From: Vulcanimicrobiota bacterium
Lineage (GTDB): Bacteria > Vulcanimicrobiota > Vulcanimicrobiia > Vulcanimicrobiales > Vulcanimicrobiaceae
Length of the DNA stretch: 64,000 nt
Direction of reading: 5' to 3'
Assembly: GCA_003168375.1 (NCBI GenBank)
Contig: PMSI01000002.1
Location: 248,001-312,000 of the forward strand
Shown: positions 1-64,000 of the stretch, one piece after another
Numbering within the stretch: the first letter of the stretch is position 1
Layout: each line of letters begins with the position of its first letter
Program-made: the position numbers and the translations under genes
Notes under the pieces: generated by a model
Database searches by the model: none
What the model was told of the DNA's origin: nothing
The model's input: the letters and a program-made list of their open reading frames with translations, nothing else

Positions 1-72
1 GTTTCGCCGGGCACGATCGAGCGCATCGAGGCAGGCAAAGCAAGGCGCGTGATCGATCGGAGGACGCTATGA
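1..72 (+). CDS. C-terminal end of an upstream protein (partial)
   Basis: The frame starting at base 1 is open and ends at TGA 70-72, encoding 23 residues that finish IDRRTL. The stop overlaps the ATG at 69 of the next gene (ATGA), the overlap style used throughout this window. It is therefore probably the tail of the preceding gene of the acyl-CoA operon. Too little remains to name the product. Confidence 0.55.
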   Translation, partial: VSPGTIERIEAGKARRVIDRRTL

Positions 73-839
73 GCGACGAGATCGGCCACGACGATATCGT
101 CGTGACCGAAAGACCGCACGAGCACGTTGCGCTCGTGCGGCTGAACCGACCCAAAGTGCTCAACGCGCTCTCCAACGCGCTCGCGGCGAAGCTCGCCGCG
201 ACGCTGGAGGCGCTGGATGCCGACGGCGTGACGCGCGCGGTCGTGCTCACCGGCGACGAGCGCGCCTTCGCGGCCGGCGCCGACATCGCGGAGTTCGCCG
301 CCGAAGGGCCGCGGCTCGAAGAGTGGGACCGCCTCTGGGCGACCGGGCTCCCGACGATCGCCGCGGTGCGCGGGCTCGCGCTGGGCGGCGGCCTCGAATT
401 GGCGATGTCGTGCGACCTGATGATCGTCGCCGACGACGCGCGGCTCGGCCAGCCGGAGATCAACCTCGGCGTGATCCCGGGCGCCGGCGGGACGCAGCGC
501 CTGACGCGTGCGGTCGGCAAGACGCTCGCAACCGAGATGATCCTGCTCGGCCGGGAGATCAGCGGACGTGAAGCCGAGCAGCACGGGCTCGCGAACCGTT
601 CGGTCCCCGCGGAGCGCGTGCTCCCGGTCGCGCTCGAACTCGCGAAGCGGCTCGCGCAGCAAGCGCCAAACGCCGTGCGCGCCGCGAAGCGCGCGATTGC
701 GCAGGCATTCGAGCAGTCCCTGCACGCCTCGCTGCTCGACGAGCGCCAAGCGTTCTACTCGCTGTTGCAGACCGAGGACGCGCGCGAGGGGGTCGCCGCG
801 TTCCTCGACAAACGCAAGCCCGTATGGCAGGGACGATGA
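69..839 (+). CDS. Enoyl-CoA hydratase (crotonase family)
   Basis: A 256-residue crotonase, the usual size, predicted to hydrate trans-2-enoyl-CoA in cytoplasmic fatty-acid or aromatic acyl-CoA breakdown. Both catalytic glutamates of true hydratases are present: E110 in GGGLELAMSCD and E130 in GQPEINLGVIPGAGGTQRL. The oxyanion-hole glycines GGG (about 107-109) and the AAGADI loop near 68-73 are also there. GGAGG lies 6-7 nt before the ATG, which overlaps the upstream stop. The next gene overlaps its stop by 4 bp, so the products are probably made together. The acyl chain it prefers cannot be read from sequence. Confidence 0.93.
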   Translation: MSDEIGHDDIVVTERPHEHVALVRLNRPKVLNALSNALAAKLAATLEALDADGVTRAVVLTGDERAFAAGADIAEFAAEGPRLEEWDRLWATGLPTIAAVRGLALGGGLELAMSCDLMIVADDARLGQPEINLGVIPGAGGTQRLTRAVGKTLATEMILLGREISGREAEQHGLANRSVPAERVLPVALELAKRLAQQAPNAVRAAKRAIAQAFEQSLHASLLDERQAFYSLLQTEDAREGVAAFLDKRKPVWQGR

Positions 840-1630
840 GCGCACCGCCGGTCGACCACCGCGTCGCTACTGAGAACGGGGTGGCGACGATTACGCTGGC
901 GCGGCCGCAGGCGTACAACGCGCTCACCGCGGACTTGCTGGATTCGCTATCGCTTACGCTGCGCGGGCTCGAGCGCGACGCATCGGTGCGCGCGATCGTG
1001 CTGACCGGCGAAGGGAAGGCGTTCTGTTCCGGACAGGCGCTCGACGATCCGCGCACACTGCCGCCGGGCGGCCCGATCGACCTCGGCGCGACCGTCGAGA
1101 AGCGCTACGGCCCGCTGCTGCTGAAGCTGCTGACGATCGAGAAGCCGATGATCGCCGCGGTGAACGGCGTCGCGGCGGGCGCCGGGATGGGGATCGCCTG
1201 CGCGTGCGACTTCCGCATCGTCGCCGAGAGCGCGTCGTTCACGACCGCGTTCGTCAAGATCGGCCTCGTCCCGGACAGCGCGCTCTCGTTCACGCTGCCG
1301 CGCATCGTCGGCTACGCGAAAGCGCTCGAACTGTGCATGCTCTCCGAGAAGATCGACGCCGTGCGCGCCGACGCGCTCGGGCTGTGCACGCTGGTCGTGC
1401 CGCTCGAGCGCTGCGTCGAGGAGGCGCAAGCGCTGGGTGCGCGGCTGGCAAAGGGCCCGCGCGCGATCGGCCTCATCAAGCGTGAGCTGGTGCGCAACGG
1501 GCTCGGCGACGTGCAGGCGGCGCTCGCGTACGAGGCGCACCTGCAGAGCGTCGCCGGCGAGACCGCCGACTTCGCCGAAGGCATCGTGGCGTTCGCGAAC
1601 AAGCGCGCGCCGAACTTCCGCGGCGCGTGA
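836..1630 (+). CDS. PaaG-like enoyl-CoA isomerase/hydratase
   Basis: A second crotonase of 264 residues. The start at 836 gives an ATGA overlap with the previous stop; the in-frame ATG at 824 would add four residues. Unlike its neighbour it lacks both hydratase glutamates (AGAGMGIACACD replaces GGGxEL). It carries VKIGLVPDS instead, the motif whose Asp is catalytic in PaaG-type isomerases of phenylacetyl-CoA degradation. That points to an isomerase acting on unsaturated or epoxidised ring acyl-CoA, next to a true hydratase. No paa oxygenase genes are visible here, so the pathway is inferred from the motif alone. Confidence 0.85.
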   Translation: MSAPPVDHRVATENGVATITLARPQAYNALTADLLDSLSLTLRGLERDASVRAIVLTGEGKAFCSGQALDDPRTLPPGGPIDLGATVEKRYGPLLLKLLTIEKPMIAAVNGVAAGAGMGIACACDFRIVAESASFTTAFVKIGLVPDSALSFTLPRIVGYAKALELCMLSEKIDAVRADALGLCTLVVPLERCVEEAQALGARLAKGPRAIGLIKRELVRNGLGDVQAALAYEAHLQSVAGETADFAEGIVAFANKRAPNFRGA

Positions 1631-2094
1631 GCTACGCGATCCGGCGGGCGGCGCCGGAGGACGCGGCGCTCCTCGCCGAGCACCGTGCGCGCGTGTGGCG
1701 CGAGGTCGGCGGCTGGGACGATGAGACGATGGCGCTGCAAATCCCGATCTGGGCCGCCTGGTTTTACGACGCCGTCGCCGACGGACGGTACCGCTCGTGG
1801 ATCGCCGAAAAGGACGGTGAAGCGATCGCGAGCGGATCGCTGCTCGTGTACGCGGCGATCCCGCGGCCGGGCTCGGAATCGGACCGGGAGGGCCGCGTGC
1901 AGTCGGTCTACGTCGTCCCCGACGCCCGCCGGCGCGGGATCGCGCGGGCATTGATGGACGAGATCATCGCCCACGCGCGCAGCATCCCGCTGATTCGGCT
2001 CGTGCTTCACCCGTCGGACGACGCCCGGCCGCTCTACGCCGTGCTCGGCTTCAGCGCGCTCGACGAGATGGGGCTGCGCTTGGGCGACGGCTAG
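1627..2094 (+). CDS. GNAT family N-acetyltransferase
   Basis: A 155-residue single-domain GNAT starting at a GTG that overlaps the preceding stop (GTGA). The acetyl-CoA binding motif A is clear: VQSVYVVPDARRRGIARAL, with the R/G-x-x-G/A loop at RRRGIA (about residues 104-109), followed by a C-terminal LYAVLGF strand-helix. The substrate is unknown. Translational coupling to two acyl-CoA enzymes suggests a role in the same operon, but GNATs are often bystanders. Its 3' end meets the convergent diguanylate cyclase gene with only 5 bp between stops and no visible terminator. Confidence 0.88.
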   Translation: MSYAIRRAAPEDAALLAEHRARVWREVGGWDDETMALQIPIWAAWFYDAVADGRYRSWIAEKDGEAIASGSLLVYAAIPRPGSESDREGRVQSVYVVPDARRRGIARALMDEIIAHARSIPLIRLVLHPSDDARPLYAVLGFSALDEMGLRLGDG

Positions 2095-2099
2095 GCGCG

Positions 2100-4322
2100 T
2101 CAGGCCGCGAGAGGGCGATCCGACCGCAGGATCTGCTCGAAGCGCTCAGCGGAGACGGGTTTGGAGAAGAGGTAACCCTGTCCGCAGTCGCAGTGCAGCC
2201 GGGCGAGCGCGGCGAGCTGCTCCTTCGTTTCGATGCCTTCCGCGACGACCCGCGCGCCCAGACTATGCGCCGCGGTGATCACCGCCGCTGCGATCGCGCG
2301 GTCGACGGGGTTTTGGACGATCTCGGTCACGAAGCACATATCGAGCTTCAGCGTGTCGACGATATACGATCGGAGCGACGCGAGCGAGTTGTAGCCGGTT
2401 CCGAAGTCGTCAACCGCGATGCGGACGCCGATCGCGCGCAGTTCTTTCACGACTTCGGCGTTGCGTTCGATGTTCGCGCACATGCTCGTCTCGGTGAGTT
2501 CGAGTTCGAGCAGCTCCGGAGCGAGGCCGGACTCACGGAGCGCCCCTTGGACGGCGCGGACGAAGTGCGGATCGGCGATCTGCTTCCCCGATACGTTGAC
2601 GCTTACCTGAAGTTTCCGCCCGGCGCAATTCCACGCGGCGTTTTGCATGCATGCCGTTCGCAAGACCCACGCGCCGATCGGGACGATGAGCCCGGATTCC
2701 TCGGCGTACGGGATGAAGTCGTTCGGTTGAACGACCGTCCCGTCGGTCTGCGGCCAGCGGATCAGCGCTTCGCTCCCCCTCAACGCCCCGTTGAGCTCGT
2801 AGATCGGCTGATAGACGAGCGTAAAGGCCTCATCGTGAAGCCCGTTGCGGAGCTGCTCTTCGAGGTGCATTCGGTTCTCGGCTTCGTCGTGCATCTCCGG
2901 GGTGAAGAAGCGAGAGGTCGCGCGTCCGTCGCGCTTCGCTCGATACATCGCGGTATCCGCGTTGCGGATCAGCGTTTCGGCGTCGGCGCCGTCCTGCGGG
3001 AACACGGCGATCCCGATGCTGCATGTCGCGACGACCTCTCGCTCCGTCAGCCGAATCGGCTCGGCCGTCACGCGTTCGAGGTTCTTGGCGATCGCCGCAA
3101 CATCGTCGACGTCGCCGATTTCGGTCAGCACCGCGATGAACTCGTCGCCGCCCATGCGCGCGATGCAATCGACCTGACGCGTGTTCGAGCGAAGGCGTTC
3201 GGCCATCTCTTTGAGGAGGAGGTCCCCCACGGAGTGCCCCATCGTGTCGTTCACGTTCTTGAACTCGTCGACGTCGATGTAGAGAACGGCCGCCATGAGC
3301 CCCTGCTCGCGAGCTCGTTCGATCGCCTCTTTGAGGCGTTTGTGCAGCAGCATCCGGTTCGGTAGGCCCGTCAGGCGGTCGTGCAGCGCGCCGTACTCGA
3401 GCTGCCCCTGAGCTCGCGCCAGGGTCTCTTCGCTCCGGCGCGATCGTGCCAGGGCCTGGTTTCGTTCGGTCATGTCCTGAACCGTCACGACGTACACCTT
3501 CGCCCCGTCACGCTCGGCCGTGACGATGGACAGGTGCGCGTCGAGCGACGATCCGTCCGCCTTGCGATGCGACGAATCAGACGCACCTTTGCCGGAGAGT
3601 TCCAAGGCGCGGATCTCGTTGGTGAGCTCGGCGACGTGCTCCGGCGCGCGAAGGTCGTACGGGGTCATTGCGAGCCATTGTTCGCGTGTAAAGCCGTAGA
3701 CGTCGATGGCGGTCTGATTCACGTCGACGTAACGCAGGGTCGCCGCATCGACGAGCATCATGGGGTTCGGATTGTGCTCGAAGACGTGGCGGAGTCGCGC
3801 GACGAGCGACTCCGCCAGCTTGGCCCGGCCCTCGGTGCGGCACGACATCGCGAGAATCGCGGCGAAGCTGCGGATGAACTTGTGATCGGACGGCGCGAAG
3901 CCCGCCGGCGCCGCCGTCGTTGCCGTCAGAACGCCGTAGGTCCTCGTTCCGTGCCGGACTGCAACGGCAAGATCCGTACGCGTCTGGGGCTCGAGGCCCG
4001 CGCGGCGTTCGTGCACGCGCGAACCAGCGTCAGTAAGCGTTTCGGAGAGCTGAGGGTCGCCGGCGGCCAGCGGCCGTGCCGACGTTCGGCCGCTCGCGTG
4101 GTCACGAAGGGTCAGCGTCCCGCTCTTCTCCGAAAAGTCATAGTACGCGGCGAGGTCGCAGCGCAGTTCGCGCCGCAGGTGCCTGAGGGCACGCGGCGCC
4201 GATTCCGCAAACGGGACGCCGTGCAAACCGGCCGCGGCCGCCTGCAGCAACGCACTCGTCTGCTGAATGTCGAAGCCGTGCAGGTCGATGCTGCCGAGCA
4301 GCGGCTCGCAAACGGGGCTCAT
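2100..4322 (-). CDS. GAF-PAS-GGDEF-EAL cyclic di-GMP turnover protein
   Basis: A 740-residue cytosolic signalling protein; no membrane segment is seen. Domains in order: GAF-like (about 25-165), PAS (175-290), GGDEF (310-475), EAL (490-735). The cyclase site GGDEF is at 391-395. An inhibitory RxxD site (RQVD, 382-385) lies five residues upstream. The phosphodiesterase domain keeps EAL (518-520), ELTET, DDFGTGY, LKLD and AEGIET, so both activities look intact. The ATG at 4322 was chosen because the region upstream, although open in frame, is a non-coding leader shared with the neighbouring c-di-GMP gene. There is no Shine-Dalgarno sequence in the short gap before the start. Confidence 0.93.
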   Translation of the reverse strand: MSPVCEPLLGSIDLHGFDIQQTSALLQAAAAGLHGVPFAESAPRALRHLRRELRCDLAAYYDFSEKSGTLTLRDHASGRTSARPLAAGDPQLSETLTDAGSRVHERRAGLEPQTRTDLAVAVRHGTRTYGVLTATTAAPAGFAPSDHKFIRSFAAILAMSCRTEGRAKLAESLVARLRHVFEHNPNPMMLVDAATLRYVDVNQTAIDVYGFTREQWLAMTPYDLRAPEHVAELTNEIRALELSGKGASDSSHRKADGSSLDAHLSIVTAERDGAKVYVVTVQDMTERNQALARSRRSEETLARAQGQLEYGALHDRLTGLPNRMLLHKRLKEAIERAREQGLMAAVLYIDVDEFKNVNDTMGHSVGDLLLKEMAERLRSNTRQVDCIARMGGDEFIAVLTEIGDVDDVAAIAKNLERVTAEPIRLTEREVVATCSIGIAVFPQDGADAETLIRNADTAMYRAKRDGRATSRFFTPEMHDEAENRMHLEEQLRNGLHDEAFTLVYQPIYELNGALRGSEALIRWPQTDGTVVQPNDFIPYAEESGLIVPIGAWVLRTACMQNAAWNCAGRKLQVSVNVSGKQIADPHFVRAVQGALRESGLAPELLELELTETSMCANIERNAEVVKELRAIGVRIAVDDFGTGYNSLASLRSYIVDTLKLDMCFVTEIVQNPVDRAIAAAVITAAHSLGARVVAEGIETKEQLAALARLHCDCGQGYLFSKPVSAERFEQILRSDRPLAA

Positions 4323-4331
4323 GCCGTGAGC

Positions 4332-4410
4332 GTACGGCGCGGCGGTAACGCGGCGTGGTCGGGCGCGGACCCGGCCAGGCGTTACTGGACGGTATCCGCC
4401 GAGCGCCCGC
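4332..4410 (-). promoter_or_regulatory. Conserved leader element, copy 1
   Basis: The plus-strand 19-mer GTACGGCGCGGCGGTAACG (4332-4350) recurs exactly upstream of the next c-di-GMP gene. After 30 nt come GTTAC, five bases and GGTATCCGCC (4381-4400), again shared with identical 5-nt spacing. Read on the coding (minus) strand, GUAAC can pair with GUUAC and GGCG with CGCC. That gives a helix with an ~11-nt one-sided bulge containing GAUACC. It ends 9 nt before the start codon at 4322. Function is unknown; a cis-regulatory RNA or a protein operator are both possible. It does not match the GEMM c-di-GMP riboswitch consensus. Confidence 0.6.
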
Positions 4411-4423
4411 CGGCCGGCCCGGT

Positions 4424-6892
4424 CTATGACGCCAACTCCAGTGGTCGCGCAGCGTCTTCGCGCCCCGGCGCTGACCAAGGTGCCGTGCGCATCCAGCGCT
4501 CGAAATCGGCCGCGGGCAGCGGACGGCTGATGAAAGAGCCCTGCGAGCCGTCACAGCCCAGTTCGGATACCGTGTCCCAAGCGTCGACGGTCTCCACGCC
4601 TCCCGCGACGACGCGCAAACCGAGGTTGTGCCCGAGCTCGCTGATCAGGCGCACGATCTCCGTATCCTTCGGGTTGTGCGCCATGCCCCGGACCAAGCTC
4701 TTGTCGATCTTGATCTCGCTGACCGGGAGCTGCCGCAGATAGCCGAGGCGCGAATACCCGGTCCCGAAACCGTCGACCGACAAGGCCACGCCGAGCGCAG
4801 CAAGCCGCGCAAACACCGTCCCGGTCCGTTCGCTCTCACCGATGGCGACCGCTTCCGGCACCTCGAGCGTAAGCCGTTCAGCCGGGATCGCGAAGCGCTC
4901 GAGCATCGCGGCAACAGTGTCCGGAAGCGATGGTTCCTGCAGTGCCCGCATCGAGATGTTCACCGCCACGCCGAGCGGCATCCCGGCATCATCCCACGAC
5001 CGCGCCTGGCGCAGCGCTTCCTCGAGCACCCAATCCGTGAGCGGAACGATCACGCCGGTCTCTTCGGCGAGCGGGATGAAGTGATCGGGCGGAAGCTGGC
5101 CAAGCGTGGGGTGCAACCAACGCACGAGCGCTTCCACGTGTTCGAACCGGCCGGACCGCACGTCGACCTTCGGCTGGTAGTGCAACTCCAACTGGCCTTG
5201 CGCGATCGCCGTTCGCAAATCGGCTTCTAACGAGAGCCGCCCGGCCACGTGACGGTCCAGCGACGCGTCGTAGAGCGCAAAACCGCCGCCAGTGCGCTTG
5301 GCCGCATACATGGCAACGTCCGCCTTCCTGAGCAGCGTCGCCGGGTCGCGACCGTGCTGCGGCGACACAGCTAGCCCGATGCTGCCTGCGACGTCGAGGG
5401 GACGGCCGTTGACGACGCAAGGCGACAGCGACGCCAAGATTCGTCGCGCGATCTCCGCTGCCTCGATCTCGTTCGTGTCCGGCAGCAGCACCGCGAACTC
5501 GTCGCCGCCGATGCGCGCGACGAGGTCACCCTCGCGCAGCACGCCGCTGAGCCGCGTCGCGACGTGCTGCAGCAACGTGTCACCCGCATCGTGACCGAGC
5601 GTGTCGTTGACGTCTTTGAATCGATCGAGATCGATCAGCGCGACCGCGACGGGCTCGCCGGTGCGGCCCGCGGCCTCCGTTACGGCTACCAGGCGTTCGT
5701 TCAGGAAGGCGCGATTCGGCAGGCCGGTGAGCGCGTCGTGAAGCGCTTGATGCTTCAACGCGATCTCGGCGTGGCGGCGCTGCGTGATGTCCGTAGCGAC
5801 CGCGACGACGCTGTCGACGTGGCCGCCGACGCGTACCGGCGTCCAGTGCGTCTCGAGAACGACGCCGTCCAGAGTGCTCTGCGCAGTGTACTCCTCCCCG
5901 GCCAGCGCGCGCCGCGCCTGTTCGATAAGCGCCGGCGTATCGCTGTACACGGTGAAGAACGAGCGCCCGACCGACGGCTGGGCGCGATGGCGAAGCGCGG
6001 CGATTTCGCGTCCCTCGGCGATCGTGATGATGCCGGCCGCGTCGAACGCGAGCAGCACGACCGGCGCGTTCGAGACGACCATCCGGAGACGTCGCTGGCT
6101 CTGGCCTAGTGCGGCCTCCTGCGCGGCGAAGCGTCGATCGATGAATGCCAGCACGACGGCGAAGCCGCTCACGAGCAGCGTGATCAGCGCCATCGCGGCA
6201 CCGCCCATCGCGCCCCCGCCGAGTACCAACCCGGTGTTGGGCACGTTCGCGGCAGGGACGAACGTCGCGGCTGCCATCCCCGTGTAGTGCATACCGGCGA
6301 TCGCAAAGCCGATAACGACTGCGGCGCTAATCCGATGCCACCCGAAACGTCTGCTCGACACCGCGCGAAGATGGAAGCTCAGGCGCAGCGCCGCGAACGA
6401 AAAGACGACGGCGACGACCCCCGAAAGCGCGATGATCCGCACGTCCCACAGCGCGGTCGCCGGCATGCGCATGGCGACCATGCCGATGTAGTGCATGCTC
6501 CCGATCCCGCCACCCATCACCACAGCACCGGCGAGCGACGAGCGCCAGGTGATTCGCCGTCGCGAAATGGTGAACAGCGCGACACCGCCGGCGACGATGG
6601 CGACCAACAGTGAGAGCGCGACGATGGGGATGTCGTAGCTCACGTCGACCGGCAGCCGAAACGCCAGCATCCCGGTGAAGTGCATCGCCCACACGGCACT
6701 GCCGAACGCGATCGCGCCGCCGAGCAGCCACAGATAGCGGCTCTTGCCCTGATGTTCCGCGACGCGCTCGCTGAGCGTCAGCCCCACGTACGCGCCGATG
6801 ATCGCGATCACCACGGACAGCGCGACGAGCCGGAGATCGTACCCGCTCGCCAGCGGTGCACCCATGGTCATCGTCATGCCTGGTCCGTTCAT
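4424..6892 (-). CDS. MHYT-PAS-GGDEF-EAL membrane protein with degenerate EAL domain
   Basis: An 822-residue inner-membrane protein. The N-terminal MHYT sensor (about 15-250) has seven hydrophobic segments with the three signature repeats MHFTGM (70), MHYIGM (133) and MHYTGM (201), thought to bind a metal and sense a diatomic gas or light. A PAS follows (265-375), then GGDEF at 462-466 with an RxxD I-site (REGD 453-456). The EAL domain (about 555-800) keeps EAL 587-589. However, DDFGTG is DGFGTG (G708) and the AEGVE motif is AGGVE (G764), so hydrolysis is probably lost. The ATG at 6892 follows the second copy of the shared leader. It lies upstream of the GAF-PAS-GGDEF-EAL gene. Confidence 0.93.
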   Translation of the reverse strand: MNGPGMTMTMGAPLASGYDLRLVALSVVIAIIGAYVGLTLSERVAEHQGKSRYLWLLGGAIAFGSAVWAMHFTGMLAFRLPVDVSYDIPIVALSLLVAIVAGGVALFTISRRRITWRSSLAGAVVMGGGIGSMHYIGMVAMRMPATALWDVRIIALSGVVAVVFSFAALRLSFHLRAVSSRRFGWHRISAAVVIGFAIAGMHYTGMAAATFVPAANVPNTGLVLGGGAMGGAAMALITLLVSGFAVVLAFIDRRFAAQEAALGQSQRRLRMVVSNAPVVLLAFDAAGIITIAEGREIAALRHRAQPSVGRSFFTVYSDTPALIEQARRALAGEEYTAQSTLDGVVLETHWTPVRVGGHVDSVVAVATDITQRRHAEIALKHQALHDALTGLPNRAFLNERLVAVTEAAGRTGEPVAVALIDLDRFKDVNDTLGHDAGDTLLQHVATRLSGVLREGDLVARIGGDEFAVLLPDTNEIEAAEIARRILASLSPCVVNGRPLDVAGSIGLAVSPQHGRDPATLLRKADVAMYAAKRTGGGFALYDASLDRHVAGRLSLEADLRTAIAQGQLELHYQPKVDVRSGRFEHVEALVRWLHPTLGQLPPDHFIPLAEETGVIVPLTDWVLEEALRQARSWDDAGMPLGVAVNISMRALQEPSLPDTVAAMLERFAIPAERLTLEVPEAVAIGESERTGTVFARLAALGVALSVDGFGTGYSRLGYLRQLPVSEIKIDKSLVRGMAHNPKDTEIVRLISELGHNLGLRVVAGGVETVDAWDTVSELGCDGSQGSFISRPLPAADFERWMRTAPWSAPGREDAARPLELAS

Positions 6893-6904
6893 CGTGAACC
6901 GACG

Positions 6905-6985
6905 GTACGGCGCGGCGGTAACGCCGCGCGGTCCGCCGCTGCGCCGCTGCTGGTTACCGTGCGGTATCCGCCGCCGAACGCCCGC
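6905..6985 (-). promoter_or_regulatory. Conserved leader element, copy 2
   Basis: It shares with copy 1 the exact 19-mer GTACGGCGCGGCGGTAACG (6905-6923) and, after 29 nt, GTTAC, five bases and GGTATCCGCC (6953-6972), followed by CGCCCGC (6979-6985). The bases between these blocks differ from copy 1 while the pairing GUAAC/GUUAC and GGCG/CGCC is kept. It ends 12 nt before the MHYT gene start at 6892. This copy lies between divergent genes (panE starts at 7044), so it could also affect the plus strand, but copy 1 has no such neighbour. Confidence 0.6.
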
Positions 6986-7043
6986 TTGCCAAGCCGGTCG
7001 ACGAGGGAGCGTGCAACGCGGACGCCGCACGAGAGCAGGACGC

Positions 7044-7946
7044 ATGAAGGTAGGAATCGTCGGCGCGGGTGCGATCGGTTTGACGCTCGGCGCGGGGCTC
7101 GCAAGCGTGCACGACGTCGTCGTCCTCGCGCGCCGCACCGCGGTCGCCGGCCTGCTCGAACGCGACGGCATCGCACTGGTCGGTGACCGGGCGACGCGCT
7201 ACGTCCCGGTGCGCGCAACCACCGATCGGCGAGCGTTCGCCGACCGCGACGCCGTCATCGTCGCGGTGAAGTCGTACTCCACCGCGGACGCGCTCGCGCC
7301 ACTGCGCGACGTGTTGCCGCGGCACGCGCTTGTCGCGTCGGTGCAGAACGGGATCGGCAACGCCGAGATCGCGCGCATTGCCATGCCGGACGCGCGCGTC
7401 GTCGCCGGCTCGACGACGCAGGGCGCGATCGGGCTCGGCGACGGACGCGTCCGGCCCGTCAACCGCGGCACGACGGTCTTCGCGCGCTCGGACGGCGCCG
7501 CCCCGACGAGCGACGATCTCGCGGCGGCCTTCGCAGCGGCCGGGCTGGACGCGCGCGTCGCCGGCGACGTGGAGGCGCTGCTCTGGGGCAAGCTCATCGT
7601 GAACGCCGCGATCAACCCCATCTGCGCGCTGACCGGGCGGACCAACGGCGACGCGGTCACCGATCCGGAGCTGACGCCGCTCGCGCGCGCACTCGCCGCC
7701 GAGGCAGCGCAGGTCGCCCGCTCGGAGGGGGTCGAGCCCGGCGATGCGTGGGAAGCGGTCGAAGCGGCGGCGACGGCGACAGCGGCGAATCGGAACTCGA
7801 TGCTCCAAGACCTCGACGCCGGGCGCCCGACCGAGATCGACGCGATCAGCGGTGCGATCGTGCGCCGCGCCCGCACCCACGGAATCGCTGTCCCGCTCAC
7901 CGAGACCGTGCTGCGCTTGGTCCGCGCGCGGGAACGCCGGCCGTGA
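7044..7946 (+). CDS. panE: 2-dehydropantoate 2-reductase (ketopantoate reductase)
   Basis: A 300-residue NADPH-dependent enzyme reducing 2-dehydropantoate to pantoate in coenzyme A biosynthesis. The N-terminal Rossmann motif GAGAIG is at residues 7-12. The C-terminal ApbA/PanE helical domain includes WGKLIVNAAINPICALTGRTNG, which holds the catalytic lysine and substrate asparagine region. The ATG at 7044 follows AGCAGGA; an upstream in-frame ATG would run through the regulatory region. Its stop overlaps the GTG of panB (GTGA), so two successive steps of pantoate synthesis are coupled. panC and panD are not in this window. Confidence 0.94.
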   Translation: MKVGIVGAGAIGLTLGAGLASVHDVVVLARRTAVAGLLERDGIALVGDRATRYVPVRATTDRRAFADRDAVIVAVKSYSTADALAPLRDVLPRHALVASVQNGIGNAEIARIAMPDARVVAGSTTQGAIGLGDGRVRPVNRGTTVFARSDGAAPTSDDLAAAFAAAGLDARVAGDVEALLWGKLIVNAAINPICALTGRTNGDAVTDPELTPLARALAAEAAQVARSEGVEPGDAWEAVEAAATATAANRNSMLQDLDAGRPTEIDAISGAIVRRARTHGIAVPLTETVLRLVRARERRP

Positions 7947-8749
7947 GCCGCCGGATCACCGCGGCCGAAATCACCTCTCGCAAGGGCGCCGCGTTCCCCG
8001 TCGTGACCGCCTACGACGCGCCCTTCGCGCGCTGCGCCCAAGCGGCGGGGATCGACGTGATCCTGGTCGGCGACTCGCTGGGGATGGTCGTCCTCGGCTA
8101 CGAGTCAACCACCGCCGTCGAGCTCGCCGACATGGTGCGCCACGGCGCGGCGGCCGCACGCGGGGCGCAGAGCGCGCACGTCATCGTGGACTTGCCGTTC
8201 GCGACCTACGAAGCGTCGGACGAGCTCGCGATCGCGAGCTCCGGCGAGCTCGTGAAGCGCGGCGGCGCCTCGTCCGTCAAGCTCGAAGGCGGCACGAGCG
8301 CCGCCTCCCGCATCCGCGCCATCGTCGGCGCCGGAATCCCGGTCTGCGCCCACCTCGGCGTCCTCCCGCAGACCGCCTCGCTCGGCAGCGGCTTCCGCCT
8401 GAGGCGCGAGCGCGACCGGCTGCTGCGCGACGCCGATGCGGTCGCCGAGGCCGGCGCGTTCGCCGTCGTCCTCGAGATGGTCGAGGACGGCATCGCGGCC
8501 GAGATCACGCGGCGCATCGCCATTCCGACGATCGGGATCGGGAGCGGTCCGCACTGCGACGGGCAGGTGCTGGTGCTGCACGACGTGCTCGGCCTCTACC
8601 CCGACTCGCCCCCGTTCGCGAAGCAGTACGCGACGCTCGGTGCCGCCGCCACGGAGGCGCTGAGCGCCTATGCCGCCGACGTGCGCTCCCGCGCCTTCCC
8701 GGCCGCCCGTCAGACCGCCGCCCACGAAGGAAACGGTTACCGGCCTTAG
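7943..8749 (+). CDS. panB: 3-methyl-2-oxobutanoate hydroxymethyltransferase
   Basis: 268 residues, the family's normal length (about 264). It transfers a hydroxymethyl group from 5,10-methylene-THF to 2-oxoisovalerate, giving ketopantoate. Family motifs are present in order: RKGAAFPVVTAYDAP at the N terminus, DVILVGDSLGMVVLGY (metal-binding Asp), VKLEGG (substrate Lys/Glu), GIPVCAHLGVLPQ and PTIGIGSG. The start is the GTG at 7943, overlapping the panE stop. The product of PanB is the substrate of PanE. Confidence 0.95.
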   Translation: MSRRITAAEITSRKGAAFPVVTAYDAPFARCAQAAGIDVILVGDSLGMVVLGYESTTAVELADMVRHGAAAARGAQSAHVIVDLPFATYEASDELAIASSGELVKRGGASSVKLEGGTSAASRIRAIVGAGIPVCAHLGVLPQTASLGSGFRLRRERDRLLRDADAVAEAGAFAVVLEMVEDGIAAEITRRIAIPTIGIGSGPHCDGQVLVLHDVLGLYPDSPPFAKQYATLGAAATEALSAYAADVRSRAFPAARQTAAHEGNGYRP

Positions 8750-8762
8750 CTAAGGAGCGGGC

Positions 8763-9683
8763 ATGCGCACCTTCTTCGCCTTCAGTTTTTGCGCGCTTCT
8801 CCTGGCGCCGAGCGTCGCGGCGGCGCAGTTCGACAATACCGTCCCGTGGCGCAATCTTAGCGGCAGTAGCCCCATCGCGATCACCCGTTCGTCGGTGTTC
8901 TTCAACACCGACGGGACCGTTCGGGTGTGTGTCAACTTCCGCAACGTCTCGAACAAAGCCGCCTCGCGGGTGCGGGTCACCTTCGAGTTCGACGACTCGT
9001 TCGACCGGCCGATGCGCGATGCAGTCCTCGAGCGATCCGGTTCGTTCGGTCCCGGCATCTCGATCGAGGGGAAGATGGATCTGCTCGGCGGCAACAGCGA
9101 CTCGTTCAACAATTGCGTCGACAAGGTCGCGGGGACGACGACGAAGCCGACCATCGAGAAGATCGACGTGACCGACGTGATCTTCGAGGACGGGACGCGC
9201 TGGAAGAAAGGTGAGGCGTTCGTCCGAGCCTTCGACAGCGGCGGGGGTCACGTCGCGGTCACGCCGGTCGGCCCTACGCCGACGCCCGGCGCCGCTCCCG
9301 CGGTGAATATCGGCGGAGCGACCGCGATCGGCGGAAGCGTCGGGAGTACGACGGCGGCGTTCGGAACGATCGCTTGGATCCCGGGCTCGCGTACGGCGTA
9401 CGGCGTCAGCACGGACGCGACGTCACAGTCGGACGCGGACTTCGCCGCGATGACGGCGTGCACGCAGCTGGCCAAGGGGGTAGCCGGCTGCAAGCCCGTC
9501 GTGCGTCTCTTCGGCGCCGACAACAAATGCGGCGCGATCGCGACCGACGAGGCGAAGTTCAGCACGGGCCGCGGCCCGAACATGAGCGCGACGATCCAAT
9601 CCGTCCTTCAGGCGCTTGCCGTTGCGGGCGGCACGATCGGCGGCAACAGCGTGATCACGAGCGCGTGCAACACGCGAAACTGA
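8763..9683 (+). CDS. Secreted DUF4189-like protein
   Basis: 306 residues. The N terminus is a Sec signal peptide (MRTFFAFSFCALLLAPSVAAAQ, cleavage probably after AAA near 21). Residues about 25-150 look like a beta-rich domain with two cysteines, then a Pro/Gly/Ala linker (about 165-195). The C-terminal 100 residues resemble DUF4189 (GTIAW, then an alternating AADFAAMTACTQL helix, CKPVVRLF, CGAIATD). Function is unknown; DUF4189 proteins are exported and cysteine-bonded. A good AAGGAG lies before the ATG, and the gene is 13 bp after panB, possibly by read-through. It ends 1 bp before the convergent thiolase stop. Confidence 0.8.
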   Translation: MRTFFAFSFCALLLAPSVAAAQFDNTVPWRNLSGSSPIAITRSSVFFNTDGTVRVCVNFRNVSNKAASRVRVTFEFDDSFDRPMRDAVLERSGSFGPGISIEGKMDLLGGNSDSFNNCVDKVAGTTTKPTIEKIDVTDVIFEDGTRWKKGEAFVRAFDSGGGHVAVTPVGPTPTPGAAPAVNIGGATAIGGSVGSTTAAFGTIAWIPGSRTAYGVSTDATSQSDADFAAMTACTQLAKGVAGCKPVVRLFGADNKCGAIATDEAKFSTGRGPNMSATIQSVLQALAVAGGTIGGNSVITSACNTRN

Positions 9684-9684
9684 A

Positions 9685-10878
9685 CTAGACGCGTTCGACG
9701 ATCGTCGCGATACCCTGGCCCATACCGATGCACATCGTGGCGAGACCGTAGCGGCCGCCGCGGCGCTTCAGCTCGTGGAGCAGCGTCGTGGCGATGCGCG
9801 CGCCGCTGCAGCCGAGCGGGTGGCCGAGCGCGATCGCGCCCCCGTTGACGTTGACGATCTCGGGATCGATCCCGAGCTCCTTGACGCAAGCGACGCTCTG
9901 GGCCGCGAAGGCCTCGTTCAGCTCGACCAGGTCGAGGTCGGCGACGGTGAGCTTCGCCCGCTCCAGCGCTTTGCGCGTCGCGCCGATCGGCCCGATCCCC
10001 ATCACGCTCGGGTCGACGCCGAACGTCGCCGAGGTGACCACGCGCGCCAGCGGCTGCCAGCCGTGTTTCTCGGCCGCTTCCGCGCTGCAGATCAGCAGCG
10101 CGGCCGCACCGTCGTTGAGCGGCGAGGAGTTGCCGGCGGTGACGGTCCCGTTCGCTTTGAACGCGGGTTTGAGCTTGGTGAGCGCCTCCATCGTCACGTC
10201 GGGCCGCGGCGGCTCGTCGGCGGAGAGGTCGAAGCTCTTCTTCCCCTGCTCGACGTGCACCGGAACCAGCTCGTCGGCGAACTTGCCGCCCTCGACCGCC
10301 GCTTTGCACTTCATCTGGCTCGCGTAGGCGAAGCGATCCTGGTCCTCGCGCGTCACGCCGAACTGCTCCGCGACCTTCTCAGCGGTCTCGCCGAGCGAGA
10401 TCGGCGGATACATCGCGGCGAGCCGCGGGTTCACCATCCGGTTGCCGAGCGTCGAGTCGTGGATGTCGGGTGCGCGATCGTACGCCTTCTCCGCTTTCAA
10501 GATCACGAACGGCGCGCGCGTCATCGACTCGGCACCGCCGGCGATCGCCACGTCGATCACGCCGGCCGCGATCGCATGATACGCGGAGTTCAGCGCCTGC
10601 AGCCCGCTCCCGCAGAGGCGGTTCAGCGTGGTGCCGGGGACGCTGGTCGGCAGCCCCGCCAGCAGCGTCGCCATCCGGCCGACGTTCCGGCAGTCCTCAC
10701 CGGCTTGGTTCGCGGCGCCCCAGAAGACGTCGTCGACGATCGACGGATCGATCCCGGTCCGCGCGACCAGCGCGCGAATCGCATGCGCGCCCAGGTCGTC
10801 CGGACGAACGGAGGCAAGGGCGCCGCCATACCGCCCCATGGGCGTACGCAACGCATCGACGATGACAGCTTGAGCCAT
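9685..10878 (-). CDS. Acetyl-CoA acetyltransferase (thiolase)
   Basis: A 397-residue thiolase II-type enzyme that condenses or cleaves acetyl-CoA and acyl-CoA. The nucleophilic Cys is in [15 protein letters not shown] (about residue 90), the catalytic His in [17 protein letters not shown] (about 350), and the second Cys in the C-terminal [15 protein letters not shown]. The ATG at 10878 gives the canonical [18 protein letters not shown] start; an in-frame ATG 24 bp upstream is unlikely. It could serve 3-oxoadipyl-CoA cleavage or short-chain beta-oxidation. The nearest acyl-CoA genes are 8 kb away, so a specific pathway is not assigned. Confidence 0.93.
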
Positions 10879-10937
10879 ATCAGCCGGAACCCGTTCGCGC
10901 ACCGAAGCGCCACGCCTGGCGGCTGGCTCGGTCTAGC

Positions 10938-11210
10938 CTACGTCGCCATCGGGATGGGCAGAACACTAATACCGACGCCGAAGCGCTCCTGCACCTCGAA
11001 CTCCAGGTCCGCGATACGCTGGCTCACTTCATGGAGCCGATTCGCAGGAACTGGAACGAAGAAGTCCTGCTCGTCGTCTCCCTGGCTCAGTTGCGAGACA
11101 TCGACGATACTGGCGAGATTCGAGACGAAGAAAGCCGTCGCCGGTGCGAGCACTTGCACCGCGCGGCCGACCTCGTCCGAAAGCTCCGGCTTTGCATTGT
11201 ATACGGTCAT
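10938..11210 (-). CDS. Small protein paired with HEPN, nucleotidyltransferase-like remnant
   Basis: 90 residues. The ATG at 11210 overlaps the stop of the restored HEPN frame (ATGA), the usual layout of HEPN/MNT pairs. The second half, from the DEQDFFVPVP segment to EVQERFGVGISVLPIP, resembles the end of minimal nucleotidyltransferases (an acidic strand followed by a helix and FGV-x-I-x-V). The defining GSxARG motif is missing. It may be a decayed or highly diverged antitoxin. The assignment rests on gene order and weak similarity only. Confidence 0.45.
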   Translation of the reverse strand: MTVYNAKPELSDEVGRAVQVLAPATAFFVSNLASIVDVSQLSQGDDEQDFFVPVPANRLHEVSQRIADLEFEVQERFGVGISVLPIPMAT

Positions 11211-11663
11211 AACAGCGTTTTCAAATCCTCGACGAGCCGATTCGCCCAAGTCAGGCGTTCATCGACGGTAGAAACATCGTACGGCTCGGGAGCGGCCCCG
11301 TGCCCGTAGTCGGCGTACTTCCGATCCTTCTGCAGCACGTTAACATAGCGCACCGCCTCGGCATCCGTCAATCGCCCAGTCCGCGTTACGCCTAGGCCCG
11401 CCCCCGAACACCGGCCCGCTGTTCAGCCCCGTGTAGAGCGCTCGGACGATATTCGGTAACGCTTGATGCGTGAGGCGCCGCGTCTCGTCGGCGGAGGCAC
11501 CGCGGCGGAACACGATCCCGTGTGTCTCGGCAGCTTGCGCCGCGTAAGCATAAACGAGGTAGTAACGCCGCGCGATAGCTTGGAGCAGACAGCCCCGACT
11601 GCGCAGTAGGTCGGAGGCACGTTCGAGCCGCGCCACGTGCGCGGCGAATTCATCTCGACTCAT
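11207..11663 (-). pseudogene. HEPN-domain protein, frameshifted
   Basis: Read from the ATG at 11663, the first ~85 residues form a HEPN helix pair (ASDLLRSRGCLLQAIARRYYLVYAYAAQAA), followed by RRLTHQALPNIV around the usual catalytic His. At a run of five C on the plus strand (11401-11405) this frame turns into 17 unrelated residues and a stop. Removing one base restores a 60-residue tail with the expected RKYADYGHG and VEDLKTLL helices, ending at TGA 11207-11209. This is a real frameshift, a slippage site or a sequencing error in the homopolymer. Such proteins are RNase-like toxins of HEPN/MNT modules. Confidence 0.6.
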
Positions 11664-11672
11664 GACGGTGAG

Positions 11673-11707
11673 ATTATAGTCGGTGGCAGTGCCTACTGTA
11701 TGGCACT
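11673..11707 (-). promoter_or_regulatory. Promoter and inverted-repeat operator of the HEPN pair
   Basis: A perfect TATAAT on the minus strand (11673-11678) sits about 9 bp upstream of the HEPN ATG, so the mRNA would be nearly leaderless. Just upstream is the inverted repeat AGTGCC-N8-GGCACT (11688-11707), covering the -35 position. This is the arrangement of an autoregulated toxin-antitoxin operator. Confidence 0.5.
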
Positions 11708-11716
11708 ACAATCCTA

Positions 11717-14473
11717 TTAAAGGCGACGAAGCGCCAAATCGATCGCCGCGGCCTCGCTCAGCTTAGCTCCCTGCAGTTGTAAATCGACGAGTTGGCTCCC
11801 GGAGAATCGGTTGCGGAGCGACTGCCGCACAATGCTCCAAACTCTATCGCTAGCAACATAATGCAGATGCAATCCGCTTCGGGCACATGCCTCCTCAACA
11901 TAACCGAGCAACATAGCGCCATCACTCCCATCTCTCTCTATCGCCAGTATTGCTGCGGCGACTAGCAACTGAGAAAAGGGCTCCTGCTGCAACGGGACCG
12001 TTAAGCGCAGCGACTCGGCACAGGCCCGCCTGGCGTGATCGATGTCTCCCAAAGCTAGCCGATACATGCTCAAGTTCGCGAGTAACGCGGCTTCAAAAAC
12101 GAGGTGCCGACTCCGTGCGAGTTCTAGTGCTGACGACGCGATTTCCACGGCGAGGTCCGATTTGCCAGCAGCAAACTCAAGGTCGGCGAGATTCGCCTGC
12201 GTGAAGACGACCCCGGTAGCTTCGTTCAAGTTCTCCATCCTCGAGGAGACGTCAGCGTACAGCGCGCGAGCTTCTTGCCGTTTGTCTGGTTGGGCGCTAA
12301 GAACTAGGGCGCGAATGCCAAGCGCTTGGACGTACGGCAGCGATTCCAGGTCTTCGTCTCGATACTCCGAGAGCGCGCGAACGCACGACTGGTCCGCTGC
12401 CGAGATTTCGCCCGTCTCATAATACGAATACGCCAAATGGAGATATCCGGACGCCAGGTCTATTCGATCTCCTGAACTCTCCGCCAACGCGATGATCTTA
12501 CGGGCGGTAACGGCGCGCGCAGGACCGATTTCTGTGCTGGCGAGCGCTCGAAACAGGCTCAGGACGGTTCTCGACGGTTTCGCGGCACTAAGCCGACTGA
12601 GGGCCGTCTGGATGTATTGACGTCCTTCCGCTTTCAGGCGATGCGTCCAGAATACTCGTAGCGATCCGATTATTCGGCCGGCCAGTTGCACATCGCCGCC
12701 AGGGCGCAATGCCCAGTCGATTGCCGCGCGGATATTATCGATTTCATGCTCCACGATTGGAAGCGCATCTTCGAGCGACTGGTCGGCCTTGACCGAAAAG
12801 GCCTTTCCGATCGTTTCAATCCAGCGTGCGTGGCGACGTGCGACCACATAGCGCCCCTTGCGCAGGCGTAGCTTGTCCGCCGCGTAGAATCGAGTCCAGT
12901 CGAGAAGGCGGTATCTCGTATTGTGGCCGGCCGGCTCCGCGATGACTAGCGACTTTTCGATCAACGAGCCTATGATGGCAGCGACATGCGTACGCTTGAC
13001 CATGTCGTATGCGCAAACGCTCTCTGCGGCGTCCAATGTCCAGCCGCCGACAAATACGCAAAGCCGTCCGAATACAACTTTTTCGTCCTCATTCAAGAGT
13101 GCGTAGCTCCACTCCATCATTGAGTACAAGGTCCGTTGTCGCGGAGGTGAATTGCGAACTGCGGTTCCCAGCACGTCAAAATGGTTACGTAGTCGTCCAT
13201 TGAGCTCAGTCACCGCAAAGAGGTGCATCTGTGATGCGGCAAGCTCAATGGCGTACGGTATCCCGTCCAATCGGTTGACGATATCGGATACGGAAGACGC
13301 TTCAGAGTCTTTTAACACAAAACGTCTGTTTGCTGCACAGGCTCGATCGACAAACAGCATCACGGCAGGGTATTGCATAACTCCCGCAGCGTTCATATCG
13401 GCAAGCAACCGCTGGTCCGGGACGTCGAGACCTTGCAATGAGTATTGACGTTCTCCATCGATTCGAAGCGGCGCTCGAGACGTACACAAGAGGGTCACTT
13501 GCGCGCATCCCGTCATGACGGCGTCTGATAGGCCGGCGACATCGTCGATGAGATGTTCACAGTTGTCCAATATGATGAGAGTTTTTCGATGCCGAAGGTA
13601 ACGTACTACGTCGTCCATGGGATCGCCACTACTAGTCGCGCCGCAGCCGATGGCATTTGCGACACTGAATGCAATCAGTGCTCCATCAGACAACGCGGCG
13701 AGATCCACAAACCATACGCCGTCCGAGAACTTGTCGCGACTATCGGACGCTGCCCTGATTGCGGTCCTTGTCTTGCCGATGCCCGGTGTGCCAGTTATTG
13801 TGACCAAACGCTGTTGATCAAGCGATAGCGTAATGTTTGCGAGGTCATCCTGCCGACCGACGAAGCTGCTTACCGAAGGGGGCAGATTATTGGGAACGTT
13901 CGCGATCGACACAAGGGGTGGAAAGTTTATTTTCGTACCCGGCGCACGGACTTGAAAGAGGCGTATCGGCGTTTCAAGTCCTCTGAGACGGTGGTCGCCG
14001 AGATCATCAAAGGAGATCGTACGCGGCAGTTCGCCACTCGACAGTTCAACAACTACATTAGACGCAAGAATTTGACCGCCGTAAGTTACACTCAGGATTC
14101 TCGCAACGGCGTTTAGAGTTGGCCCGAAATAGTCGCCACTTCGTTCGTCCGCTGAGCCCGCGTGAAGTGCGACGCGCACCAACAGCCCGTCGATGTTCGA
14201 CCAGTCCTCTCTTGCAATTCGCAGCTGAATTCCAACTGCCGCGCGAATGGCATCATCCGCAGTTGCGAACGCTACGCAAAAGGCATCTCCAACGGTCTTG
14301 AACACACGGCCAGACCACTCTGAGACTTCCTCCCGTACAATTTCGTCGTGCAGGCGCACCGCAGCCTTCATCGCGGTCGTGGTGCGATCCCAACGCTGCG
14401 TGCTGTTCTCTACATCGGTGAACAGGAAGGTAATGGTGCCGCTCGGATACGCTACGTCGTTGCTCGTATCCAT
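11717..14473 (-). CDS. Class III nucleotide cyclase fused to an NB-ARC-like ATPase and TPR repeats
   Basis: A 918-residue soluble regulator. Residues about 10-185 are a class III adenylate/guanylate cyclase domain. FTDVENS and KTVGDAF hold the two metal aspartates, and NAVARI holds the transition-state Asn and Arg, so it looks catalytically competent. Residues about 205-500 are an ATPase with Walker A GTPGIGKTRTA and a Walker B TLIILDNCEHL. The remainder is alpha-helical TPR-like repeats. This is the architecture of actinobacterial-type cyclase/AfsR-like regulators without the DNA-binding domain. Base composition is clearly lower in G+C than its neighbours, suggesting acquisition. The ligand and output are unknown. 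Confidence 0.88.
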   Translation of the reverse strand: MDTSNDVAYPSGTITFLFTDVENSTQRWDRTTTAMKAAVRLHDEIVREEVSEWSGRVFKTVGDAFCVAFATADDAIRAAVGIQLRIAREDWSNIDGLLVRVALHAGSADERSGDYFGPTLNAVARILSVTYGGQILASNVVVELSSGELPRTISFDDLGDHRLRGLETPIRLFQVRAPGTKINFPPLVSIANVPNNLPPSVSSFVGRQDDLANITLSLDQQRLVTITGTPGIGKTRTAIRAASDSRDKFSDGVWFVDLAALSDGALIAFSVANAIGCGATSSGDPMDDVVRYLRHRKTLIILDNCEHLIDDVAGLSDAVMTGCAQVTLLCTSRAPLRIDGERQYSLQGLDVPDQRLLADMNAAGVMQYPAVMLFVDRACAANRRFVLKDSEASSVSDIVNRLDGIPYAIELAASQMHLFAVTELNGRLRNHFDVLGTAVRNSPPRQRTLYSMMEWSYALLNEDEKVVFGRLCVFVGGWTLDAAESVCAYDMVKRTHVAAIIGSLIEKSLVIAEPAGHNTRYRLLDWTRFYAADKLRLRKGRYVVARRHARWIETIGKAFSVKADQSLEDALPIVEHEIDNIRAAIDWALRPGGDVQLAGRIIGSLRVFWTHRLKAEGRQYIQTALSRLSAAKPSRTVLSLFRALASTEIGPARAVTARKIIALAESSGDRIDLASGYLHLAYSYYETGEISAADQSCVRALSEYRDEDLESLPYVQALGIRALVLSAQPDKRQEARALYADVSSRMENLNEATGVVFTQANLADLEFAAGKSDLAVEIASSALELARSRHLVFEAALLANLSMYRLALGDIDHARRACAESLRLTVPLQQEPFSQLLVAAAILAIERDGSDGAMLLGYVEEACARSGLHLHYVASDRVWSIVRQSLRNRFSGSQLVDLQLQGAKLSEAAAIDLALRRL

Positions 14474-14741
14474 TTAGCGCTTCGAATTTTCTCGGGGTCG
14501 GAGTCCGTCCTCGAGCAGGGCTGGACTTGCCCGCGTCTTCACGAGACTACTGCTACCGCGCGCTGCTTGCTATGTCCTAGTACGTAGGCGACAACCGAGC
14601 TGGTGTGCTTGCCTTGCTTGTACAGCGTCGTGGTGGACCCAGCGCGTGGGGCGGTCGGAAGGCGGACCATTCCAGCCCTGGACAGTCACGCGATTCCCGC
14701 CCAGCGTCCTCTCGTGCCGCTTATGGCTCCACGAGACGCGC
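14474..14741. other. Non-coding gap, 268 bp
   Basis: The segment lies between the cyclase-ATPase start and the RidA stop. Short open frames occur on both strands but none has a ribosome-binding site or recognisable product. I see no tRNA, terminator or transposase remnant. The cyclase promoter presumably lies here, but I could not place convincing -35/-10 boxes. Confidence 0.5.
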
Positions 14742-15173
14742 TCATTCGGGATCTACCGCTATTGCTTGGATTTCGAGCCGCAGACGCGGGTCGGTGGCGA
14801 GGCGCTTCACTTCAACCGTCGTGCTCGTCGGTAGGTGGCCGGCGAAGAACGCGGCTTGGATTGCGTTGATCGCGTCTTGATCTTCCGCGATGTGAGTGAA
14901 GAAGCGTGTCAGCGAGACGACGTCGGACGGTGTGCAGCCGGCGGCAGTCAGCGCTTGTGCGAGATGTTCGTAGGCGAGGCGCGCCTGCGATGCCGCGTCG
15001 GGCGGGATCGCGTCGAAGTCTTCCGGGCGGTGGGGATGATCGTGATACACCGGCGCGCCGGTGACGCCGGAGATGAACACCAGCCGTCCCGACGCGACTT
15101 TGATCGCGGGGACGAAGAGCGCGTTGAGCGCGGGATCGTAGCCCTCGTGGTGGACGACCTCGAGCCGGCTCAT
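14742..15173 (-). CDS. RidA family enamine/imine deaminase
   Basis: 143 residues with the YjgF/RidA fold: GRLVFISGVTG strand, ARLAYEHLAQALTAAGCTPSDVV helix and a C-terminal strand STTVEVKRLATDPRLRLEIQAIAV. Family members hydrolyse reactive enamines/imines or, in catabolic operons, act on N-containing ring-cleavage intermediates. The usual catalytic Arg before a C-terminal Cys-Glu is replaced by VEVKRLATDPRLRLEIQA (R present, no Cys), so a specialised subgroup is likely. It is the last gene of a nine-gene operon, coupled by ATGA to the dioxygenase. This suggests the pathway substrate contains nitrogen. Confidence 0.88.
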   Translation of the reverse strand: MSRLEVVHHEGYDPALNALFVPAIKVASGRLVFISGVTGAPVYHDHPHRPEDFDAIPPDAASQARLAYEHLAQALTAAGCTPSDVVSLTRFFTHIAEDQDAINAIQAAFFAGHLPTSTTVEVKRLATDPRLRLEIQAIAVDPE

Positions 15174-16000
15174 CCCGCGCCGGCCCGTGCCAACGTGAAG
15201 TCGCGTTCCAGCGTCGCCGTGCCCGACGCCTCGTCGCGCCGGAACTCCTCGACCAGCGATGAGCGCACGCCGAACACGGCGTCCGACGCCAAGTACCGAT
15301 CGCCGGCGGCGTAGATCGCCGTCGTCAGCGGAGCGAAGCCTTCGGCGCTGATGCGAAAGTGAAGGTGCGCCGGGCGGAACGTGTGCCGCCCCAAGCGTTG
15401 CAGCATCGCACCGACCGGACCGTCGGTCGGGATCGAATAGCTCTGCGGGACGACGGTGCGAAACGCGAAGCTGCCGTCGGACGCAGCGCGGATTCGGCCG
15501 CGACAATCGACCGGGTGCTCGGGGTGCTGCGAATCGTACAGACCGCCCCCATCGGTTCCCCAGACGTCAAGGACGGCATCCGGAATTCCGGCACCGCCGC
15601 CGTCGCGTACGCGACCGCGCACCTCGAGCGGCACGCCCTCGCCCGGCGCCGCGATACTCGCGCCGCGCTCGACCTCGGGCGGGTTCTCGGTGTAAAACGG
15701 GCCCAGCACCGACGACTCGCTAGCGCCGGTGCTCGCGCGGTGCGCGATCTCGTCGACCAGCGAGGTGAGGCCGAGCGTGTCGGAGAGCATCATGAACTCC
15801 TGCCGGAATTCATCGCACTTGTGTCCGGTTGCGGTGAGAAACCGGATCCCCGCCAGCCACTCGGCGGGCGTGAGGCCGACCTCGTCGGCGAACGCGTGCA
15901 GGTGGCGCACCAGGCTCTCGAACACGAGCCGCAGCCGCGCGTCCTCGCACGCGGACGCGCTCGCGAGGACCTCCTCGGTCACCGTCGACGCCGCGTTCAC
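15170..16000 (-). CDS. Intradiol ring-cleavage dioxygenase (hydroxyquinol/catechol 1,2-dioxygenase type)
   Basis: 276 residues. The N-terminal helical dimerisation domain (about 1-100, including a GIRFLTATGHKCDEFRQEFMMLSD segment) and the STGASESSVLGPFY junction are typical of hydroxyquinol 1,2-dioxygenases. The non-heme Fe(III) ligands are visible: Tyr in GGLYDSQH, Tyr in VVPQSYSIP, and the two His in RPAHLHF. It should open a catechol or hydroxyquinol ring between the two hydroxyls to a cis,cis-muconate-type acid. Its position in an operon with an importer and a flavin monooxygenase across the divergent promoter supports an aromatic catabolic role. Confidence 0.92.
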   Translation of the reverse strand: MNAASTVTEEVLASASACEDARLRLVFESLVRHLHAFADEVGLTPAEWLAGIRFLTATGHKCDEFRQEFMMLSDTLGLTSLVDEIAHRASTGASESSVLGPFYTENPPEVERGASIAAPGEGVPLEVRGRVRDGGGAGIPDAVLDVWGTDGGGLYDSQHPEHPVDCRGRIRAASDGSFAFRTVVPQSYSIPTDGPVGAMLQRLGRHTFRPAHLHFRISAEGFAPLTTAIYAAGDRYLASDAVFGVRSSLVEEFRRDEASGTATLERDFTLARAGAG

Positions 16001-16006
16001 GGCCCG

Positions 16007-17206
16007 CTACCGTGACGACCAAACGGGGAACGGGAAGATCGGCTTGCCGTGCGCGACGTTGCCGGGATACACGATCACCTGCTTCCCGTTCTGCCACTGC
16101 AAGATGTACGACGTGTAGCCGAGCTGGATCCCGGTCCGCGGGTCGACGCGCCAGTTGCCGACCAGCGTCTTCACCTGCGTCGTCGCGATCGCGTCGCGCA
16201 GCTTCTCGCGATCGAGCGAACCCACGCGCTTCAGCGCCGCAGCGAGCACCTCGAGCGACGAGTAGTTGCTGGCGCTGTGATAGTCGGGGTCGCGCTTGAA
16301 CTCGGCGCGGTAGCTCGCCTTGAAGCTCGCGTTCTCGGCGCCGGGTCCGTCGGGATCCCACGCCGTCACCGAGAAGACCCCGTTCACGTCTTTGCCGGCG
16401 CTCTCGACGTAGCGCGGGTCCGAGGCGCCGACGGCTTCGTAGAAGATCTTCGGCGCATAGTTCGACTGCTTCAACTGGCGCAGGACGCCGATCGAATCGT
16501 TCGGGAACGCCATCGCGAGCAGGACGTCGGGGTTCGCCGCCTTCACCTTCTCGATGACCGAGGCGAAATCGCTCGCTCGCGCCGGGTAGAACTCCGTGTA
16601 CACGATCGCCTGACCGAACCCGCGCGCCACTTCGGGGACCGCGTTGACCAGCGCGTGCGAGAACGCCGTGTCCGGTCCGATCAGCGCCAGCGTCTTGAGG
16701 CCGTGGTCCTTCGCGATCTGCAGCACCCCGTAGAGATAGGTCTGCACCGGGCCGAGTCCCTGAAAGATGTACTTGAAGCCGCGCTGGAACATCACGACGT
16801 CGGCGGTCTCGGGGCAGATCATCGGCATCTTGTAGCGCTCGGCGACGTTCGCCGCGGGCGCGGTGATCGCGGTTCCGTACGGACCCATGATGATGTCGAC
16901 TTTGTCTTCGTTGATCAGGCGCTCGTAGAGGCGCACGCCGGTCGCCGGTTCGCTCTGATCGTCGTAGTACTTGAGCGCGATCTGCCGCCCGAGCACGCCG
17001 CCCTTCGCGTTCTGCTGCTTGATCCAGAGCTGATAGCCTTCGAGCGAGTATTTTCCGCCGTCGGCGAAGATGCCGGTCAGCGAGAGCGATGCGCCGATCG
17101 TGATCGGCGCCGCCTGTGCCTGCGCGGCGGCGGCGGTCGCGAGCGTCGGCGCGACGGCCGCCGCGGAGACCGTCCGGATGAAACGACTTCTCTGCATGCT
17201 GATCAC
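16007..17206 (-). CDS. ABC transporter substrate-binding protein, branched-chain amino acid type
   Basis: 399 residues, a periplasmic-binding fold of the LivJ/Peripla_BP_6 family (ITIGASLSLTGIFADGGKYSLEGYQLWIKQQNAKGG). The N terminus has an R-rich stretch and a hydrophobic Ala-rich segment ending AQAQAAP, a Sec or Tat signal. Such proteins bind amino acids but also aromatic acids, amides and urea. Here the cargo is probably the substrate of the adjacent dioxygenase operon. It is coupled to the livF-type ATPase (17203) by ATGA. A start at the second Met (three residues in) is possible. Confidence 0.93.
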   Translation of the reverse strand: MISMQRSRFIRTVSAAAVAPTLATAAAAQAQAAPITIGASLSLTGIFADGGKYSLEGYQLWIKQQNAKGGVLGRQIALKYYDDQSEPATGVRLYERLINEDKVDIIMGPYGTAITAPAANVAERYKMPMICPETADVVMFQRGFKYIFQGLGPVQTYLYGVLQIAKDHGLKTLALIGPDTAFSHALVNAVPEVARGFGQAIVYTEFYPARASDFASVIEKVKAANPDVLLAMAFPNDSIGVLRQLKQSNYAPKIFYEAVGASDPRYVESAGKDVNGVFSVTAWDPDGPGAENASFKASYRAEFKRDPDYHSASNYSSLEVLAAALKRVGSLDREKLRDAIATTQVKTLVGNWRVDPRTGIQLGYTSYILQWQNGKQVIVYPGNVAHGKPIFPFPVWSSR

Positions 17207-17916
17207 ACTTCTCCCATGAAACGGCGTTTGACGTCGGCATTGCCGCGGATCGCGGCGGCGGTTCCCTCCATGACGGTTCTTCCTTCGGTCAACACGTAGG
17301 CACGCGCGGCGAGCTCGAGGGCTTGGACCACGTTCTGTTCGACCAGGACGACGGCGACCCCGGCGCGGTTGATCTCGCGGACCACGCCGAAGATCTCCAG
17401 CGTCGTCTTCGGCGCGAGGCCGAGCGACGGCTCGTCCATCAGGAGAACCCGCGGCTGCGACATCAGCGCCCGCCCGATCGCGACGACCTGCTGCTGCCCG
17501 CCCGAGAGCGTCCCCGCCACCCGCTTGCGCAGCGGCTCCAGCATCGGAAACCGCGCGTAGACCTCGCCGAGACGCGCGGCCGCGCGGCCACGAACGCGCC
17601 GCACGTGCGCGCCGACCAGCAGGTTGTCCTCGACCGTCATCTCGCGAAACAGATTGCGCCCCTCGGGGACCAGTGCGAGCCCGCGCTCGACGATCTCGCG
17701 CGGCCGGCGCCCGTCGATCCGCTCGCCGTCGAAGACGATCTCGCCGGCGACCGGCCGCACGATCCCCATCAGGCTCTTGAGCGCGGTCGTCTTCCCGGCG
17801 CCGTTCCCGCCGATCACGCTGACGATCTCACCGGGCTCGACCGCGAACGAGACGCCGTGCAGCGCGCGGAAGTCGCCGTAGCCGGCTTCGAGCCCGGTGA
17901 CGGTGAGCAGGCTCAT
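17203..17916 (-). CDS. livF: ABC importer ATPase, LivF type
   Basis: 237 residues. Walker A GGNGAGKTT (about 37-45), signature LSGGQQQ, Walker B RVLLMDEPSLGLAPK and a late His-free switch (VLVEQN) are all typical of LivF. One of two ATPases energising the importer encoded by this operon. ATGA overlaps join it both to livG upstream and to the binding-protein gene downstream. Confidence 0.94.
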   Translation of the reverse strand: MSLLTVTGLEAGYGDFRALHGVSFAVEPGEIVSVIGGNGAGKTTALKSLMGIVRPVAGEIVFDGERIDGRRPREIVERGLALVPEGRNLFREMTVEDNLLVGAHVRRVRGRAAARLGEVYARFPMLEPLRKRVAGTLSGGQQQVVAIGRALMSQPRVLLMDEPSLGLAPKTTLEIFGVVREINRAGVAVVLVEQNVVQALELAARAYVLTEGRTVMEGTAAAIRGNADVKRRFMGEV

Positions 17917-18650
17917 CCGCCGATCCCCAGCGGCGCGCCGAGATACGCTTCGATCACGGCGGGGTCGGTCAGGATCGCCGCCGGGTCGCCCTCGGCGATG
18001 CGCCGTCCCGCGTCGAGGACCACGATGCGATGGGAGATGCGCATGACGAGCCGCATCACGTGCTCGATCCCCGCCACGGCCGCGATCCCGCGCTCGCTCA
18101 GGTGCAGCACGAACTCGGCCATCCCGTCCATCTCGGTCGGCGTCAGGCCGGCCATCACCTCGTCGAGCAGGAGCAGCTTCGGCCGCAGCGCGAGCGCGCG
18201 AGCGACCTCGAGGCGCTTGCGCTGCGTGAGGGTGAGCGACGACGCGGGCCGGTCGGCGTACGCGCCGAGGCCGACGAACCCGACCACGTCGCGCGCGTCG
18301 TTGCGCGCGCGTTCGATCGTACGCGCGTGAACGAGCGCGCCGACGGCGACGTTGTCGACGACGCTCAGCCGGCCGAAGGGACGCACGATCTGGTACGTCC
18401 GCGCCACGCCCGCGCGCGCGATTCGATGCGGCGCCCAGCCGACGATCGAGCGCCCGGCGAACCGGACGTCGCCGGCGTCGGGCCGCAGCACGCCGCTGAT
18501 CACGTTGAAGAGCGTCGTCTTGCCGGCACCGTTGGGGCCGATGAGCGCAAGGATCTCCCCGTCCCGGACCTCGAGCGACACCTCGCTGAGCGCCTGCACG
18601 CCGCCGAATGCGATCGAAACGCCGTCGACGGCGAGCAGCGGCTCAGTCAC
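17913..18650 (-). CDS. livG: ABC importer ATPase, LivG type
   Basis: 245 residues from a GTG at 18650, which overlaps the livM stop (GTGA). Walker A GPNGAGKTT (about 36-44), the LivG-specific VARTYQIVRPFGRLSV stretch, signature-equivalent LTLTQRKRLEVARAL, and Walker B KLLLLDEVMAGL. Note LLDEV rather than LLDEP and LTLTQRK in place of LSGGQ, deviations common in LivG. It partners the LivF ATPase next door. Confidence 0.93.
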   Translation of the reverse strand: MTEPLLAVDGVSIAFGGVQALSEVSLEVRDGEILALIGPNGAGKTTLFNVISGVLRPDAGDVRFAGRSIVGWAPHRIARAGVARTYQIVRPFGRLSVVDNVAVGALVHARTIERARNDARDVVGFVGLGAYADRPASSLTLTQRKRLEVARALALRPKLLLLDEVMAGLTPTEMDGMAEFVLHLSERGIAAVAGIEHVMRLVMRISHRIVVLDAGRRIAEGDPAAILTDPAVIEAYLGAPLGIGG

Positions 18651-19564
18651 GCGTTGCGCCTGGCCGCGAAGCGATCGGCGATCGCCGGCACGATCCCGCG
18701 CGGGAGCGCGATCAGCAGCGCGACCAGCAGGCCGCCGAAGATCATCAGGTAGATCTGCGGGAAGCGCGCCCAGAGCGCTTCGGAGATCTGCGTCATCACC
18801 AGACCGCCGATCAGCGGTCCCCAGACCGTGCCGAGTCCGCCCAGGATCGCCATCACGATCGACTGCAGATCGAGGCGCGACGAGAACACCGCGTCGGGCT
18901 CGATGTAGGTGAGGAAGAGCGCGTAGCCGCCGCCGAGCAGACCCGGGATCAGCGCGCTGAGCGCGAACGCCGTGATCTTCGCGCGCGTCGTGTCGACGCC
19001 GAGCGTGCCGGCGACCTGCTCGTCCTCGCGCAGCGCCTGCAGCCGCAGCCCGAACGCGCTGCGGTCGATCCAGATCGTCAGCGCGATCGCGCCGGCGCAG
19101 ATCGCGAGCGTCCAGTAGTACACTTCGGTGATCCCGGAACCGGGCGGCAGAAAGAGCCCGGAGCCCGAGCCGGTCGCGGGGATCGCGGTGACGAGCACGC
19201 GCACCATCTGCGCCATCCCGAACATCCCCATCGCGAAGAACGGCCCGCGCAGCCGGAGCATCACGTAGCCGAGCGGGATCGCGAGCGCGCAGGCCAGCAC
19301 GCCGCCGGCGAACGCGGCCGGCATCCAGAACCAGTGCAGGTCGGCGACCAGCAATCCGGTCGCGTACGCGCCGACGCCGAAGAACGCGATCTGGCCGAAC
19401 GAGAAGTAGCCCGCGTAGCCGGAGATGATGTTCCAGCCGTACGCCAGCCCGATCGAGAGCACCGTGATGTAGAGCAGGTTGATCGCGTAGCCGTTCAGCC
19501 GCAGCGGCGCCAGGATCAGCACGACGATCACGAGCGCGGCGAGCACAGCGGCGGCGCGCTTCAC
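18647..19564 (-). CDS. livM: ABC importer permease, LivM type
   Basis: 305 residues and about nine hydrophobic segments, starting at a GTG (19564) overlapping the livH stop. The family motif GYAGYFSFGQIAFFGVGAY lies near residues 48-66, with a later EDEQVAGTLGVDTTRAKITAFALSA cytoplasmic coupling helix. It forms the inner-membrane channel with the LivH protein. A frame open upstream of the GTG has no permease features. Confidence 0.93.
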   Translation of the reverse strand: MKRAAAVLAALVIVVLILAPLRLNGYAINLLYITVLSIGLAYGWNIISGYAGYFSFGQIAFFGVGAYATGLLVADLHWFWMPAAFAGGVLACALAIPLGYVMLRLRGPFFAMGMFGMAQMVRVLVTAIPATGSGSGLFLPPGSGITEVYYWTLAICAGAIALTIWIDRSAFGLRLQALREDEQVAGTLGVDTTRAKITAFALSALIPGLLGGGYALFLTYIEPDAVFSSRLDLQSIVMAILGGLGTVWGPLIGGLVMTQISEALWARFPQIYLMIFGGLLVALLIALPRGIVPAIADRFAARRNA

Positions 19565-20427
19565 GCGGCGCGCCGTCCGCGCAGGCCGCCCGGCGCGAGG
19601 AGCAGCACCAGGATGAACAGCAGGTACGGCGCCGCCTCGGCGAGCGTCGCGCCGACGAAATAACTCGCGAACGACTCGGCAAGGCCGAGGACCAGCGCGC
19701 CGAGCACCGCTCCGGTGTAGTTGCCGAGCCCGCCGATGACGACGACCGCGAACGCGTTCACCGTGAACAGCACGCCTTGCTGGGCGTTGAGGTTGTAGAG
19801 AAAGCTCATCAGTGTTCCGGCCGCCGTCGCGACCGCCGTCCCGATCGCGAACGCCAGCGTGCGCACGCGGTCGACGTCGACGCCGCACGCCAGCGCGCCG
19901 TCCAGGTTCTGGCTCGTCGCGCGGATCGCGCGGCCCAGCGCCGTCGAGCGCAGCACGAACGCGAACGCGAGCGAGAGCACCACGGCCACCGCGAACGCGA
20001 GCAGCCGCGCCTGCGGGATCGAGATCGGTCCGAGCTGGAACGCCCCGGTGAGGTACGGCACCGAGACGAAGCGACCACCGAACGTCGCCAGCCCGGCGCC
20101 GGTGAGAAAGTACGAGAGCCCGAAGGTCAGCGTCAGCGACGAGGCTTCGGCCGAGGCGATCTCACCCGGCAAACGCCGCAGCAGCAGGTGGTGGATCAGC
20201 GCACCCGCGACGAACCCGGCGACGATCGTCAGCGGGAGCAGCAGCAGCGGGTTGATCCCGGACTGCGCGAACTCGTACGCCGCGAAGACGGCGGCGAGCA
20301 CGACGAAATCGCCATGCGCGAGGTTCACGACGCGCATCACGCCGAAGACGATGTTGAAGCCGAGTGCGGAGAGCGCCAGGACCCCGCCCAGCAGAACTCC
20401 GTTAATCGCGAGCTGGAGGAGGATCAT
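19561..20427 (-). CDS. livH: ABC importer permease, LivH type
   Basis: 288 residues with the typical N-terminal block GVLLGGVLALSALGFNIVFGVMRVVNLAHGDFVVLAA and a TSQNLDGALACGVDVDRVRTLAFAIG coupling loop. It is the second membrane subunit of the importer. Its 5' end overlaps the dehydrogenase gene by 26 bp, longer than the 4-bp overlaps elsewhere in the operon; a later internal start is possible but would remove part of the first membrane helix. Confidence 0.92.
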   Translation of the reverse strand: MILLQLAINGVLLGGVLALSALGFNIVFGVMRVVNLAHGDFVVLAAVFAAYEFAQSGINPLLLLPLTIVAGFVAGALIHHLLLRRLPGEIASAEASSLTLTFGLSYFLTGAGLATFGGRFVSVPYLTGAFQLGPISIPQARLLAFAVAVVLSLAFAFVLRSTALGRAIRATSQNLDGALACGVDVDRVRTLAFAIGTAVATAAGTLMSFLYNLNAQQGVLFTVNAFAVVVIGGLGNYTGAVLGALVLGLAESFASYFVGATLAEAAPYLLFILVLLLAPGGLRGRRAA

Positions 20428-21301
20428 GGATCCCGCTCATGCGCGCGAGCCCGTGGAAGAGCGCGGCGAAGTCTTCCTTGCCGTAGCCTAGCGCGCGCGT
20501 CGCGGTCAGCACTTCTCGGGTCGCAGCGGTGGTCGGGAGCGGCACGCTCATCTCACGGCCGAGTTCGAGCGCGAGGTCCAGGTCCTTCTGCATCATCCCG
20601 CAGTCGAACCACGCGTAGTCCGGCGGGTCGAGCGCAAACGGCGCGCGATACTGCAGCATCGGCGAGGCGATCACGCTGTGCAGAAAGGTGTCGAACGCGA
20701 CGCGCCGGTCGACGCCGGTTCGCTCGGCGAGCAGCACGCCTTCGCTGAAGGCCAGCATCTGCACCGCGAGCGAGAGGTTCACGCCGATCTTGAGCGCTTT
20801 CGCCTGGCCGACCTCGCCGACGTGCCGCACCTTCGGCCCGATCGCGAGCAGGATCGGTTCGGCACGTTCGAACGCGGCGCGGTCGCCCCCGACCATGATC
20901 AGCAGCTTCCCCTCGCGCAGCGTCAGGATGCTCCCCGAGACCGGCGCGTCGAGCAGCGCCGCGCCGGTCGCGGCGACCCGCTGCGCGAGCGCGCGAACGA
21001 GCGCCGGCGCGGTGGTGCTCATCTCGGCGAAGATCGTGCCCGGGCCGAGCCCGGCGAGGATCCCGTCGGGGCCGTCGCAGACCGCTTGGAGCGCGCCGTT
21101 GTCAGTGACCATCGTGATGACGAGCTCGCCGGCGCGCGCGACCGCGCGCGGCGAGTCCAGCACGCGCAGGCCCTTCGCCGCGAGCCGTTCCGCTTTCGCG
21201 CGGGTGCGGTTCCAGCCGTACACCTCGTGCCCGGCCGCCAGCAGGCGTTCCGCCATCCCGGTCCCCATGTCGCCGAGGCCGACGACGCCGACGGTGCTCA
21301 C
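20402..21301 (-). CDS. NAD(P)-dependent beta-hydroxyacid dehydrogenase (3-hydroxyisobutyrate dehydrogenase family)
   Basis: 299 residues. The Rossmann motif VGVVGLGDMGTGMAERLLAAGHEVYGWNRT places an NADP-type Asn-Arg after the second strand. The substrate loop is DAPVSGSILTLREGKLLIMVGG, and the catalytic Lys is in GQAKALKIGVNLSLAV. Members oxidise 3-hydroxyisobutyrate, tartronate semialdehyde or related acids, or reduce succinic semialdehyde and imines. Its role in the operon is probably to reduce or oxidise a C3-C4 product of the pathway. It is coupled to the M24 protein by an ATGA overlap. Confidence 0.9.
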   Translation of the reverse strand: MSTVGVVGLGDMGTGMAERLLAAGHEVYGWNRTRAKAERLAAKGLRVLDSPRAVARAGELVITMVTDNGALQAVCDGPDGILAGLGPGTIFAEMSTTAPALVRALAQRVAATGAALLDAPVSGSILTLREGKLLIMVGGDRAAFERAEPILLAIGPKVRHVGEVGQAKALKIGVNLSLAVQMLAFSEGVLLAERTGVDRRVAFDTFLHSVIASPMLQYRAPFALDPPDYAWFDCGMMQKDLDLALELGREMSVPLPTTAATREVLTATRALGYGKEDFAALFHGLARMSGIHDPPPARD

Positions 21302-22578
21302 CGCGGCTTGCTCCCGAAATCGTACGGGTTGGTCACGAACAGCTCGTGGGCCGGGAACCGCGTGATGATCGCCGGGCCGGATTCGGTGACGACGATCTCT
21401 TCCTCGATCCGCGCGGCCGAGTACCCGTCGGTCGCCGGGCAGTACGTCTCGAGCGCGAAGACCATCCCGGCTTTGATCTCCATCGGGTGCTCGAGCGAGT
21501 TGAGCCGCGAGATGACGGGCCGTTCGTGCAGCGCGAGCCCGAGTCCGTGGCCGAACTGCAGACCGAACGCTTCCATCTCGCTAGCAAAGCCGAAGTCTTC
21601 GGCTTTCGGCCAGGCGCGCGCCACGTCGTCGGTCATGACGCCGGGCCGGATCAGCGCGATCGACGCGTCGATCCACTCGCGGCACTGCTTGTATGCGTCG
21701 CGCTGCGCGACCGTCGCGTAGCCGACGCTGAAGGTGCGGTAATAGCAGGTGCGATAACCATTGAATGCCGACATGATGTCGAAGAACGCTTGATCGCCCG
21801 GCCGGATGAGCCGATCCGAGAAGTTGTGCGGGTGCGGGTTGCAGCGCTCCCCGGAGACCGCGTTGATCGATTCGACGTCATCGGAGCCCAACTCGTAGAG
21901 CTTCTTCGTTGCAAGCGCGACGATCTGGTTCTCGCGGATCCCGGGTTTGAGCGCCTCGACGATATCCTGGTACGCACCGTCGACCAGTGCCGCGGAGGTG
22001 GAGAGCAGCAGGATCTCGTCGTGGGACTTGATCTCACGCGCGTCGTGCATCGTCTGCTGTCCGTCGTGGACGATGATGCCGTGCTTCTGCAGCTCGAACA
22101 GCAGCGGCGGCTCGACGATGTCGAGCCCGAGCGGCATCTTCTCAACGCCCGCCGCTTTGAGCAGCGAGGCGATCTCGGCGGCAGCGCCCTCGAACAGACC
22201 CACGTCGGGCGAGATCGCGCCGCGCAGCCCGAGCAGCCCGGCCTTGCAGTTGTGCTGCGCGAGCCACGGCGCATAGAGCCGGTGGTGTTTCGCGGCGGAG
22301 CCGAAGTCCCACACGATCGGATCGCCGCCGCGCGTCAGCAGGCAGTAGCGCGTCATCTTGTCGCGCGACCACTCGCCGATCATCGTCGAGCTGACGTAGC
22401 GGATGTTGTTGACGTCGAAGAGCAGCAGCGCCCCGAGATCGCTCGCGTCGAGCGCGGCGCGCGCGCGTCCCAGCCGGTACTTCCTCAGGCGGTCGAAATC
22501 GACGCGCTGTTCGAAGTCGACGCCCATCGGACCCGGCGCGGGGATGGGCCGGCTGTCGGCCAGGGACGGGTTCTGCAT
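21298..22578 (-). CDS. M24/creatinase-fold hydrolase, one metal ligand replaced
   Basis: 426 residues: an N-terminal creatinase-type domain (about 30-180) and a C-terminal pita-bread domain (185-425). Of the five dinuclear metal ligands of M24 aminopeptidases, D267 (FFDIMS), H344 (FGHGLGLALHERP), E377 (FALETYCP) and E392/E393 are kept. The second Asp of GYxSDxTRT is replaced (GYRTCYYRTF, C278). That argues against a standard Xaa-Pro peptidase. Creatinase-like amidine or amide hydrolysis, or a mononuclear lyase, fits better. It is the first gene of the operon, with AAGGA 10 nt before the ATG. Confidence 0.85.
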   Translation of the reverse strand: MQNPSLADSRPIPAPGPMGVDFEQRVDFDRLRKYRLGRARAALDASDLGALLLFDVNNIRYVSSTMIGEWSRDKMTRYCLLTRGGDPIVWDFGSAAKHHRLYAPWLAQHNCKAGLLGLRGAISPDVGLFEGAAAEIASLLKAAGVEKMPLGLDIVEPPLLFELQKHGIIVHDGQQTMHDAREIKSHDEILLLSTSAALVDGAYQDIVEALKPGIRENQIVALATKKLYELGSDDVESINAVSGERCNPHPHNFSDRLIRPGDQAFFDIMSAFNGYRTCYYRTFSVGYATVAQRDAYKQCREWIDASIALIRPGVMTDDVARAWPKAEDFGFASEMEAFGLQFGHGLGLALHERPVISRLNSLEHPMEIKAGMVFALETYCPATDGYSAARIEEEIVVTESGPAIITRFPAHELFVTNPYDFGSKPR

Positions 22579-22618
22579 GCGCGGAACGTCCTTCTGAAAT
22601 CAATTGCAGTGAAAACGG

Positions 22619-22648
22619 CGAGTATACTCGGAAAAATGCCGACGGCAA
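22619..22648. promoter_or_regulatory. Divergent promoter with CGAGTATACTCG operator palindrome
   Basis: A perfect 12-bp palindrome CGAGTATACTCG spans 22619-22630. On the minus strand TATACT (22621-22626) with TTGCCG (22643-22648) 16 bp upstream is a good sigma-70-type promoter for the nine-gene operon. The palindrome covers its -10 box. On the plus strand TATACT (22623-22628) lies just 7 bp before the binding-protein ATG. A GTATAC core is typical of GntR/FCD-type operators. No regulator gene is adjacent. Confidence 0.55.
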
Positions 22649-23625
22649 GTAGGACGCACTTCATCGCCGGTTGCGCCGCGGCAGCGCTCGCGGGAAGCTT
22701 CACGCGGCCTTCCCGGGCCGACGTGCGCGCCCTGCACGTCGCGTATTTCCCGGGCGTTTCCGCCCTCCCGCTGCTGATCGCGATCCGCGCGGGCTTTTTC
22801 AACCGCGAAGGGCTCGACGTGACGGCGGTGCCGGCGACGTCGTCGGTCGATCTGTTCGCCCAGCTCGATTCCGGCGCGCTCGATCTCGCGCACACGTCGA
22901 TCGACAATCCGATCGCGTACGACGTGGGAGCGGGGGCCGTCGCGGTCGCGCACCGCGACTTCTGCGCGTTTCTCGGCGTCGACGACGGCCAGCTGCGGCT
23001 CGTGGCGCGGCCGGGGATCGCGACGCTCGCAGACCTGCGCGGCAAGACTCTGGCGGTCGACGCGGTCGCGACGGGGTTCACGTTCGCGCTGCGCGCGATC
23101 CTCGCCACTGCCGGAATCGGCGAGCACGACGTCACGCTCGTCCCGCGCGGCGGCACGCAGCAACGCGCGCAGGGTCTGCTGGCCGGAGCGTTCGACGCGA
23201 CCCTCCTCACGCCGCCCTTCGACCTCGTCGCCAACGCCGCCGGCTTCACCACGTTGGCGCGGGCGACCGACCTGCTCGGAGCGTACCAGGGCATCGCCGT
23301 GATCGCTCGGCGCAGCTGGCTGGGTGCAAACCGTCCGCTCGCGCTTGGGTATGCCCGCGCCTACCGTACCGCGCTCGCCCAGGCGACCCGCGACCGCCCC
23401 GGATCGATCGCACTGGTCGCGTCGGCGCTCGACGTCCCGCAGCAGATCGCGGCGGCGAGCTACGACGCCGCGTTCGCGGCGAGCGGCGGGATCCAGCGCA
23501 ATGCCGCGGTCGACCTCGACGGTGTACGTACGGTGCTGCGCCTGCGCGCGCGGTACGCACCACCCGGCGCCGGCGACGACCCGACGGCCTACGTCGACCC
23601 GACCATCCGCGCCGAGCTGCGCTGA
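22636..23625 (+). CDS. NMT1/SsuA-type ABC substrate-binding protein
   Basis: 329 residues. An N-terminal signal (GCAAAALAGSFTRPSRA) is followed by a periplasmic-binding fold of the NMT1/THI5-like type: HVAYFPGVSALPLLIAIRAGFFNREGLDVTAV, then the GALDLAHTSIDNPIAY and GKTLAVDAV blocks. These bind sulfonates, nitrate, pyrimidine-like or aromatic acids. No permease or ATPase of this transporter type follows, so it may borrow components or act as a sensor. The ATG at 22636 lacks a Shine-Dalgarno and lies just after the palindrome, so transcripts may be leaderless. Confidence 0.85.
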   Translation: MPTASRTHFIAGCAAAALAGSFTRPSRADVRALHVAYFPGVSALPLLIAIRAGFFNREGLDVTAVPATSSVDLFAQLDSGALDLAHTSIDNPIAYDVGAGAVAVAHRDFCAFLGVDDGQLRLVARPGIATLADLRGKTLAVDAVATGFTFALRAILATAGIGEHDVTLVPRGGTQQRAQGLLAGAFDATLLTPPFDLVANAAGFTTLARATDLLGAYQGIAVIARRSWLGANRPLALGYARAYRTALAQATRDRPGSIALVASALDVPQQIAAASYDAAFAASGGIQRNAAVDLDGVRTVLRLRARYAPPGAGDDPTAYVDPTIRAELR

Positions 23626-24881
23626 GGGCCGCCCTGGAGACGCTGCGCACGCGCTGCTGCATCGCCGGTGGCGGGCCCGCCGGGATGATGCTCGGCTACC
23701 TGCTCGCGCGGGCCGGTGTCGACGTGATCGTGCTCGAGAAACACGCCGACTTCTTGCGCGACTTTCGCGGCGACACGGTCCACCCGTCGACCCTGGAGGT
23801 AATGGCCGAGCTCGGCGTGCTCGACGACTTCCTGACGCGGCCGCACACCGAGCTGCGCGAGATCGGCGGCCGCGTCAACGGTGTCGAGGTGACCATCGCC
23901 GACCTGCGCCATCTGCCGACGCGCTGCAAGTTCGTCGCGGTCATGCCGCAGTGGGATTTTCTGAACTTCCTGGCCGAGCGCGGCACCGCGTTTCCGGAAT
24001 TTCGGGTGCTGATGCGCGCCGAGGTGAGCGATCTCATCATCGAGGCCGGGCACGTGATCGGCGCGCACGCGGACACGCCCGACGGCCCGCTCGAGATTCG
24101 CGCCGAACTGGTCGTCGGCGCCGACGGCCGGCACTCGACGGTCCGCGAGCGCGCCGGGCTGACAGTGCAGGATTTCGGCGCGCCGATCGACGTGCTCTGG
24201 ATGCGTCTCTCGAAACACCCCAGCGATTCGGGCTCGGTGCTCGGGTACTTCGATGCCGGACGCCTTTTCGTCACCATCGACCGCGGTGACTATTGGCAGT
24301 GCGCGTTCGTCATCCCGAAGGGGGGCTTCGACGCGCTTCGCGCGCGCGACATCCAGGTGCTGCGCGACGAGATCGCGAGCATCGGGCCGTTCACGCGCGA
24401 CCGCGTCGCCGCACTGCACGACTGGAACGACGTGAAGCTGCTCACCGTCGTCGTCGACCGGCTGCGCACGTGGCATCGTCCGGGGCTGCTCTGCATCGGG
24501 GACGCCGCGCACGCGATGTCGCCGATGGGCGGCGTCGGCATCAACCTCGCGATCCAGGACGCCGTCGCCGCCGCCAACATCCTCGCCGCGCCGCTCCGCG
24601 ACGGGACGATCTCGGAGCGCCACTTGCATGCGGTCGAAAGGCGCCGGCTGTTCGCGATCCGCGTCACGCAATGGGCGCAGGTCTTCGCGGCCGCGCGCAT
24701 CTTCGGCAGCGTCGCATCCGTTGCACCGCGCCCGCCGTCCCGTACCGGCTCGCTACCGTGGCCGCTGCGGCTGCTGCAGTGGTTTCCGTACTTGCGCCGC
24801 TTTCCGGCGCGGTTCATCGGGATGGGCGTGCGGCCGGAACACGTCCGCACGCCCGAGATCGCTAAGGCGAAATCCGCGTGA
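23622..24881 (+). CDS. FAD-dependent aromatic monooxygenase-like protein, probable CTG start
   Basis: About 419 residues, FAD_binding_3 family. The dinucleotide motif CCIAGGGPAGMMLGYLLARAG is at the very N terminus, the DG motif in LVVGADGRHSTVRERAGL, and the GD motif in LLCIGDAAHAMSPMGGVGINLAIQDA. No ATG, GTG or TTG precedes the GxGxxG in frame. CTG at 23622 overlaps the previous stop (CTGA), exactly where ATGA or GTGA would be expected, so I take it as the start. It likely hydroxylates an aromatic ring to give the diol for the dioxygenase at 15170. It ends 20 bp inside the convergent Ldh2 gene. Confidence 0.85.
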   Translation: MRAALETLRTRCCIAGGGPAGMMLGYLLARAGVDVIVLEKHADFLRDFRGDTVHPSTLEVMAELGVLDDFLTRPHTELREIGGRVNGVEVTIADLRHLPTRCKFVAVMPQWDFLNFLAERGTAFPEFRVLMRAEVSDLIIEAGHVIGAHADTPDGPLEIRAELVVGADGRHSTVRERAGLTVQDFGAPIDVLWMRLSKHPSDSGSVLGYFDAGRLFVTIDRGDYWQCAFVIPKGGFDALRARDIQVLRDEIASIGPFTRDRVAALHDWNDVKLLTVVVDRLRTWHRPGLLCIGDAAHAMSPMGGVGINLAIQDAVAAANILAAPLRDGTISERHLHAVERRRLFAIRVTQWAQVFAAARIFGSVASVAPRPPSRTGSLPWPLRLLQWFPYLRRFPARFIGMGVRPEHVRTPEIAKAKSA

Positions 24882-25950
24882 TGGGATCGATGCCGAGGTC
24901 GGCGGCGAGCGCGTCGAGGTCGTCGATGACCGGTCCGATCAGCGGGATGCCGTCGCGCCGGAACGCGATCTCGTTCTCGTGCTCGATCTCGCCTGCCACG
25001 TACACGCGTGACTCGCCGGGCGCCGGTGTGCTCGCTTTGAACGTGCGCAACTCGCGATCCATCTCCAGCTTGAACTCGCGCACGTCGCGCAGCGCCTCGA
25101 TGCTGATCGCGCCGAAGAAGTGCGAGGTGATCCCGGACGGCGCGTCCGGACCCTCGGTCAGCGTGAGCGCGGCGCCGAACCAGCCTGCGGCCAGCACGCC
25201 GGTCAGGATCTCCGCCAAGGCACCGAGCCCGTAACCCTTGTGGCCACCGCCCTCGGTGCCGAAGCCGCCGAGCGGGAGCAGCGAGCCCCAGTGCCGCGCC
25301 GCCGGATCGGTCGTCGGATTGCCGTGCTCGTCGACGGCCCAGCCGGGTTTGAGCGCGAGCGCCTTGCGTTCGTACACTTCGAGCTTGCCGTAGGTCACGG
25401 TCGTGGTCGAGAAGTCGAGCACGAACGGCGGTTCTTCGCCGGCCGGGACCGCGAACGCGAACGGGTTCGTCCCTTGCATCTTCGTGCTCCCGAAGGTGGG
25501 CACGGCGAGGTGGATCGAGTCGGTCGAGCAGATGCCGATCATGTCGTACTCGAGCGCCATCATCGCGTAGTAGCCGGCGATCCCGTAGTGGTTCGAATTG
25601 CGCACCGCGCTAAAGGCGATCCCGCTCGCGCGCGCCTTGTCGATCGCGCGCGTCATCGCCAGGTGCGCGGCGGGATGGCCGAGCCCGTTGTCGGCGTCGA
25701 TCAGCAGCGCGGTCGCGCTCTCGCGCACGATCTCGTAGCGCGGCTGGGCTTTGATGCGCCCGTTGCGGATGCGGTCGACGTAGAACCAGCGCAGGCGCGC
25801 GACGCCGTGCGACTCGATCCCGCGGCGGTCGGCCGCGACGAGGATATCGGCGACGGTCTTGGCCTGCTGCTCGTCGATGCCGACGTGGGTCAACGACCGC
25901 TCGACGAACGCCGACAGGTCCGCCTCGCGGACGCGCACGGTCTCACTCAA
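24862..25950 (-). CDS. Ldh2-family 2-hydroxyacid dehydrogenase, copy B
   Basis: About 362 residues from a TTG (25950) overlapping the upstream gene by 8 bp; a GTG at 25938 is the alternative. This is the malate/L-lactate dehydrogenase (YlbC/ComC) fold, unlike classical LDH. It has DRRGIESHGVARLRWFYVDRI, VRNSNHYGIAGYYAMMAL with the catalytic His, and GTEGGGHKGYGLGALAEIL. It is closely similar to the copy immediately upstream. Substrates in the family include malate, lactate, ureidoglycolate and sulfolactate. The operon context suggests oxidation of an imported 2-hydroxy acid to the 2-oxo acid used by the dehydrogenase complex. Confidence 0.9.
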   Translation of the reverse strand: MSETVRVREADLSAFVERSLTHVGIDEQQAKTVADILVAADRRGIESHGVARLRWFYVDRIRNGRIKAQPRYEIVRESATALLIDADNGLGHPAAHLAMTRAIDKARASGIAFSAVRNSNHYGIAGYYAMMALEYDMIGICSTDSIHLAVPTFGSTKMQGTNPFAFAVPAGEEPPFVLDFSTTTVTYGKLEVYERKALALKPGWAVDEHGNPTTDPAARHWGSLLPLGGFGTEGGGHKGYGLGALAEILTGVLAAGWFGAALTLTEGPDAPSGITSHFFGAISIEALRDVREFKLEMDRELRTFKASTPAPGESRVYVAGEIEHENEIAFRRDGIPLIGPVIDDLDALAADLGIDPITRISP

Positions 25951-27046
25951 CGGTGAACCTCTCCAGCTTTTCGATCCCCAGCCGTTCGGCCATCGTGTCG
26001 ATTGCTTCCCACACTTTCGGATCGATCGGAACGCCTTCGCTGCGGTAGCGCTCGGTGTTCGCGCGCTCCGGCTCGCCCGGGATGATGACGCGCTCGGCGC
26101 CCGGCACGGGAGCGCTGTTCTCAAACGTGCGCAGCTCGCGGTCGAGGTCGCGCTCGAACGCGTCCGCGTCGCGCAGCGCGTCGATGCGGAACGCGCCGAA
26201 GAAATTGCCGACGATTCCGCCGTGCATCCCCGTCTCCGGCACGTCGGCCGCGGCGCCGAACAAACCGCCCGCGAGCACGCCGCACAGGATGTCGACCAGC
26301 GCGCCGAGGCCGTAGCCCTTGTGGCCGCCGCCGTCGGTGCCGTACCCGCCGAGCGGGAGCAGCGCGCCGACCGTTTTCGCGATCAGCGGATCGCGCGTTT
26401 CGCGGCCCTCGCCGTCGACCGCCCAGCCGGCCTTGAGCGGCTTGCCCTTGCGCTCGCTGACCTCGAGCCGCCCGAACGTCACGCCGGTCGTCGACATGTC
26501 CAGCACAAACGGCGGATGCTCGCGCGCCGGGATCGCGACCGCGATCGGGTTCGTCCCGGTCGTCTTCTTCGCCCCGAACGTCGGCACCGCGAGGTGGGTC
26601 GAGTTCGTCATCGAGAGCCCGATCATGCCGTGTTCGAGCGCCATCATCGCGTAGTACGCGGCGATACCGTAGTGGTTCGAGTTCCGCACCGTCGCGAACG
26701 CCACGCCGTTCTCGCGCGCCTTCTCGATCGCTTGGCCCATCGCGAACTTGCCGGGGGGATGTCCGAGCCCGTTCCCGGCGTCGAGCGCGAACTGCGTGGG
26801 CCGGTCGGAGAGCGTCGTGTAGGTGGGGCGCGCGTTGACCACGCCGGCTTCGATACGCCGCACGTAGAACGTCTCCAGTCGCGCGATCCCGTGCGACTCG
26901 ACACCGCGCAGGTCGGCGGCGACGAGCACGTCGGCGACGTCGCGTGCGTCCTGGTCGCGCACGTTCACCGCGGTCAGCGCCCGCACGATGAAATCGTGTT
27001 CGGCGGCTTCGCGGGTCCGGATCTTGGACGGTTCCTCGCCGATCAT
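25943..27046 (-). CDS. Ldh2-family 2-hydroxyacid dehydrogenase, copy A
   Basis: 367 residues, same family and motif order as the next gene: DLRGVESHGIARLETFYVRRI, VRNSNHYGIAAYYAMMALE, VPTFGAKKTTGTNPIAVAIP and GTDGGGHKGYGLGALVDILCG. The ATG at 27046 overlaps the E2 stop by one base (TGATG). Two tandem paralogues after one 2-oxoacid dehydrogenase suggest either different stereochemistry or chain length, or a heteromeric enzyme. The sequence alone does not separate these options. Confidence 0.92.
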   Translation of the reverse strand: MIGEEPSKIRTREAAEHDFIVRALTAVNVRDQDARDVADVLVAADLRGVESHGIARLETFYVRRIEAGVVNARPTYTTLSDRPTQFALDAGNGLGHPPGKFAMGQAIEKARENGVAFATVRNSNHYGIAAYYAMMALEHGMIGLSMTNSTHLAVPTFGAKKTTGTNPIAVAIPAREHPPFVLDMSTTGVTFGRLEVSERKGKPLKAGWAVDGEGRETRDPLIAKTVGALLPLGGYGTDGGGHKGYGLGALVDILCGVLAGGLFGAAADVPETGMHGGIVGNFFGAFRIDALRDADAFERDLDRELRTFENSAPVPGAERVIIPGEPERANTERYRSEGVPIDPKVWEAIDTMAERLGIEKLERFTVE

Positions 27047-27870
27047 CAGAGCGCGCGCAGCCGTTCGACGACGGTTGTCAGCAGACGGTCGGCGGCGTAC
27101 TCGTCGTAGTGAGCACGGTCGTAGCAGAGCGCGAGCCAGCAGCGGCCGTCGACGATCGCGCCTGGCGCCAGGATCGCCGGTTCGCCGGGCGCGACGAGCG
27201 GGAATGCGAGCAGCGTTCCGGTCGCGCCGACGTTGGTGACCGATGCGGCGGCACCGCCGACGTCGGTCGCCTTGAGCGCGTTCTCCCGCGCGCGCGCGGC
27301 GAGGTCGGCGATGCGCACGGAGATGTCGTGGAGCGAGGCGTCACGCGCGTCGGGGACGACCGGGACGACGAGCCCGCCTTGGATCTCGACCGCGACCCCG
27401 ATCCGGTCGGCTTCGAGCGCCTGCGCGAACGCCTTGACGAAGTACGCTGTCCACGACGCTCCGCGCCGTTCGATCGCGCTCAGATCGACCAGCTTCGCGC
27501 ACGATCCCTGCGCGATCGTCGCACGCGCCTCGGTCATCCGTTCGGCGATCCGTTTGCGCATCGCCCCCAGACCGCCGCTCGCGGCCGGCGACGGTGCCGG
27601 CGCGGCGATGGGCCGTGAGACGGCGGTGTGCACGCCTTCTTCGCCTGCGAAGCGCGCCAGGATCTGGCCGACGTCGGCGTGCTCGCCTTCGGGGACCAGG
27701 ATCTCCGCCAGGACGCCGTCGCAGGGCGACTCCACGTCGGTGTTCACCTTGTCGGTCTCGACCGCGAAGAGCGGTTCGCCGCGCTTGACGGTGTCGCCCG
27801 GCTTCTTGTACCACGCGGAGACCACGCCTTCGACGAGCGTGTCGGCAAGGCGCGGAAATTCGACGTTCAC
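27046..27870 (-). CDS. Short lipoyl-E2 subunit of 2-oxoacid dehydrogenase with degenerate catalytic motif
   Basis: 274 residues from a GTG overlapping the E1-beta stop; standard E2s have about 400. Residues 1-80 are a lipoyl domain (VETDKVNTDVESP, lipoyl Lys41). A short Pro/Ala linker leads to a reduced acyltransferase domain (about 105-274) with AMRKRIAERMTEA, IQGGLVVPVVPDARDASLHDISVRIADLAARAREN and an ASVTNVGATGTLLAFPL block. It lacks the PELNASFD-IVYHDYVNLG segment. The catalytic YDHRxxDGA is YDRAHYDEYA, so acyl transfer by this chain alone is unlikely. No peripheral-subunit-binding domain is evident. The neighbouring E1-beta carries complementary pieces. Confidence 0.85.
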   Translation of the reverse strand: MNVEFPRLADTLVEGVVSAWYKKPGDTVKRGEPLFAVETDKVNTDVESPCDGVLAEILVPEGEHADVGQILARFAGEEGVHTAVSRPIAAPAPSPAASGGLGAMRKRIAERMTEARATIAQGSCAKLVDLSAIERRGASWTAYFVKAFAQALEADRIGVAVEIQGGLVVPVVPDARDASLHDISVRIADLAARARENALKATDVGGAAASVTNVGATGTLLAFPLVAPGEPAILAPGAIVDGRCWLALCYDRAHYDEYAADRLLTTVVERLRAL

Positions 27871-29303
27871 GCTACTACTACGCTTTCGCGTTCGGCGGCG
27901 GTTTTGAAGGCGGCGAGGAAGCGGCCGACGTCGGCGCCGTCGACGGCGCGGTGATCGACGGCGCACGCGACGTAGGCACGGCCGTCGCGGACGGCGCCGA
28001 TGCGAACCGCCGCGGTCTGGCCGGGACGAACGAACGGGATGGCGAGGTCGCTGCCGTCCGGTCCGTAGTCGATCAGTGTGATCGTGCCGCGGCCGCTCGC
28101 CGGCGCGGACGGGCCGAGATCGAGATCGACGACGACGTCGGCGTGTTCGACGATCCCCGTCCACGCGAAGGTCGCGTTGCAACGCGGGATCGAGCGTGCC
28201 GCCTCGACCAATGCGTCGAGCGCGAGGCGCGTGTGCTCAACCGGCAATGCGACTTCGACGACGCTCGAGGCTTGCGGGATCCCGGGGTCGTACGCGGCGT
28301 GTGCGCCGGCGCCGGTGTACACTCGCGGCCGTGCGACCAGGTGTACCAGCGCGTCGCGGATCGTCGCGCGGTTCGGCAACACTGCGTCTTCGAGCTGGTC
28401 GTCGACCGGGATCCCGGGAATGTCGGGCATCGCGACGCGCACCGGCGGGACGTCCAGCACGCCGGCCTCTGCGGCGAGCGCGCACAGCTCCGCACCGAGT
28501 CCCATCGTGATCGTGTCTTCGTGGACGACGCACAGCCGCCGCGTCTTGGCGAGCGATGTCAGGATCGTCTCGCGGTCGAGCGGCGCCAGCGTGCGGAGGT
28601 CGACGACCTCGGCGTCGATCCCCTCGCTCGCGAGCGTCTCGGCGGCGGCGAGCGACTCGTGCAGCATCATCCCCCACGCGAGCACCGTCACGTCGCGGCC
28701 CGCGCGCGCGATCGCGGCGCGCCCGATCGGCACGACGTAGTCGCCCTCCGGCACCGGCCCACGGATCGTGCGATAGGTGCGCTTGTGCTCGAGGACCAGC
28801 ACCGGATCGGGATCGCGGATCGCGGCGATCAGCAGCCCCTTCGCGTCGGCGGGGGTCGACGGTGCGACCACCTTCAGCCCCGGCGCGTGCGCGTAGAACG
28901 CCTCGACGCTCTGCGAGTGATACGGTCCGCCGCGGAACCCGCCGCCGTACGCGGTGCGCAGCACCATCGGACACGACCAGTCGCCGCCGGTCCGCCAGCG
29001 GATCTTCGCCGCCTCGCCGACCAGATGGTCCATCGCGGCGTGGATGAAGTCGGCGAACTGAATCTCCGCGACCGGTCGCAGCCCGCGCATCGCGAGGCCG
29101 ACCGAGACGCCGGCGATCACCGTCTCGGCCATCGGCATGTCGACGACGCGCGCCGCGCCGAAGCGCTCGAACAAACCCTCGGTGGCGCGGAAGACGCCGC
29201 CCAGCTTCCCCACGTCCTCACCGAGAACGAGCACGCGCTCGTCGCGCGCCATCTCCTCGGCGAGCGCTTCGCGCACCGCTTCGATTACGGTCAGCTCACG
29301 CAT
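27867..29303 (-). CDS. 2-oxoacid dehydrogenase E1-beta fused to a partial E2 acyltransferase domain
   Basis: 478 residues against about 325 for a normal E1-beta. Residues 1-328 are a transketolase-type E1-beta (VIEAVREALAEEM, VLGEDVGKLGGVFRATEG, FADFIHAAMDHLVGEAAK, then the transketolase C-domain). Residues about 330-478 resemble the end of an E2 catalytic domain: IPRCNATFAWTGIVEHADVV, a TITLIDYG strand and an intact DHRAVDGADVGRF (450-462). They lack the GLVVPVIxDAD helix block. The missing and present parts are the reverse of the adjacent E2. The ATG at 29303 overlaps E1-alpha by 8 bp. Confidence 0.88.
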   Translation of the reverse strand: MRELTVIEAVREALAEEMARDERVLVLGEDVGKLGGVFRATEGLFERFGAARVVDMPMAETVIAGVSVGLAMRGLRPVAEIQFADFIHAAMDHLVGEAAKIRWRTGGDWSCPMVLRTAYGGGFRGGPYHSQSVEAFYAHAPGLKVVAPSTPADAKGLLIAAIRDPDPVLVLEHKRTYRTIRGPVPEGDYVVPIGRAAIARAGRDVTVLAWGMMLHESLAAAETLASEGIDAEVVDLRTLAPLDRETILTSLAKTRRLCVVHEDTITMGLGAELCALAAEAGVLDVPPVRVAMPDIPGIPVDDQLEDAVLPNRATIRDALVHLVARPRVYTGAGAHAAYDPGIPQASSVVEVALPVEHTRLALDALVEAARSIPRCNATFAWTGIVEHADVVVDLDLGPSAPASGRGTITLIDYGPDGSDLAIPFVRPGQTAAVRIGAVRDGRAYVACAVDHRAVDGADVGRFLAAFKTAAERESVVVA

Positions 29304-30243
29304 ACATGTGATCCGCCACCGTCGCCGGATCGCCGAGCGGCTGCGCCTCCGCCCACTCGGCGGCCTCCGCCGCGAGCGCGGCGTTCTCGTCGTCGACCTG
29401 CACGGCGAACTCGGCCCCAACCAGCACCCGTGCGCGGGTCAGCGGATCGCGCGCCGCGCGCTGCTCGTCGAGGTCGGCGCGATCGCGATAGCGTGAGTCG
29501 TCGTCGTTCGAGGTGTTCGGCATGAAGCGCACGCAAGCCGCGTCGATCAGCGTCGGACCCTCGCCCGCCCTCGCCCGTTCGAATGCGGCGCTGGCGGCCG
29601 CGTGCATCGCCTCGACGTCGCTTCCGTCGACCGCGACCCCGGGCATCCCATAGCCTTCGGCGCGCGCGACCAATGTCTCGGTCGCGTACTGATCGCTGCG
29701 CTTCACCGACTGCGTCCAGCCGTTGCGGTGGACGGCGAAGACGCACGGCAGCTTGTGGATCGCCGCGACGTTCATCGACTCGTGCGCCTCGCCTTTTTGC
29801 GCGCCGCCGTCTCCGAACGCGATCACCGTGACGCTGCCGTCGCCCAGCAGCTTCGAGCCCCAGGCGCAGCCGACGCCGTGACTGCAGTGGTTCGGCTGCG
29901 GACCCTGCTGCGAGAGCACGTGCAGCGCGCGCGAGCCGAAGTGGGCATACGGCTGGCGGCCGTGCGCGTTCGGGTCGGACGGGCGCGAAAAGAAGCACAG
30001 CATCACGTCGCGCGGCGCCATCCCGAGCACGATCAGCGCGGCGAGGTCGCGATAATGCGGCGCGAGCCAGTCGACGCCGGGCCGCATCGCCATCGCGTAG
30101 CCGACGCCGATCGCCTCGTGGCCGCTGCACGGCACGGCGAAATGCGCGCGGCCCGCCCGGGCGAGCCGCCACATCCGCTCGTCGAGCGCCCGGGCCAGCG
30201 AGATCGCGCGATATGCCTGTTCTCGCTCGGCTCCGCTCAGCAC
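29296..30243 (-). CDS. 2-oxoacid dehydrogenase E1-alpha
   Basis: 315 residues. The thiamine-diphosphate/Mg motif is FGDGGAQKGEAHESMNVAAIHKLPCVFAVHRNG (GDG plus the Asn about 27 residues later). The substrate channel has PCSGHEAIGVGYAMAM, and the phosphorylation-loop region YRDRADLDEQ follows RFMPNTSNDDDSRYRD. It decarboxylates a 2-oxo acid with E1-beta and passes the acyl group to lipoate. Similarity is to acetoin/branched-chain/pyruvate type complexes, and the sequence does not decide which. No E3 (lipoamide dehydrogenase) gene is in the window. Confidence 0.92.
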   Translation of the reverse strand: MLSGAEREQAYRAISLARALDERMWRLARAGRAHFAVPCSGHEAIGVGYAMAMRPGVDWLAPHYRDLAALIVLGMAPRDVMLCFFSRPSDPNAHGRQPYAHFGSRALHVLSQQGPQPNHCSHGVGCAWGSKLLGDGSVTVIAFGDGGAQKGEAHESMNVAAIHKLPCVFAVHRNGWTQSVKRSDQYATETLVARAEGYGMPGVAVDGSDVEAMHAAASAAFERARAGEGPTLIDAACVRFMPNTSNDDDSRYRDRADLDEQRAARDPLTRARVLVGAEFAVQVDDENAALAAEAAEWAEAQPLGDPATVADHMYA

Positions 30244-30262
30244 GATACGATCTCCCGGGCGC

Positions 30263-31432
30263 TTATTTTGCGATCGTGAACTTGCCGTTCTCGACCTGGG
30301 TGAGGACCAGCGAGAACACGGAGAGCCCGTTGTGGTCGCCGCCCGACATGCGGAACTGCCCGGTCACCCCGAGATAGTCCGTGTGCTCGAGCGCCTGACG
30401 AACCTTTTCACCGTCGGTGCCCTTCGCGTGCTCGAACGCCTGCTTCAGAATGTAGACGCTGTCGTAGCCGAAGCCGCCGAAGATGCTGACCGGCGCGTCC
30501 TTCGGGTAGTCTTTGACGAACTGGGCGATGTAGTGGTCGAGCAGCTTCTTCTGGGGGTCCTTCGGCGCGAGCGAATCGGCGATGTTGATCTTCGTGCTCG
30601 CGATGTACGCACCGTTGAGCGCCGGGCCGGCCTGCAGCGGGAACACGCCCGTCGCGGCGCCGTCGGAGTAGTAGATCGGCAGGTTCATGCCAAGCTCGCG
30701 ATAGGCTTTGATGATGACCGCCGCCGACGGGAGCGTCGTCCAGCACACGATCGCCTGCGCGTTAGAGGCCTTGATGTGGGTGAGTTGCGTCGTCGCGTCG
30801 CTGGCGCGCGCGTTGATCGCCTCGGCGTCGACCACTTCGAAGCCGAAGTTCCGTCCGGCGTCCTTGAAATGCGAGAGGCCGGTCTTGCCGTAGTCGTCGT
30901 CGCGGTAGATCACGGCGACCTTGGTCGTGTTCTTCTTGCGCATGTACTCCTGCATCGCTTGCGCGACGTGGAAGTCGGTGATCGGCATCTTGAAGACCCA
31001 CTGCCGGTCGGCGACCGGCTGGATCACCTGCGAGCTCGACGCGAGCGAGATCAGCGGCACCTTGGCGGCCTGCGTCAATGGGATCATCGCGAGCGAGGTC
31101 TGCGTCAGCGACGAGCCGATGAGCGCGGCCGGATGCTGGTCGAGCAGCTTTCGGACCGCGTTGACGGCGGTGGTCGGGTTCGACTCGTCGTCGATGATCG
31201 TCGCCTGCAGCGGGTGTCCGTTTACTCCGCCCGCCTTGTTGATCTCGTCGACCGCCATCTGGATACTGTCCGCCTCGGGCCGGCCCAGCGTCGCGCCCGG
31301 ACCGCTCTCGGAGACGATCGCACCGATCACATACGGTTCGGCGGCCGCGCCCGCCGGCGGGGGCGGCGTCGCGGAGACGACGATGAACGCCGCAACCACC
31401 AGGGCACAGAGACGGGCGAGAGTCGAACGCAC
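30263..31432 (-). CDS. ABC transporter substrate-binding protein, branched-chain amino acid type (second system)
   Basis: 389 residues from a GTG at 31432, chosen because a perfect AAGGAGG (31441-31447) lies 8 nt upstream. The longer frame from 31456 would put that site inside the gene. A signal peptide (LARLCALVVAAFIVVSATPPPPAGAAAE) precedes the Peripla_BP_6 fold: VIGAIVSESGPGATLGRPEADSIQMAVDEINKAGGV and VAVIYRDDDYGKTG. It is the strongest ribosome-binding site in this operon, as expected for an abundant binding protein. The cargo is probably the 2-hydroxy or 2-oxo acid precursor handled by the genes downstream. Confidence 0.93.
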   Translation of the reverse strand: MRSTLARLCALVVAAFIVVSATPPPPAGAAAEPYVIGAIVSESGPGATLGRPEADSIQMAVDEINKAGGVNGHPLQATIIDDESNPTTAVNAVRKLLDQHPAALIGSSLTQTSLAMIPLTQAAKVPLISLASSSQVIQPVADRQWVFKMPITDFHVAQAMQEYMRKKNTTKVAVIYRDDDYGKTGLSHFKDAGRNFGFEVVDAEAINARASDATTQLTHIKASNAQAIVCWTTLPSAAVIIKAYRELGMNLPIYYSDGAATGVFPLQAGPALNGAYIASTKINIADSLAPKDPQKKLLDHYIAQFVKDYPKDAPVSIFGGFGYDSVYILKQAFEHAKGTDGEKVRQALEHTDYLGVTGQFRMSGGDHNGLSVFSLVLTQVENGKFTIAK

Positions 31433-31486
31433 GATACGGACCTCCTTATGAATCATTGCCCGAGGGGCTTCTGCGAGGGCCTCGGT

Positions 31487-32206
31487 TCACCCGTGCGACC
31501 CCAAATAGACCGTCCGGGCCGAGCGCGCGAGCTCGTCGGAGGTCTCCGTCCCGACGATGCGCCCGTTCTGCATCAAATATGCGCGGCCGCAGATGCGCGC
31601 GGCGAGGCGCAGGTTCTGCTCGACGAGCAGGATCGTGACGCCCCGTTCGGCGAGCCGCGCCAGCGCGCCGAAGATCTCCGCGCGCACCTTCGGTGCAAGG
31701 CCGAGACTCGGCTCGTCGAGCAGGAGCAGTTCCGGTTTCGCCATCAGCGCGCGGCCGATCGCGACCATCTGCTGCTCTCCGCCCGACAGCGAACCGGCGA
31801 TCGCGTCGCGGTAGCGCACCAGCGCGGGGAAGAGTCCGAACACGTCGTCCAGATCGGCGTCGAGCTCCGCGCGCCTGGCGCGGCGGGCGTAGGCGCCCAT
31901 CAGCAGGTTCTCGCGCACGGTCAGCGGCGCGAAGATCCCGCGCCGTTCGGGGACGAGGGCGACGCGACGGCTCGCGAGCTTTTCGGGCGGCGACCCGGTG
32001 ACGTCGGCGCCGTTGATGCGGATGCGGCCCGATTTCGGCGGCACGAGACCCGTGATCGAGCCGACGAGCGTGGTCTTACCGGCGCCGTTCGGACCGACGA
32101 TGGCGACGGTCTCGCCGCGCTGCACGGTCAGGCTCACGTCCCACAGCACCTGGACGCGGCCGCGAATCGTCGAGATCCCCTCGACCTCCAACATCGGCGT
32201 CGTCAT
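31487..32206 (-). CDS. livF: ABC importer ATPase, LivF type (second system)
   Basis: 239 residues from the ATG at 32206. Walker A GPNGAGKTT, signature LSGGEQQ, Walker B LLLLDEPSLGLAPKV and the VLLVEQNLRLA switch identify LivF. The start codon lies at the edge of a 24-bp dispersed repeat (32206-32229), and the livG stop lies inside it. An in-frame ATG 24 bp upstream would be encoded by the repeat itself and is unlikely. Confidence 0.93.
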   Translation of the reverse strand: MTTPMLEVEGISTIRGRVQVLWDVSLTVQRGETVAIVGPNGAGKTTLVGSITGLVPPKSGRIRINGADVTGSPPEKLASRRVALVPERRGIFAPLTVRENLLMGAYARRARRAELDADLDDVFGLFPALVRYRDAIAGSLSGGEQQMVAIGRALMAKPELLLLDEPSLGLAPKVRAEIFGALARLAERGVTILLVEQNLRLAARICGRAYLMQNGRIVGTETSDELARSARTVYLGSHG

Positions 32207-32229
32207 GTCATGCTGAGCCTGTCGAAGCA
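32206..32229. repeat. Dispersed repeat TGTCATGCTGAGCCTGTCGAAGCA-type element
   Basis: The core TGAGCCTGTCGAAG with flanking TCATGC/GCA matches the short intergenic repeat found in many unrelated bacterial genomes. Here it straddles the livG/livF junction, supplies the last residues and the stop of livG (STGSA-stop) and abuts the livF ATG. A relic differing by one base in this core (TGAGCCTATCGAAG) lies at 49031-49044, just before the MarR gene. Confidence 0.65.
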
Positions 32230-33035
32230 TCGTCCCCGATGTAGGCGTCGATCACAAGCGGGTCGTCGGCAACCGCTTGGGGCGAGCCCTCCGCGATCTT
32301 GCGCCCGTGATCGAGCACGACGACGCGGTCGGCGACCGCGAGCAGCTCGCCGACGGCGTGCTCGACGAGCAGCACCGCGACGCCGCTCGAACGCGCCGCG
32401 CGGATCGATGCCAGCACCGCCTCGATCTCGTCGGGGTTCAGTCCGGAGAGCGGCTCGTCGAGCAGCAAGACGGTCGGCGAGACGGCGAGCGCACGGGCCA
32501 TCTCCAGCAGACGTTCCTCACCGAACGCGAGCGACTCGGTCGCCCGGCCGGCCATCGCGACGATCCCCGCGGCGGTCAGGATCGCATCGGCGCGCTCGCG
32601 CAGCACCGCGTTTTCGCGGCGACGGCCCGGCGTTCCGAGCCCGCAGCGCACCAGCTCGCGCCACGGCGCGGGCGGATAGGTTCCGCCGAACTCGCGCGCC
32701 GCGAGCGCGACCTCGACGCTCTCGCGCACCGTGAGCCCCCAGAACATCACCGGCGTCTGGAACGTCCGCGTCACGCCGAGCGCGGCGACGTCCTCGACAC
32801 CGCGTCCCGTCAAGCGCGTTCCGCCGAGCGAGACCTCGCCGGAGGTCGGTCGTTGGACACCGCTGATCACGTTGAACAGCGTCGTCTTGCCGGCGCCGTT
32901 GGGGCCCATCACACCGAGCACCTCGGCAGTGCGCGCGGTGAACGTGACGTCGTCGACCGCGATCACGCCGCCGAACCGCACCGTCACGCCGCGCACCTCG
33001 AGCGTCGTCGTCAAGGGGATCGACATCGCGCTCAT
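32208..33035 (-). CDS. livG: ABC importer ATPase, LivG type (second system)
   Basis: 275 residues from the ATG at 33035, overlapping the livH stop. Walker A GPNGAGKTT, LGVTRTFQTPVMFWGLTV (the LivG-specific stretch), signature region LAFGEERLLEMARAL and Walker B VLLLDEPLSGL. The last five residues, STGSA, and the stop come from the dispersed repeat, so the native C terminus has probably been rewritten by its insertion without harming the ATPase core. Confidence 0.93.
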   Translation of the reverse strand: MSAMSIPLTTTLEVRGVTVRFGGVIAVDDVTFTARTAEVLGVMGPNGAGKTTLFNVISGVQRPTSGEVSLGGTRLTGRGVEDVAALGVTRTFQTPVMFWGLTVRESVEVALAAREFGGTYPPAPWRELVRCGLGTPGRRRENAVLRERADAILTAAGIVAMAGRATESLAFGEERLLEMARALAVSPTVLLLDEPLSGLNPDEIEAVLASIRAARSSGVAVLLVEHAVGELLAVADRVVVLDHGRKIAEGSPQAVADDPLVIDAYIGDDASTGSA

Positions 33036-33904
33036 GCGCGCCGCACCGCGCGGCCGAGCAGTCCCTGCGGGCGCAGCACCAGCACGAGCACCAGGATGAG
33101 GAAACCGACGCCTTGCTCCCAACCCGTCGAGAGCACGCCGCCGGCGAGCTTCTCGACGATCCCCAGCACGAAGCCGCCAACGAGCGCACCGGGCAGACTG
33201 TCGAGCCCGCCGAGCACCGCCGCGACGAACCCCGCGAGGCCCAGCGTCAGGCCCATGTCGTACGTCGCGCTGGTAATCGGAGCGACGACGACGCCGCCGA
33301 GCCCGCCGATCGCAGCGGCTGCAACGAAGCTCCAGAACGCGAACGTGCGCAGCGGGATCCCGAAGGTCGAGGCGATCGGCGGGTTCGCGACCGCGGCGCG
33401 CACCGCCGTCCCGGCGTACGTGTGCCGGAAGAACAGATAGAGCGCCGCGAACACGAGCAGGTCGGTGAGCAGCACCCACATCGCCTGCGGCGGAAGGACG
33501 CCGCCGAACACAGTGATCGCGGCGCCGCCGGTGAACGCGGGCAGACTGAGCGGGTTCGTTCCCCACACGAACAAGCCGAGTCCGCGCAGCGCGACGTCGA
33601 GCCCGAGCGTGATGAAGATCAGCGTCACGCCGGTCGCGGCGCGCGCCGGCCGGATCGCCAGGAGGTAACACAGCGCGCCGGTGACGGAGGCGACGAGCAC
33701 CGCGATCGCCGCCGCTTCGAACACCGGCATCCCCGAGGTCGCGAGGGCCGACGCCGTCATCGCGCCGATCATCGCGAACTCGCCCTGCGCAAAGTTGATC
33801 AGCCCGGTGACCTGATAGATCAGCACGAAGCCCGCCGCGATCAGCGCGTAGATAGCGCCGACGACGACGCCTGCCAGCACGTACTGCCAGAGCTGCGCGA
33901 TCAC
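33032..33904 (-). CDS. livH: ABC importer permease, LivH type (second system)
   Basis: 290 residues from a GTG (33904) overlapping the livM stop (GTGA). It shows the canonical LivH block VVVGAIYALIAAGFVLIYQVTGLINFAQGEFAMIGA and a helix-rich remainder with GLDVALRGLGLFVWG and GLDSLPGALVGGFVLGIVEKLA. It is a membrane subunit of the second importer. The upstream part of the open frame antisense to livM is not included. Confidence 0.92.
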   Translation of the reverse strand: MIAQLWQYVLAGVVVGAIYALIAAGFVLIYQVTGLINFAQGEFAMIGAMTASALATSGMPVFEAAAIAVLVASVTGALCYLLAIRPARAATGVTLIFITLGLDVALRGLGLFVWGTNPLSLPAFTGGAAITVFGGVLPPQAMWVLLTDLLVFAALYLFFRHTYAGTAVRAAVANPPIASTFGIPLRTFAFWSFVAAAAIGGLGGVVVAPITSATYDMGLTLGLAGFVAAVLGGLDSLPGALVGGFVLGIVEKLAGGVLSTGWEQGVGFLILVLVLVLRPQGLLGRAVRRA

Positions 33905-34872
33905 GCCCGTGCCTCGCGCAAACGGCTGGTGATGCCGCGCGGCAGCAGGATCAGCATCGCGATCAGGATGACGCCGAGGAAGAACGACTGGAAGTCGCCG
34001 CGCGCGCTCGGCAGTACGACCGGCACGACGTTTTGCAGCACCTGCCCGAGCGCGACGACGACGGCCGCACCGATCACCGCGCCCCACATGCTGCGGATCC
34101 CGCCGATCACCGACATCAGCACGAAGTTCACCGAGAGCAAGAAGCTGAACGAGCTCGGGTCGATGTAGCTGAACGAGGACGCGTAGACCGCTCCCGCGAC
34201 GCCGGCGTAGACCGCGCTCAGTACGAACGTCTGCCGCTTCAGCCGCTCGGAGTCGACGCCGAGCGTCTGCGCGCCGAGCTCGCCGGCCGAGATCGCGACC
34301 AGCGCGCGGCCGAAGCTCGAGCGCACGACGTTTCCTGCGAACCAGATCCCGATCGCGACCAGCGCCCAGGCGAGGATCGCGTACGCGCGCTGATCGAACG
34401 TGAACGTCCCGAGCGCGAAGCCGGGGATGTCCTTGAACCCCGACGAACCGCCGATGAACTCCCACTCGTTGAAGACGACATTGATCACGATCCCGAGCGC
34501 GAGCGTCGCGAGCGCGAGCAGGTTCTCACGCAAGCGCAGCGCGATGAAGCTGAGGATGTACGCGACCAGCGCCGCCACGAGCGCGCCGGCGATGAGGCCG
34601 ACCCACGGTGTGACGTGCCCCTTCACCGCAAGCGCTGCCGACGTGTAGGCTCCGATCCCCACGAAGGCCGCCTGACCGAGCGAGACCTGCCCGGCATAGC
34701 CCATGAACAGGTTGAGCCCGATCGTGACGAGCGCATACAACCCGATCTGCGTCAGCAGTCCGGTGTAATAGGACGGAAGAAACCAGACGAGCACCGCGAC
34801 GAGCAAGACCAGGCCGAGGGCGATCCGGCCGTACGCTGCCGGCGAAGCACGTGAAACCAAGACACCGCCCAT
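33901..34872 (-). CDS. livM: ABC importer permease, LivM type (second system)
   Basis: About 323 residues and first gene of the second transport/catabolism operon. The family motif GYAGQVSLGQAAFVGIGAYTSAALAVKG is clear, followed by the coupling region ISAGELGAQTLGVDSERLKRQTFVLSA. I prefer the ATG at 34872. A longer reading from 34926 adds 18 low-complexity residues. Neither start has a good ribosome-binding site. No confident promoter was found upstream. Confidence 0.9.
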   Translation of the reverse strand: MGGVLVSRASPAAYGRIALGLVLLVAVLVWFLPSYYTGLLTQIGLYALVTIGLNLFMGYAGQVSLGQAAFVGIGAYTSAALAVKGHVTPWVGLIAGALVAALVAYILSFIALRLRENLLALATLALGIVINVVFNEWEFIGGSSGFKDIPGFALGTFTFDQRAYAILAWALVAIGIWFAGNVVRSSFGRALVAISAGELGAQTLGVDSERLKRQTFVLSAVYAGVAGAVYASSFSYIDPSSFSFLLSVNFVLMSVIGGIRSMWGAVIGAAVVVALGQVLQNVVPVVLPSARGDFQSFFLGVILIAMLILLPRGITSRLREARA

Positions 34873-35095
34873 TCCTAGCGCCGTCGCCCCCAACCCTCCC
34901 CAGGCCCGCGATCCGCGAGACCGCAAAGGCTTCGAGCGCGGCGGGTGGGGATCAGAGCCTGCACGATCCCTAGAACACGAACGATCTTGATCTGCGATTT
35001 CGACCGGATCGGTTTTGCACCGCCAGAGATGACGAAACGACGTCGAATCGTCGTGCTACGCACGTTCAGACGTTGCACCTGCGAGCGGAACGAGC
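34873..35095. other. Non-coding gap between divergent transcription units
   Basis: The upstream region of the second liv operon. I see several short inverted repeats (for example ACGACG-TCGAAT-CGTCGT near 35036-35053) but no convincing minus-strand promoter and no coding potential. Open frames here lack start context and family features. Confidence 0.4.
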
Positions 35096-35124
35096 TTGAC
35101 GTCCACGGCTGGTCGGGATAACAT
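35096..35124 (+). promoter_or_regulatory. Sigma-70-type promoter
   Basis: TTGACG (35096-35101) and TAACAT (35119-35124) are separated by exactly 17 bp, the best plus-strand promoter in the window. Predicted transcription starts near 35131, just before three hairpins ending in an intrinsic terminator. Confidence 0.6.
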
Positions 35125-35130
35125 TGTTGC

Positions 35131-35213
35131 TGTTCCCCGCTACGGCGGGCTTGTGGGTTCCGAGACGTCGGAGCCTGTTGCAGAAAAAGGGAGGCGCTTC
35201 GCCTCCCTTTTTC
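35131..35213 (+). ncRNA. Candidate ~83-nt structured leader or small RNA
   Basis: Between the promoter and the MFS gene lie three successive hairpins. CCCGC-UACG-GCGGG is at 35136-35149. GGUUCCGA-GACG-UCGGAGCC is at 35156-35175 (8 bp, one G-U). The third is a terminator at 35184-35212. It could be a stand-alone small RNA or a transcription-attenuation leader for the exporter gene 57 nt further on. The loops do not match guanidine-II (ACGR) or the fluoride riboswitch. Confidence 0.5.
35184..35212. terminator. Intrinsic terminator, symmetrical
   Basis: AAAAAGGGAGGC, a short GCTTC loop and GCCTCCCTTTTT form a stem of 12 pairs counting the A-U end. A-tract and T-tract make it potentially functional in both directions. 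It lies upstream of, not after, the MFS gene. Confidence 0.8.
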
Positions 35214-35268
35214 GGTAGCCTTCGCGATAGAGTCCGCAGAGGCGACGCCGGCATCGCACGGCGAACGA

Positions 35269-36501
35269 ATGGTGGTGACCACCGCTTCCTCCTCGCTCTC
35301 GCGTCCCTGGGACTTGCGCGGGGTCTCGCTGATGGCGTTCGCGCACGGCGCGAGCGATATGTATTCGGGCATCCTACCGTTCGTGATCTTCTTCGACGTG
35401 ACGCGGGCCGGGCTGCCGGCGTGGTATCAGGGGGCGCTCGCGTTCGTCTGGTATCTGACGAGCTCGATCGCGCAGCCGCTCGTCGGCGCCTACAGCGACC
35501 GGCGCGGTCAGTGGTGGTTCTTGCCGGCCTCGGTCGCGCTGATCGCGATCGCGGTGCCGGCGACGGCCGCCGCCGCGTCGATGCCGGTGCTGGTCGCGTT
35601 CGTCGTGCTCGGCGGGATCGGCTCCGCGGTGATGCACCCCGAAGCGGGACGGTACTCCTCGCTGCTCGGCGGCAACAAGCGCGCGTCGGCGATTTCGATC
35701 TTTCAGATCGGAGGCCAACTCGGCTATGGATTGGGACCGCTCGTTGCGGCGGCACTCCTCGCGCATTCAGGCGCCGCAAGCCTCGTCGCGATGGCGGTTC
35801 CGGGTCTGCTCGCAGCGCTCGCGGTCGCGACCGTCCTCCCATCGTTTGCACGCGACGCCGACGACGTATCACCACGGCGCACGACGAGCGCGAGCGAGAA
35901 GCATCCGCCGGCCGACGTCGCCGCGATCGCGCTGCTGGTGGCCAGCACCGGGCTGCGCTACCTGACCGGCGCGTCGTTCGCGTTCTATCTGCCGAACCTG
36001 CTGACCGCCCGCGGGCTTCCCCTCACCGCGGCCGGGGCGGTCGTCACGGCGTTCCTGATCGCGGCCGTGGCGGGGCTGTATACCGGCGGTGCGTTGGCGG
36101 ACCGGTTCGGACACGCGCGCGTTGCGATCGTGGGTCTCGTCTGCTCGGTACCGCCGCTCGTCGCGGGGCTCGTTCTGCACGGCTCGCTCGCGATGGTGCT
36201 GCTGCTGCTCGGCAGCGCGCTGCTCTCGGTGCAGAACGCACCCGGCGTCGCGCTCGCGCAGTCCCTGATGCCGCGCAACCTCGGCACGGCGCTCGGCCTG
36301 ATGAACGGCGTCGCCTTCGGCATCGGCTCGCTCGGCGTCGCGCTCATCGGCGTCGTCGTGACGCGGTCGGGTCCCGACGCGGCGCTGATCCTGGTCGCGT
36401 TCGCGCCGCTGCTCGCCGCCCTAGCGTACGCCGTCGTCGGCGGACGCGGGACCGCGGCCGTCAGCGCAGGAGCAGCCGTTCGTTCTTCAAGTCAAACGTA
36501 A
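35269..36501 (+). CDS. MFS exporter, fosmidomycin-resistance (Fsr)-like
   Basis: 410 residues and about twelve membrane helices. Diagnostic blocks are AFAHGASDMYSGILPFVIF near the N terminus and VMHPEAGRYSSLLGGNKRASAISIFQIGGQLGYGLGPLVAA, which match the HPxAxR/GGNxGxxxGP pattern of the Fsr subfamily rather than sugar transporters. It likely exports a small toxic compound. No Shine-Dalgarno precedes the ATG at 35269; GTG codons at 35272 and 35275 are alternatives. The promoter-hairpin-terminator unit upstream suggests conditional expression. The 3' end overlaps the convergent aspartyl-protease-like gene by 41 bp. Confidence 0.88.
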   Translation: MVVTTASSSLSRPWDLRGVSLMAFAHGASDMYSGILPFVIFFDVTRAGLPAWYQGALAFVWYLTSSIAQPLVGAYSDRRGQWWFLPASVALIAIAVPATAAAASMPVLVAFVVLGGIGSAVMHPEAGRYSSLLGGNKRASAISIFQIGGQLGYGLGPLVAAALLAHSGAASLVAMAVPGLLAALAVATVLPSFARDADDVSPRRTTSASEKHPPADVAAIALLVASTGLRYLTGASFAFYLPNLLTARGLPLTAAGAVVTAFLIAAVAGLYTGGALADRFGHARVAIVGLVCSVPPLVAGLVLHGSLAMVLLLLGSALLSVQNAPGVALAQSLMPRNLGTALGLMNGVAFGIGSLGVALIGVVVTRSGPDAALILVAFAPLLAALAYAVVGGRGTAAVSAGAAVRSSSQT

Positions 36502-37390
36502 CGCGCCACCGCCGCAGCGCGTCGCCGCCCAGGTCGCCGGACACGGTCTTCCGCATCTGCGCCGACACCGCGGCGAAGGTCGATGCGTCGCGCCGCGCAA
36601 CGAACCACGTCGGGAGCGCGAGCAGGTCGCCGACGCGCAGATCGGGGACGAGAATCGCAGGCGCGGCCGGTGCGTCGCCGGCAACGTCGAACGCGGCATC
36701 GAAGTAGCGCCAGTTCGGATGCGTGCGATGCCACGTCGCGAGCAGGCTCGACTCGACGAGACAGACTTGGCGGACCGGCGCCGCATCCGGCATCATCGAC
36801 ATCGCGGCCGGCAGCACACGCGCGGTCGCACCGGTATCGAGCAACAACGTCAGCGGGGAGCCGCCGACGGACACGTCGATCGTGGCCAGCGCCGCCGGCG
36901 GTAATGACGGGAGCGCGGCGCGGCCGACGCCGACGGTGAGCCGAACGGCGGTCCCCGCCTCATCGGGACGCGCGAGCTCGATCGTCCCGCGCGAATAGTC
37001 GACGGTGATCGCGTGGTCGACGAGCCACGACGGACCGAGCGTCGCATCGAGCTCGGGTGCAAACCCCTCGCGCAGAACGCCGTCTCGCGCGATCAGCCAT
37101 GCGGTCTCGGGCGAGGGCACGGTGTCGCGCATCCACTCCGGGAACGGGACCGTGAAGCGCGGCTTGCCGCCCAACTCGATCGGCGATCGCTGCAAGCCCA
37201 GCGCGTCGGCCGCCGCGCCGTCGATCAGATCGTAGCCGCCCGAATCGACGAGCACGCGCAAGCGCCGGTGCCGCGCATCTTCGGGTATGAGGATCACGAC
37301 GTTCCCCGCGACCGTCCCCGGCAGCCGCGTTCCGGGCGGAAACGGCGCGGTCGCCAGGCCGAGGACGATGACGAGCGTTTCGAAGATCAT
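36461..37390 (-). CDS. Two-lobed retropepsin-like aspartic protease homologue
   Basis: 309 residues with a short hydrophobic N terminus (MIFETLVIVLGLATA), probably a signal or anchor. Two aspartic-protease half-sites occur: VDSGG at D49 and LLLDTGATA at D185. Each is followed by a hydrophobic-hydrophobic-Gly-like strand, and the C terminus has GGDALRRWRVTFDLKNERLLLR as in bacterial retropepsin-like proteins. So one chain carries both half-sites, as in pepsin, whereas bacterial members usually have one and dimerise. The first site (DSGG) deviates from D(T/S)G(A/S). Substrate unknown; the location is likely periplasmic. Confidence 0.75.
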   Translation of the reverse strand: MIFETLVIVLGLATAPFPPGTRLPGTVAGNVVILIPEDARHRRLRVLVDSGGYDLIDGAAADALGLQRSPIELGGKPRFTVPFPEWMRDTVPSPETAWLIARDGVLREGFAPELDATLGPSWLVDHAITVDYSRGTIELARPDEAGTAVRLTVGVGRAALPSLPPAALATIDVSVGGSPLTLLLDTGATARVLPAAMSMMPDAAPVRQVCLVESSLLATWHRTHPNWRYFDAAFDVAGDAPAAPAILVPDLRVGDLLALPTWFVARRDASTFAAVSAQMRKTVSGDLGGDALRRWRVTFDLKNERLLLR

Positions 37391-37516
37391 ACAGGTATTC
37401 TAGCGCGCCTTGAATGGTCGAGAGGCTTCGGTTCTGCCGTCGGCATGCCAAACTCAGGAAATCCAGTCGAATTTCACTGCCAGGTCTCTGGTTGCGCTGA
37501 GCCGCGCGCGGTATGA
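37391..37516. other. Upstream region of the aspartyl-protease-like gene
   Basis: AT-richer than its surroundings (37391-37500). It presumably holds the promoter of the minus-strand protease-like gene. I see no coding sequence, repeat or terminator. Confidence 0.4.
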
Positions 37517-37582
37517 AAACGGTATGACAACCACCATCCCCCGCCGTCGCCGCGGCCGCCTCACCACGACAGGATTCAAACG

Positions 37583-37753
37583 CTGCTCGATAAGAATCCG
37601 ACCGCTTCGCGGCAGGAGCTCGGTCCGCAGATTCACGTTATCAGCGACGACACCCACCGCCAGATTTACGCGCTGCTTACCGAGCGCCAGCAAGAATTGG
37701 AAAAGGCGATGCAGCAACGCGAGCACGGCGGGGGGAGAAGCCCGAGGAGTTAG
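37583..37753 (+). CDS. Possible small protein without a standard start codon
   Basis: The frame closed by TAG 37751-37753 is open back to 37517 and encodes a hydrophilic, helix-forming sequence ([15 protein letters not shown], then [21 protein letters not shown]) with normal codon bias. It has no ATG, GTG or TTG. CTG at 37583 or ATT at 37574 would be required, or a frameshift from the ATG at 37524. It may be a remnant or a real small gene. Its stop overlaps the convergent mmsA stop. Confidence 0.3.
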
Positions 37754-39258
37754 GTCGTTGTCGGGAAGGTGAACTCCGGGCCGGAGCGGGTTTCGGGCCA
37801 GCGCGCCGTGATCGTTTTGAGGCGCGTGTAGAAGCGGACGCCTTCGGCACCGTGGATCGCGTGGTCGCCGAACAACGAGCGCTTCCAGCCGCCGAACGAG
37901 TGGAACGCCATCGGCACCGGGATCGGAACGTTGATCCCGACCATCCCGATCTGCACGCGATGCGCGAACGTGCGCGCGGTCCCGCCGTCGCGCGTGAAGA
38001 TCGCCACACCGTTCCCGAACGGGTGATCGTTGCACAGGCGCAGCGCCTCGTCAACGGTGTGGACGCGCACGATCCCGAGCACCGGGCCGAAGATCTCGTC
38101 GCGGTAGATGCGCATCTCTGGCGTCACGCGGTCGAAGACGCAGCCGCCCAGGAAGAACCCGCGGCCCCAGTCGTCGCCGCGCACCGCGCGACCGTCGACG
38201 ACGAGCTGTGCGCCTTCGTCGACACCGCGATCGACGTAGGAGCGCACCTTCGCGTAGTGCTCGCCGGTCACCAGCGGCCCCATCTCGACGCCCGTCGCGG
38301 TCCCCGGTCCGACGCGCAGTTCGCGCACCCGCGCGCCGAGCCGTTCCACCAGCGCGTCCGCTGTCTCGTCGCCGACGGCGACCGCGACCGAGATCGCCAT
38401 GCACCGTTCGCCGGCCGACCCGAACGCAGCGCCCATCAGCGCGTCGACCGCCTGATCGAGATCCGCGTCCGGCATCACGACGAGATGGTTCTTCGCCCCG
38501 CCCAGTGCCTGAACACGCTTGCCGTGCTGCGTTCCGGTGCGGTACACGTGTTCGGCGACCGGCGTCGAGCCGACGAAGCTGATCGCTGCGACGCCGGGAT
38601 GCTCGAGCAGCGCGTCCACCGCCTCGCGCCCGCCGTTCACGACGTTGAACACGCCCGCCGGCAATCCGGCTTCCGTCAGCAGCTTCGCCAGCTCGATCGC
38701 CGGCGAGGGATCTTTCTCGCTCGGCTTGAGCACGAACGTGTTCCCGCACGCGAGCGCGATCGGAAACATCCACATCGGCACCATCGCCGGGAAGTTGAAC
38801 GGCGTGATCCCGACGCACACGCCGAGCGGCTGGCGGACCGCGACGCTGTCGACCTCGCGCGCGACGTTCTCGGTAACGTCGCCTTTGAGCAGGTGCGGGA
38901 TCCCGCAGGCGAACTCGACGACCTCGAGCCCGCGCTGGACCTCACCCCGCGCGTCGGCGAGCGTCTTGCCGTGCTCGGCGGTGATCAGCGCTGCGATCCG
39001 GTCGGCGTCGCGCAGGATCAGCTCGCGGAACCGGAACAGCACCGTCGCGCGACGCAGCGGCGGCGTCTCCGACCACTCCGCCAGCGCGCTGCGCGCCGCC
39101 CGCACCGCGGCGTCCACCTCGTCCGCGCCGGCGAACGCGACGCGCCGGGCAAGCTGCCCGGTCGCCGGATCGTAGACGTCCCCCGACCGGCCGGAAGCGC
39201 CCTCGACCGTGCGCCCCCCGATGAAGTGGCCTAGCGTGGTGAGCGGCATCGTCTGCAT
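37750..39258 (-). CDS. mmsA: Methylmalonate-semialdehyde dehydrogenase (CoA-acylating)
   Basis: 502 residues, standard length. It oxidises methylmalonate or malonate semialdehyde to propionyl- or acetyl-CoA in valine, beta-alanine and inositol breakdown. The catalytic Cys is in [10 protein letters not shown]. The glutamate-free [16 protein letters not shown] loop separates MMSDH from other aldehyde dehydrogenases. The end [28 protein letters not shown] is characteristic. The ATG at 39258 is preferred. It stands alone here; mmsB-like activity could come from the dehydrogenase at 20402, but that is distant. Confidence 0.95.
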
Positions 39259-39348
39259 GGAACCACTCTGCGCTCGGCCCGCGGAAGGAACCTCCCGGCG
39301 GCGGGTGAAGCCTCGCCGACCTTTCCGTTGACAGCAGGAGGGCAGCCG

Positions 39349-41364
39349 GTGGAAGACATCGCGCGCCTTAGGAATATCGCCATCGTCGGACCGCACCACG
39401 CGGGCAAGACCACGCTGGTCGAGGCGCTGCTCGCGCACTGCGGGGCGATCCCGCGCAGGGGGTCCGTCCGCGACGGGACGACGACCACCGACTGCGAGCC
39501 TGAAGCGATCGACCACCTCCAATCCGTCTGCGTCGGCTTCGCGCACACGACGTGCGGGCCGGTCAACCTGACCCTCGTCGACACGCCCGGCTTCATCGAC
39601 TTCTTCGAGGAGACGAAGACCGTGCTGAACGCGGTGGACGCCGCGGCGATCGTGATCGACGCCGAACCCGATCGCGTGGCCCAAACGGCCGGGATCGTGG
39701 AGCACCTGGAGATGCGGAAGACGCCGCATCTTTTTTTCGTCAACAAGCTCGATAAGCCGGGCGCCAACTTCGACGCGACGCTGGCGGCGCTGCGCGAGGC
39801 GTACGGCCCGCACGTCGTCGCGATGCAGCTTCCGATCGGCGCCGGCCCAACGTTCGACGGCTACGTCGATCTGACGAACCGCACCGGGCACGCAGCCGAC
39901 GGGAAGACGATCGAGATCCCCGCCGCGCTGCAGGCGGAAGCCGAGACGCAACGCACCATTTTGCTCGAAGCGCTGGCCGATTTCGACGACACGCTGATGG
40001 AAGAGCTGCTCGACGGCAAGGATCCCGCGCAAGAAGAGATCGACCGCGACCTGTGCGAGGACTGCGCGCACGACCAGATCATCCCGGTTCTCGTCGGCAG
40101 CGCGGAAAAGAACGTAGGCGTCTCGGCGCTCGTCGATGCGGTCGCTCGCCTCTTCCCCTCGCCCGCCACCGAGCCGCGCAAGGACGTGGACGGCCGCCCC
40201 GTCGTCCCGCGACCCGACGGCCCCGTCGTCGCGCAAGTCTGCAAAACGATCGTCAACCAGCAGGGGAAGCTGTCCGTGGTCCGCGTCTTCGCCGGCACGC
40301 TGAGCCAGTCGACGCCGATCGTCAACGCCTCGCGCAACGGTGCAACCGTCCGGCTCTCCGGGATCGCGCGCCTGTTCGGCAAGAAGCAGGAACCCGTGCA
40401 GTCGGCCGGCCCCGGTTCGATCGTCGCGCTCGCGCGGCTGGACGGCGTGTGCACCGGCGACACGCTGAGCTCGCCGAACGCCGGCGTGCTGATGCCGACC
40501 GTCCCGCTCGCCGAACCGCTGTTCGCGGTGGCGATCGCGCCGGCACAGCGGCTCGACGAGGCGAAGCTCTCGCAGGCGCTCGCGCGCCTCATCGACGAGG
40601 ACCCCGCGCTGCGCGTCGGCCGGGCCGAGTTCACCAACGAGCTGCAACTGATGGGCAGCGGCGAGACGCACGTCTCGACCGCGACCGAGCGGCTCTCGCG
40701 GAAGTTCAACGTCGACGTCAAGACGCACCCGCCTTCAATCGCCTACCGCGAGACGATCCAGACCTCGACCGAGATCCACTCGCGCTACAAACACCAGACG
40801 GGCGGTCACGGTCAGTTCGCCGACGTGAAGCTGCGTTTCGAAACGCGTGAGCGCGGCAACGGCGTGACGTTCGCCGAGAAGATCGTCGGCGGCGTCGTGC
40901 CGCGGCAGTTCTTCCCGGCGGTCGAGAAGGGTGTCCGCGAAGCGCTCGCCACCGGCGGTCCGCACGGCTTTCCGGTGACCGACCTGCACGTGACGCTCTT
41001 CGACGGCGCGTTCCACGACGTCGACTCGAGCGAAGCGTCGTTCCGGACGGCATCCAGCATGGGCGTCCGCGACGCGCTACACAAGCTCGGGACGGTCGTG
41101 CTCGAACCCCTGATGCGGGTCGAGACCACCGTGCCGTCGGCGTTTCTCTCCGCCGCGGTCTCACAGCTCACGGCGAAACGCGGCCAGATCCTGGGCTTCG
41201 AGCCGGCCGACAAACCGAACTGGGATCGCATCGTCGCGCACGTCCCGCAAGCCGAGCTCGGACGCTACGCGACGGAGCTGCGCACCGCCAGTGCGGGACT
41301 CGGCACGTACTCCGCGCGGCACGAGCGCTTCGAGGTCGCGCCGGAGCGCGCCGTCGTCGCGTAG
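39349..41364 (+). CDS. Elongation factor G paralogue (EF-G-like GTPase)
   Basis: 671 residues from a GTG at 39349 with AGGAGG 7 nt upstream; the TTG at 39328 would include that site. It has all EF-G domains. G1 is GPHHAGKTT (about 14-22), G3 is DTPGFIDF (F82 in place of the catalytic His of DTPGH), G4 NKLD and G5 GSA. Domains II-V follow, with [12 protein letters not shown] (domain IV) and a typical domain V tail. Such FusA2-type paralogues bind GTP and ribosomes but translocate weakly; some aid stress or antibiotic tolerance. It is not the housekeeping EF-G: there are no str-operon neighbours. Confidence 0.9.
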
Positions 41365-41387
41365 GTCGTTTTTCGTCGTGAGCGTGG

Positions 41388-42626
41388 TCAGGCCGCATCG
41401 TGCTGCCTGCCCCGAGCGGTGCCCGGTGCACTTTTGGGCGGCGACTCCGCCCGCAGGAGGATGATCTGAGCTGCATTCACGTCCGCGTCGGCGGCGTGGC
41501 CGCAACGAACGCAGGTGAAGCACGGTCCCTCCCGACTTTCCTTGCAGACGCATCCGCACGCGGCGCACGTCTGCGAACTGTATCTGGCGTCCACCTCGAT
41601 CACCGTGCGAGCAGCGTACTCTGCTTTCTCGCGGATCAGGGTCGCCAGTATTCCGAACCCCGCGTCCAAGAGCGCCCGGTTCAAGCCGGCCTTCGCCCGC
41701 ACCCCAACGCCAGGCACCTCCGACGTCCCCTTAGCGGATCGCGTCATCGAACGCAACCGCAGCGCCTCCAGGGCGATACGATCGAATCGGCGCACGATTT
41801 CACGGCTGACTTTGTGCAGCCAGTCGCGCCGCGCATTCGCCTCGCGCTCTTTGGCGCGAGCGAGCCGACGCACTGCAGCGATGCGGGCAGGGTCCTTCGC
41901 GTTGAGTGGTCTGCCGATCGCGTCCTTCACGGTGACGGCGTCGAGCGCGCGCTGGTGTCGTTCGACCACGGCTCGGCGGCGCGAACCGGGTCGCAGGTTC
42001 TCGATCGTCGTGCCGTCGGAGAGCGCGGCCAGGACCCGGATGCCGCGGTCGATCCCGACGCGGCACCCAGTCGCCGGTAGAGGCGATGTCAAGCGGTGCC
42101 CTTCGAAGACCGCGTACCAGCGGCCGTTCTTGGTCACCAGAAAGGCGCGCCCGAACTCCGGCACGACCCGCCCCTTGCGGAGCCGAATCGATCCGACACC
42201 CGGCGCGCGAACCCGCCGTTGGACCGTGTCGAACTTGAGCGCGCGGTCGCCGTGCGGAAACTCCAGTTGATTCCAGCGCGCGGCCGGCTTGAAGCGCGGA
42301 AACCCTGGCGTCTCGCCGTGTTTCACCCGCCGGAAGAACGCCGCGAACGCGAGGTCCAAACGGTGCAGCACTGCATCCTGGCACTCGCGATAGACGGCGG
42401 CGAAACGCGGCTCGGCCTCGCGCAGCTCGGTGAGCTGCGCGTACTGTTCGCGGCTTGGCAGCGAGACACGGCGAGTCGTCCAGGCGTCGCGACGCTGCTG
42501 GAGCAGCCCGTTGTAGAGCTCGCGGGTGACGCGCAGCATCGTGACCAGCGCGCGTTCCTGCGCGCAGGTCGGATAGAGCCGGACTTTGTGCAGCCATCGG
42601 AGCTGGCCATCGAAGCGCGATGCCAC
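41388..42626 (-). CDS. tnpB: TnpB (IS200/IS605-type RNA-guided nuclease), solitary
   Basis: 412 residues from a GTG with GGGAG 9 nt upstream (an ATG at 42677 is the alternative). The N-terminal helix-turn-helix region HKVRLYPTCAQERALVTMLRVTRELYNGLL is canonical. The RuvC triad is intact: D193 (GIDRGI), E288 (IALEAL), D382 (DADVNAA). The zinc ribbon has CAACG and CVRCGH. Such enzymes cut DNA guided by an omega-RNA made from the 3' end of the element. No tnpA is present, and only 23 bp separate the stop from the convergent EF-G-like gene. Confidence 0.92.
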   Translation of the reverse strand: MASRFDGQLRWLHKVRLYPTCAQERALVTMLRVTRELYNGLLQQRRDAWTTRRVSLPSREQYAQLTELREAEPRFAAVYRECQDAVLHRLDLAFAAFFRRVKHGETPGFPRFKPAARWNQLEFPHGDRALKFDTVQRRVRAPGVGSIRLRKGRVVPEFGRAFLVTKNGRWYAVFEGHRLTSPLPATGCRVGIDRGIRVLAALSDGTTIENLRPGSRRRAVVERHQRALDAVTVKDAIGRPLNAKDPARIAAVRRLARAKEREANARRDWLHKVSREIVRRFDRIALEALRLRSMTRSAKGTSEVPGVGVRAKAGLNRALLDAGFGILATLIREKAEYAARTVIEVDARYSSQTCAACGCVCKESREGPCFTCVRCGHAADADVNAAQIILLRAESPPKSAPGTARGRQHDAA

Positions 42627-42989
42627 GAGGTCATTCTCCCGCGACGCTGTGCCAGCGTCATGGCATCCGGGCACCAACGCTCACCACAATTCACGGACGG
42701 CCCCGACGAGCCACGCGCTGCGTTACACTCCGCGACTGCTCGGCCCCGTGCCTGATCGTCGAATTGCACGTGGACCCGCCGTCGAAGAACCGCCGCCATC
42801 CTGGCACCTTGAGCTACAGCTCATCCTGGCAAAATGCTGAGCACGGTCATGCGCTCGCTCGAACCGGCCACGGTCCCGACGTAGCGGTTTGCGTGTGAAT
42901 CTGCGTTGATCGAACCAGCCGAGCGCGTACTGCGCGCCCGGGTATGAACGATCCGGACTCTTCTACGCGCCGCCCGCCAGGAGGTCGCC
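42627..42989. other. Intergenic region with a palindrome and direct repeats
   Basis: 363 bp between tnpB and the lipoprotein gene. TGAGCT-AC-AGCTCA (42810-42823) is a perfect inverted repeat. It is flanked by two direct copies of CATCCTGGCA (42797-42806 and 42822-42831). It may be an operator or a transposon end. The rest shows no coding features or clear promoter boxes. Confidence 0.4.
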
Positions 42990-43451
42990 GTGCGCACACC
43001 CAGCTCTCGTCCCTCGCGCCTTGTCCGCGCGCTCTTCGCCGTTGCTCTCGTTGCCCTCGCCGGTTGCGGTGGCGGCGGGAGCTCGCTGCCGAACAGCAAC
43101 GGAATCTGCGATTCAAATGCCGGTTCGATCTCGCTCGCACGGCCGGGCCAGGCCCCGCAGAACAACCCGAGTCAGATCGAGATCGTCGCCAGCACCAATA
43201 CTGACCAGCTCAATCAGTCAACGAGTCAGTTCGACCTGAACCTGGTAGACAACTTCGGCAACGAGATCGATACCGGACCCCTCACCGCCGTGTCTGACAC
43301 CGGGGGTCCGCATCCGTACACAAACGACTTCTTTTACGCCGGAACGCTGCTGAACGGTGCCTCGCTGCAATTCGGCCGCACCTACAACGTCTATCTGAAC
43401 GCACCGAACTCGGCCTGCCAGCGCGGCTTCGTCGGCTCGTTCTCGACCTAG
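42990..43451 (+). CDS. Small lipoprotein of unknown function
   Basis: 153 residues from a GTG with AGGAGG 6 nt upstream. The N terminus (R-rich, then VRALFAVALVALAGC) is a lipoprotein signal with lipobox LAGC, Cys about 26, followed by a Gly/Ser tether. The rest is a compact, Asn/Gln-rich, probably beta-rich domain with three more cysteines and no recognised family. It should be attached to the outer or inner membrane. Convergent with the alpha/beta hydrolase, 10 bp between stops. Confidence 0.78.
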   Translation: MRTPSSRPSRLVRALFAVALVALAGCGGGGSSLPNSNGICDSNAGSISLARPGQAPQNNPSQIEIVASTNTDQLNQSTSQFDLNLVDNFGNEIDTGPLTAVSDTGGPHPYTNDFFYAGTLLNGASLQFGRTYNVYLNAPNSACQRGFVGSFST

Positions 43452-43461
43452 CTCGCCCGCC

Positions 43462-44292
43462 TCAGCCGTGGACGCGCTGCGCGAAGGCCGCCAGCGCGTC
43501 CGCGGTTCGTTCCGGCGCTTCCCATTGCGGGAGGTGGCCGACGTCCTCGAGCAGCACGAACTCCGCGCCGCGGATCGCGGATGCTGTCTCGCGCAGCGTG
43601 CGGGCATCGAGGTAGGAGTCCGCGCCGCCGGCGATCACCAGCGCCGGCACATCGATATCCTCGAGCAGGTCGTGCGAATCGAGGCGCTGCTGCATCCCGC
43701 GCACGAGCTGGGCGCAACCGCCGGGGTTTTGCCGGGCCATCATAGCGCGGGCGCGCTCGACCAGCTCGGGACGATCGCCGTAGACACGCGGCGCGAAGTA
43801 GCGCGGCAGATAACTCTCGATCACCGCGTCCATGCTTCCCTCGGTTTCCAGCCGCCGTGCCAGCGCGTTTCGGCCCGCCGCGAGCTCGCGCTGCGCCGGA
43901 TCGGCGTTCGGATTCGCTCCCGCGTCTTCTGCGACGTGGCTCGCCACCAGCGCCAGGCCGGAGGCGCGCTCCGCGAACATGCGGAAGAACGCAAGCGCGA
44001 CGTATCCGCCGATCGAGTGGCCGGCCAGCGCCGCCCGTTCGACCTGCAGCGCATCGAGGACGCCGGCGACGTCGGCCGCGAGCACCTCCATCAGCGCCGG
44101 GCCATCGCTCGGCTCGGACTCGCCGCAGCCGCGCAGGTCGACCCGAATCACGCGCATCGCGCCGAGCGCGGGCATTTGCTCGTCCCACACGCCACGGTCG
44201 AGCGGAAAGCCGTGCAGCAGCACGACGGGCGTGCCGGGGCCGCCGGAATCGTCGTAGCCGATCCGGCGGCCGTCGATCGTGAGGACCGGCAT
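43462..44292 (-). CDS. Alpha/beta hydrolase
   Basis: 276 residues, cytoplasmic. It has VVLLHGFPLD (oxyanion HG), nucleophile GHSIGGYVAL (Ser about 97), the acid in IAGGADSYLDA and the base in DVGHLPQWEAPE, so the triad is complete. It resembles 3-oxoadipate enol-lactonase/haloperoxidase-type esterases, which fits the catabolic theme of the window, but the substrate is not readable. It is the last gene of the envelope operon that starts at 47622, 5 bp after the LolA-like gene. Confidence 0.9.
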   Translation of the reverse strand: MPVLTIDGRRIGYDDSGGPGTPVVLLHGFPLDRGVWDEQMPALGAMRVIRVDLRGCGESEPSDGPALMEVLAADVAGVLDALQVERAALAGHSIGGYVALAFFRMFAERASGLALVASHVAEDAGANPNADPAQRELAAGRNALARRLETEGSMDAVIESYLPRYFAPRVYGDRPELVERARAMMARQNPGGCAQLVRGMQQRLDSHDLLEDIDVPALVIAGGADSYLDARTLRETASAIRGAEFVLLEDVGHLPQWEAPERTADALAAFAQRVHG

Positions 44293-44297
44293 CGCGC

Positions 44298-44924
44298 CTA
44301 GAAGTCGCTCGGTTTGAGGTTCGCCGACGTGTTCACGTCGCTGAAGTCCTCGGTCTCGACAACCGTGTCTCCGGCGTACGTCACGCGCCGCACCGGCAGG
44401 TGAGTCGTACGCGAGAGGTAGGCGGTCGTCTTGGTCGCGCCCGCGTCGTCCTTGAAGGGATACGTCACGGTGTCGTACACGGTCCCGTTCACGGTCTCTT
44501 CACCGGCCGTCACGGAGGGCGCGTTCTTGATCGCTTCGGCGACGCTGTCGAACGAGGCCAGGTCGATCGTGTGTCCGCGGAGGTCGACCGCGCGCCCGTC
44601 GTGGATCGAGACGTTCAGGTGGATCCCGCTGAGCATGCCGCCTTGATGACCGCTGACCGTATCGCCGCCGGTCCACACGGCGCCGCCGCCGCGCCCCGCT
44701 CCACCGGTGATGTCGATCCGAGCGAAGTGCGGCTTGAGGTACGCGTAGTGATACGTGCGGTCCTGAACGTCGGTCCCCTTGGTCATGTGGACCTTGATGT
44801 TCGCCGTGTAGCTCGGGACCTTGGCCCAAGCGTCGAGGAAAGCCGCAGCCGGACCGGTCGGCGCCGCGCCGAGAAGCGCGACGCCGAGGGTCAGGGCGGC
44901 GAGGGAAGCCGTCGTTCTGTTCAT
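44298..44924 (-). CDS. LolA-like periplasmic protein
   Basis: 208 residues. A signal peptide (ASLAALTLGVALLGAAPTGPAAA) precedes AFLDAWAKVPSYTANIKVHMTKG, the start of the half-barrel shared by LolA/LolB and DUF1571-type outer-membrane lipoprotein-sorting proteins. Later DTVTYPFKDDAGATKTTAYLSRTTHLPVRRVTY fits the same fold. It may carry lipoproteins or lipids across the periplasm. ATGA coupling to the GDSL lipoprotein gene suggests a shared envelope task. Confidence 0.75.
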   Translation of the reverse strand: MNRTTASLAALTLGVALLGAAPTGPAAAFLDAWAKVPSYTANIKVHMTKGTDVQDRTYHYAYLKPHFARIDITGGAGRGGGAVWTGGDTVSGHQGGMLSGIHLNVSIHDGRAVDLRGHTIDLASFDSVAEAIKNAPSVTAGEETVNGTVYDTVTYPFKDDAGATKTTAYLSRTTHLPVRRVTYAGDTVVETEDFSDVNTSANLKPSDF

Positions 44925-46453
44925 TGTGCTAAGCGGGTAACGCTGAACCCGGAGACGCCGTTGCCGGGTGCGTACGGATCGGTGGCGTAGACTGCGCCGA
45001 CGTTCACGGCCGGGATGCCGAGGTTGTACGACGTGTTGAGCTGCGCGATGAACACGTTCGCGATGAGCGCGTAGCCGGTGTTCGACGGGTGGAGACCGTC
45101 GAGGCTGAAGAACCCGCCGCGGTAGACCAGGCTGCAGCACTTCGGCGGGTTGACCGCCACGCCACCGTTGGCAACGATCGTCTTGAACGCCGCGTTCTGG
45201 TCGACGAGTGCGGCGCCGGTCTCGCTCGCAGCTTGCCCGATCGCCACGTTATACGCCGCGTTGAGCGCCTTGACGTTGGACGCCACGGCGTCGGCGATGA
45301 AGTCTCCGCTGACGAGCGTCGGCGCGACCGGCAGCGCGTGGGCCGGGATCTGCGCGGCCGCCGTCTGCAGCGTCTTGAACAGCGCGTTGATCGTGAAGTA
45401 GCCGTTCGCACCGAGCCCGGCCTGCGCGGTCTCCTGCGACGCGTACGCGGTCGAGTACAGCACGGCGGCCCCCTGCGCTTGCGCGGGGGGAACGCCCTGC
45501 GCGATCAGCGTGCCCGTGATGTACGCCTGCAGCGTCGGCTGATAGGCGGGCTGCGGGATGAACGTCGCCGCGCCCATGACGTCGACCAGGTTCGAAACCG
45601 CGACCTTCGATCCGGCGCCTTGGAGCTGCTGGACGATCGACTTGATGTCGTCGTGCAGCGACTGCGGCGCCGTTACCGGCGCCAGGCCGCCGGAGAACGC
45701 GACCTTGAGCAGTTCGTTGTTGCCGAGCCAGACCGTCGCAACTTGCGCGTGCAGCGACTTCGCGGCCTGGACCTGCGTGACGCCTTGGCCGAAGCCGGCC
45801 AGGATCGGCCAGAAGTTCTGGCTCTCGCCGTTGACCAGCGAGTTCAGCGCGACGAAGGTCGGCGGCGCGTTGGCCGGGTTGATGCCGCAGTCGCCGGTCG
45901 CTCCGACCATGAACAGCGCCTCGTGCGCCGTCGCGCCGGGGATCGCGACGTCCCACGGATTGAGTGCCGCGTTCTCGCGCAGCGAGAGCGCCGTCGAGAA
46001 CGTGTTCGCCGGGATCTGCTTCGCATCGCACGTGTTCGAGACCGGGAACGGGAAGCCGGCCGTCGTCGGCGCGAGCATGCCGCCGACGCCCGGCGGCGTG
46101 AGCAGGGGCAGCGGCGACTTGGTCGGGTCGCTCATGAAATTGACGTCGACGCCGTTGGCCTGTTCCCAGAGCAGCGCGAAGAAGCCGTGCTCCTGGGTGC
46201 GCTGGACGGGGCCGATCTGTCCGAGTTGCGCGTCCACGCCGAGCACCGGAAGATCGGCGCCCATCGTGCCGCCGGACTGCGTGCCCGCGGTGAGGCTGTC
46301 GCCGACGCCGGTGATGCTGAGCTTCGTCGCGGTCGCGACCGTGCCGGGATTGCCGAACGGCGGGACGGCGGCGATGTTGCTGCCGCCGCCGGTGCAGGCG
46401 GCGAGCGAGAGCGAAGCGGCGAGCGCTGCGGCGATCCGCAGGTGCGCGGTCAC
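44921..46453 (-). CDS. GDSL/SGNH-family lipoprotein hydrolase
   Basis: 510 residues from a GTG at 46453 overlapping the upstream stop (GTGA). Lipoprotein signal RIAAALAASLSLAAC with lipobox LAAC. The SGNH blocks are GVGDSLTAG (nucleophile Ser), WLGNNELLKV (block III Asn) and FSLDGLHPSNTGYALIA (Asp and His). The chain is much longer than the ~200-residue core, with large Ala/Pro-rich insertions. It is probably a surface or periplasmic esterase/lipase acting on lipids or acylated polymers. It sits between a barrel protein and a LolA-like protein. Confidence 0.85.
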   Translation of the reverse strand: MTAHLRIAAALAASLSLAACTGGGSNIAAVPPFGNPGTVATATKLSITGVGDSLTAGTQSGGTMGADLPVLGVDAQLGQIGPVQRTQEHGFFALLWEQANGVDVNFMSDPTKSPLPLLTPPGVGGMLAPTTAGFPFPVSNTCDAKQIPANTFSTALSLRENAALNPWDVAIPGATAHEALFMVGATGDCGINPANAPPTFVALNSLVNGESQNFWPILAGFGQGVTQVQAAKSLHAQVATVWLGNNELLKVAFSGGLAPVTAPQSLHDDIKSIVQQLQGAGSKVAVSNLVDVMGAATFIPQPAYQPTLQAYITGTLIAQGVPPAQAQGAAVLYSTAYASQETAQAGLGANGYFTINALFKTLQTAAAQIPAHALPVAPTLVSGDFIADAVASNVKALNAAYNVAIGQAASETGAALVDQNAAFKTIVANGGVAVNPPKCCSLVYRGGFFSLDGLHPSNTGYALIANVFIAQLNTSYNLGIPAVNVGAVYATDPYAPGNGVSGFSVTRLAQ

Positions 46454-47622
46454 AGCGGGATCACCGTGGGCGAACCAATGCCGAACTGGATTTGGACTTC
46501 GGCAGCCTTCAATCCGGCGAACTGCGGCGCCACCTGGTTCTGGTTGCACGGAAGGCGTTGACACGTCAAACTGACGATCCCCAATTGATTGTTGTAGTTC
46601 GTCGCGCCGCCCTCGAGGACGGTCATCTGAACGAACGTGTGCGGCGTGAAGTGGTGCGAGATCCCGTAGATCAGCGTGGGCGTGTATTCAGGATATGGAT
46701 CGACGGGGTTGTACTGGACAAGGCGCGAGGGCTGAACGAAGAACGTCGTCTGCTTGTTCGCGCGATACTCGAGATAGGCGAGCATGAAGACCTGCGCTTT
46801 GTTGGTCTGGTTGACGCCGTTGCGGTGGTTGAGCCACTGCAGCGCAGTCGTGAAAGTCCCGAACATGCGCGGCGTCGCGAGGAACGGGAGCGTGACCGGA
46901 AGCAGCCATTCCTGCTCGGTCCGCAGCTTCACCGTCGTCGGAAAGCCGCTCTGCGTCTCGATCAGCTGATCGTCGGAGTGTCCGCCGACGTTCGCCGTGT
47001 GCGCGAGGTAGGTCGGCGTGATCACGATCGGCAGTTTGTTCCCGATCACGAACAGATTCTGCAGGCCGACTTGGAAGATCTTGTCCTTGGTCGTCGCGTC
47101 GACGACGCCGGTGTTCACCGTTCCCAGCGACGCGCCGGGGAGGTTGGAGCCCGGACCGGTGAAGCCTTGCAGGAAGAACGGAACGTTCTGGTTGCTGAAG
47201 CCGACCGGGACTTGCTGGATCTCGTAGTAGCCGACCTGGATGCGATGCGTCCGGTCGAACGCGTAGCCGAAGCCCGCGTCCATCCCGCCGGGGTCGCCGG
47301 CGTTGAACCCGACGTTGCTCAGCGGATACGCGAACGACACGTCGAGATTGTAGGTGAAGCCCTGCGGCAGGCTCGGCCGGCGAATCGGCGCCTGCGGCGT
47401 TCCGACCGGATTCGCCTGGGCGACGTCTTTCGAGACGGCGTCGTCCGTTTTCTTGTTGTCCTTGATATCTGCGAGCGCACGCTGCAGCGACGCATTGGCG
47501 GGTGCGAGGAGTCCGGCGCGGAGTGCGCTGGCCTCGGACACGTCGGCGCGAGCCGTCAACGGCGCGAGGGCGGATGCGGCGCACACCAAAGCGCACGCGA
47601 CCGCTGACACACGTCTCTTCAT
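46450..47622 (-). CDS. Predicted outer-membrane beta-barrel protein
   Basis: 390 residues from the ATG at 47622. The signal peptide (RRVSAVACALVCAASALAPLTARA) is followed by a short helical stretch and, from about residue 100, alternating polar/hydrophobic strands with many aromatic residues (HRIQVGYYEIQQVPVGF, TTFFVQPSRLVQYNP, HHFTPHTFVQMTVLEGG). It ends in a strand QIQFGIGS. No family is certain; a transport or lipid-handling barrel fits the GDSL/LolA-like neighbours. First gene of a four-gene operon. Confidence 0.7.
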   Translation of the reverse strand: MKRRVSAVACALVCAASALAPLTARADVSEASALRAGLLAPANASLQRALADIKDNKKTDDAVSKDVAQANPVGTPQAPIRRPSLPQGFTYNLDVSFAYPLSNVGFNAGDPGGMDAGFGYAFDRTHRIQVGYYEIQQVPVGFSNQNVPFFLQGFTGPGSNLPGASLGTVNTGVVDATTKDKIFQVGLQNLFVIGNKLPIVITPTYLAHTANVGGHSDDQLIETQSGFPTTVKLRTEQEWLLPVTLPFLATPRMFGTFTTALQWLNHRNGVNQTNKAQVFMLAYLEYRANKQTTFFVQPSRLVQYNPVDPYPEYTPTLIYGISHHFTPHTFVQMTVLEGGATNYNNQLGIVSLTCQRLPCNQNQVAPQFAGLKAAEVQIQFGIGSPTVIPL

Positions 47623-47708
47623 GCTTCGCGGCTTGCGCGGTGCGACGTGCGGTTCCTCCGTCGCGCCGACGCTGCCGCCGGCGTATCCTCTCACTCCATC
47701 GGCAAAAG

Positions 47709-47737
47709 TTGCGCGATTGCTGCGTTAGTGGTATAAG
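47709..47737 (+). promoter_or_regulatory. Promoter of the histone-H1-like gene
   Basis: TTGCGC (47709-47714) and TATAAG (47732-47737) with a 17-bp spacer, giving a leader of about 80 nt before the ATG at 47825. Confidence 0.5.
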
Positions 47738-47800
47738 GTAGGCAACTAGCCGGCGGTCGCCCCGCCGGATCTCCGCGCGTCCGTCGGGTACCGCGGACGT

Positions 47801-47823
47801 GGAAAGGAACGGTAGTTCTACCG
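47801..47823 (+). promoter_or_regulatory. Ribosome-binding site followed by a hairpin up to the start codon
   Basis: GGAAAGGA (47801-47808) is 16 nt from the ATG, too far for normal initiation. The gap is filled by the perfect inverted repeat CGGTAG-TT-CTACCG (47810-47823). Folding it would bring the site next to the ATG, so the hairpin may tune translation or be an operator. Confidence 0.45.
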
Positions 47824-47824
47824 A

Positions 47825-48127
47825 ATGGCAGCAAAGAAAGCCGCGCGTAAGAAGACCGCGCGCAAAAAGTCCACGCGTAAAGCCGGAGCAAAAAAGACGG
47901 CACGCAAGAAGACCGCCGGCCGCAAGAAGGCCGCACCCCGTAAGAAGGCCGCCGCGAAAAAGACCCGCAAGAAGGCGACGGGCCGTAAGAAGACCGCTCG
48001 CAAGAAGACCGCTCGCAAGGGCGCAGCTCGCAAGAAGACCGGCGCGAAGAAAGCCGTCCGCAAGGCCGGCCGCAAGAAGGCCACTCGCAAGAAGGCCCCA
48101 CGCGCCAAGAAGGCTGCGGCAGCCTAA
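47825..48127 (+). CDS. Histone H1-like lysine/alanine-rich nucleoid protein
   Basis: 100 residues, almost entirely Lys, Arg, Ala, Thr and Gly in AxKKxAxRKKTAxRK-type repeats with no acidic residues. This resembles the C-terminal domain of eukaryotic H1 and bacterial Hc1/AlgP-like tails. It should bind DNA non-specifically and compact it. The repeats use mostly AAG/CGC codons. It has its own promoter and a strong terminator at 48150-48189, so it is probably highly expressed. Confidence 0.85.
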   Translation: MAAKKAARKKTARKKSTRKAGAKKTARKKTAGRKKAAPRKKAAAKKTRKKATGRKKTARKKTARKGAARKKTGAKKAVRKAGRKKATRKKAPRAKKAAAA

Positions 48128-48149
48128 GACCACCCGTTAAGGGGACGGA

Positions 48150-48189
48150 GCGCGTCGCGAGGAAACTCGCGGCGCGCTTCTTCTTTTTC
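48150..48189 (+). terminator. Strong intrinsic terminator
   Basis: A 12-bp GC-rich stem (GCGCGTCGCGAG / CTCGCGGCGCGC) closed by a GAAA tetraloop, followed by TTCTTCTTTTTC. It ends 11 bp before the next gene's ATG, so the GNAT gene must have its own promoter or rely on read-through. Confidence 0.85.
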
Positions 48190-48200
48190 GGCGGACACGG

Positions 48201-48896
48201 ATGTATCTGGATCAGCTCCCCGACCTCTCACGCGCGCGCCTGGTGCGTGCGCGCTCCCACGGCGTCGCGATCCGCGACGGCGGCCGCGCCGTTGCCGTAG
48301 CGTTCGTCGCCGACGGGACGCTGGTGCCCGCCGACACGCTCGTGCGCTTCGACGTCACCGAGGGCGAGGACGCCTCGCGCAGACTCGCCGACGCGCTGGC
48401 GACGACCGGCGCGCGCAGCCTGTGGTTCTACGGCGGCGACACAACGTCACGGCGCGCGGCGACCGAGCTCGACCTCCAGCTGCGCCCCGTCGGCGCGGTG
48501 CTCGTGCACCGGATGGATGCGATCCGGAGCGAGCGCGTCACGTTTCGCCTGCCGTCACAGCGCGACCGCAAGACGCTCCCCGAGCTGATGCAGGATCACG
48601 CGCCGGCATTTTTGGCACCGCACACCGAGGTCGCGGAGATCAGCGCCGACGCGGTCGGCATGGCGATCACCGAACCGCTCGATCAGCGCTGGACCGAGCT
48701 GCGGGTCGTCGTATATGCCCCGCATCGCGGGCGCGGCTTCGGCGCCGCGCTGCTCGCGGCAGCGGCGGATCGCATGGAAGGGATGGGGCGACGGGTGTGC
48801 GCGGCGATCGAGTCGGTCGCAGGCCGCGAGCGAGCCGCGCTCGAGCACGCGGGCTTCCGGATCGTCGACTACTACTTCGTCGCCACAAAGCGCTGA
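48201..48896 (+). CDS. GNAT-like acetyltransferase
   Basis: 231 residues. The C-terminal half (about 105-231) is a GNAT domain with motif A LRVVVYAPHRGRGFGAALLAAAADRM (RGRGFG acetyl-CoA loop) and HAGFRIVDYYFVATKR. The N-terminal half is a second, motif-less alpha/beta region that may be a degenerate GNAT. Substrate unknown. It lies just after a strong terminator. Confidence 0.8.
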   Translation: MYLDQLPDLSRARLVRARSHGVAIRDGGRAVAVAFVADGTLVPADTLVRFDVTEGEDASRRLADALATTGARSLWFYGGDTTSRRAATELDLQLRPVGAVLVHRMDAIRSERVTFRLPSQRDRKTLPELMQDHAPAFLAPHTEVAEISADAVGMAITEPLDQRWTELRVVVYAPHRGRGFGAALLAAAADRMEGMGRRVCAAIESVAGRERAALEHAGFRIVDYYFVATKR

Positions 48897-48920
48897 AGCG
48901 AGGGCGGGCGGGTTGGTCCA

Positions 48921-48954
48921 CTATTGACTTATATCAATGTATTGATATCAATAG
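48921..48954 (+). promoter_or_regulatory. MarR-type operator overlapping a promoter
   Basis: Nested AT-rich palindromes: CTATTGA (48921-48927) with TCAATAG (48948-48954), TATCAAT-GT-ATTGATA (48932-48947) and ATTGATATCAAT (48941-48952). TTGACT (48924-48929) and TATCAA (48946-48951) form a 16-bp-spaced promoter inside them. This suits autoregulation by the MarR protein encoded at 49050. Confidence 0.7.
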
Positions 48955-49049
48955 TCTAGCCACTCACCTCCAAGGACACGAACCAACCATGCCGCTCCTC
49001 ACTAGCTCCACACGCCGGTCACGCAAGACTTGAGCCTATCGAAGGGGAA

Positions 49050-49652
49050 ATGGTCGCCACGGGCGCTGGGGAACCAGCGGCCATGGCCGACCCCGCCGAG
49101 GTTCTCCAGCAACTCGAAGACATGCGCGCCGGCGCGCACCTCCTCTCGAAGCTGAAGTACGCCCAGGCGACGACGCGCACGGCGCTCGCCGCCGCGCTCG
49201 ACAAGATCGGGCTGACGATGCCGCAGTTCCTCGCGCTCATCGCAATCGATCAGAACGCCGACATCTCGAGCGCCGAGCTCGCCCGCCAGAGCTTCTGCTC
49301 GCCGCAAGCGATGGTCACCATCGTGGCGCGTCTGACATCCGCCGGCCTCATCAGCCGCACCCCTGCCGCCGGCGGCGGACGTTCGCTCACGATGCGCTTG
49401 ACCGAGAAGGGTCTGGCGACGCTGAACGAAGCGCGCGCCCACGCGTATGCGATCGAATGCTACATCTTCGACCTGCTCGGAGCGAACGCGTACGCGCAGC
49501 TGCTCGGTTCGCTCGACCGCCTGACGGAGGCGTTCTCGCAAGGCGCAACGTTCATCCGGACAACGCCGTGGGACGCATACGTCGAACCTTCGCACGCGGT
49601 GATCGCGGCGGCCGCGGCAGCGAAGCCGACGGCGCGCAAGCGACGCACCTGA
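49050..49652 (+). CDS. MarR family transcriptional regulator
   Basis: 200 residues, larger than the usual ~150 because of a C-terminal tail. The winged helix is clear: LTMPQFLALIAIDQNADISSAELARQSFCSPQAMVTIVARLTSAGLISR, then the wing GGRSLTMRLTEKGLATL. An AAGGGG lies only 2 nt before the ATG at 49050, so the in-frame ATG at 49083 is a reasonable alternative. A dense palindromic site upstream is its likely operator. The regulated genes and the ligand are unknown; the divergent genes end rather than begin here. Confidence 0.9.
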   Translation: MVATGAGEPAAMADPAEVLQQLEDMRAGAHLLSKLKYAQATTRTALAAALDKIGLTMPQFLALIAIDQNADISSAELARQSFCSPQAMVTIVARLTSAGLISRTPAAGGGRSLTMRLTEKGLATLNEARAHAYAIECYIFDLLGANAYAQLLGSLDRLTEAFSQGATFIRTTPWDAYVEPSHAVIAAAAAAKPTARKRRT

Positions 49653-49662
49653 CGCGCGCCGC

Positions 49663-50517
49663 TCAGCCCAGCAGCCGCTTCAGGAACGCGTCGTGCTTGT
49701 ACGACGACGAGCCGCCGAACTTGACCACGACCGCGTGCTCCGACGGGATGACGTACAGCGCCTGACCGCCGGCACCGCTCGCGTACACGACGTCGGGGAC
49801 GGTCGGCAGGGGGCTGAGCCACCAGCCCAGGCCGTAGCGCGGGTTCGCGAGCGAGCCGGTGAAGCAGCGCGCGAGCGCGGCCTCCGGGACGACGACCTTC
49901 CTCTCCCACGCGCCGCGATCGCGGATCAGCAGCCCGTACTTCAGCCACTCGCGGGCGGCGAGGAACGCTCCGGTCGGGAGCGGGTGCGTGCCGTCCTTGA
50001 GCTCGCGCCACGAGCCGACGCGCAGTCCGATCGGGTCGAGGATGCGCGCGCGCAGGTAACCGTTGGGCGAGAGCCCGCGCGGCGCGAGCTTGTGCGCCAG
50101 CACCGCCCCGAACACTTGGAGCGGGATCCCGCCGTAGGTGAACGTCGCGCCGGGCTCGTCCTTCAACGGCGTCGCGAGCGCCTTGTCGAACGACGGCACC
50201 GCCGCCCCCAGACCGCCGAAACCGATCCCGCTGGTGAGCTGCAAGAGATATCGCAGCGTCACCAGCGCCTTCGCGCCCTCCGCCCACGACGGGATCGTGA
50301 GCGAGACCGGCTCGTCGAGGTCGAGCAAGCCGTCTTCCTGCGCCGCGACGGCGGCGACACCCCAGAAGCTCTTCGTCCCGCTGTAGAGCGCGTGCGGTTT
50401 CTCGGCGTCGTATCCGGCGGCGTAGGTTTCGGCGACGATCTCGTCACCGAGCTGCACGACCAGCGCGTGCAGCCCGTGCCGTTCGGCATACCCCTGCGCG
50501 GCGATAACGTTGATCAT
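49663..50517 (-). CDS. Beta-lactamase-fold serine hydrolase (class C/penicillin-binding-protein family)
   Basis: 284 residues with no signal peptide, so cytoplasmic. The active-site SxxK is LYSGTKSFWG (Ser about 46, Lys about 49), the Tyr motif FTYGGIPLQV, and the third element is ASGAGGQALYVIP. Such proteins are usually esterases or D-aminopeptidases rather than beta-lactamases. The start at 50517 is just before the domain, making it shorter than typical (about 350). It ends 10 bp from the MarR stop on the opposite strand. Confidence 0.85.
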   Translation of the reverse strand: MINVIAAQGYAERHGLHALVVQLGDEIVAETYAAGYDAEKPHALYSGTKSFWGVAAVAAQEDGLLDLDEPVSLTIPSWAEGAKALVTLRYLLQLTSGIGFGGLGAAVPSFDKALATPLKDEPGATFTYGGIPLQVFGAVLAHKLAPRGLSPNGYLRARILDPIGLRVGSWRELKDGTHPLPTGAFLAAREWLKYGLLIRDRGAWERKVVVPEAALARCFTGSLANPRYGLGWWLSPLPTVPDVVYASGAGGQALYVIPSEHAVVVKFGGSSSYKHDAFLKRLLG

Positions 50518-50521
50518 CGCC

Positions 50522-51217
50522 TCAGAGCGTGCGTCTCCGCGCCGGCGGCGGCGGCGAAGAGATCGCGAAGGTCACGTTCTCGGTGATCGAGATCGTCGCC
50601 GTGAGGGTTCCCAGGTCGAGCGGAAGTCCGCCCGACCCGAAGCCTTGCATCGGCACGTCACCCGTTGCCGGGCAACCACCGAGTTCGCTCGCCGCCGCGA
50701 TGCCCTCGAGCGAGACGCCGGCCAGCGCGGCGATCGCTTGCGCCTTGCGGTGCGCGTCGGCGATCGCAGCCGCGCGCGCGTCCTGTTCGTGCTGCGCGCA
50801 GCCGTCCGCGGCGGCGAAGAAGTTCACGCTGTAGACGGACGTGCCCGGATGCACGCGCACGTAGTCGGCCGCCGCGTGGGCGAGCCGGTCGAGTTTGGCG
50901 CGCGTCACGTCCCGAATCGTCCCGCGCAACGCCGTTTGCGGACTGTTGTTGATCTGCGATCCCATCGGACCGACCACCGGGTCCTCCACCCCGGCCGCGC
51001 GCATCGCCGCCAGCACCGCCGGCTCGTCGGCGTTCCCTTGCGCCTGCGCAAAGAATGCGACGGTCTTCACCGGATAGCGGACGAGGCCGTGCCCTTGCAC
51101 TGCGATCCCCTGTAGGCCCCCGGCACCCGGGGCGACGCGCTGCAGCGGCGCGACGGATTGCGCGCCGGCGGCGAGCGGCAGCAGCGCGAGAGCGAAGACG
51201 GCAGACAATTTGAGCAT
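50522..51217 (-). CDS. SIMPL (DUF541) domain secreted protein
   Basis: 231 residues. Signal peptide (SAVFALALLPLAAGAQS), then GIAVQGHGLVRYPVKTVAFFAQAQGNADEP, the standard SIMPL opening, with AAADYVRVHPGTSVYSVNFFAAADGCAQHEQDARAAAIADAHRKAQAIAALAGVSLEGI later. DUF541 proteins are periplasmic and associated with oxidative-stress or signalling functions; none is firmly assigned. Gene spacing (4 bp to the hydrolase, 8 bp to the antiporter) suggests one operon. Confidence 0.88.
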   Translation of the reverse strand: MLKLSAVFALALLPLAAGAQSVAPLQRVAPGAGGLQGIAVQGHGLVRYPVKTVAFFAQAQGNADEPAVLAAMRAAGVEDPVVGPMGSQINNSPQTALRGTIRDVTRAKLDRLAHAAADYVRVHPGTSVYSVNFFAAADGCAQHEQDARAAAIADAHRKAQAIAALAGVSLEGIAAASELGGCPATGDVPMQGFGSGGLPLDLGTLTATISITENVTFAISSPPPPARRRTL

Positions 51218-51225
51218 CAGAGCGA

Positions 51226-52821
51226 TCACTCCAGTTGCGATTCGGCGAGGTCGAGGTCCCATTCGATTCGACGGTACACGTCGTCGCCCACCTCGCCCGT
51301 CCGGCGCAGTTCGTGCAGTGCGCGCCGTTCCGCCTGGTACGCCTCGCCGCGAAGGCTGCGCTCGATCTCGTGCAGTCGCGCGTCGTCGAGCGGCTCGGCG
51401 CCCTCCACGTGCTCCGCGAAGTGCGCGCTGCGCTGCTCGTAGTCCGCTTGCAGCCGGCCGGCCACTTCCCACTCGGCCGGCGACTGGAACGACGGCTCGA
51501 GGCTGCGCAAGTGTGCGCGCGCCGCGTCGGCGACGAGGACGCGCGCCGCGGCGGCAGCGCGCCCGTCGTCCTCGGGATCCTTGATCTTCCAGCGCCGAAT
51601 CAGCCACGGCATCGCCAGCCCCTCGCCGACGAGCGTGACGAGGATGACGACGAACGTGATGAACAGGATCAGGTCGCGCTGCGGAAAGGGGACGCCGGGC
51701 CCGATCGTCTCGGGCAACGCCAGCGCCGCGGCGAGCGAGACGATCCCGCGCATCCCCGCCGTACCGAGCACGAAGACCACCTGCCACGGCGGATCGGGTC
51801 CCTCGCGCCGGCGAACGCTCGGAAACGCCATCCGCCGCAGGTACGTCGCGGGGAACACCCACACGTAGCGCACGACGATGACGACCAGCGAAATCGCCAG
51901 CGACCATCCGATCAGCGTCGGCAGCGAATATTGCGAGAGCCCACCGACGATCGTCCGCAGCTGCAGCCCGATCAGTAAGAACGCGGCGCCGTTGAAGACG
52001 AAGAACAGCAGGTTCCAGACGGAGGCCGCCGCGATCCGCGCTTCCGCGTCGAAGATCTGCGAGGACTTGCGGCTCAGGAAGATTCCGCCGCTCAGCGCGG
52101 CGAGCACGCCCGACGCGCCGAGCAAGTCGGCCGGGACATAGATTGCGAAAGGCGCGACCAGCGAGATCGAAACGGCGATCAGCGAATCCGAGAGTCCCGC
52201 CTTTCTGATCGCAACCGTGATCTTCCCGATCAGCCAGGCGACCGCGATGCCGACCGCGACGCCGACACTCGCGACGTAGACGAAGCGCATCGTCGCGTCG
52301 AGCAGCGAAAAGGCGCCGGTCGCGACCGCGACCAGCCCGAAGCGGTAGATCACCAGCCCAGTCGCGTCGTTGATGAGGCTCTCGCCGCCGATCAGCGTCA
52401 TCAGCCGGCGCGGCAACTCGACTTCCTCGGCAATCGCGTCGGCTGCGACGGCGTCAGTCGGCGAAAGTATTCCGCCGAGCACGAAGCCCAGCGCGATCGG
52501 CAGCCCGATCAGCCAGTGCGCCGCGTACGCCACCGCCAGCGAGGTGAAGATCACCAGTCCGATCGCCAGCATGAAGATCGGCTGCGCGTACCGCTTGAAC
52601 GAGCGGTAGTCGGTCGTCCAGCCGTCGCCAAAGATCAGTGCGGGCAGGAACAGCAGAAAGACGAGGTCGGGCTGCAGCACGATCGTCGGGATCCCCGGGA
52701 TCGCCGCGACGATCAGCCCTCCGATCACGAACACGATGGGATAGGGAACCTTGAGCCGCTTCGCGAGGAGCGCGAGCGCGACGATTCCGGCCAGGATCGA
52801 CACGAGAAACGCGCCGGTCAT
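51226..52821 (-). CDS. Na+/H+ antiporter, CPA1 (NhaP-like) family
   Basis: 531 residues: about twelve membrane segments (1-400) and a cytoplasmic tail (about 410-531) of charged helices. The transport core is SPTDAVAADAIAEEVELPRRLMTLIGGESLINDATGLV, containing the conserved Asp of the ND-type motif and the ESLxND motif. An RGIVSLAAALALP block follows near 345. It exchanges cytoplasmic Na+ (or K+) for H+. Start at 52821 overlaps the MFS stop (ATGA). It complements the two kup genes 3 kb upstream in cation homeostasis. Confidence 0.93.
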   Translation of the reverse strand: MTGAFLVSILAGIVALALLAKRLKVPYPIVFVIGGLIVAAIPGIPTIVLQPDLVFLLFLPALIFGDGWTTDYRSFKRYAQPIFMLAIGLVIFTSLAVAYAAHWLIGLPIALGFVLGGILSPTDAVAADAIAEEVELPRRLMTLIGGESLINDATGLVIYRFGLVAVATGAFSLLDATMRFVYVASVGVAVGIAVAWLIGKITVAIRKAGLSDSLIAVSISLVAPFAIYVPADLLGASGVLAALSGGIFLSRKSSQIFDAEARIAAASVWNLLFFVFNGAAFLLIGLQLRTIVGGLSQYSLPTLIGWSLAISLVVIVVRYVWVFPATYLRRMAFPSVRRREGPDPPWQVVFVLGTAGMRGIVSLAAALALPETIGPGVPFPQRDLILFITFVVILVTLVGEGLAMPWLIRRWKIKDPEDDGRAAAAARVLVADAARAHLRSLEPSFQSPAEWEVAGRLQADYEQRSAHFAEHVEGAEPLDDARLHEIERSLRGEAYQAERRALHELRRTGEVGDDVYRRIEWDLDLAESQLE

Positions 52822-54068
52822 GCGTCGCGCACCTGCGGGCTCGTGAATGCGATCCACAGCGCGAACAGGACGGAGATCGCGCCGCCGATGACGAGCGTCC
52901 AGCGCAGCTGCAACAGCGTTGCGAGCGATCCGACCAGCAGCGAGCCGAGCGGCACGAAGCCGAGCAGGATCATCGAGTACACCGAGATCGCGCGTCCGCG
53001 CATCTCATCGGGCGCCAGCGTTTGCAGCAGAATGTTCGACGAGCCGATGAAGCTCAGCGTCGCGAGGCCGATCACGGCGAGGAAGAGCGCGGCCAGCCAG
53101 AAGTTCGTCGTCAGCGCGAGCGCGACGACGCCGAGCGCGGACAGCACGGCTGAGCCCACCCAGATCGTGCCGCGCCGCTCGCCGCCGGTGGCGGCGGTGA
53201 AGAACGCGCCGCCGATCGCCCCGATCCCCGTCGCCGCCATCAGCCAGCCAAGCCCCTTCGCGTCGGTATGCAGGACGTGGATCGCGTACGCCGGGAGCAG
53301 GAAATTGTACGGGCGGATCGTCAGCGAGGTCACGACCAGCAGCAGCCCCACCCAGCGGAGCACCGGGTGCCCGATCAGGAAACGCAGGCCTTCGAGGATC
53401 GCACCGAACACGTTGCCGCGCCGCGTGCTCGAGGGTGGCGCGGGGCGCATGAACGCGAGCGCGACGAGGACGGCCAGCGTGGTGACCGTGTTGACGAGAA
53501 AGCAGGGCGCGACGCCGATCCCGGCGATCAGCAGCCCGGCGAGCGGCGGGCCGACGACGCTCGGCGCATTGAACGCGATCGAGTTGAGGCCGATCGCGCC
53601 GCCGACGTACTCGCGCGGTACCATGACCGGCACCCAGCTCTGTCGCGCCGGTGCGTCGAAGGCTTGCGTCGCCGCCTGCAGACCGCTGGTTATCATCAGG
53701 GCCCACAGCGGCGCGTGATCGCGGGCGATCAGCACGAAGACGGCCAGCGAGAGCAACGACGTGACCGCGTTCGTGATGAACAGCACCAGCCGGCGCGGAT
53801 ACCGGTCGGCGACGACGCCGGCGAACGGCGAGAGCAGCAGGACGGGCAGCGCCCGCGCCGCGCCGATCAGGCCGATGTTCAAGGCACCGACCCGTTCGTC
53901 GGTCGCCAGCGGCGCCGACGCAACGTAGAAACCGAGCGCGGTGAACTGCATCCACGTCCCGAGGTTCGAGACGAGCAGCCCGCCCCATAGCAGGCGAAAG
54001 TCCTTGAACCGAAACGGACCGAGAAAGCCTGGCCGGCTGTCCGGGATCCGCGGTTCGCCGTTCGTCAC
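52818..54068 (-). CDS. MFS transporter, EntS/MFS_3 type
   Basis: 416 residues from a GTG (54068) overlapping the kinase-like gene's stop. About ten to twelve helices. The block DFRLLWGGLLVSNLGTWMQFTALGFYV at the start and AGVVADRYPRRLVL (loop 2-3 signature) belong to the enterobactin-exporter-like MFS_3 family. FDAPARQSWVPVMVPREYVGGAIGLNSIAFNAPSVVGPPLAGLL is the typical central block. It probably exports a small molecule; no biosynthetic cluster is present to suggest which. Confidence 0.9.
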   Translation of the reverse strand: MTNGEPRIPDSRPGFLGPFRFKDFRLLWGGLLVSNLGTWMQFTALGFYVASAPLATDERVGALNIGLIGAARALPVLLLSPFAGVVADRYPRRLVLFITNAVTSLLSLAVFVLIARDHAPLWALMITSGLQAATQAFDAPARQSWVPVMVPREYVGGAIGLNSIAFNAPSVVGPPLAGLLIAGIGVAPCFLVNTVTTLAVLVALAFMRPAPPSSTRRGNVFGAILEGLRFLIGHPVLRWVGLLLVVTSLTIRPYNFLLPAYAIHVLHTDAKGLGWLMAATGIGAIGGAFFTAATGGERRGTIWVGSAVLSALGVVALALTTNFWLAALFLAVIGLATLSFIGSSNILLQTLAPDEMRGRAISVYSMILLGFVPLGSLLVGSLATLLQLRWTLVIGGAISVLFALWIAFTSPQVRDA

Positions 54069-54676
54069 CCGCCGGCAGCGCGAACGGCGGCGGCGATCAC
54101 GTCGGCGCTGCCGGCCACGCCGAAGCGCGAGCTGTCGAGCACGAGATCGTAGTTCCGCGGCTCGCCCCAGGTCACGCGATAGCCTTCGCGCGCGTAGGTG
54201 CGGCGCGCCTCGTCGATGCGCGCGATCTCGGCGCGTGCGGCCGCCTCGTCGACGTGCAGCGACTCCACGACGTGCGCGATGCGCCACGCCTGCGGCGCGT
54301 ACACGAACACGCGCAGCAGGTCGGGCCGCCCTGCGAGGATCGCGCTCGCCATGCGGCCCACGATGATCACGTCGCCGGTCGTCGCCTCCTCGCGCACCGC
54401 GTCTTCGATCGCGCGGCGCATCTCGCCGGGCTGCGGATCGTCGGCCGGAGGCTGCGCGGCTTCCGGCACGCCGCCACCGAGCTGCTCGAGAACGCGCTCG
54501 CCGAAACCGCGCGGACGCTCCGCGAGCGTCTGCACCACGTCGGCCGACGTGCCGAGCCGGCTCGCGACAACCACCGGGAGCTCTTCGTCGACGAGACGGT
54601 AGCCGAGCTGCTCGGCGAGCTTGCGTGACACGGCCTGCGCTCCGGCGCCGTAGACGCGCGAGATCGTGACGATCAT
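54065..54676 (-). CDS. Cytidylate kinase-like protein
   Basis: 203 residues. The P-loop-like start ISRVYGAGAQAVSRKLAEQLGYRLVDEEL matches the cytidylate-kinase-like family (GSGG-type loop reading GAGA, without the usual GK[ST]). It also has VIIVGRMASAILAGRPDLLRVFVYAP and a Arg/Asp-rich lid region EIARIDEARRTYAREGYRVTWGEPRNYDLVLDSSRFG. These proteins accompany transporters and their kinase activity is uncertain. ATGA couples it to the SMP-30 gene downstream and GTGA to the MFS gene. Confidence 0.85.
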   Translation of the reverse strand: MIVTISRVYGAGAQAVSRKLAEQLGYRLVDEELPVVVASRLGTSADVVQTLAERPRGFGERVLEQLGGGVPEAAQPPADDPQPGEMRRAIEDAVREEATTGDVIIVGRMASAILAGRPDLLRVFVYAPQAWRIAHVVESLHVDEAAARAEIARIDEARRTYAREGYRVTWGEPRNYDLVLDSSRFGVAGSADVIAAAVRAAGG

Positions 54677-55575
54677 GCGAAGTACCGTTCGTCGAGCAGC
54701 GGCACGCGGACCCCCGGCGCCGGCGCTTCGAACGCGAACAGCGCTCCGGCCAGCGGATGGTCCGCGCGTTCGGCGCCGAGGGTCCTCGAAGCGGTCGTGA
54801 CGTACGCCGTGCGCAGATCGGTGCCCCCGAACCCGATCATCGTCACGTTCGGGACGGGCACGGTCACCTCACGCTCGATGCGGCCGTCCGGCGTGAAGCG
54901 CACCACCTTCGAGCCGTTGTAGACCGCACTCCAGTAGCAGCCGTCGGTGTCGGTCGCGGCGCCGTCGGGTCCGCCGCGCTCGACCTCGACGCGCGCGAAG
55001 ACCCGGCGCTCGCCGAGCGTACCGGCTTCGGCGTCGAGCACGTGATACGCGTAGATCTCCTGGGCCATCGTGTCGGCGTGGTACATCGTGCGGCCGTCCG
55101 GGCTCCACGCGAGCCCGTTCGAGATCCGCACCGGCGCCGTGCTCGCACGCTGCATGCCGCCGGGTTCGACGCGGTGCAGCGGCGCGCTCTTCGGCCCTTC
55201 GCCGCGCCCCTCGAGCGGCGCGTACGCCGGACCGACCCAGAACCGCCCCTGCGGATCGGTCTTGCCGTCGTTCCAGAAGAAACGGCGCGGATCGAACGGC
55301 GCCGGCGCGAACGGTTCCAGCGCCGCGGTGCGACGGTCGAAGCGGTAGATCCCCGTGCGCAGCGCGATCAGCATGCGATCGCCGGCAGCGAGCGCGAACG
55401 AGCCGGTCGTCGCGGGCATCTCCCAACTCGCGTCGACGCCGGTGCGCGGGTCAAAGCGGTGCAGCCGGTTGCGGAACGTGTCGCACCAGTAGAGGACACC
55501 TTCGGCCACCGACCACGTCGGGCACTCGCCGTTGCTCGCGCCCGCGCGCAGTACGACGTCGACGTTCACGCTCAC
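54673..55575 (-). CDS. SMP-30/gluconolactonase family lactonase
   Basis: About 300 residues, a six-bladed propeller. Metal ligands are visible: Glu in GECPTWSVAEGVLYWCD, Asn/Asp in ISNGLAWSPDGRTMYHADT, and the mid-chain GRFWVGPAYAPLEGRG. Members hydrolyse sugar lactones such as gluconolactone or arabinolactone. Several in-frame GTGs (55584, 55575, 55569) are possible. 55575 has the best distance (9 nt) from a GGAG. No sugar dehydrogenase is adjacent. Confidence 0.9.
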   Translation of the reverse strand: MSVNVDVVLRAGASNGECPTWSVAEGVLYWCDTFRNRLHRFDPRTGVDASWEMPATTGSFALAAGDRMLIALRTGIYRFDRRTAALEPFAPAPFDPRRFFWNDGKTDPQGRFWVGPAYAPLEGRGEGPKSAPLHRVEPGGMQRASTAPVRISNGLAWSPDGRTMYHADTMAQEIYAYHVLDAEAGTLGERRVFARVEVERGGPDGAATDTDGCYWSAVYNGSKVVRFTPDGRIEREVTVPVPNVTMIGFGGTDLRTAYVTTASRTLGAERADHPLAGALFAFEAPAPGVRVPLLDERYFA

Positions 55576-55596
55576 GCCTCGCACTCCACGGCAGCT

Positions 55597-57504
55597 TCAG
55601 ACACGGAGCGCGACGCCGAACTCGATGATGCGGTCGGGCGGTATCCCCAGCGAGTCGGTGAGCGGGTTGGCATTGCGCATCATGTACGCCAGCAGCCAGC
55701 GGCGCCATTTCGGGAACTTGTAGCGGTCGTTACGCTTGACGATGCGCGGCCGAGCCAGGAAGAAGTCGGCGTCATCGAGGTCGATCTCCTTGGGCAGCTG
55801 AGGCCTGCAGTGCGAGAGGATCTCGCCGACGTTCGGGGTTTCCATGAACCCGTAGTATGCCGTGACTCGGGTGAGGCGAGGGACGATCTGCTCGATGCGC
55901 ACACGGTTCGCCGGATCGACGTACGGGCGCCGCGTGTTGACGATCGTGAGCAGCACGACTTCCTCGCGCAGCATCCGCGTGCGCAGCCAGTGGTGTTGCA
56001 GGATGAACGGGATCCCCTCCGGATGCGGCGTGAGAAATATCACCGTCCCGTCCGCCGTTGTCGCGGGACGGTCGGAGATTTCTTTGACGAACGCTGCGAC
56101 CGGCGTGGAGAGCTTCGAGAGCGCGATCGCGAGGCGCCGGCGGCCGGCGACCCAGGTGGTGAAGAGCGTGAACACGACCAGCGCGATCCCGACCGGGATG
56201 TAGCCGCCCTCTGCGAACTTCGGCAGGTTGCCGACCAGGAACGCGAGGTCGACGATCAGGAACAGCGCGACCAGCGCGACGGTCTGCGGCACCGACCATT
56301 TGAAACGGCCGCGCAGCACCCAGCCGATCACCAGCGAGTCGGCGAGCATCGTCACCGTCACAGCCAGCCCGTACGCGGCGCCGAGGCGGTCGGCGCTGCC
56401 GAAGACCAGCACCAGCGCCAGACACGCGATCGCGAGCGCGTAGTTCACGAACGGCATGTAGATCTGGCCTTCGACCGCGTGCGAGGTGTGCACGACGGTG
56501 AGGCGCGGCAGGTAGCCGAGCTGCACCGCCTGCTGGGTCAGCGAGAACGCGCCCGAGATCAGCGCCTGCGAGGCGATCACCGTTGCCATCGTCGCCAGCA
56601 CCACCATCGGGATCAGCACCCAGCCCGGGTAGAGCGCGTAGAACGGGTTTTCCAGCACGTGCGGATCGAGGAGCGTCAGCGCGCCCTGGCCGTAGTAGTT
56701 GAGCAGCAGCGCCGGGAACACGGCGCCGTACCATGCGAGCCTGATCGCGCGCCGCCCGAAATGCGCCAGGTCGGCGAACATCGCCTCGACGCCCGTGACA
56801 CACAGCACGACCGCGCCCAGCACGAGGATCGCCGTGAGGCCGTTGTGCGTCATGAAGCTCAGCGCGTAGAACGGGTTGAGCGCGACCAGCACGCGCGGAT
56901 CGCGCGCGAGCGCGACGATACCGCCGATCGCCATCGCGACGAACCACAGCACCATCACCGGCCCGAAGACGGTACCGATGCGCCCCGCGCCCCGCGACTG
57001 CACGAGAAACAACCCGATCAGAATCCCGACCGTGATCGGGACGATGAACGGGTGCGCCGCGGTCGTCGCGACACCGATCCCTTCGACCGCGGAGAGCACC
57101 GAGATCGCCGGCGTGATCACGCCGTCGCCGAAGACCATCCCCGCCGCGAAGAGCAGCATGTAGACGACGAACGTCATCGGAGCCGGAATGCCGACGCGGC
57201 TGCTCGGGCGGAGCTGCGCCAGCAGCGCGAGGGTACCGCCTTCGCCCTCGTTGTCGGCGCGCAGTACGATCGTCGCGTACTTGACGCACACGACCAGGAT
57301 CAGCGCCCAGGTGATCAGCGAGAGGATCCCGAGCACGTGCTCCGCGCTCGGCGTGAACCCGCGCCCGGTCGTGAAACACTGCTTGAACGCATACAGCGGG
57401 CTCGTTCCGATGTCGCCGAAAACGACGCCCAGCGCGGCCAGTGCGAGCGGGCCGAGGCGCGCCGGATGGGCCGGCCCGGGTTCGACCGGCCGCGCTCGGA
57501 TCAT
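55597..57504 (-). CDS. kup: Kup-type potassium transporter, copy 2
   Basis: 635 residues. About twelve helices (1-450) starting LALAALGVVFGDIGTSPLYAFKQCF, the Kup signature, with GDGVITPAISVLSAVEGI and GVEAMFADLAHFG. A soluble C-terminal region follows (TVIFLTPHPEGIPFILQHH and beyond). It imports K+ with H+. Its ATG (57504) overlaps the stop of the other kup gene. The two proteins differ throughout, so this is an old duplication, perhaps giving different affinity or pH range. Confidence 0.95.
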   Translation of the reverse strand: MIRARPVEPGPAHPARLGPLALAALGVVFGDIGTSPLYAFKQCFTTGRGFTPSAEHVLGILSLITWALILVVCVKYATIVLRADNEGEGGTLALLAQLRPSSRVGIPAPMTFVVYMLLFAAGMVFGDGVITPAISVLSAVEGIGVATTAAHPFIVPITVGILIGLFLVQSRGAGRIGTVFGPVMVLWFVAMAIGGIVALARDPRVLVALNPFYALSFMTHNGLTAILVLGAVVLCVTGVEAMFADLAHFGRRAIRLAWYGAVFPALLLNYYGQGALTLLDPHVLENPFYALYPGWVLIPMVVLATMATVIASQALISGAFSLTQQAVQLGYLPRLTVVHTSHAVEGQIYMPFVNYALAIACLALVLVFGSADRLGAAYGLAVTVTMLADSLVIGWVLRGRFKWSVPQTVALVALFLIVDLAFLVGNLPKFAEGGYIPVGIALVVFTLFTTWVAGRRRLAIALSKLSTPVAAFVKEISDRPATTADGTVIFLTPHPEGIPFILQHHWLRTRMLREEVVLLTIVNTRRPYVDPANRVRIEQIVPRLTRVTAYYGFMETPNVGEILSHCRPQLPKEIDLDDADFFLARPRIVKRNDRYKFPKWRRWLLAYMMRNANPLTDSLGIPPDRIIEFGVALRV

Positions 57505-59369
57505 ATCTCGACCGTGATGCCGAGTTCGACCCGCCGTTCGGCGGTGATCCGCAAGTCGTCCGGCAGCGGACGCGCGTTGCGCTGGAGGGCGCTGAACAGC
57601 TCCCGGCGCCAGCCGACCATGCCGTGCTCCGGCGCCGCCTCGATCTTCGGATCGGCGTAGAAGAACGAGGTGTCGTCGCGATCGAGCTGCAGTCCGAAGG
57701 CGTCGCAAGAGCGGAAGATCGGATCGATCCGCGGCGCTTCCATGTAGCCGAAACGCGCGACGACGCGGACCAGCCGCAGCGAGAGCCGCTCGACGGTGAC
57801 GCGCTCTTCGTGGGTGAGATACGGTGTCGGGGCACGCGCGATGTTGAGCACGACGATGCGCTCCTCTTGCGCGCGCTCGCGGATCCAGCGATGCCGCGCG
57901 AGGAACGGAACACCGCGTGGATCGGGGGTCAAGAACACCATCGTTCCTTGTTCACCCACGCCGGCCGGCAGCTTCTCGAGCACGTCCTCGATCGGGATCT
58001 GCTGCGCGGCGAGGGCGCGGGCGAGGGCACGGCGTCCTTCGAGCCAGGTCGTGCTCATCAGCACGAGCGTCGCGCTGATCCCCAGCGGGATCCAGCCACC
58101 GTGCAGGATCTTCGGCAGCGACGCGATGGCGAGGCTGCCGTCGACGAGCACGAACAGCGTGACGAGCGCAAGCGACGCGGCCGGGTTCCAGCGCAGCACC
58201 TTGGAGATCACTACGTAGTAGGTCAATGACGTGCACATCATCGTGAACGAGATCGCGACACCGTACACGGACGCGAGCCGTTCGCTCGAGCCGAACGCGA
58301 GCACCAGCATCGCGCAACCGACCGCGAGCCACAAGTTGACCGACGGGACGTAGACTTGGCCCTTGTACCGGTCCGACGTGTGCTTTACCAGCACGCGCGG
58401 CGCGAGGTTGAGCGCGATCGCCTGCTCGATCAGCGTGAACGTTCCGGAGATCAGCGCCTGCGAGGCGATGACCGTCGCGCCGGTCGCGAGCACGACCATC
58501 GGGATCAGCGCCCACGCGGGCGCGAGCGCGTAGAATGGGTTCGACAGCGCGCTGGGATGCGCGACCAGGTTCGCGCCCTGACCGAAATAGTTCAGCACCA
58601 GCGCCGGAAAGACGAGCGTGTACCAGCCGGTCACGATCGGCCCGCGCCCGAAGTGCGAGAGATCGGCGTACATCGCCTCGACGCCCGTGACCGCAAGGAC
58701 CACGCCGCCGAGGATCACGATACCGCCGAGCCCGCCGTGGAATAGGAAGTGCACCGCGAAGCGCGGATCGAGCGCCTGCATGACCTCGGGGTGCAAGAAG
58801 ATCGCTTGCGCGCCGAAGTAGGCGATGACCAAGAACCACACCAGCATCACCGGGCCGAACAGGATACCGACCCGCTCCGTGCCGTTTCGCTGCAGCGCGA
58901 ACAGGCCGATGATGACCGCGAGCGAGATCGGTACGACGTACGGTTCAAACGCCGACGAGACGATCCCGATCCCTTCGACCGCCGAGATGACGGAGATCGC
59001 CGGGGTGATCACCCCGTCGCCCACCATCATCGAACCGCCCACGACCACGATCAGCGTCAGCAGACTCGTCTTGATCGTGGTGCCGAACGGGCGCGGCGGC
59101 GACGCGAGCGCGAGCAGCGCGAGGATACCGCCTTCGCCTTCGTGATCGACCCGCATGATGAAGGTGACGTATTTGACGCACACGACGACCACGAGCACCC
59201 AGAAGATCAGCGAGCAGACGCCGAGCACGTCGGCGAGCCCGCCCTTCGAACCGGCGAGCCCGAGACAGACCTTGAGCGTGTAGAGCGGGCTGGTGCCGAT
59301 GTCTCCGAACACGACGCCCATCGCGGCGACGATGAGGTACAACTGGGGTTTGGAGCGCCGCTGGGTCAC
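57501..59369 (-). CDS. kup: Kup-type potassium transporter, copy 1
   Basis: 622 residues from a GTG (59369) with AAGGA about 6 nt upstream. It opens YLIVAAMGVVFGDIGTSPLYTLKVC and carries GDGVITPAISVISAVEGIGI, GVEAMYADLSHFG and GATVIASQALISGTFTLIEQA. The C-terminal domain (from about 460) has FLTPDPRGVPFLARHRW. It is the first gene of the kup pair and lies 62 bp after the stop of the MalT-type regulator, so the regulator may control it. Confidence 0.95.
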   Translation of the reverse strand: MTQRRSKPQLYLIVAAMGVVFGDIGTSPLYTLKVCLGLAGSKGGLADVLGVCSLIFWVLVVVVCVKYVTFIMRVDHEGEGGILALLALASPPRPFGTTIKTSLLTLIVVVGGSMMVGDGVITPAISVISAVEGIGIVSSAFEPYVVPISLAVIIGLFALQRNGTERVGILFGPVMLVWFLVIAYFGAQAIFLHPEVMQALDPRFAVHFLFHGGLGGIVILGGVVLAVTGVEAMYADLSHFGRGPIVTGWYTLVFPALVLNYFGQGANLVAHPSALSNPFYALAPAWALIPMVVLATGATVIASQALISGTFTLIEQAIALNLAPRVLVKHTSDRYKGQVYVPSVNLWLAVGCAMLVLAFGSSERLASVYGVAISFTMMCTSLTYYVVISKVLRWNPAASLALVTLFVLVDGSLAIASLPKILHGGWIPLGISATLVLMSTTWLEGRRALARALAAQQIPIEDVLEKLPAGVGEQGTMVFLTPDPRGVPFLARHRWIRERAQEERIVVLNIARAPTPYLTHEERVTVERLSLRLVRVVARFGYMEAPRIDPIFRSCDAFGLQLDRDDTSFFYADPKIEAAPEHGMVGWRRELFSALQRNARPLPDDLRITAERRVELGITVEI

Positions 59370-59431
59370 GGCGTCCTTTCTCCCGCGTCGGCGGCCGGAT
59401 TCCCCTCGCTCACTCGCTTCCGGGGCTTCGC

Positions 59432-61954
59432 TTACGGAATCGGGGCCGGCGGCGCGACGATCCCGAGCGCGACCGCGCGCGCGACGGCGCGAGCCCTCGA
59501 GTTCACGCTGAGCTTTCCGGTGACGCGGGCCACGTGCGTCTCGACGGTGCGCGCCGAGAGGACGAGGCGCTGCGCGATCTCGCGGTTGGTCAAGCCGCCG
59601 GCGAGGAGCTCGAGGATCTCGTGCTCGCGCGCGGTCAGCGCTTCGAGCGGCTGCTCCGGCGCGGGTGCCGGCTGCGCGCCGCCCCGGCCGCGCAGGTACG
59701 GCGCGGCCAACCGCGACAGCAGGTGCGTCTCGAAGCGCGGACCACCCCGGGTCGCGCTTGCGAACGCCTCGTCGTACGCGCCGGCCGGCCGTGCGCCGCG
59801 CGCGATCGCGTGCAGCGTCCGTCCGACCGCCGCCAGCCGGATCGGCTCGGCGCGGCGCGCGATCAGCCCCTCGAACGGCGCACTGCGCAGCGGCGTCTCG
59901 ACGGCACGTCCGGCGAGCGCGTCGAGCAGATCGAGTGTCTCCGCAGCGGACCACAAGGCGACCGCGTCGGCGCCGTCGACCGGCGTCGCGCTCGAGAGCG
60001 CACCGCGCGCGCGCTCGCGGCGCTGCACGGCGTCCCCGGCGCAGGCGAGCGCGGCGAACGTCGCGGCGTCGGCGCTCGCCAGCGGATCGTCGTCACTGCT
60101 CGCGGCGAGCGCAGCGAGCAGATCGCCGTCGAGCGCGTCGGCGCGTGCCAAGATTCGCGTGGCGAGGGCGCGCGTCCGCTCGGCGTCGCGGGCGTACCAG
60201 GCTGAGCCTGCGGAGCGCAGCGCCGCGCGCGCCTCGCGCCGCGCCAGCACGGTATCTGCAAGGTGCAGCGCAGCTTCCGCCAGCGCGGCGTGCTGCGCCG
60301 CAGCTTGGGCACGCAGCGCGAACGGGCGCGCGATGCGTTCGCCTTCGCGGGCGAGCTCGTACGCCGCGGTCGTCTCGCCGCGCAGGAGCGCGAACCGTGC
60401 GCCCCAGATGAGCGCGCCCGCGTACCGCACGAGGTCGTCGCCGGACGCCCAGGTCTCGATCAGCGCGTTCGCGGCGCGATCCGCGGCCTCGAAGTCGCCG
60501 AGCGCGACGTGCGCGTACGCGGCGAGCGGCGCGACGTCGGCGAGCACGGTGCGGTCGCCGCCGTCCGCGAGCATATCGAGCCGCGCGAGCGCGCGCGCAA
60601 AGTCACCGGCGATCGCGTCCGCCCAGCCGGCCCGCACGATCGACTTCCCGATCGCCGCCGGTCCGTGCGCCGGCGCGCGCGCGAGCAGATCGTCGATCCG
60701 TTCCGCGCCGACGCGCTCGCCGTGGCCGAGGTCGCCCTCGACCCACTGCAGGCGCGCCTCGAACGCGAGCGCATCGTCGCCGCGCGCGTCGGCCTCGCTT
60801 GCCGCCTCGGCGAACGACGCACGACCGTCGTCACCGCGCGCCTTGGCGAGAAGGCCGTCGACGAGCGCGAGCAGCGCCGGCTGGTCGGCGCCGGAAACGC
60901 GCACGCGCGCGAGCGATCCGCGCACGCCGTCGACGAGCCCCGACGCGACCGCCGAGGGCGCGTGCGCGCGCAGAAATGCCACGTCGACGTCGACGTCGTG
61001 CGCCCGCTCGAGGTGGAAGAGCGCCGGCCGCAACCGTGCCGCCTGCGCGTACGCCCGCGCCGCGCCGGCGTGACGGACCGTCAGCGCATCGTCGCCGAGC
61101 CGGTGAGCGAGGGTCTCCCGTACGAGCGGGTGGACGCGGAAACCGCCGCGCACCGTGCCGACCAGCGACGCGTCGCCGGCGAGCGCGGCATAGCGTTCGG
61201 CGAAGGCACGATCGTCCGGCGCGACGATCTCCGGTTCGATCGTTTCGTACGCCACGGTCTGCTCCAGCAGCGCGCGGTCGGCCGGGTCGAGCGCATCGAG
61301 CCGATGCGCCACTAACTCCTCGAGCAGCGCATCCGACGAGTCGGGCGCGCGCAGCGCGAGCGCGACCGCGATCGGCCAGCCTTCGGTGCGCTGCACCAAC
61401 GCGCCGGCGTGCGCGTCGTCGAGCACGACGCCGAGCGAGCGCGCAAGCGCTCGGGTGCGGGCGACGTCGAAGCGCAGCGCGTTCGCGTCGACGAGCGCGC
61501 CGCGCCCGGCGGCGACCGCTTCCGGCAGCCCCACGTCGAGCGGCGTGCGCGCGAGCAGCACCAGCCGCACCGGCACCGGCATCCGCCGCGCGAGACTGCG
61601 CGCGAACGCGGCGAACGACGCACCGAGCACGTGCGCGTCGTCGACCACGATGCGCAGCGGAGCGTCGACGTGCCGGAGCTCGTCGGCGAGCGTCGCACCG
61701 AGGCGCTCGGGATCGGCGCCCTGTTCCGCCAGCGCGAGGGTGAGCCGCCCGGCATCCGGCCGGATCGCGCGCACCCGCGCCAAGAGCGCGCCGGCGAAGG
61801 CGCCGGCTTCCCACGGCTGCGCGTCGTACCACGCGACGTTCGGCTCGCCGTCCAGCGCGGCACGCGCACTGGTGGTCTTACCGAATCCCGCCGGCGCTTG
61901 CACGACGACGAGCGCGTCGTCACGGAGCGCTCGCGCCAGCGCGTCGGGGATCAT
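59432..61954 (-). CDS. MalT-like LuxR-family regulator (ATPase, TPR, HTH)
   Basis: 840 residues. A STAND-type ATPase with Walker A APAGFGKTTSA (about 20-30) and Walker B LRIVVDDAHVLG (about 100-111). A long Ala/Arg-rich helical repeat region (about 300-740) follows, then a C-terminal LuxR helix-turn-helix LTAREHEILELLAGGLTNREIAQRLVLSARTVETHVARVTGKLSV. These proteins are activated by a ligand and ATP. K+ status or an unknown metabolite could be sensed. It is encoded directly upstream of and co-directional with the kup pair. Confidence 0.92.
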   Translation of the reverse strand: MIPDALARALRDDALVVVQAPAGFGKTTSARAALDGEPNVAWYDAQPWEAGAFAGALLARVRAIRPDAGRLTLALAEQGADPERLGATLADELRHVDAPLRIVVDDAHVLGASFAAFARSLARRMPVPVRLVLLARTPLDVGLPEAVAAGRGALVDANALRFDVARTRALARSLGVVLDDAHAGALVQRTEGWPIAVALALRAPDSSDALLEELVAHRLDALDPADRALLEQTVAYETIEPEIVAPDDRAFAERYAALAGDASLVGTVRGGFRVHPLVRETLAHRLGDDALTVRHAGAARAYAQAARLRPALFHLERAHDVDVDVAFLRAHAPSAVASGLVDGVRGSLARVRVSGADQPALLALVDGLLAKARGDDGRASFAEAASEADARGDDALAFEARLQWVEGDLGHGERVGAERIDDLLARAPAHGPAAIGKSIVRAGWADAIAGDFARALARLDMLADGGDRTVLADVAPLAAYAHVALGDFEAADRAANALIETWASGDDLVRYAGALIWGARFALLRGETTAAYELAREGERIARPFALRAQAAAQHAALAEAALHLADTVLARREARAALRSAGSAWYARDAERTRALATRILARADALDGDLLAALAASSDDDPLASADAATFAALACAGDAVQRRERARGALSSATPVDGADAVALWSAAETLDLLDALAGRAVETPLRSAPFEGLIARRAEPIRLAAVGRTLHAIARGARPAGAYDEAFASATRGGPRFETHLLSRLAAPYLRGRGGAQPAPAPEQPLEALTAREHEILELLAGGLTNREIAQRLVLSARTVETHVARVTGKLSVNSRARAVARAVALGIVAPPAPIP

Positions 61955-61975
61955 CAGCGTGCGGTTCGCTGCCCC

Positions 61976-62203
61976 CTAGCCGGCGTTCCCGTCGCGCCCT
62001 TCGTTCTCGCGCTCGACCGCCTCGTGCTCGACCGCCTCGCGCTCGCGCTGCGCGCGTGTCCCGCGCCGCGGCTTCGGCTCCATCGGTCCCGCGCCGCTCT
62101 TCTGGCGCACGGCAAGCCACTGCTCGGCCCCGAGCCGCCCAATCGCCGGCGGCTGCTCCGCCTTCGAGCGTTTTTTCTTCTTCTTCTTCGGTTTCGTCAT
62201 CAC
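61976..62203 (-). CDS. Small basic protein of unknown function
   Basis: 75 residues, or 74 from the second ATG at 62200. A lysine-rich head (KPKKKKKKRSK) is followed by AIGRLGAEQWLAVRQKSGAGP and a charged tail RAQREREAVEHEAVERENEGRDG. The mix of a poly-Lys start and a defined central segment suggests an RNA- or DNA-binding small protein. It lies 21 bp upstream of the LuxR-type regulator on the same strand. No family is recognised. Confidence 0.6.
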   Translation of the reverse strand: MMTKPKKKKKKRSKAEQPPAIGRLGAEQWLAVRQKSGAGPMEPKPRRGTRAQREREAVEHEAVERENEGRDGNAG

Positions 62204-62204
62204 G

Positions 62205-62247
62205 CGCCGGGAGTCAACTTCGTGCAGCAGCGCGAAGCGTCCCGGCG
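62205..62247. promoter_or_regulatory. Nested inverted repeat abutting the ABC ATPase start codon
   Basis: CGCCGGGA (62205-62212) pairs with TCCCGGCG (62240-62247), and inside it CTTCG (62218-62222) pairs with CGAAG (62233-62237). The structure fills the 44-bp divergent gap and ends at the ATG at 62248, leaving no free Shine-Dalgarno. Confidence 0.5.
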
Positions 62248-63282
62248 ATGCCGATCATCGAGACGCGCGATCTCCGCAAGGTGTTCCGCTCGCTCGTCCG
62301 CCACCCCGGGGTGGCGGGGACGCTGCGCACGCTCTTCTCGCGCGAGTACGAGGACAAGGTCGCGGTCGAGGGGATCACGATGGCGCTCGACGAGGGCGAG
62401 CTGGTCGGGTACATCGGGCCGAACGGCGCCGGCAAGTCGACGACGATCAAGATGCTGACCGGGATCCTCGTGCCGACGTCGGGGAGCGTGCGCGTCGCGG
62501 GGCTCGTACCGTTCGAGCAGCGCCAGCGCAACGCGCGCCACATCGGCGTCGTGTTCGGTCAGCGCTCGCAGCTCTACTGGGACTTGCCGCTGATCGAGAC
62601 GTTCGAGCTGCTGCGCGCGATCTACGGGATCCCGGCTCAGCGCTATCAGGCCAACCTCGACCACTTCACCGACGTGCTCGACATGGGGCCGTTCCTGCGG
62701 ACGCCCGTTCGCCAGCTCTCACTCGGCCAGCGGATGCGCGGCGACTTCGCCGCCGCGATGCTGCACGATCCGCACGTCGTCTTCCTCGACGAGCCGACGA
62801 TCGGGCTCGACGTCGTCGCGAAGGAAGCGATCCGTGAGTTTGTCGCGCGCGTCAACCGTGAGCGCGGGACGACCTTCATCCTCACCACCCACGACTTGGC
62901 CGATGTCGAGCGGCTGTGCCGGCGGATCGTGCTGATCGACCGCGGCACACTGGTGTACGACGGCGAGATCGACGCGCTGCGCGACCGCTACGGGACGCAC
63001 CGCACGCTGGTCGTCACGCTGTGCGATCCCGAACCGGTCGACGCGATCGAGGTGGAAGGCGCGGAGGTCGAGTCGCGCGAGGGCGACGTCTGGCGCCTGC
63101 GCTTCGACCGCCGCACGGTCTCCGCCGAAGTGGTGATCCGCCGCGTCGCCGACCGCTACTGCGTGAGCGACCTCTCGATCGAGGAGCCGGCGCTCGAGTC
63201 GATCATTCGCCGCATCTACCTCGAAGGGTACAGTGACGCACCGGCTTCGCCCGCCGGCGAAGCCACTACGGCACCCGCGTGA
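62248..63282 (+). CDS. ABC-2 type exporter ATPase
   Basis: 344 residues. Walker A GPNGAGKSTT (about 65-74), a divergent signature LSLGQRMRGDFAAAML, Walker B HVVFLDEPTIGLD and switch TTHDLADVERLCRR, with a C-terminal regulatory region (from about 250). The long N-terminal insert between RDLRKVF and KVAVEG and the GQRSQLYWDLP Q-loop mark the DrrA-like/viologen-exporter subfamily. Its permease partner begins at 63842, after an opposite-strand gene. Confidence 0.92.
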   Translation: MPIIETRDLRKVFRSLVRHPGVAGTLRTLFSREYEDKVAVEGITMALDEGELVGYIGPNGAGKSTTIKMLTGILVPTSGSVRVAGLVPFEQRQRNARHIGVVFGQRSQLYWDLPLIETFELLRAIYGIPAQRYQANLDHFTDVLDMGPFLRTPVRQLSLGQRMRGDFAAAMLHDPHVVFLDEPTIGLDVVAKEAIREFVARVNRERGTTFILTTHDLADVERLCRRIVLIDRGTLVYDGEIDALRDRYGTHRTLVVTLCDPEPVDAIEVEGAEVESREGDVWRLRFDRRTVSAEVVIRRVADRYCVSDLSIEEPALESIIRRIYLEGYSDAPASPAGEATTAPA

Positions 63283-63841
63283 TCAGCTGTGGATGGGCGT
63301 TGATCCCGAGCACGCCGATCGAGGACTGATGATCCGTGCCGTCGCTGTGATAGACGAGGACCAACTGCGAGCCGCCCGCGAGCACCGCTGGTACCTCGAC
63401 GTTGAGCGCGCCGTTCCCGGCGCCGTCGGCGGTGAAGTTGTTGGTCGCGCCGACGATGTCGAGCGGCGTGAAAACGGCTCCGGTACGCCCGGCGAGCTGG
63501 CGCACGAACAGGCTGTACCGCGCGTTCGGCAGCAGCCCGCGGAACGAGGCCTTGACCCGCTGGCCGCCCTGCGAGCCCGGCTCGAACGTGGCCGTTCCGG
63601 TGGCGGTCCGCCACACGCCGAGCCCGGCCTTGATCGACTCGCCGTGCGCGTTGACCAGCGGTGCGGCGTCAGAGTCGTTGTCGCCCGGCGGACGCAGACC
63701 CCAGGCGTGCGGGTTCTCCCCGGTCTGCGCTTGCGCGCTGCTGTCGCGAACGAAGACCTGCGGCGGCTGAGCGGTATTCGCGGCGGTCACGGGCTGGAAC
63801 GTCGCGCCGGCGAGCGCGACGAGGACGGCGGCTGCTAGCAT
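63266..63841 (-). CDS. Secreted protein of unknown function
   Basis: 191 residues. Signal peptide (LAAAVLVALAGATFQPVTA), then a low-complexity segment and, from about 75, a beta-rich domain with GTATFEPGSQGGQRVKASFRGLLPNARYSLFVRQ and VPAVLAGGSQLVLVYHSDG. These suggest an immunoglobulin- or CHRD-like sandwich. It interrupts the ATPase/permease pair on the opposite strand, overlaps the ATPase gene by 17 bp, and its start codon is back-to-back with that of the permease (CATATG). It may be a cargo or accessory of the exporter. Confidence 0.7.
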   Translation of the reverse strand: MLAAAVLVALAGATFQPVTAANTAQPPQVFVRDSSAQAQTGENPHAWGLRPPGDNDSDAAPLVNAHGESIKAGLGVWRTATGTATFEPGSQGGQRVKASFRGLLPNARYSLFVRQLAGRTGAVFTPLDIVGATNNFTADGAGNGALNVEVPAVLAGGSQLVLVYHSDGTDHQSSIGVLGINAHPQLITRVP

Positions 63842-64000
63842 ATGTCCTTAGTACGTACCGAGCCCGCCCCGCGTTCCCTCCGGGAGATCCTGGCCCCGTA
63901 CGTCGCCTTCGCCGCGAAAGCGTTCTCGCGCGAGGCGACCTACCGGATGGAGGTCTTCACCAACGTCGGCTCGCTGCTGGTGCGGCTGTACTTGATGAAA
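63842..64000 (+). CDS. ABC-2 type exporter permease (N-terminal fragment, runs off the window)
   Basis: 53 residues are visible. The sequence REILAPYVAFAAKAFSREATYRMEVFTNVGSLLVRLYLMK is the cytoplasmic N terminus and first membrane segment of an ABC2_membrane_6-type permease. Its ATPase partner is at 62248. The ATG at 63842 directly abuts the opposite-strand start codon, so its ribosome-binding site must lie inside that gene. Confidence 0.7.
   Translation, partial: MSLVRTEPAPRSLREILAPYVAFAAKAFSREATYRMEVFTNVGSLLVRLYLMK

Follow-up and report, generated by a model that had tools for sequence, protein, structure and literature searches.

The window analysed here, a stretch of 64,000 nucleotides from a Vulcanimicrobiota bacterium (contig PMSI01000002.1, positions 248,001 to 312,000), carries on its minus strand two adjacent c-di-GMP genes that differ in their N-terminal sensors (GAF/PAS-GGDEF-EAL versus MHYT-PAS-GGDEF-EAL), and directly before the start of each lies a copy of an element of about 80 nt. 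The initial annotation, which had drawn attention to this pair, described it correctly: the exact 19-mer GTACGGCGCGGCGGTAACG is present at 4332-4350 and 6905-6923, the identity in fact covering 20 nt; the second block, GTTAC-N5-GGTATCCGCC, stands 30 nt (copy 1) and 29 nt (copy 2) from it; the element ends 9 nt from one ATG (4322-4320) and 12 nt from the other (6892-6890); and no Shine-Dalgarno-like word occurs within 20 nt upstream of either ATG. Read along the gene strand, both copies share a single layout, GATAC-N6-GTAAC followed after 30-31 bp by GTTAC, after 10 bp by a TAnnnT hexamer, and 6 or 9 nt further on by the ATG, with the following features.

2100..4322, minus strand: GAF/PAS-GGDEF-EAL gene, putatively driven by copy 1
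4329..4334, minus strand: copy 1, -10-like hexamer TACGCT, 6 nt before the ATG (TAnnnT invariant in 10 of 10 aligned sites)
4345..4349, minus strand: copy 1, GTTAC box, separated from the -10 by exactly 10 nt
4357..4360, minus strand: copy 1, GACC, putative degenerate repeat, 11 bp above GTTAC
4381..4385, minus strand: copy 1, upstream GTAAC, facing GTTAC across 31 bp
4392..4396, minus strand: copy 1, GATAC, 11 bp upstream of GTAAC
4424..6892, minus strand: MHYT-PAS-GGDEF-EAL gene, putatively driven by copy 2
6902..6907, minus strand: copy 2, -10-like hexamer TACCGT, 9 nt before the ATG
6918..6922, minus strand: copy 2, GTTAC box, 10 nt upstream of the -10
6930..6933, minus strand: copy 2, GACC, putative degenerate repeat, 11 bp above GTTAC
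6953..6957, minus strand: copy 2, upstream GTAAC, facing GTTAC across 30 bp
6964..6968, minus strand: copy 2, GATAC, 11 bp upstream of GTAAC

A repeated 19-mer is by itself a weak observation in a GC-rich window, as such repeats are frequent in shuffled windows; the significance of the element derives instead from its two blocks at fixed spacing, from its exclusivity (2 copies in the 4.43 Mb of the genome, by DNA similarity and by pattern alike) and from its conservation in relatives. The sister species G004 holds the same two copies. Other repeated 19-mers in the window, at 25265-26650 and 56555-58690, show constant offsets of about 1,080 and 1,892 bp and point to two tandem gene duplications; elsewhere, a nucleotide cyclase-ATPase-TPR gene (11717-14473, minus strand) has a third-position GC of 0.60, far below that of its neighbours, which suggests a foreign origin.

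The 80 nt as a whole was rejected as the conserved unit: GGCGGATACC-N5-GTAAC as such is confined to the genome under study (G000) and G004, whereas the promoter-proximal part is found more widely. Orthologous and paralogous genes of the congeners G001 and G002 keep this part only, namely GACC..GC..CGTTAC, ten bases and TAnnnT, usually with an ATG or GTG six or seven bases after the hexamer. Among ten aligned sites, drawn from four species and lying before non-homologous genes, CGTTAC and the TA and T of the hexamer are invariant at fixed positions. The strict pattern GACCnnGCnnCGTTAC-N10-TAnnnT has 9 matches in 117 genomes of the class (1 for the reversed control), all of them in four congeners and all before c-di-GMP or Flp/Tad pilus genes; a looser pattern adds a site of the genome under study, before another GGDEF-EAL gene (L121). 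Pattern matches in G002:C26 and G005:C11 were taken as chance because no fitting gene lies there. A 43-nt profile built on sequence only gives E below 1e-6 for its ten training sites and above 0.02 for everything else, and proved too strict, missing the exported-protein sites described below.

In the genome under study, 1.91 Mb (43%), sampled in stretches, was scanned, and the list of putative regulon members rests on those stretches. The form GTTAC-N10-KAnnnT-N5..7-RTG occurs at seven sites there, against 1 for the reversed control:

site 1: window copy 1
site 2: the flp pilin/Tad operon
sites 3 and 4: two exported-protein genes, one of them CAP/YkwD-like, beside an AfsR/SARP-like regulator
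sites 5 and 6: the GGDEF-EAL genes L121 and L322
site 7: the TPR-LuxR-type regulator L326

Copy 2, with its N9 gap, is an eighth site outside the strict N5..7 form. With the start fixed at N6, a GTTAC-to-hexamer spacing of 10 yields 7 sites, while each of 19 other spacings (2-9 and 11-21) yields 0-1; GTTAC placed 10 bp upstream of a TAnnnT or KAnnnT -10-like hexamer is the core of the design.

Further repeats accompany this core. A second copy, the -38 repeat, often degenerate, lies 11 bp above GTTAC: it is plain as GWWAC-N6-GTWAC in several sites and appears as the degenerate GACC in most c-di-GMP sites, the same position holding GATAC, GTAAC or GTTAC in others. Direct 11-bp repeats read GTTAC-N6-GTTAC in G002, GATAC-N6-GTTAC at L121 and GTAAC-N6-GTTAC at L326. 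Two to four helical turns upstream, most sites, though not all, have G[AT][AT]AC-N6-GTAAC as a facing pair, or else GTAAC alone; sites before two G002 genes have no clear upstream GTAAC. The full arrangement G[AT][AT]AC-N6-GTAAC-N29..33-GTTAC is found four times in the sampled 43% (both window copies and both exported-protein promoters) and not at all in the control; the GATAC-N6-GTAAC of the window copies is equivalent to the GTAAC-N6-GTAAC of the exported-protein promoters, and the GATACC that had initially been described as a bulge is the outer repeat of this facing pair. The gaps between GTAAC and GTTAC amount to 21, 30, 31 and 42 bp in the sampled part of the genome (plus one of 6 bp, which is the 11-bp repeat itself) and to 30-32 bp in relatives, so that they fit two, three or four whole helical turns; the 21-bp case alone is weak, as the single control match also had a gap of 21. 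Clusters of GTWAC, defined as three or more within 110 bp, were seen only beside the SARP-like regulator gene in G000, G004 and G002 and, in G001, at the Tad locus; in the genome under study there is none in the window or in 12 other 20-kb stretches.

The genes behind these sites form a restricted set. The blind pattern scan newly led to the GGDEF-EAL genes L121 and L322 and to the TPR-LuxR regulator; of 12 GGDEF domains in the sampled 43%, four are immediately preceded by a box, another belongs to an apparent operon behind a boxed gene, and the regulon would thus cover a subset of the c-di-GMP genes. The promoter of the TPR-LuxR regulator (L326:10900-11020, minus strand) has four GTTAC/GTAAC boxes, for which reason this gene may form a secondary level within the regulon. 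Two CAP-domain genes of G002 that adjoin the ortholog of the SARP-like regulator carry the layout, and a GGDEF-EAL gene on the regulator's other side reads GTTAC-N6-GTTAC-N10-TACGGT-N7-ATG, a clean 11-bp direct repeat. In G001, GTAAC-N6-GTAAC-N30-GTTAC lies between the Tad secretin gene and flp, and a gene adjoining the regulator reads GTTAC-N10-GACGGT-N6-ATG. The recurrence of one design before c-di-GMP genes, pilus genes and the regulator locus suggests that a single unrecognised regulator may switch them together. Our literature search, whose coverage was incomplete, found no report of such a regulon, and none in which SARP or BTAD proteins are connected to c-di-GMP or to Tad pili.

Two side observations concern the same loci. 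At L120 (4812-11050 and 11065-19900), the SARP-like regulator gene stands between a PAS-EAL gene and a Tad pilus locus comprising secretin, flp, prepilin peptidase, RcpC, ATPase and TadE/TadG-like genes. A family of small exported proteins with the signature LAPADRYFGxxxMSILGVRNSL, encoded at L120:7056-7472 and L267:10628-11038 (both minus strand) and without an NCBIfam match, is found next to the SARP-like regulator of three genomes (G000, G004 and G001), a GTTAC-type promoter being present in every case.

The position of the hexamer relative to the start codon bears on what is transcribed. In leaderless promoters of Mycobacterium tuberculosis and Deinococcus-Thermus, the start codon follows a TANNNT box after 6-7 nt (PMC3898074; PMC12340547), and the gap from hexamer to start is N6 or N7 in most of the present sites and N9 in copy 2. 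By this likeness TAnnnT would be the -10 box, transcription would begin on the start codon or no more than about 3 nt from it (for copy 2, whose -10 lies 9 nt from the ATG, the expected leader is about 3 nt long), and the element would lie upstream of the mRNA and would not itself be transcribed; a leaderless or near-leaderless start would also explain the missing Shine-Dalgarno. In contrast to those promoters, the arrangement is limited here to a few genes that also have GTTAC boxes, and leaderless starts are not clearly enriched among the sampled genes in general. In G001 (L082, 3940-3880 region) and G002 (L083, 3730-3650 region), both on the minus strand, a tiny ORF (MSHESASLW and MSHAHVLDSRFVHPGDRTPAVW, respectively) begins at the leaderless ATG that the box drives, and its stop overlaps the ATG of an MHYT-GGDEF-EAL gene (TGATG, TAATG), an overlap that suggests translational coupling.

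The geometry of the sites recalls the operators of the SARP family, in which repeats lie 11 or 22 bp apart, the 3' repeat is 8 bp from the -10 and the operator overlaps a poor -35 (PMC10936776; PMC5930380). Like the afs box of the afsS promoter and the PimR boxes of the pimM promoter in Streptomyces, the sites described here combine a distance of 8 bp to the -10 with an operator laid over a poor -35; the 11-bp repeat is exact in some of them and degenerate in most c-di-GMP sites. In all ten aligned sites 8 bp separate the GTTACnn heptamer from TAnnnT, and only the spacing of 10 from GTTAC is enriched; the ten sites share no conserved -35-like hexamer, the operator occupying that stretch. Unlike the SARP/AfsR operators, they have GTTAC as their core, which a repeat pair faces from whole helical turns upstream, their start codons would be leaderless, their targets are c-di-GMP enzymes and Tad pili, and their host relates to Candidatus Eremiobacterota, not to Actinomycetota.

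A candidate for the cognate protein is encoded at C7:106275-109049. It matches Pfam BTAD with 41.4 bits (cut-off 22.1) and Trans_reg_C with 23.0 bits, below the cut-off of 26.2, so that it shows an OmpR-type DNA-binding domain followed by BTAD with the DNA-binding match marginal; its best PDB sequence match is AfsR (8hvr, E 3.7e-5, over 205 residues). Like AfsR and SARP-LAL regulators such as PimR, it joins an ATPase region to the OmpR-type DNA-binding/BTAD pair. In those proteins, however, the SARP part is N-terminal, whereas in the candidate it is C-terminal (residues 826-1038) and follows the ATPase match (residues 131-247); the protein is called SARP-like because its domain order differs in this way from that of AfsR. 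Its flanking genes carry the best operator copies. The closest orthologs occur in five of 11 congeners (G000, G004, G002, G010 and, more distantly, G001), which include all four that have sites; in the remaining six congeners no site was found beyond the matches judged chance. The exception, G010, has an ortholog 80% identical and no site detected by the strict patterns or near the ortholog gene, which counts against the assignment to the SARP protein, although that assembly is only 81% complete.

That the sites are operators is very probable; that their binder belongs to the SARP/OmpR-type class is a conclusion towards which we lean with some reserve; and for the C7:106275-109049 protein as the predicted binder we consider the case evenly balanced. 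The most serious competitor, which we regard as somewhat unlikely, accepts the same DNA operator and assigns it to another protein, either a two-component response regulator of the OmpR family or the TPR-LuxR protein, whose own gene has the box. PhoB/OmpR-type proteins likewise use 11-bp repeats next to the -10, the L326 regulator combines a box with a LuxR-type DNA-binding domain, and the SARP protein without a detected site in G010 points the same way. The boxes could be bound by the LuxR-type regulator L326 or by some other winged-helix protein encoded elsewhere in the genome. Against this assignment, the densest box clusters adjoin the SARP gene in three species, with a box also by the neighbouring gene in a fourth, and direct 11-bp repeats are unusual for LuxR-type domains.

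Recognition by an alternative sigma factor rather than by an activator would also account for a small promoter set with a fixed core-to--10 spacing and no -35 consensus; it is nonetheless very unlikely, as the 10 bp between GTTAC and the -10 are too short for a sigma -35 element and the 11-bp repeats, with further boxes at whole helical turns upstream, fit a DNA-binding regulator. The initial annotation had proposed a cis-acting RNA or an operator. The operator half of this proposal is supported, as further GGDEF-EAL genes and also the Tad pilus operon are preceded by the box layout; the RNA half, a riboswitch-like leader whose stem, GUAAC/GUUAC plus GGCG/CGCC around the GAUACC bulge, would sense c-di-GMP or another ligand, has become highly improbable. 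Each of the five close sequences can indeed form the named pairings, and the genes lack a Shine-Dalgarno. In the relative G001, however, the outer helix is broken by loss of the GGCG/CGCC arm while the GTTAC box and the -10 are kept; the element strand folds no better than its shuffles (z about 0); and compensatory changes affect none of nine proposed pairs, a count of limited power with five sequences. A free RNAalifold consensus of the five sequences, tried as another candidate structure, had an unfavourable covariation term and a kept double change in only 2 of 24 predicted pairs. The arms are moreover found again as direct repeats (GTTAC-N6-GTTAC) and around loops of 21, 30-32 or 42 nt, which suits helical phasing rather than a stem. 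By comparison with the GEMM-I and GEMM-II c-di-GMP riboswitches, the element shares the position upstream of c-di-GMP genes; it differs in matching no covariance model, in lacking covariation and in being probably not transcribed. No Rfam family matches the window at the gathering threshold and none matches at the elements at E of 10 or below, and the TAnnnT hexamer between element and ATG would place the transcription start downstream of the element, an outcome that had been named in advance as contrary to the RNA proposal. The repeat is thus most likely a DNA promoter/operator and not an RNA leader. That the copies are meaningless leftovers of a recent tandem duplication of gene and promoter is scarcely credible: both genes are adjacent and encode GGDEF-EAL proteins, yet their DNA similarity is restricted to about 80 bp, and the layout, conserved in other species, also stands before genes that are unlinked and non-homologous, namely the pilus operon and those for the exported proteins and the regulator.

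The reading that we prefer, and hold to be likely as a whole, is that of a DNA operator fused to a -10 promoter and serving a lineage-specific regulon, activated by a SARP/OmpR-type protein for which the C7:106275-109049 protein is the prime candidate. Judging from the geometry, an OmpR/SARP-type activator, with the ATPase-SARP protein as the leading candidate, would bind the 11-bp repeats and replace the missing -35 contact; under its control some of the cell's GGDEF-EAL enzymes would be expressed alongside the Tad/Flp pilus operon, the exported proteins and a regulator of the LuxR type, from transcripts that, by the position of the hexamer, would be translated with no leader or nearly none. 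More tentatively, the facing 11-bp repeat pairs two, three or four turns apart may betray a two-site (looped or tetrameric) variant of SARP action, in which an ATPase-linked SARP-like activator outside Actinomycetota activates leaderless c-di-GMP and Tad promoters and ties surface attachment to second-messenger turnover.

The case also carries a warning, in that inverted repeats just before start codons can mimic riboswitch leaders in GC-rich genomes with leaderless transcripts. If the proposal is right, a regulon would become predictable from sequence, as GTTAC-N10-TAnnnT and a leaderless start, in a lineage of Candidatus Eremiobacterota relatives known here only from genomes; it would come with a named and testable master regulator, and SARP-type activation, known from the antibiotic clusters of Streptomyces, would extend to c-di-GMP signalling and Tad pili.
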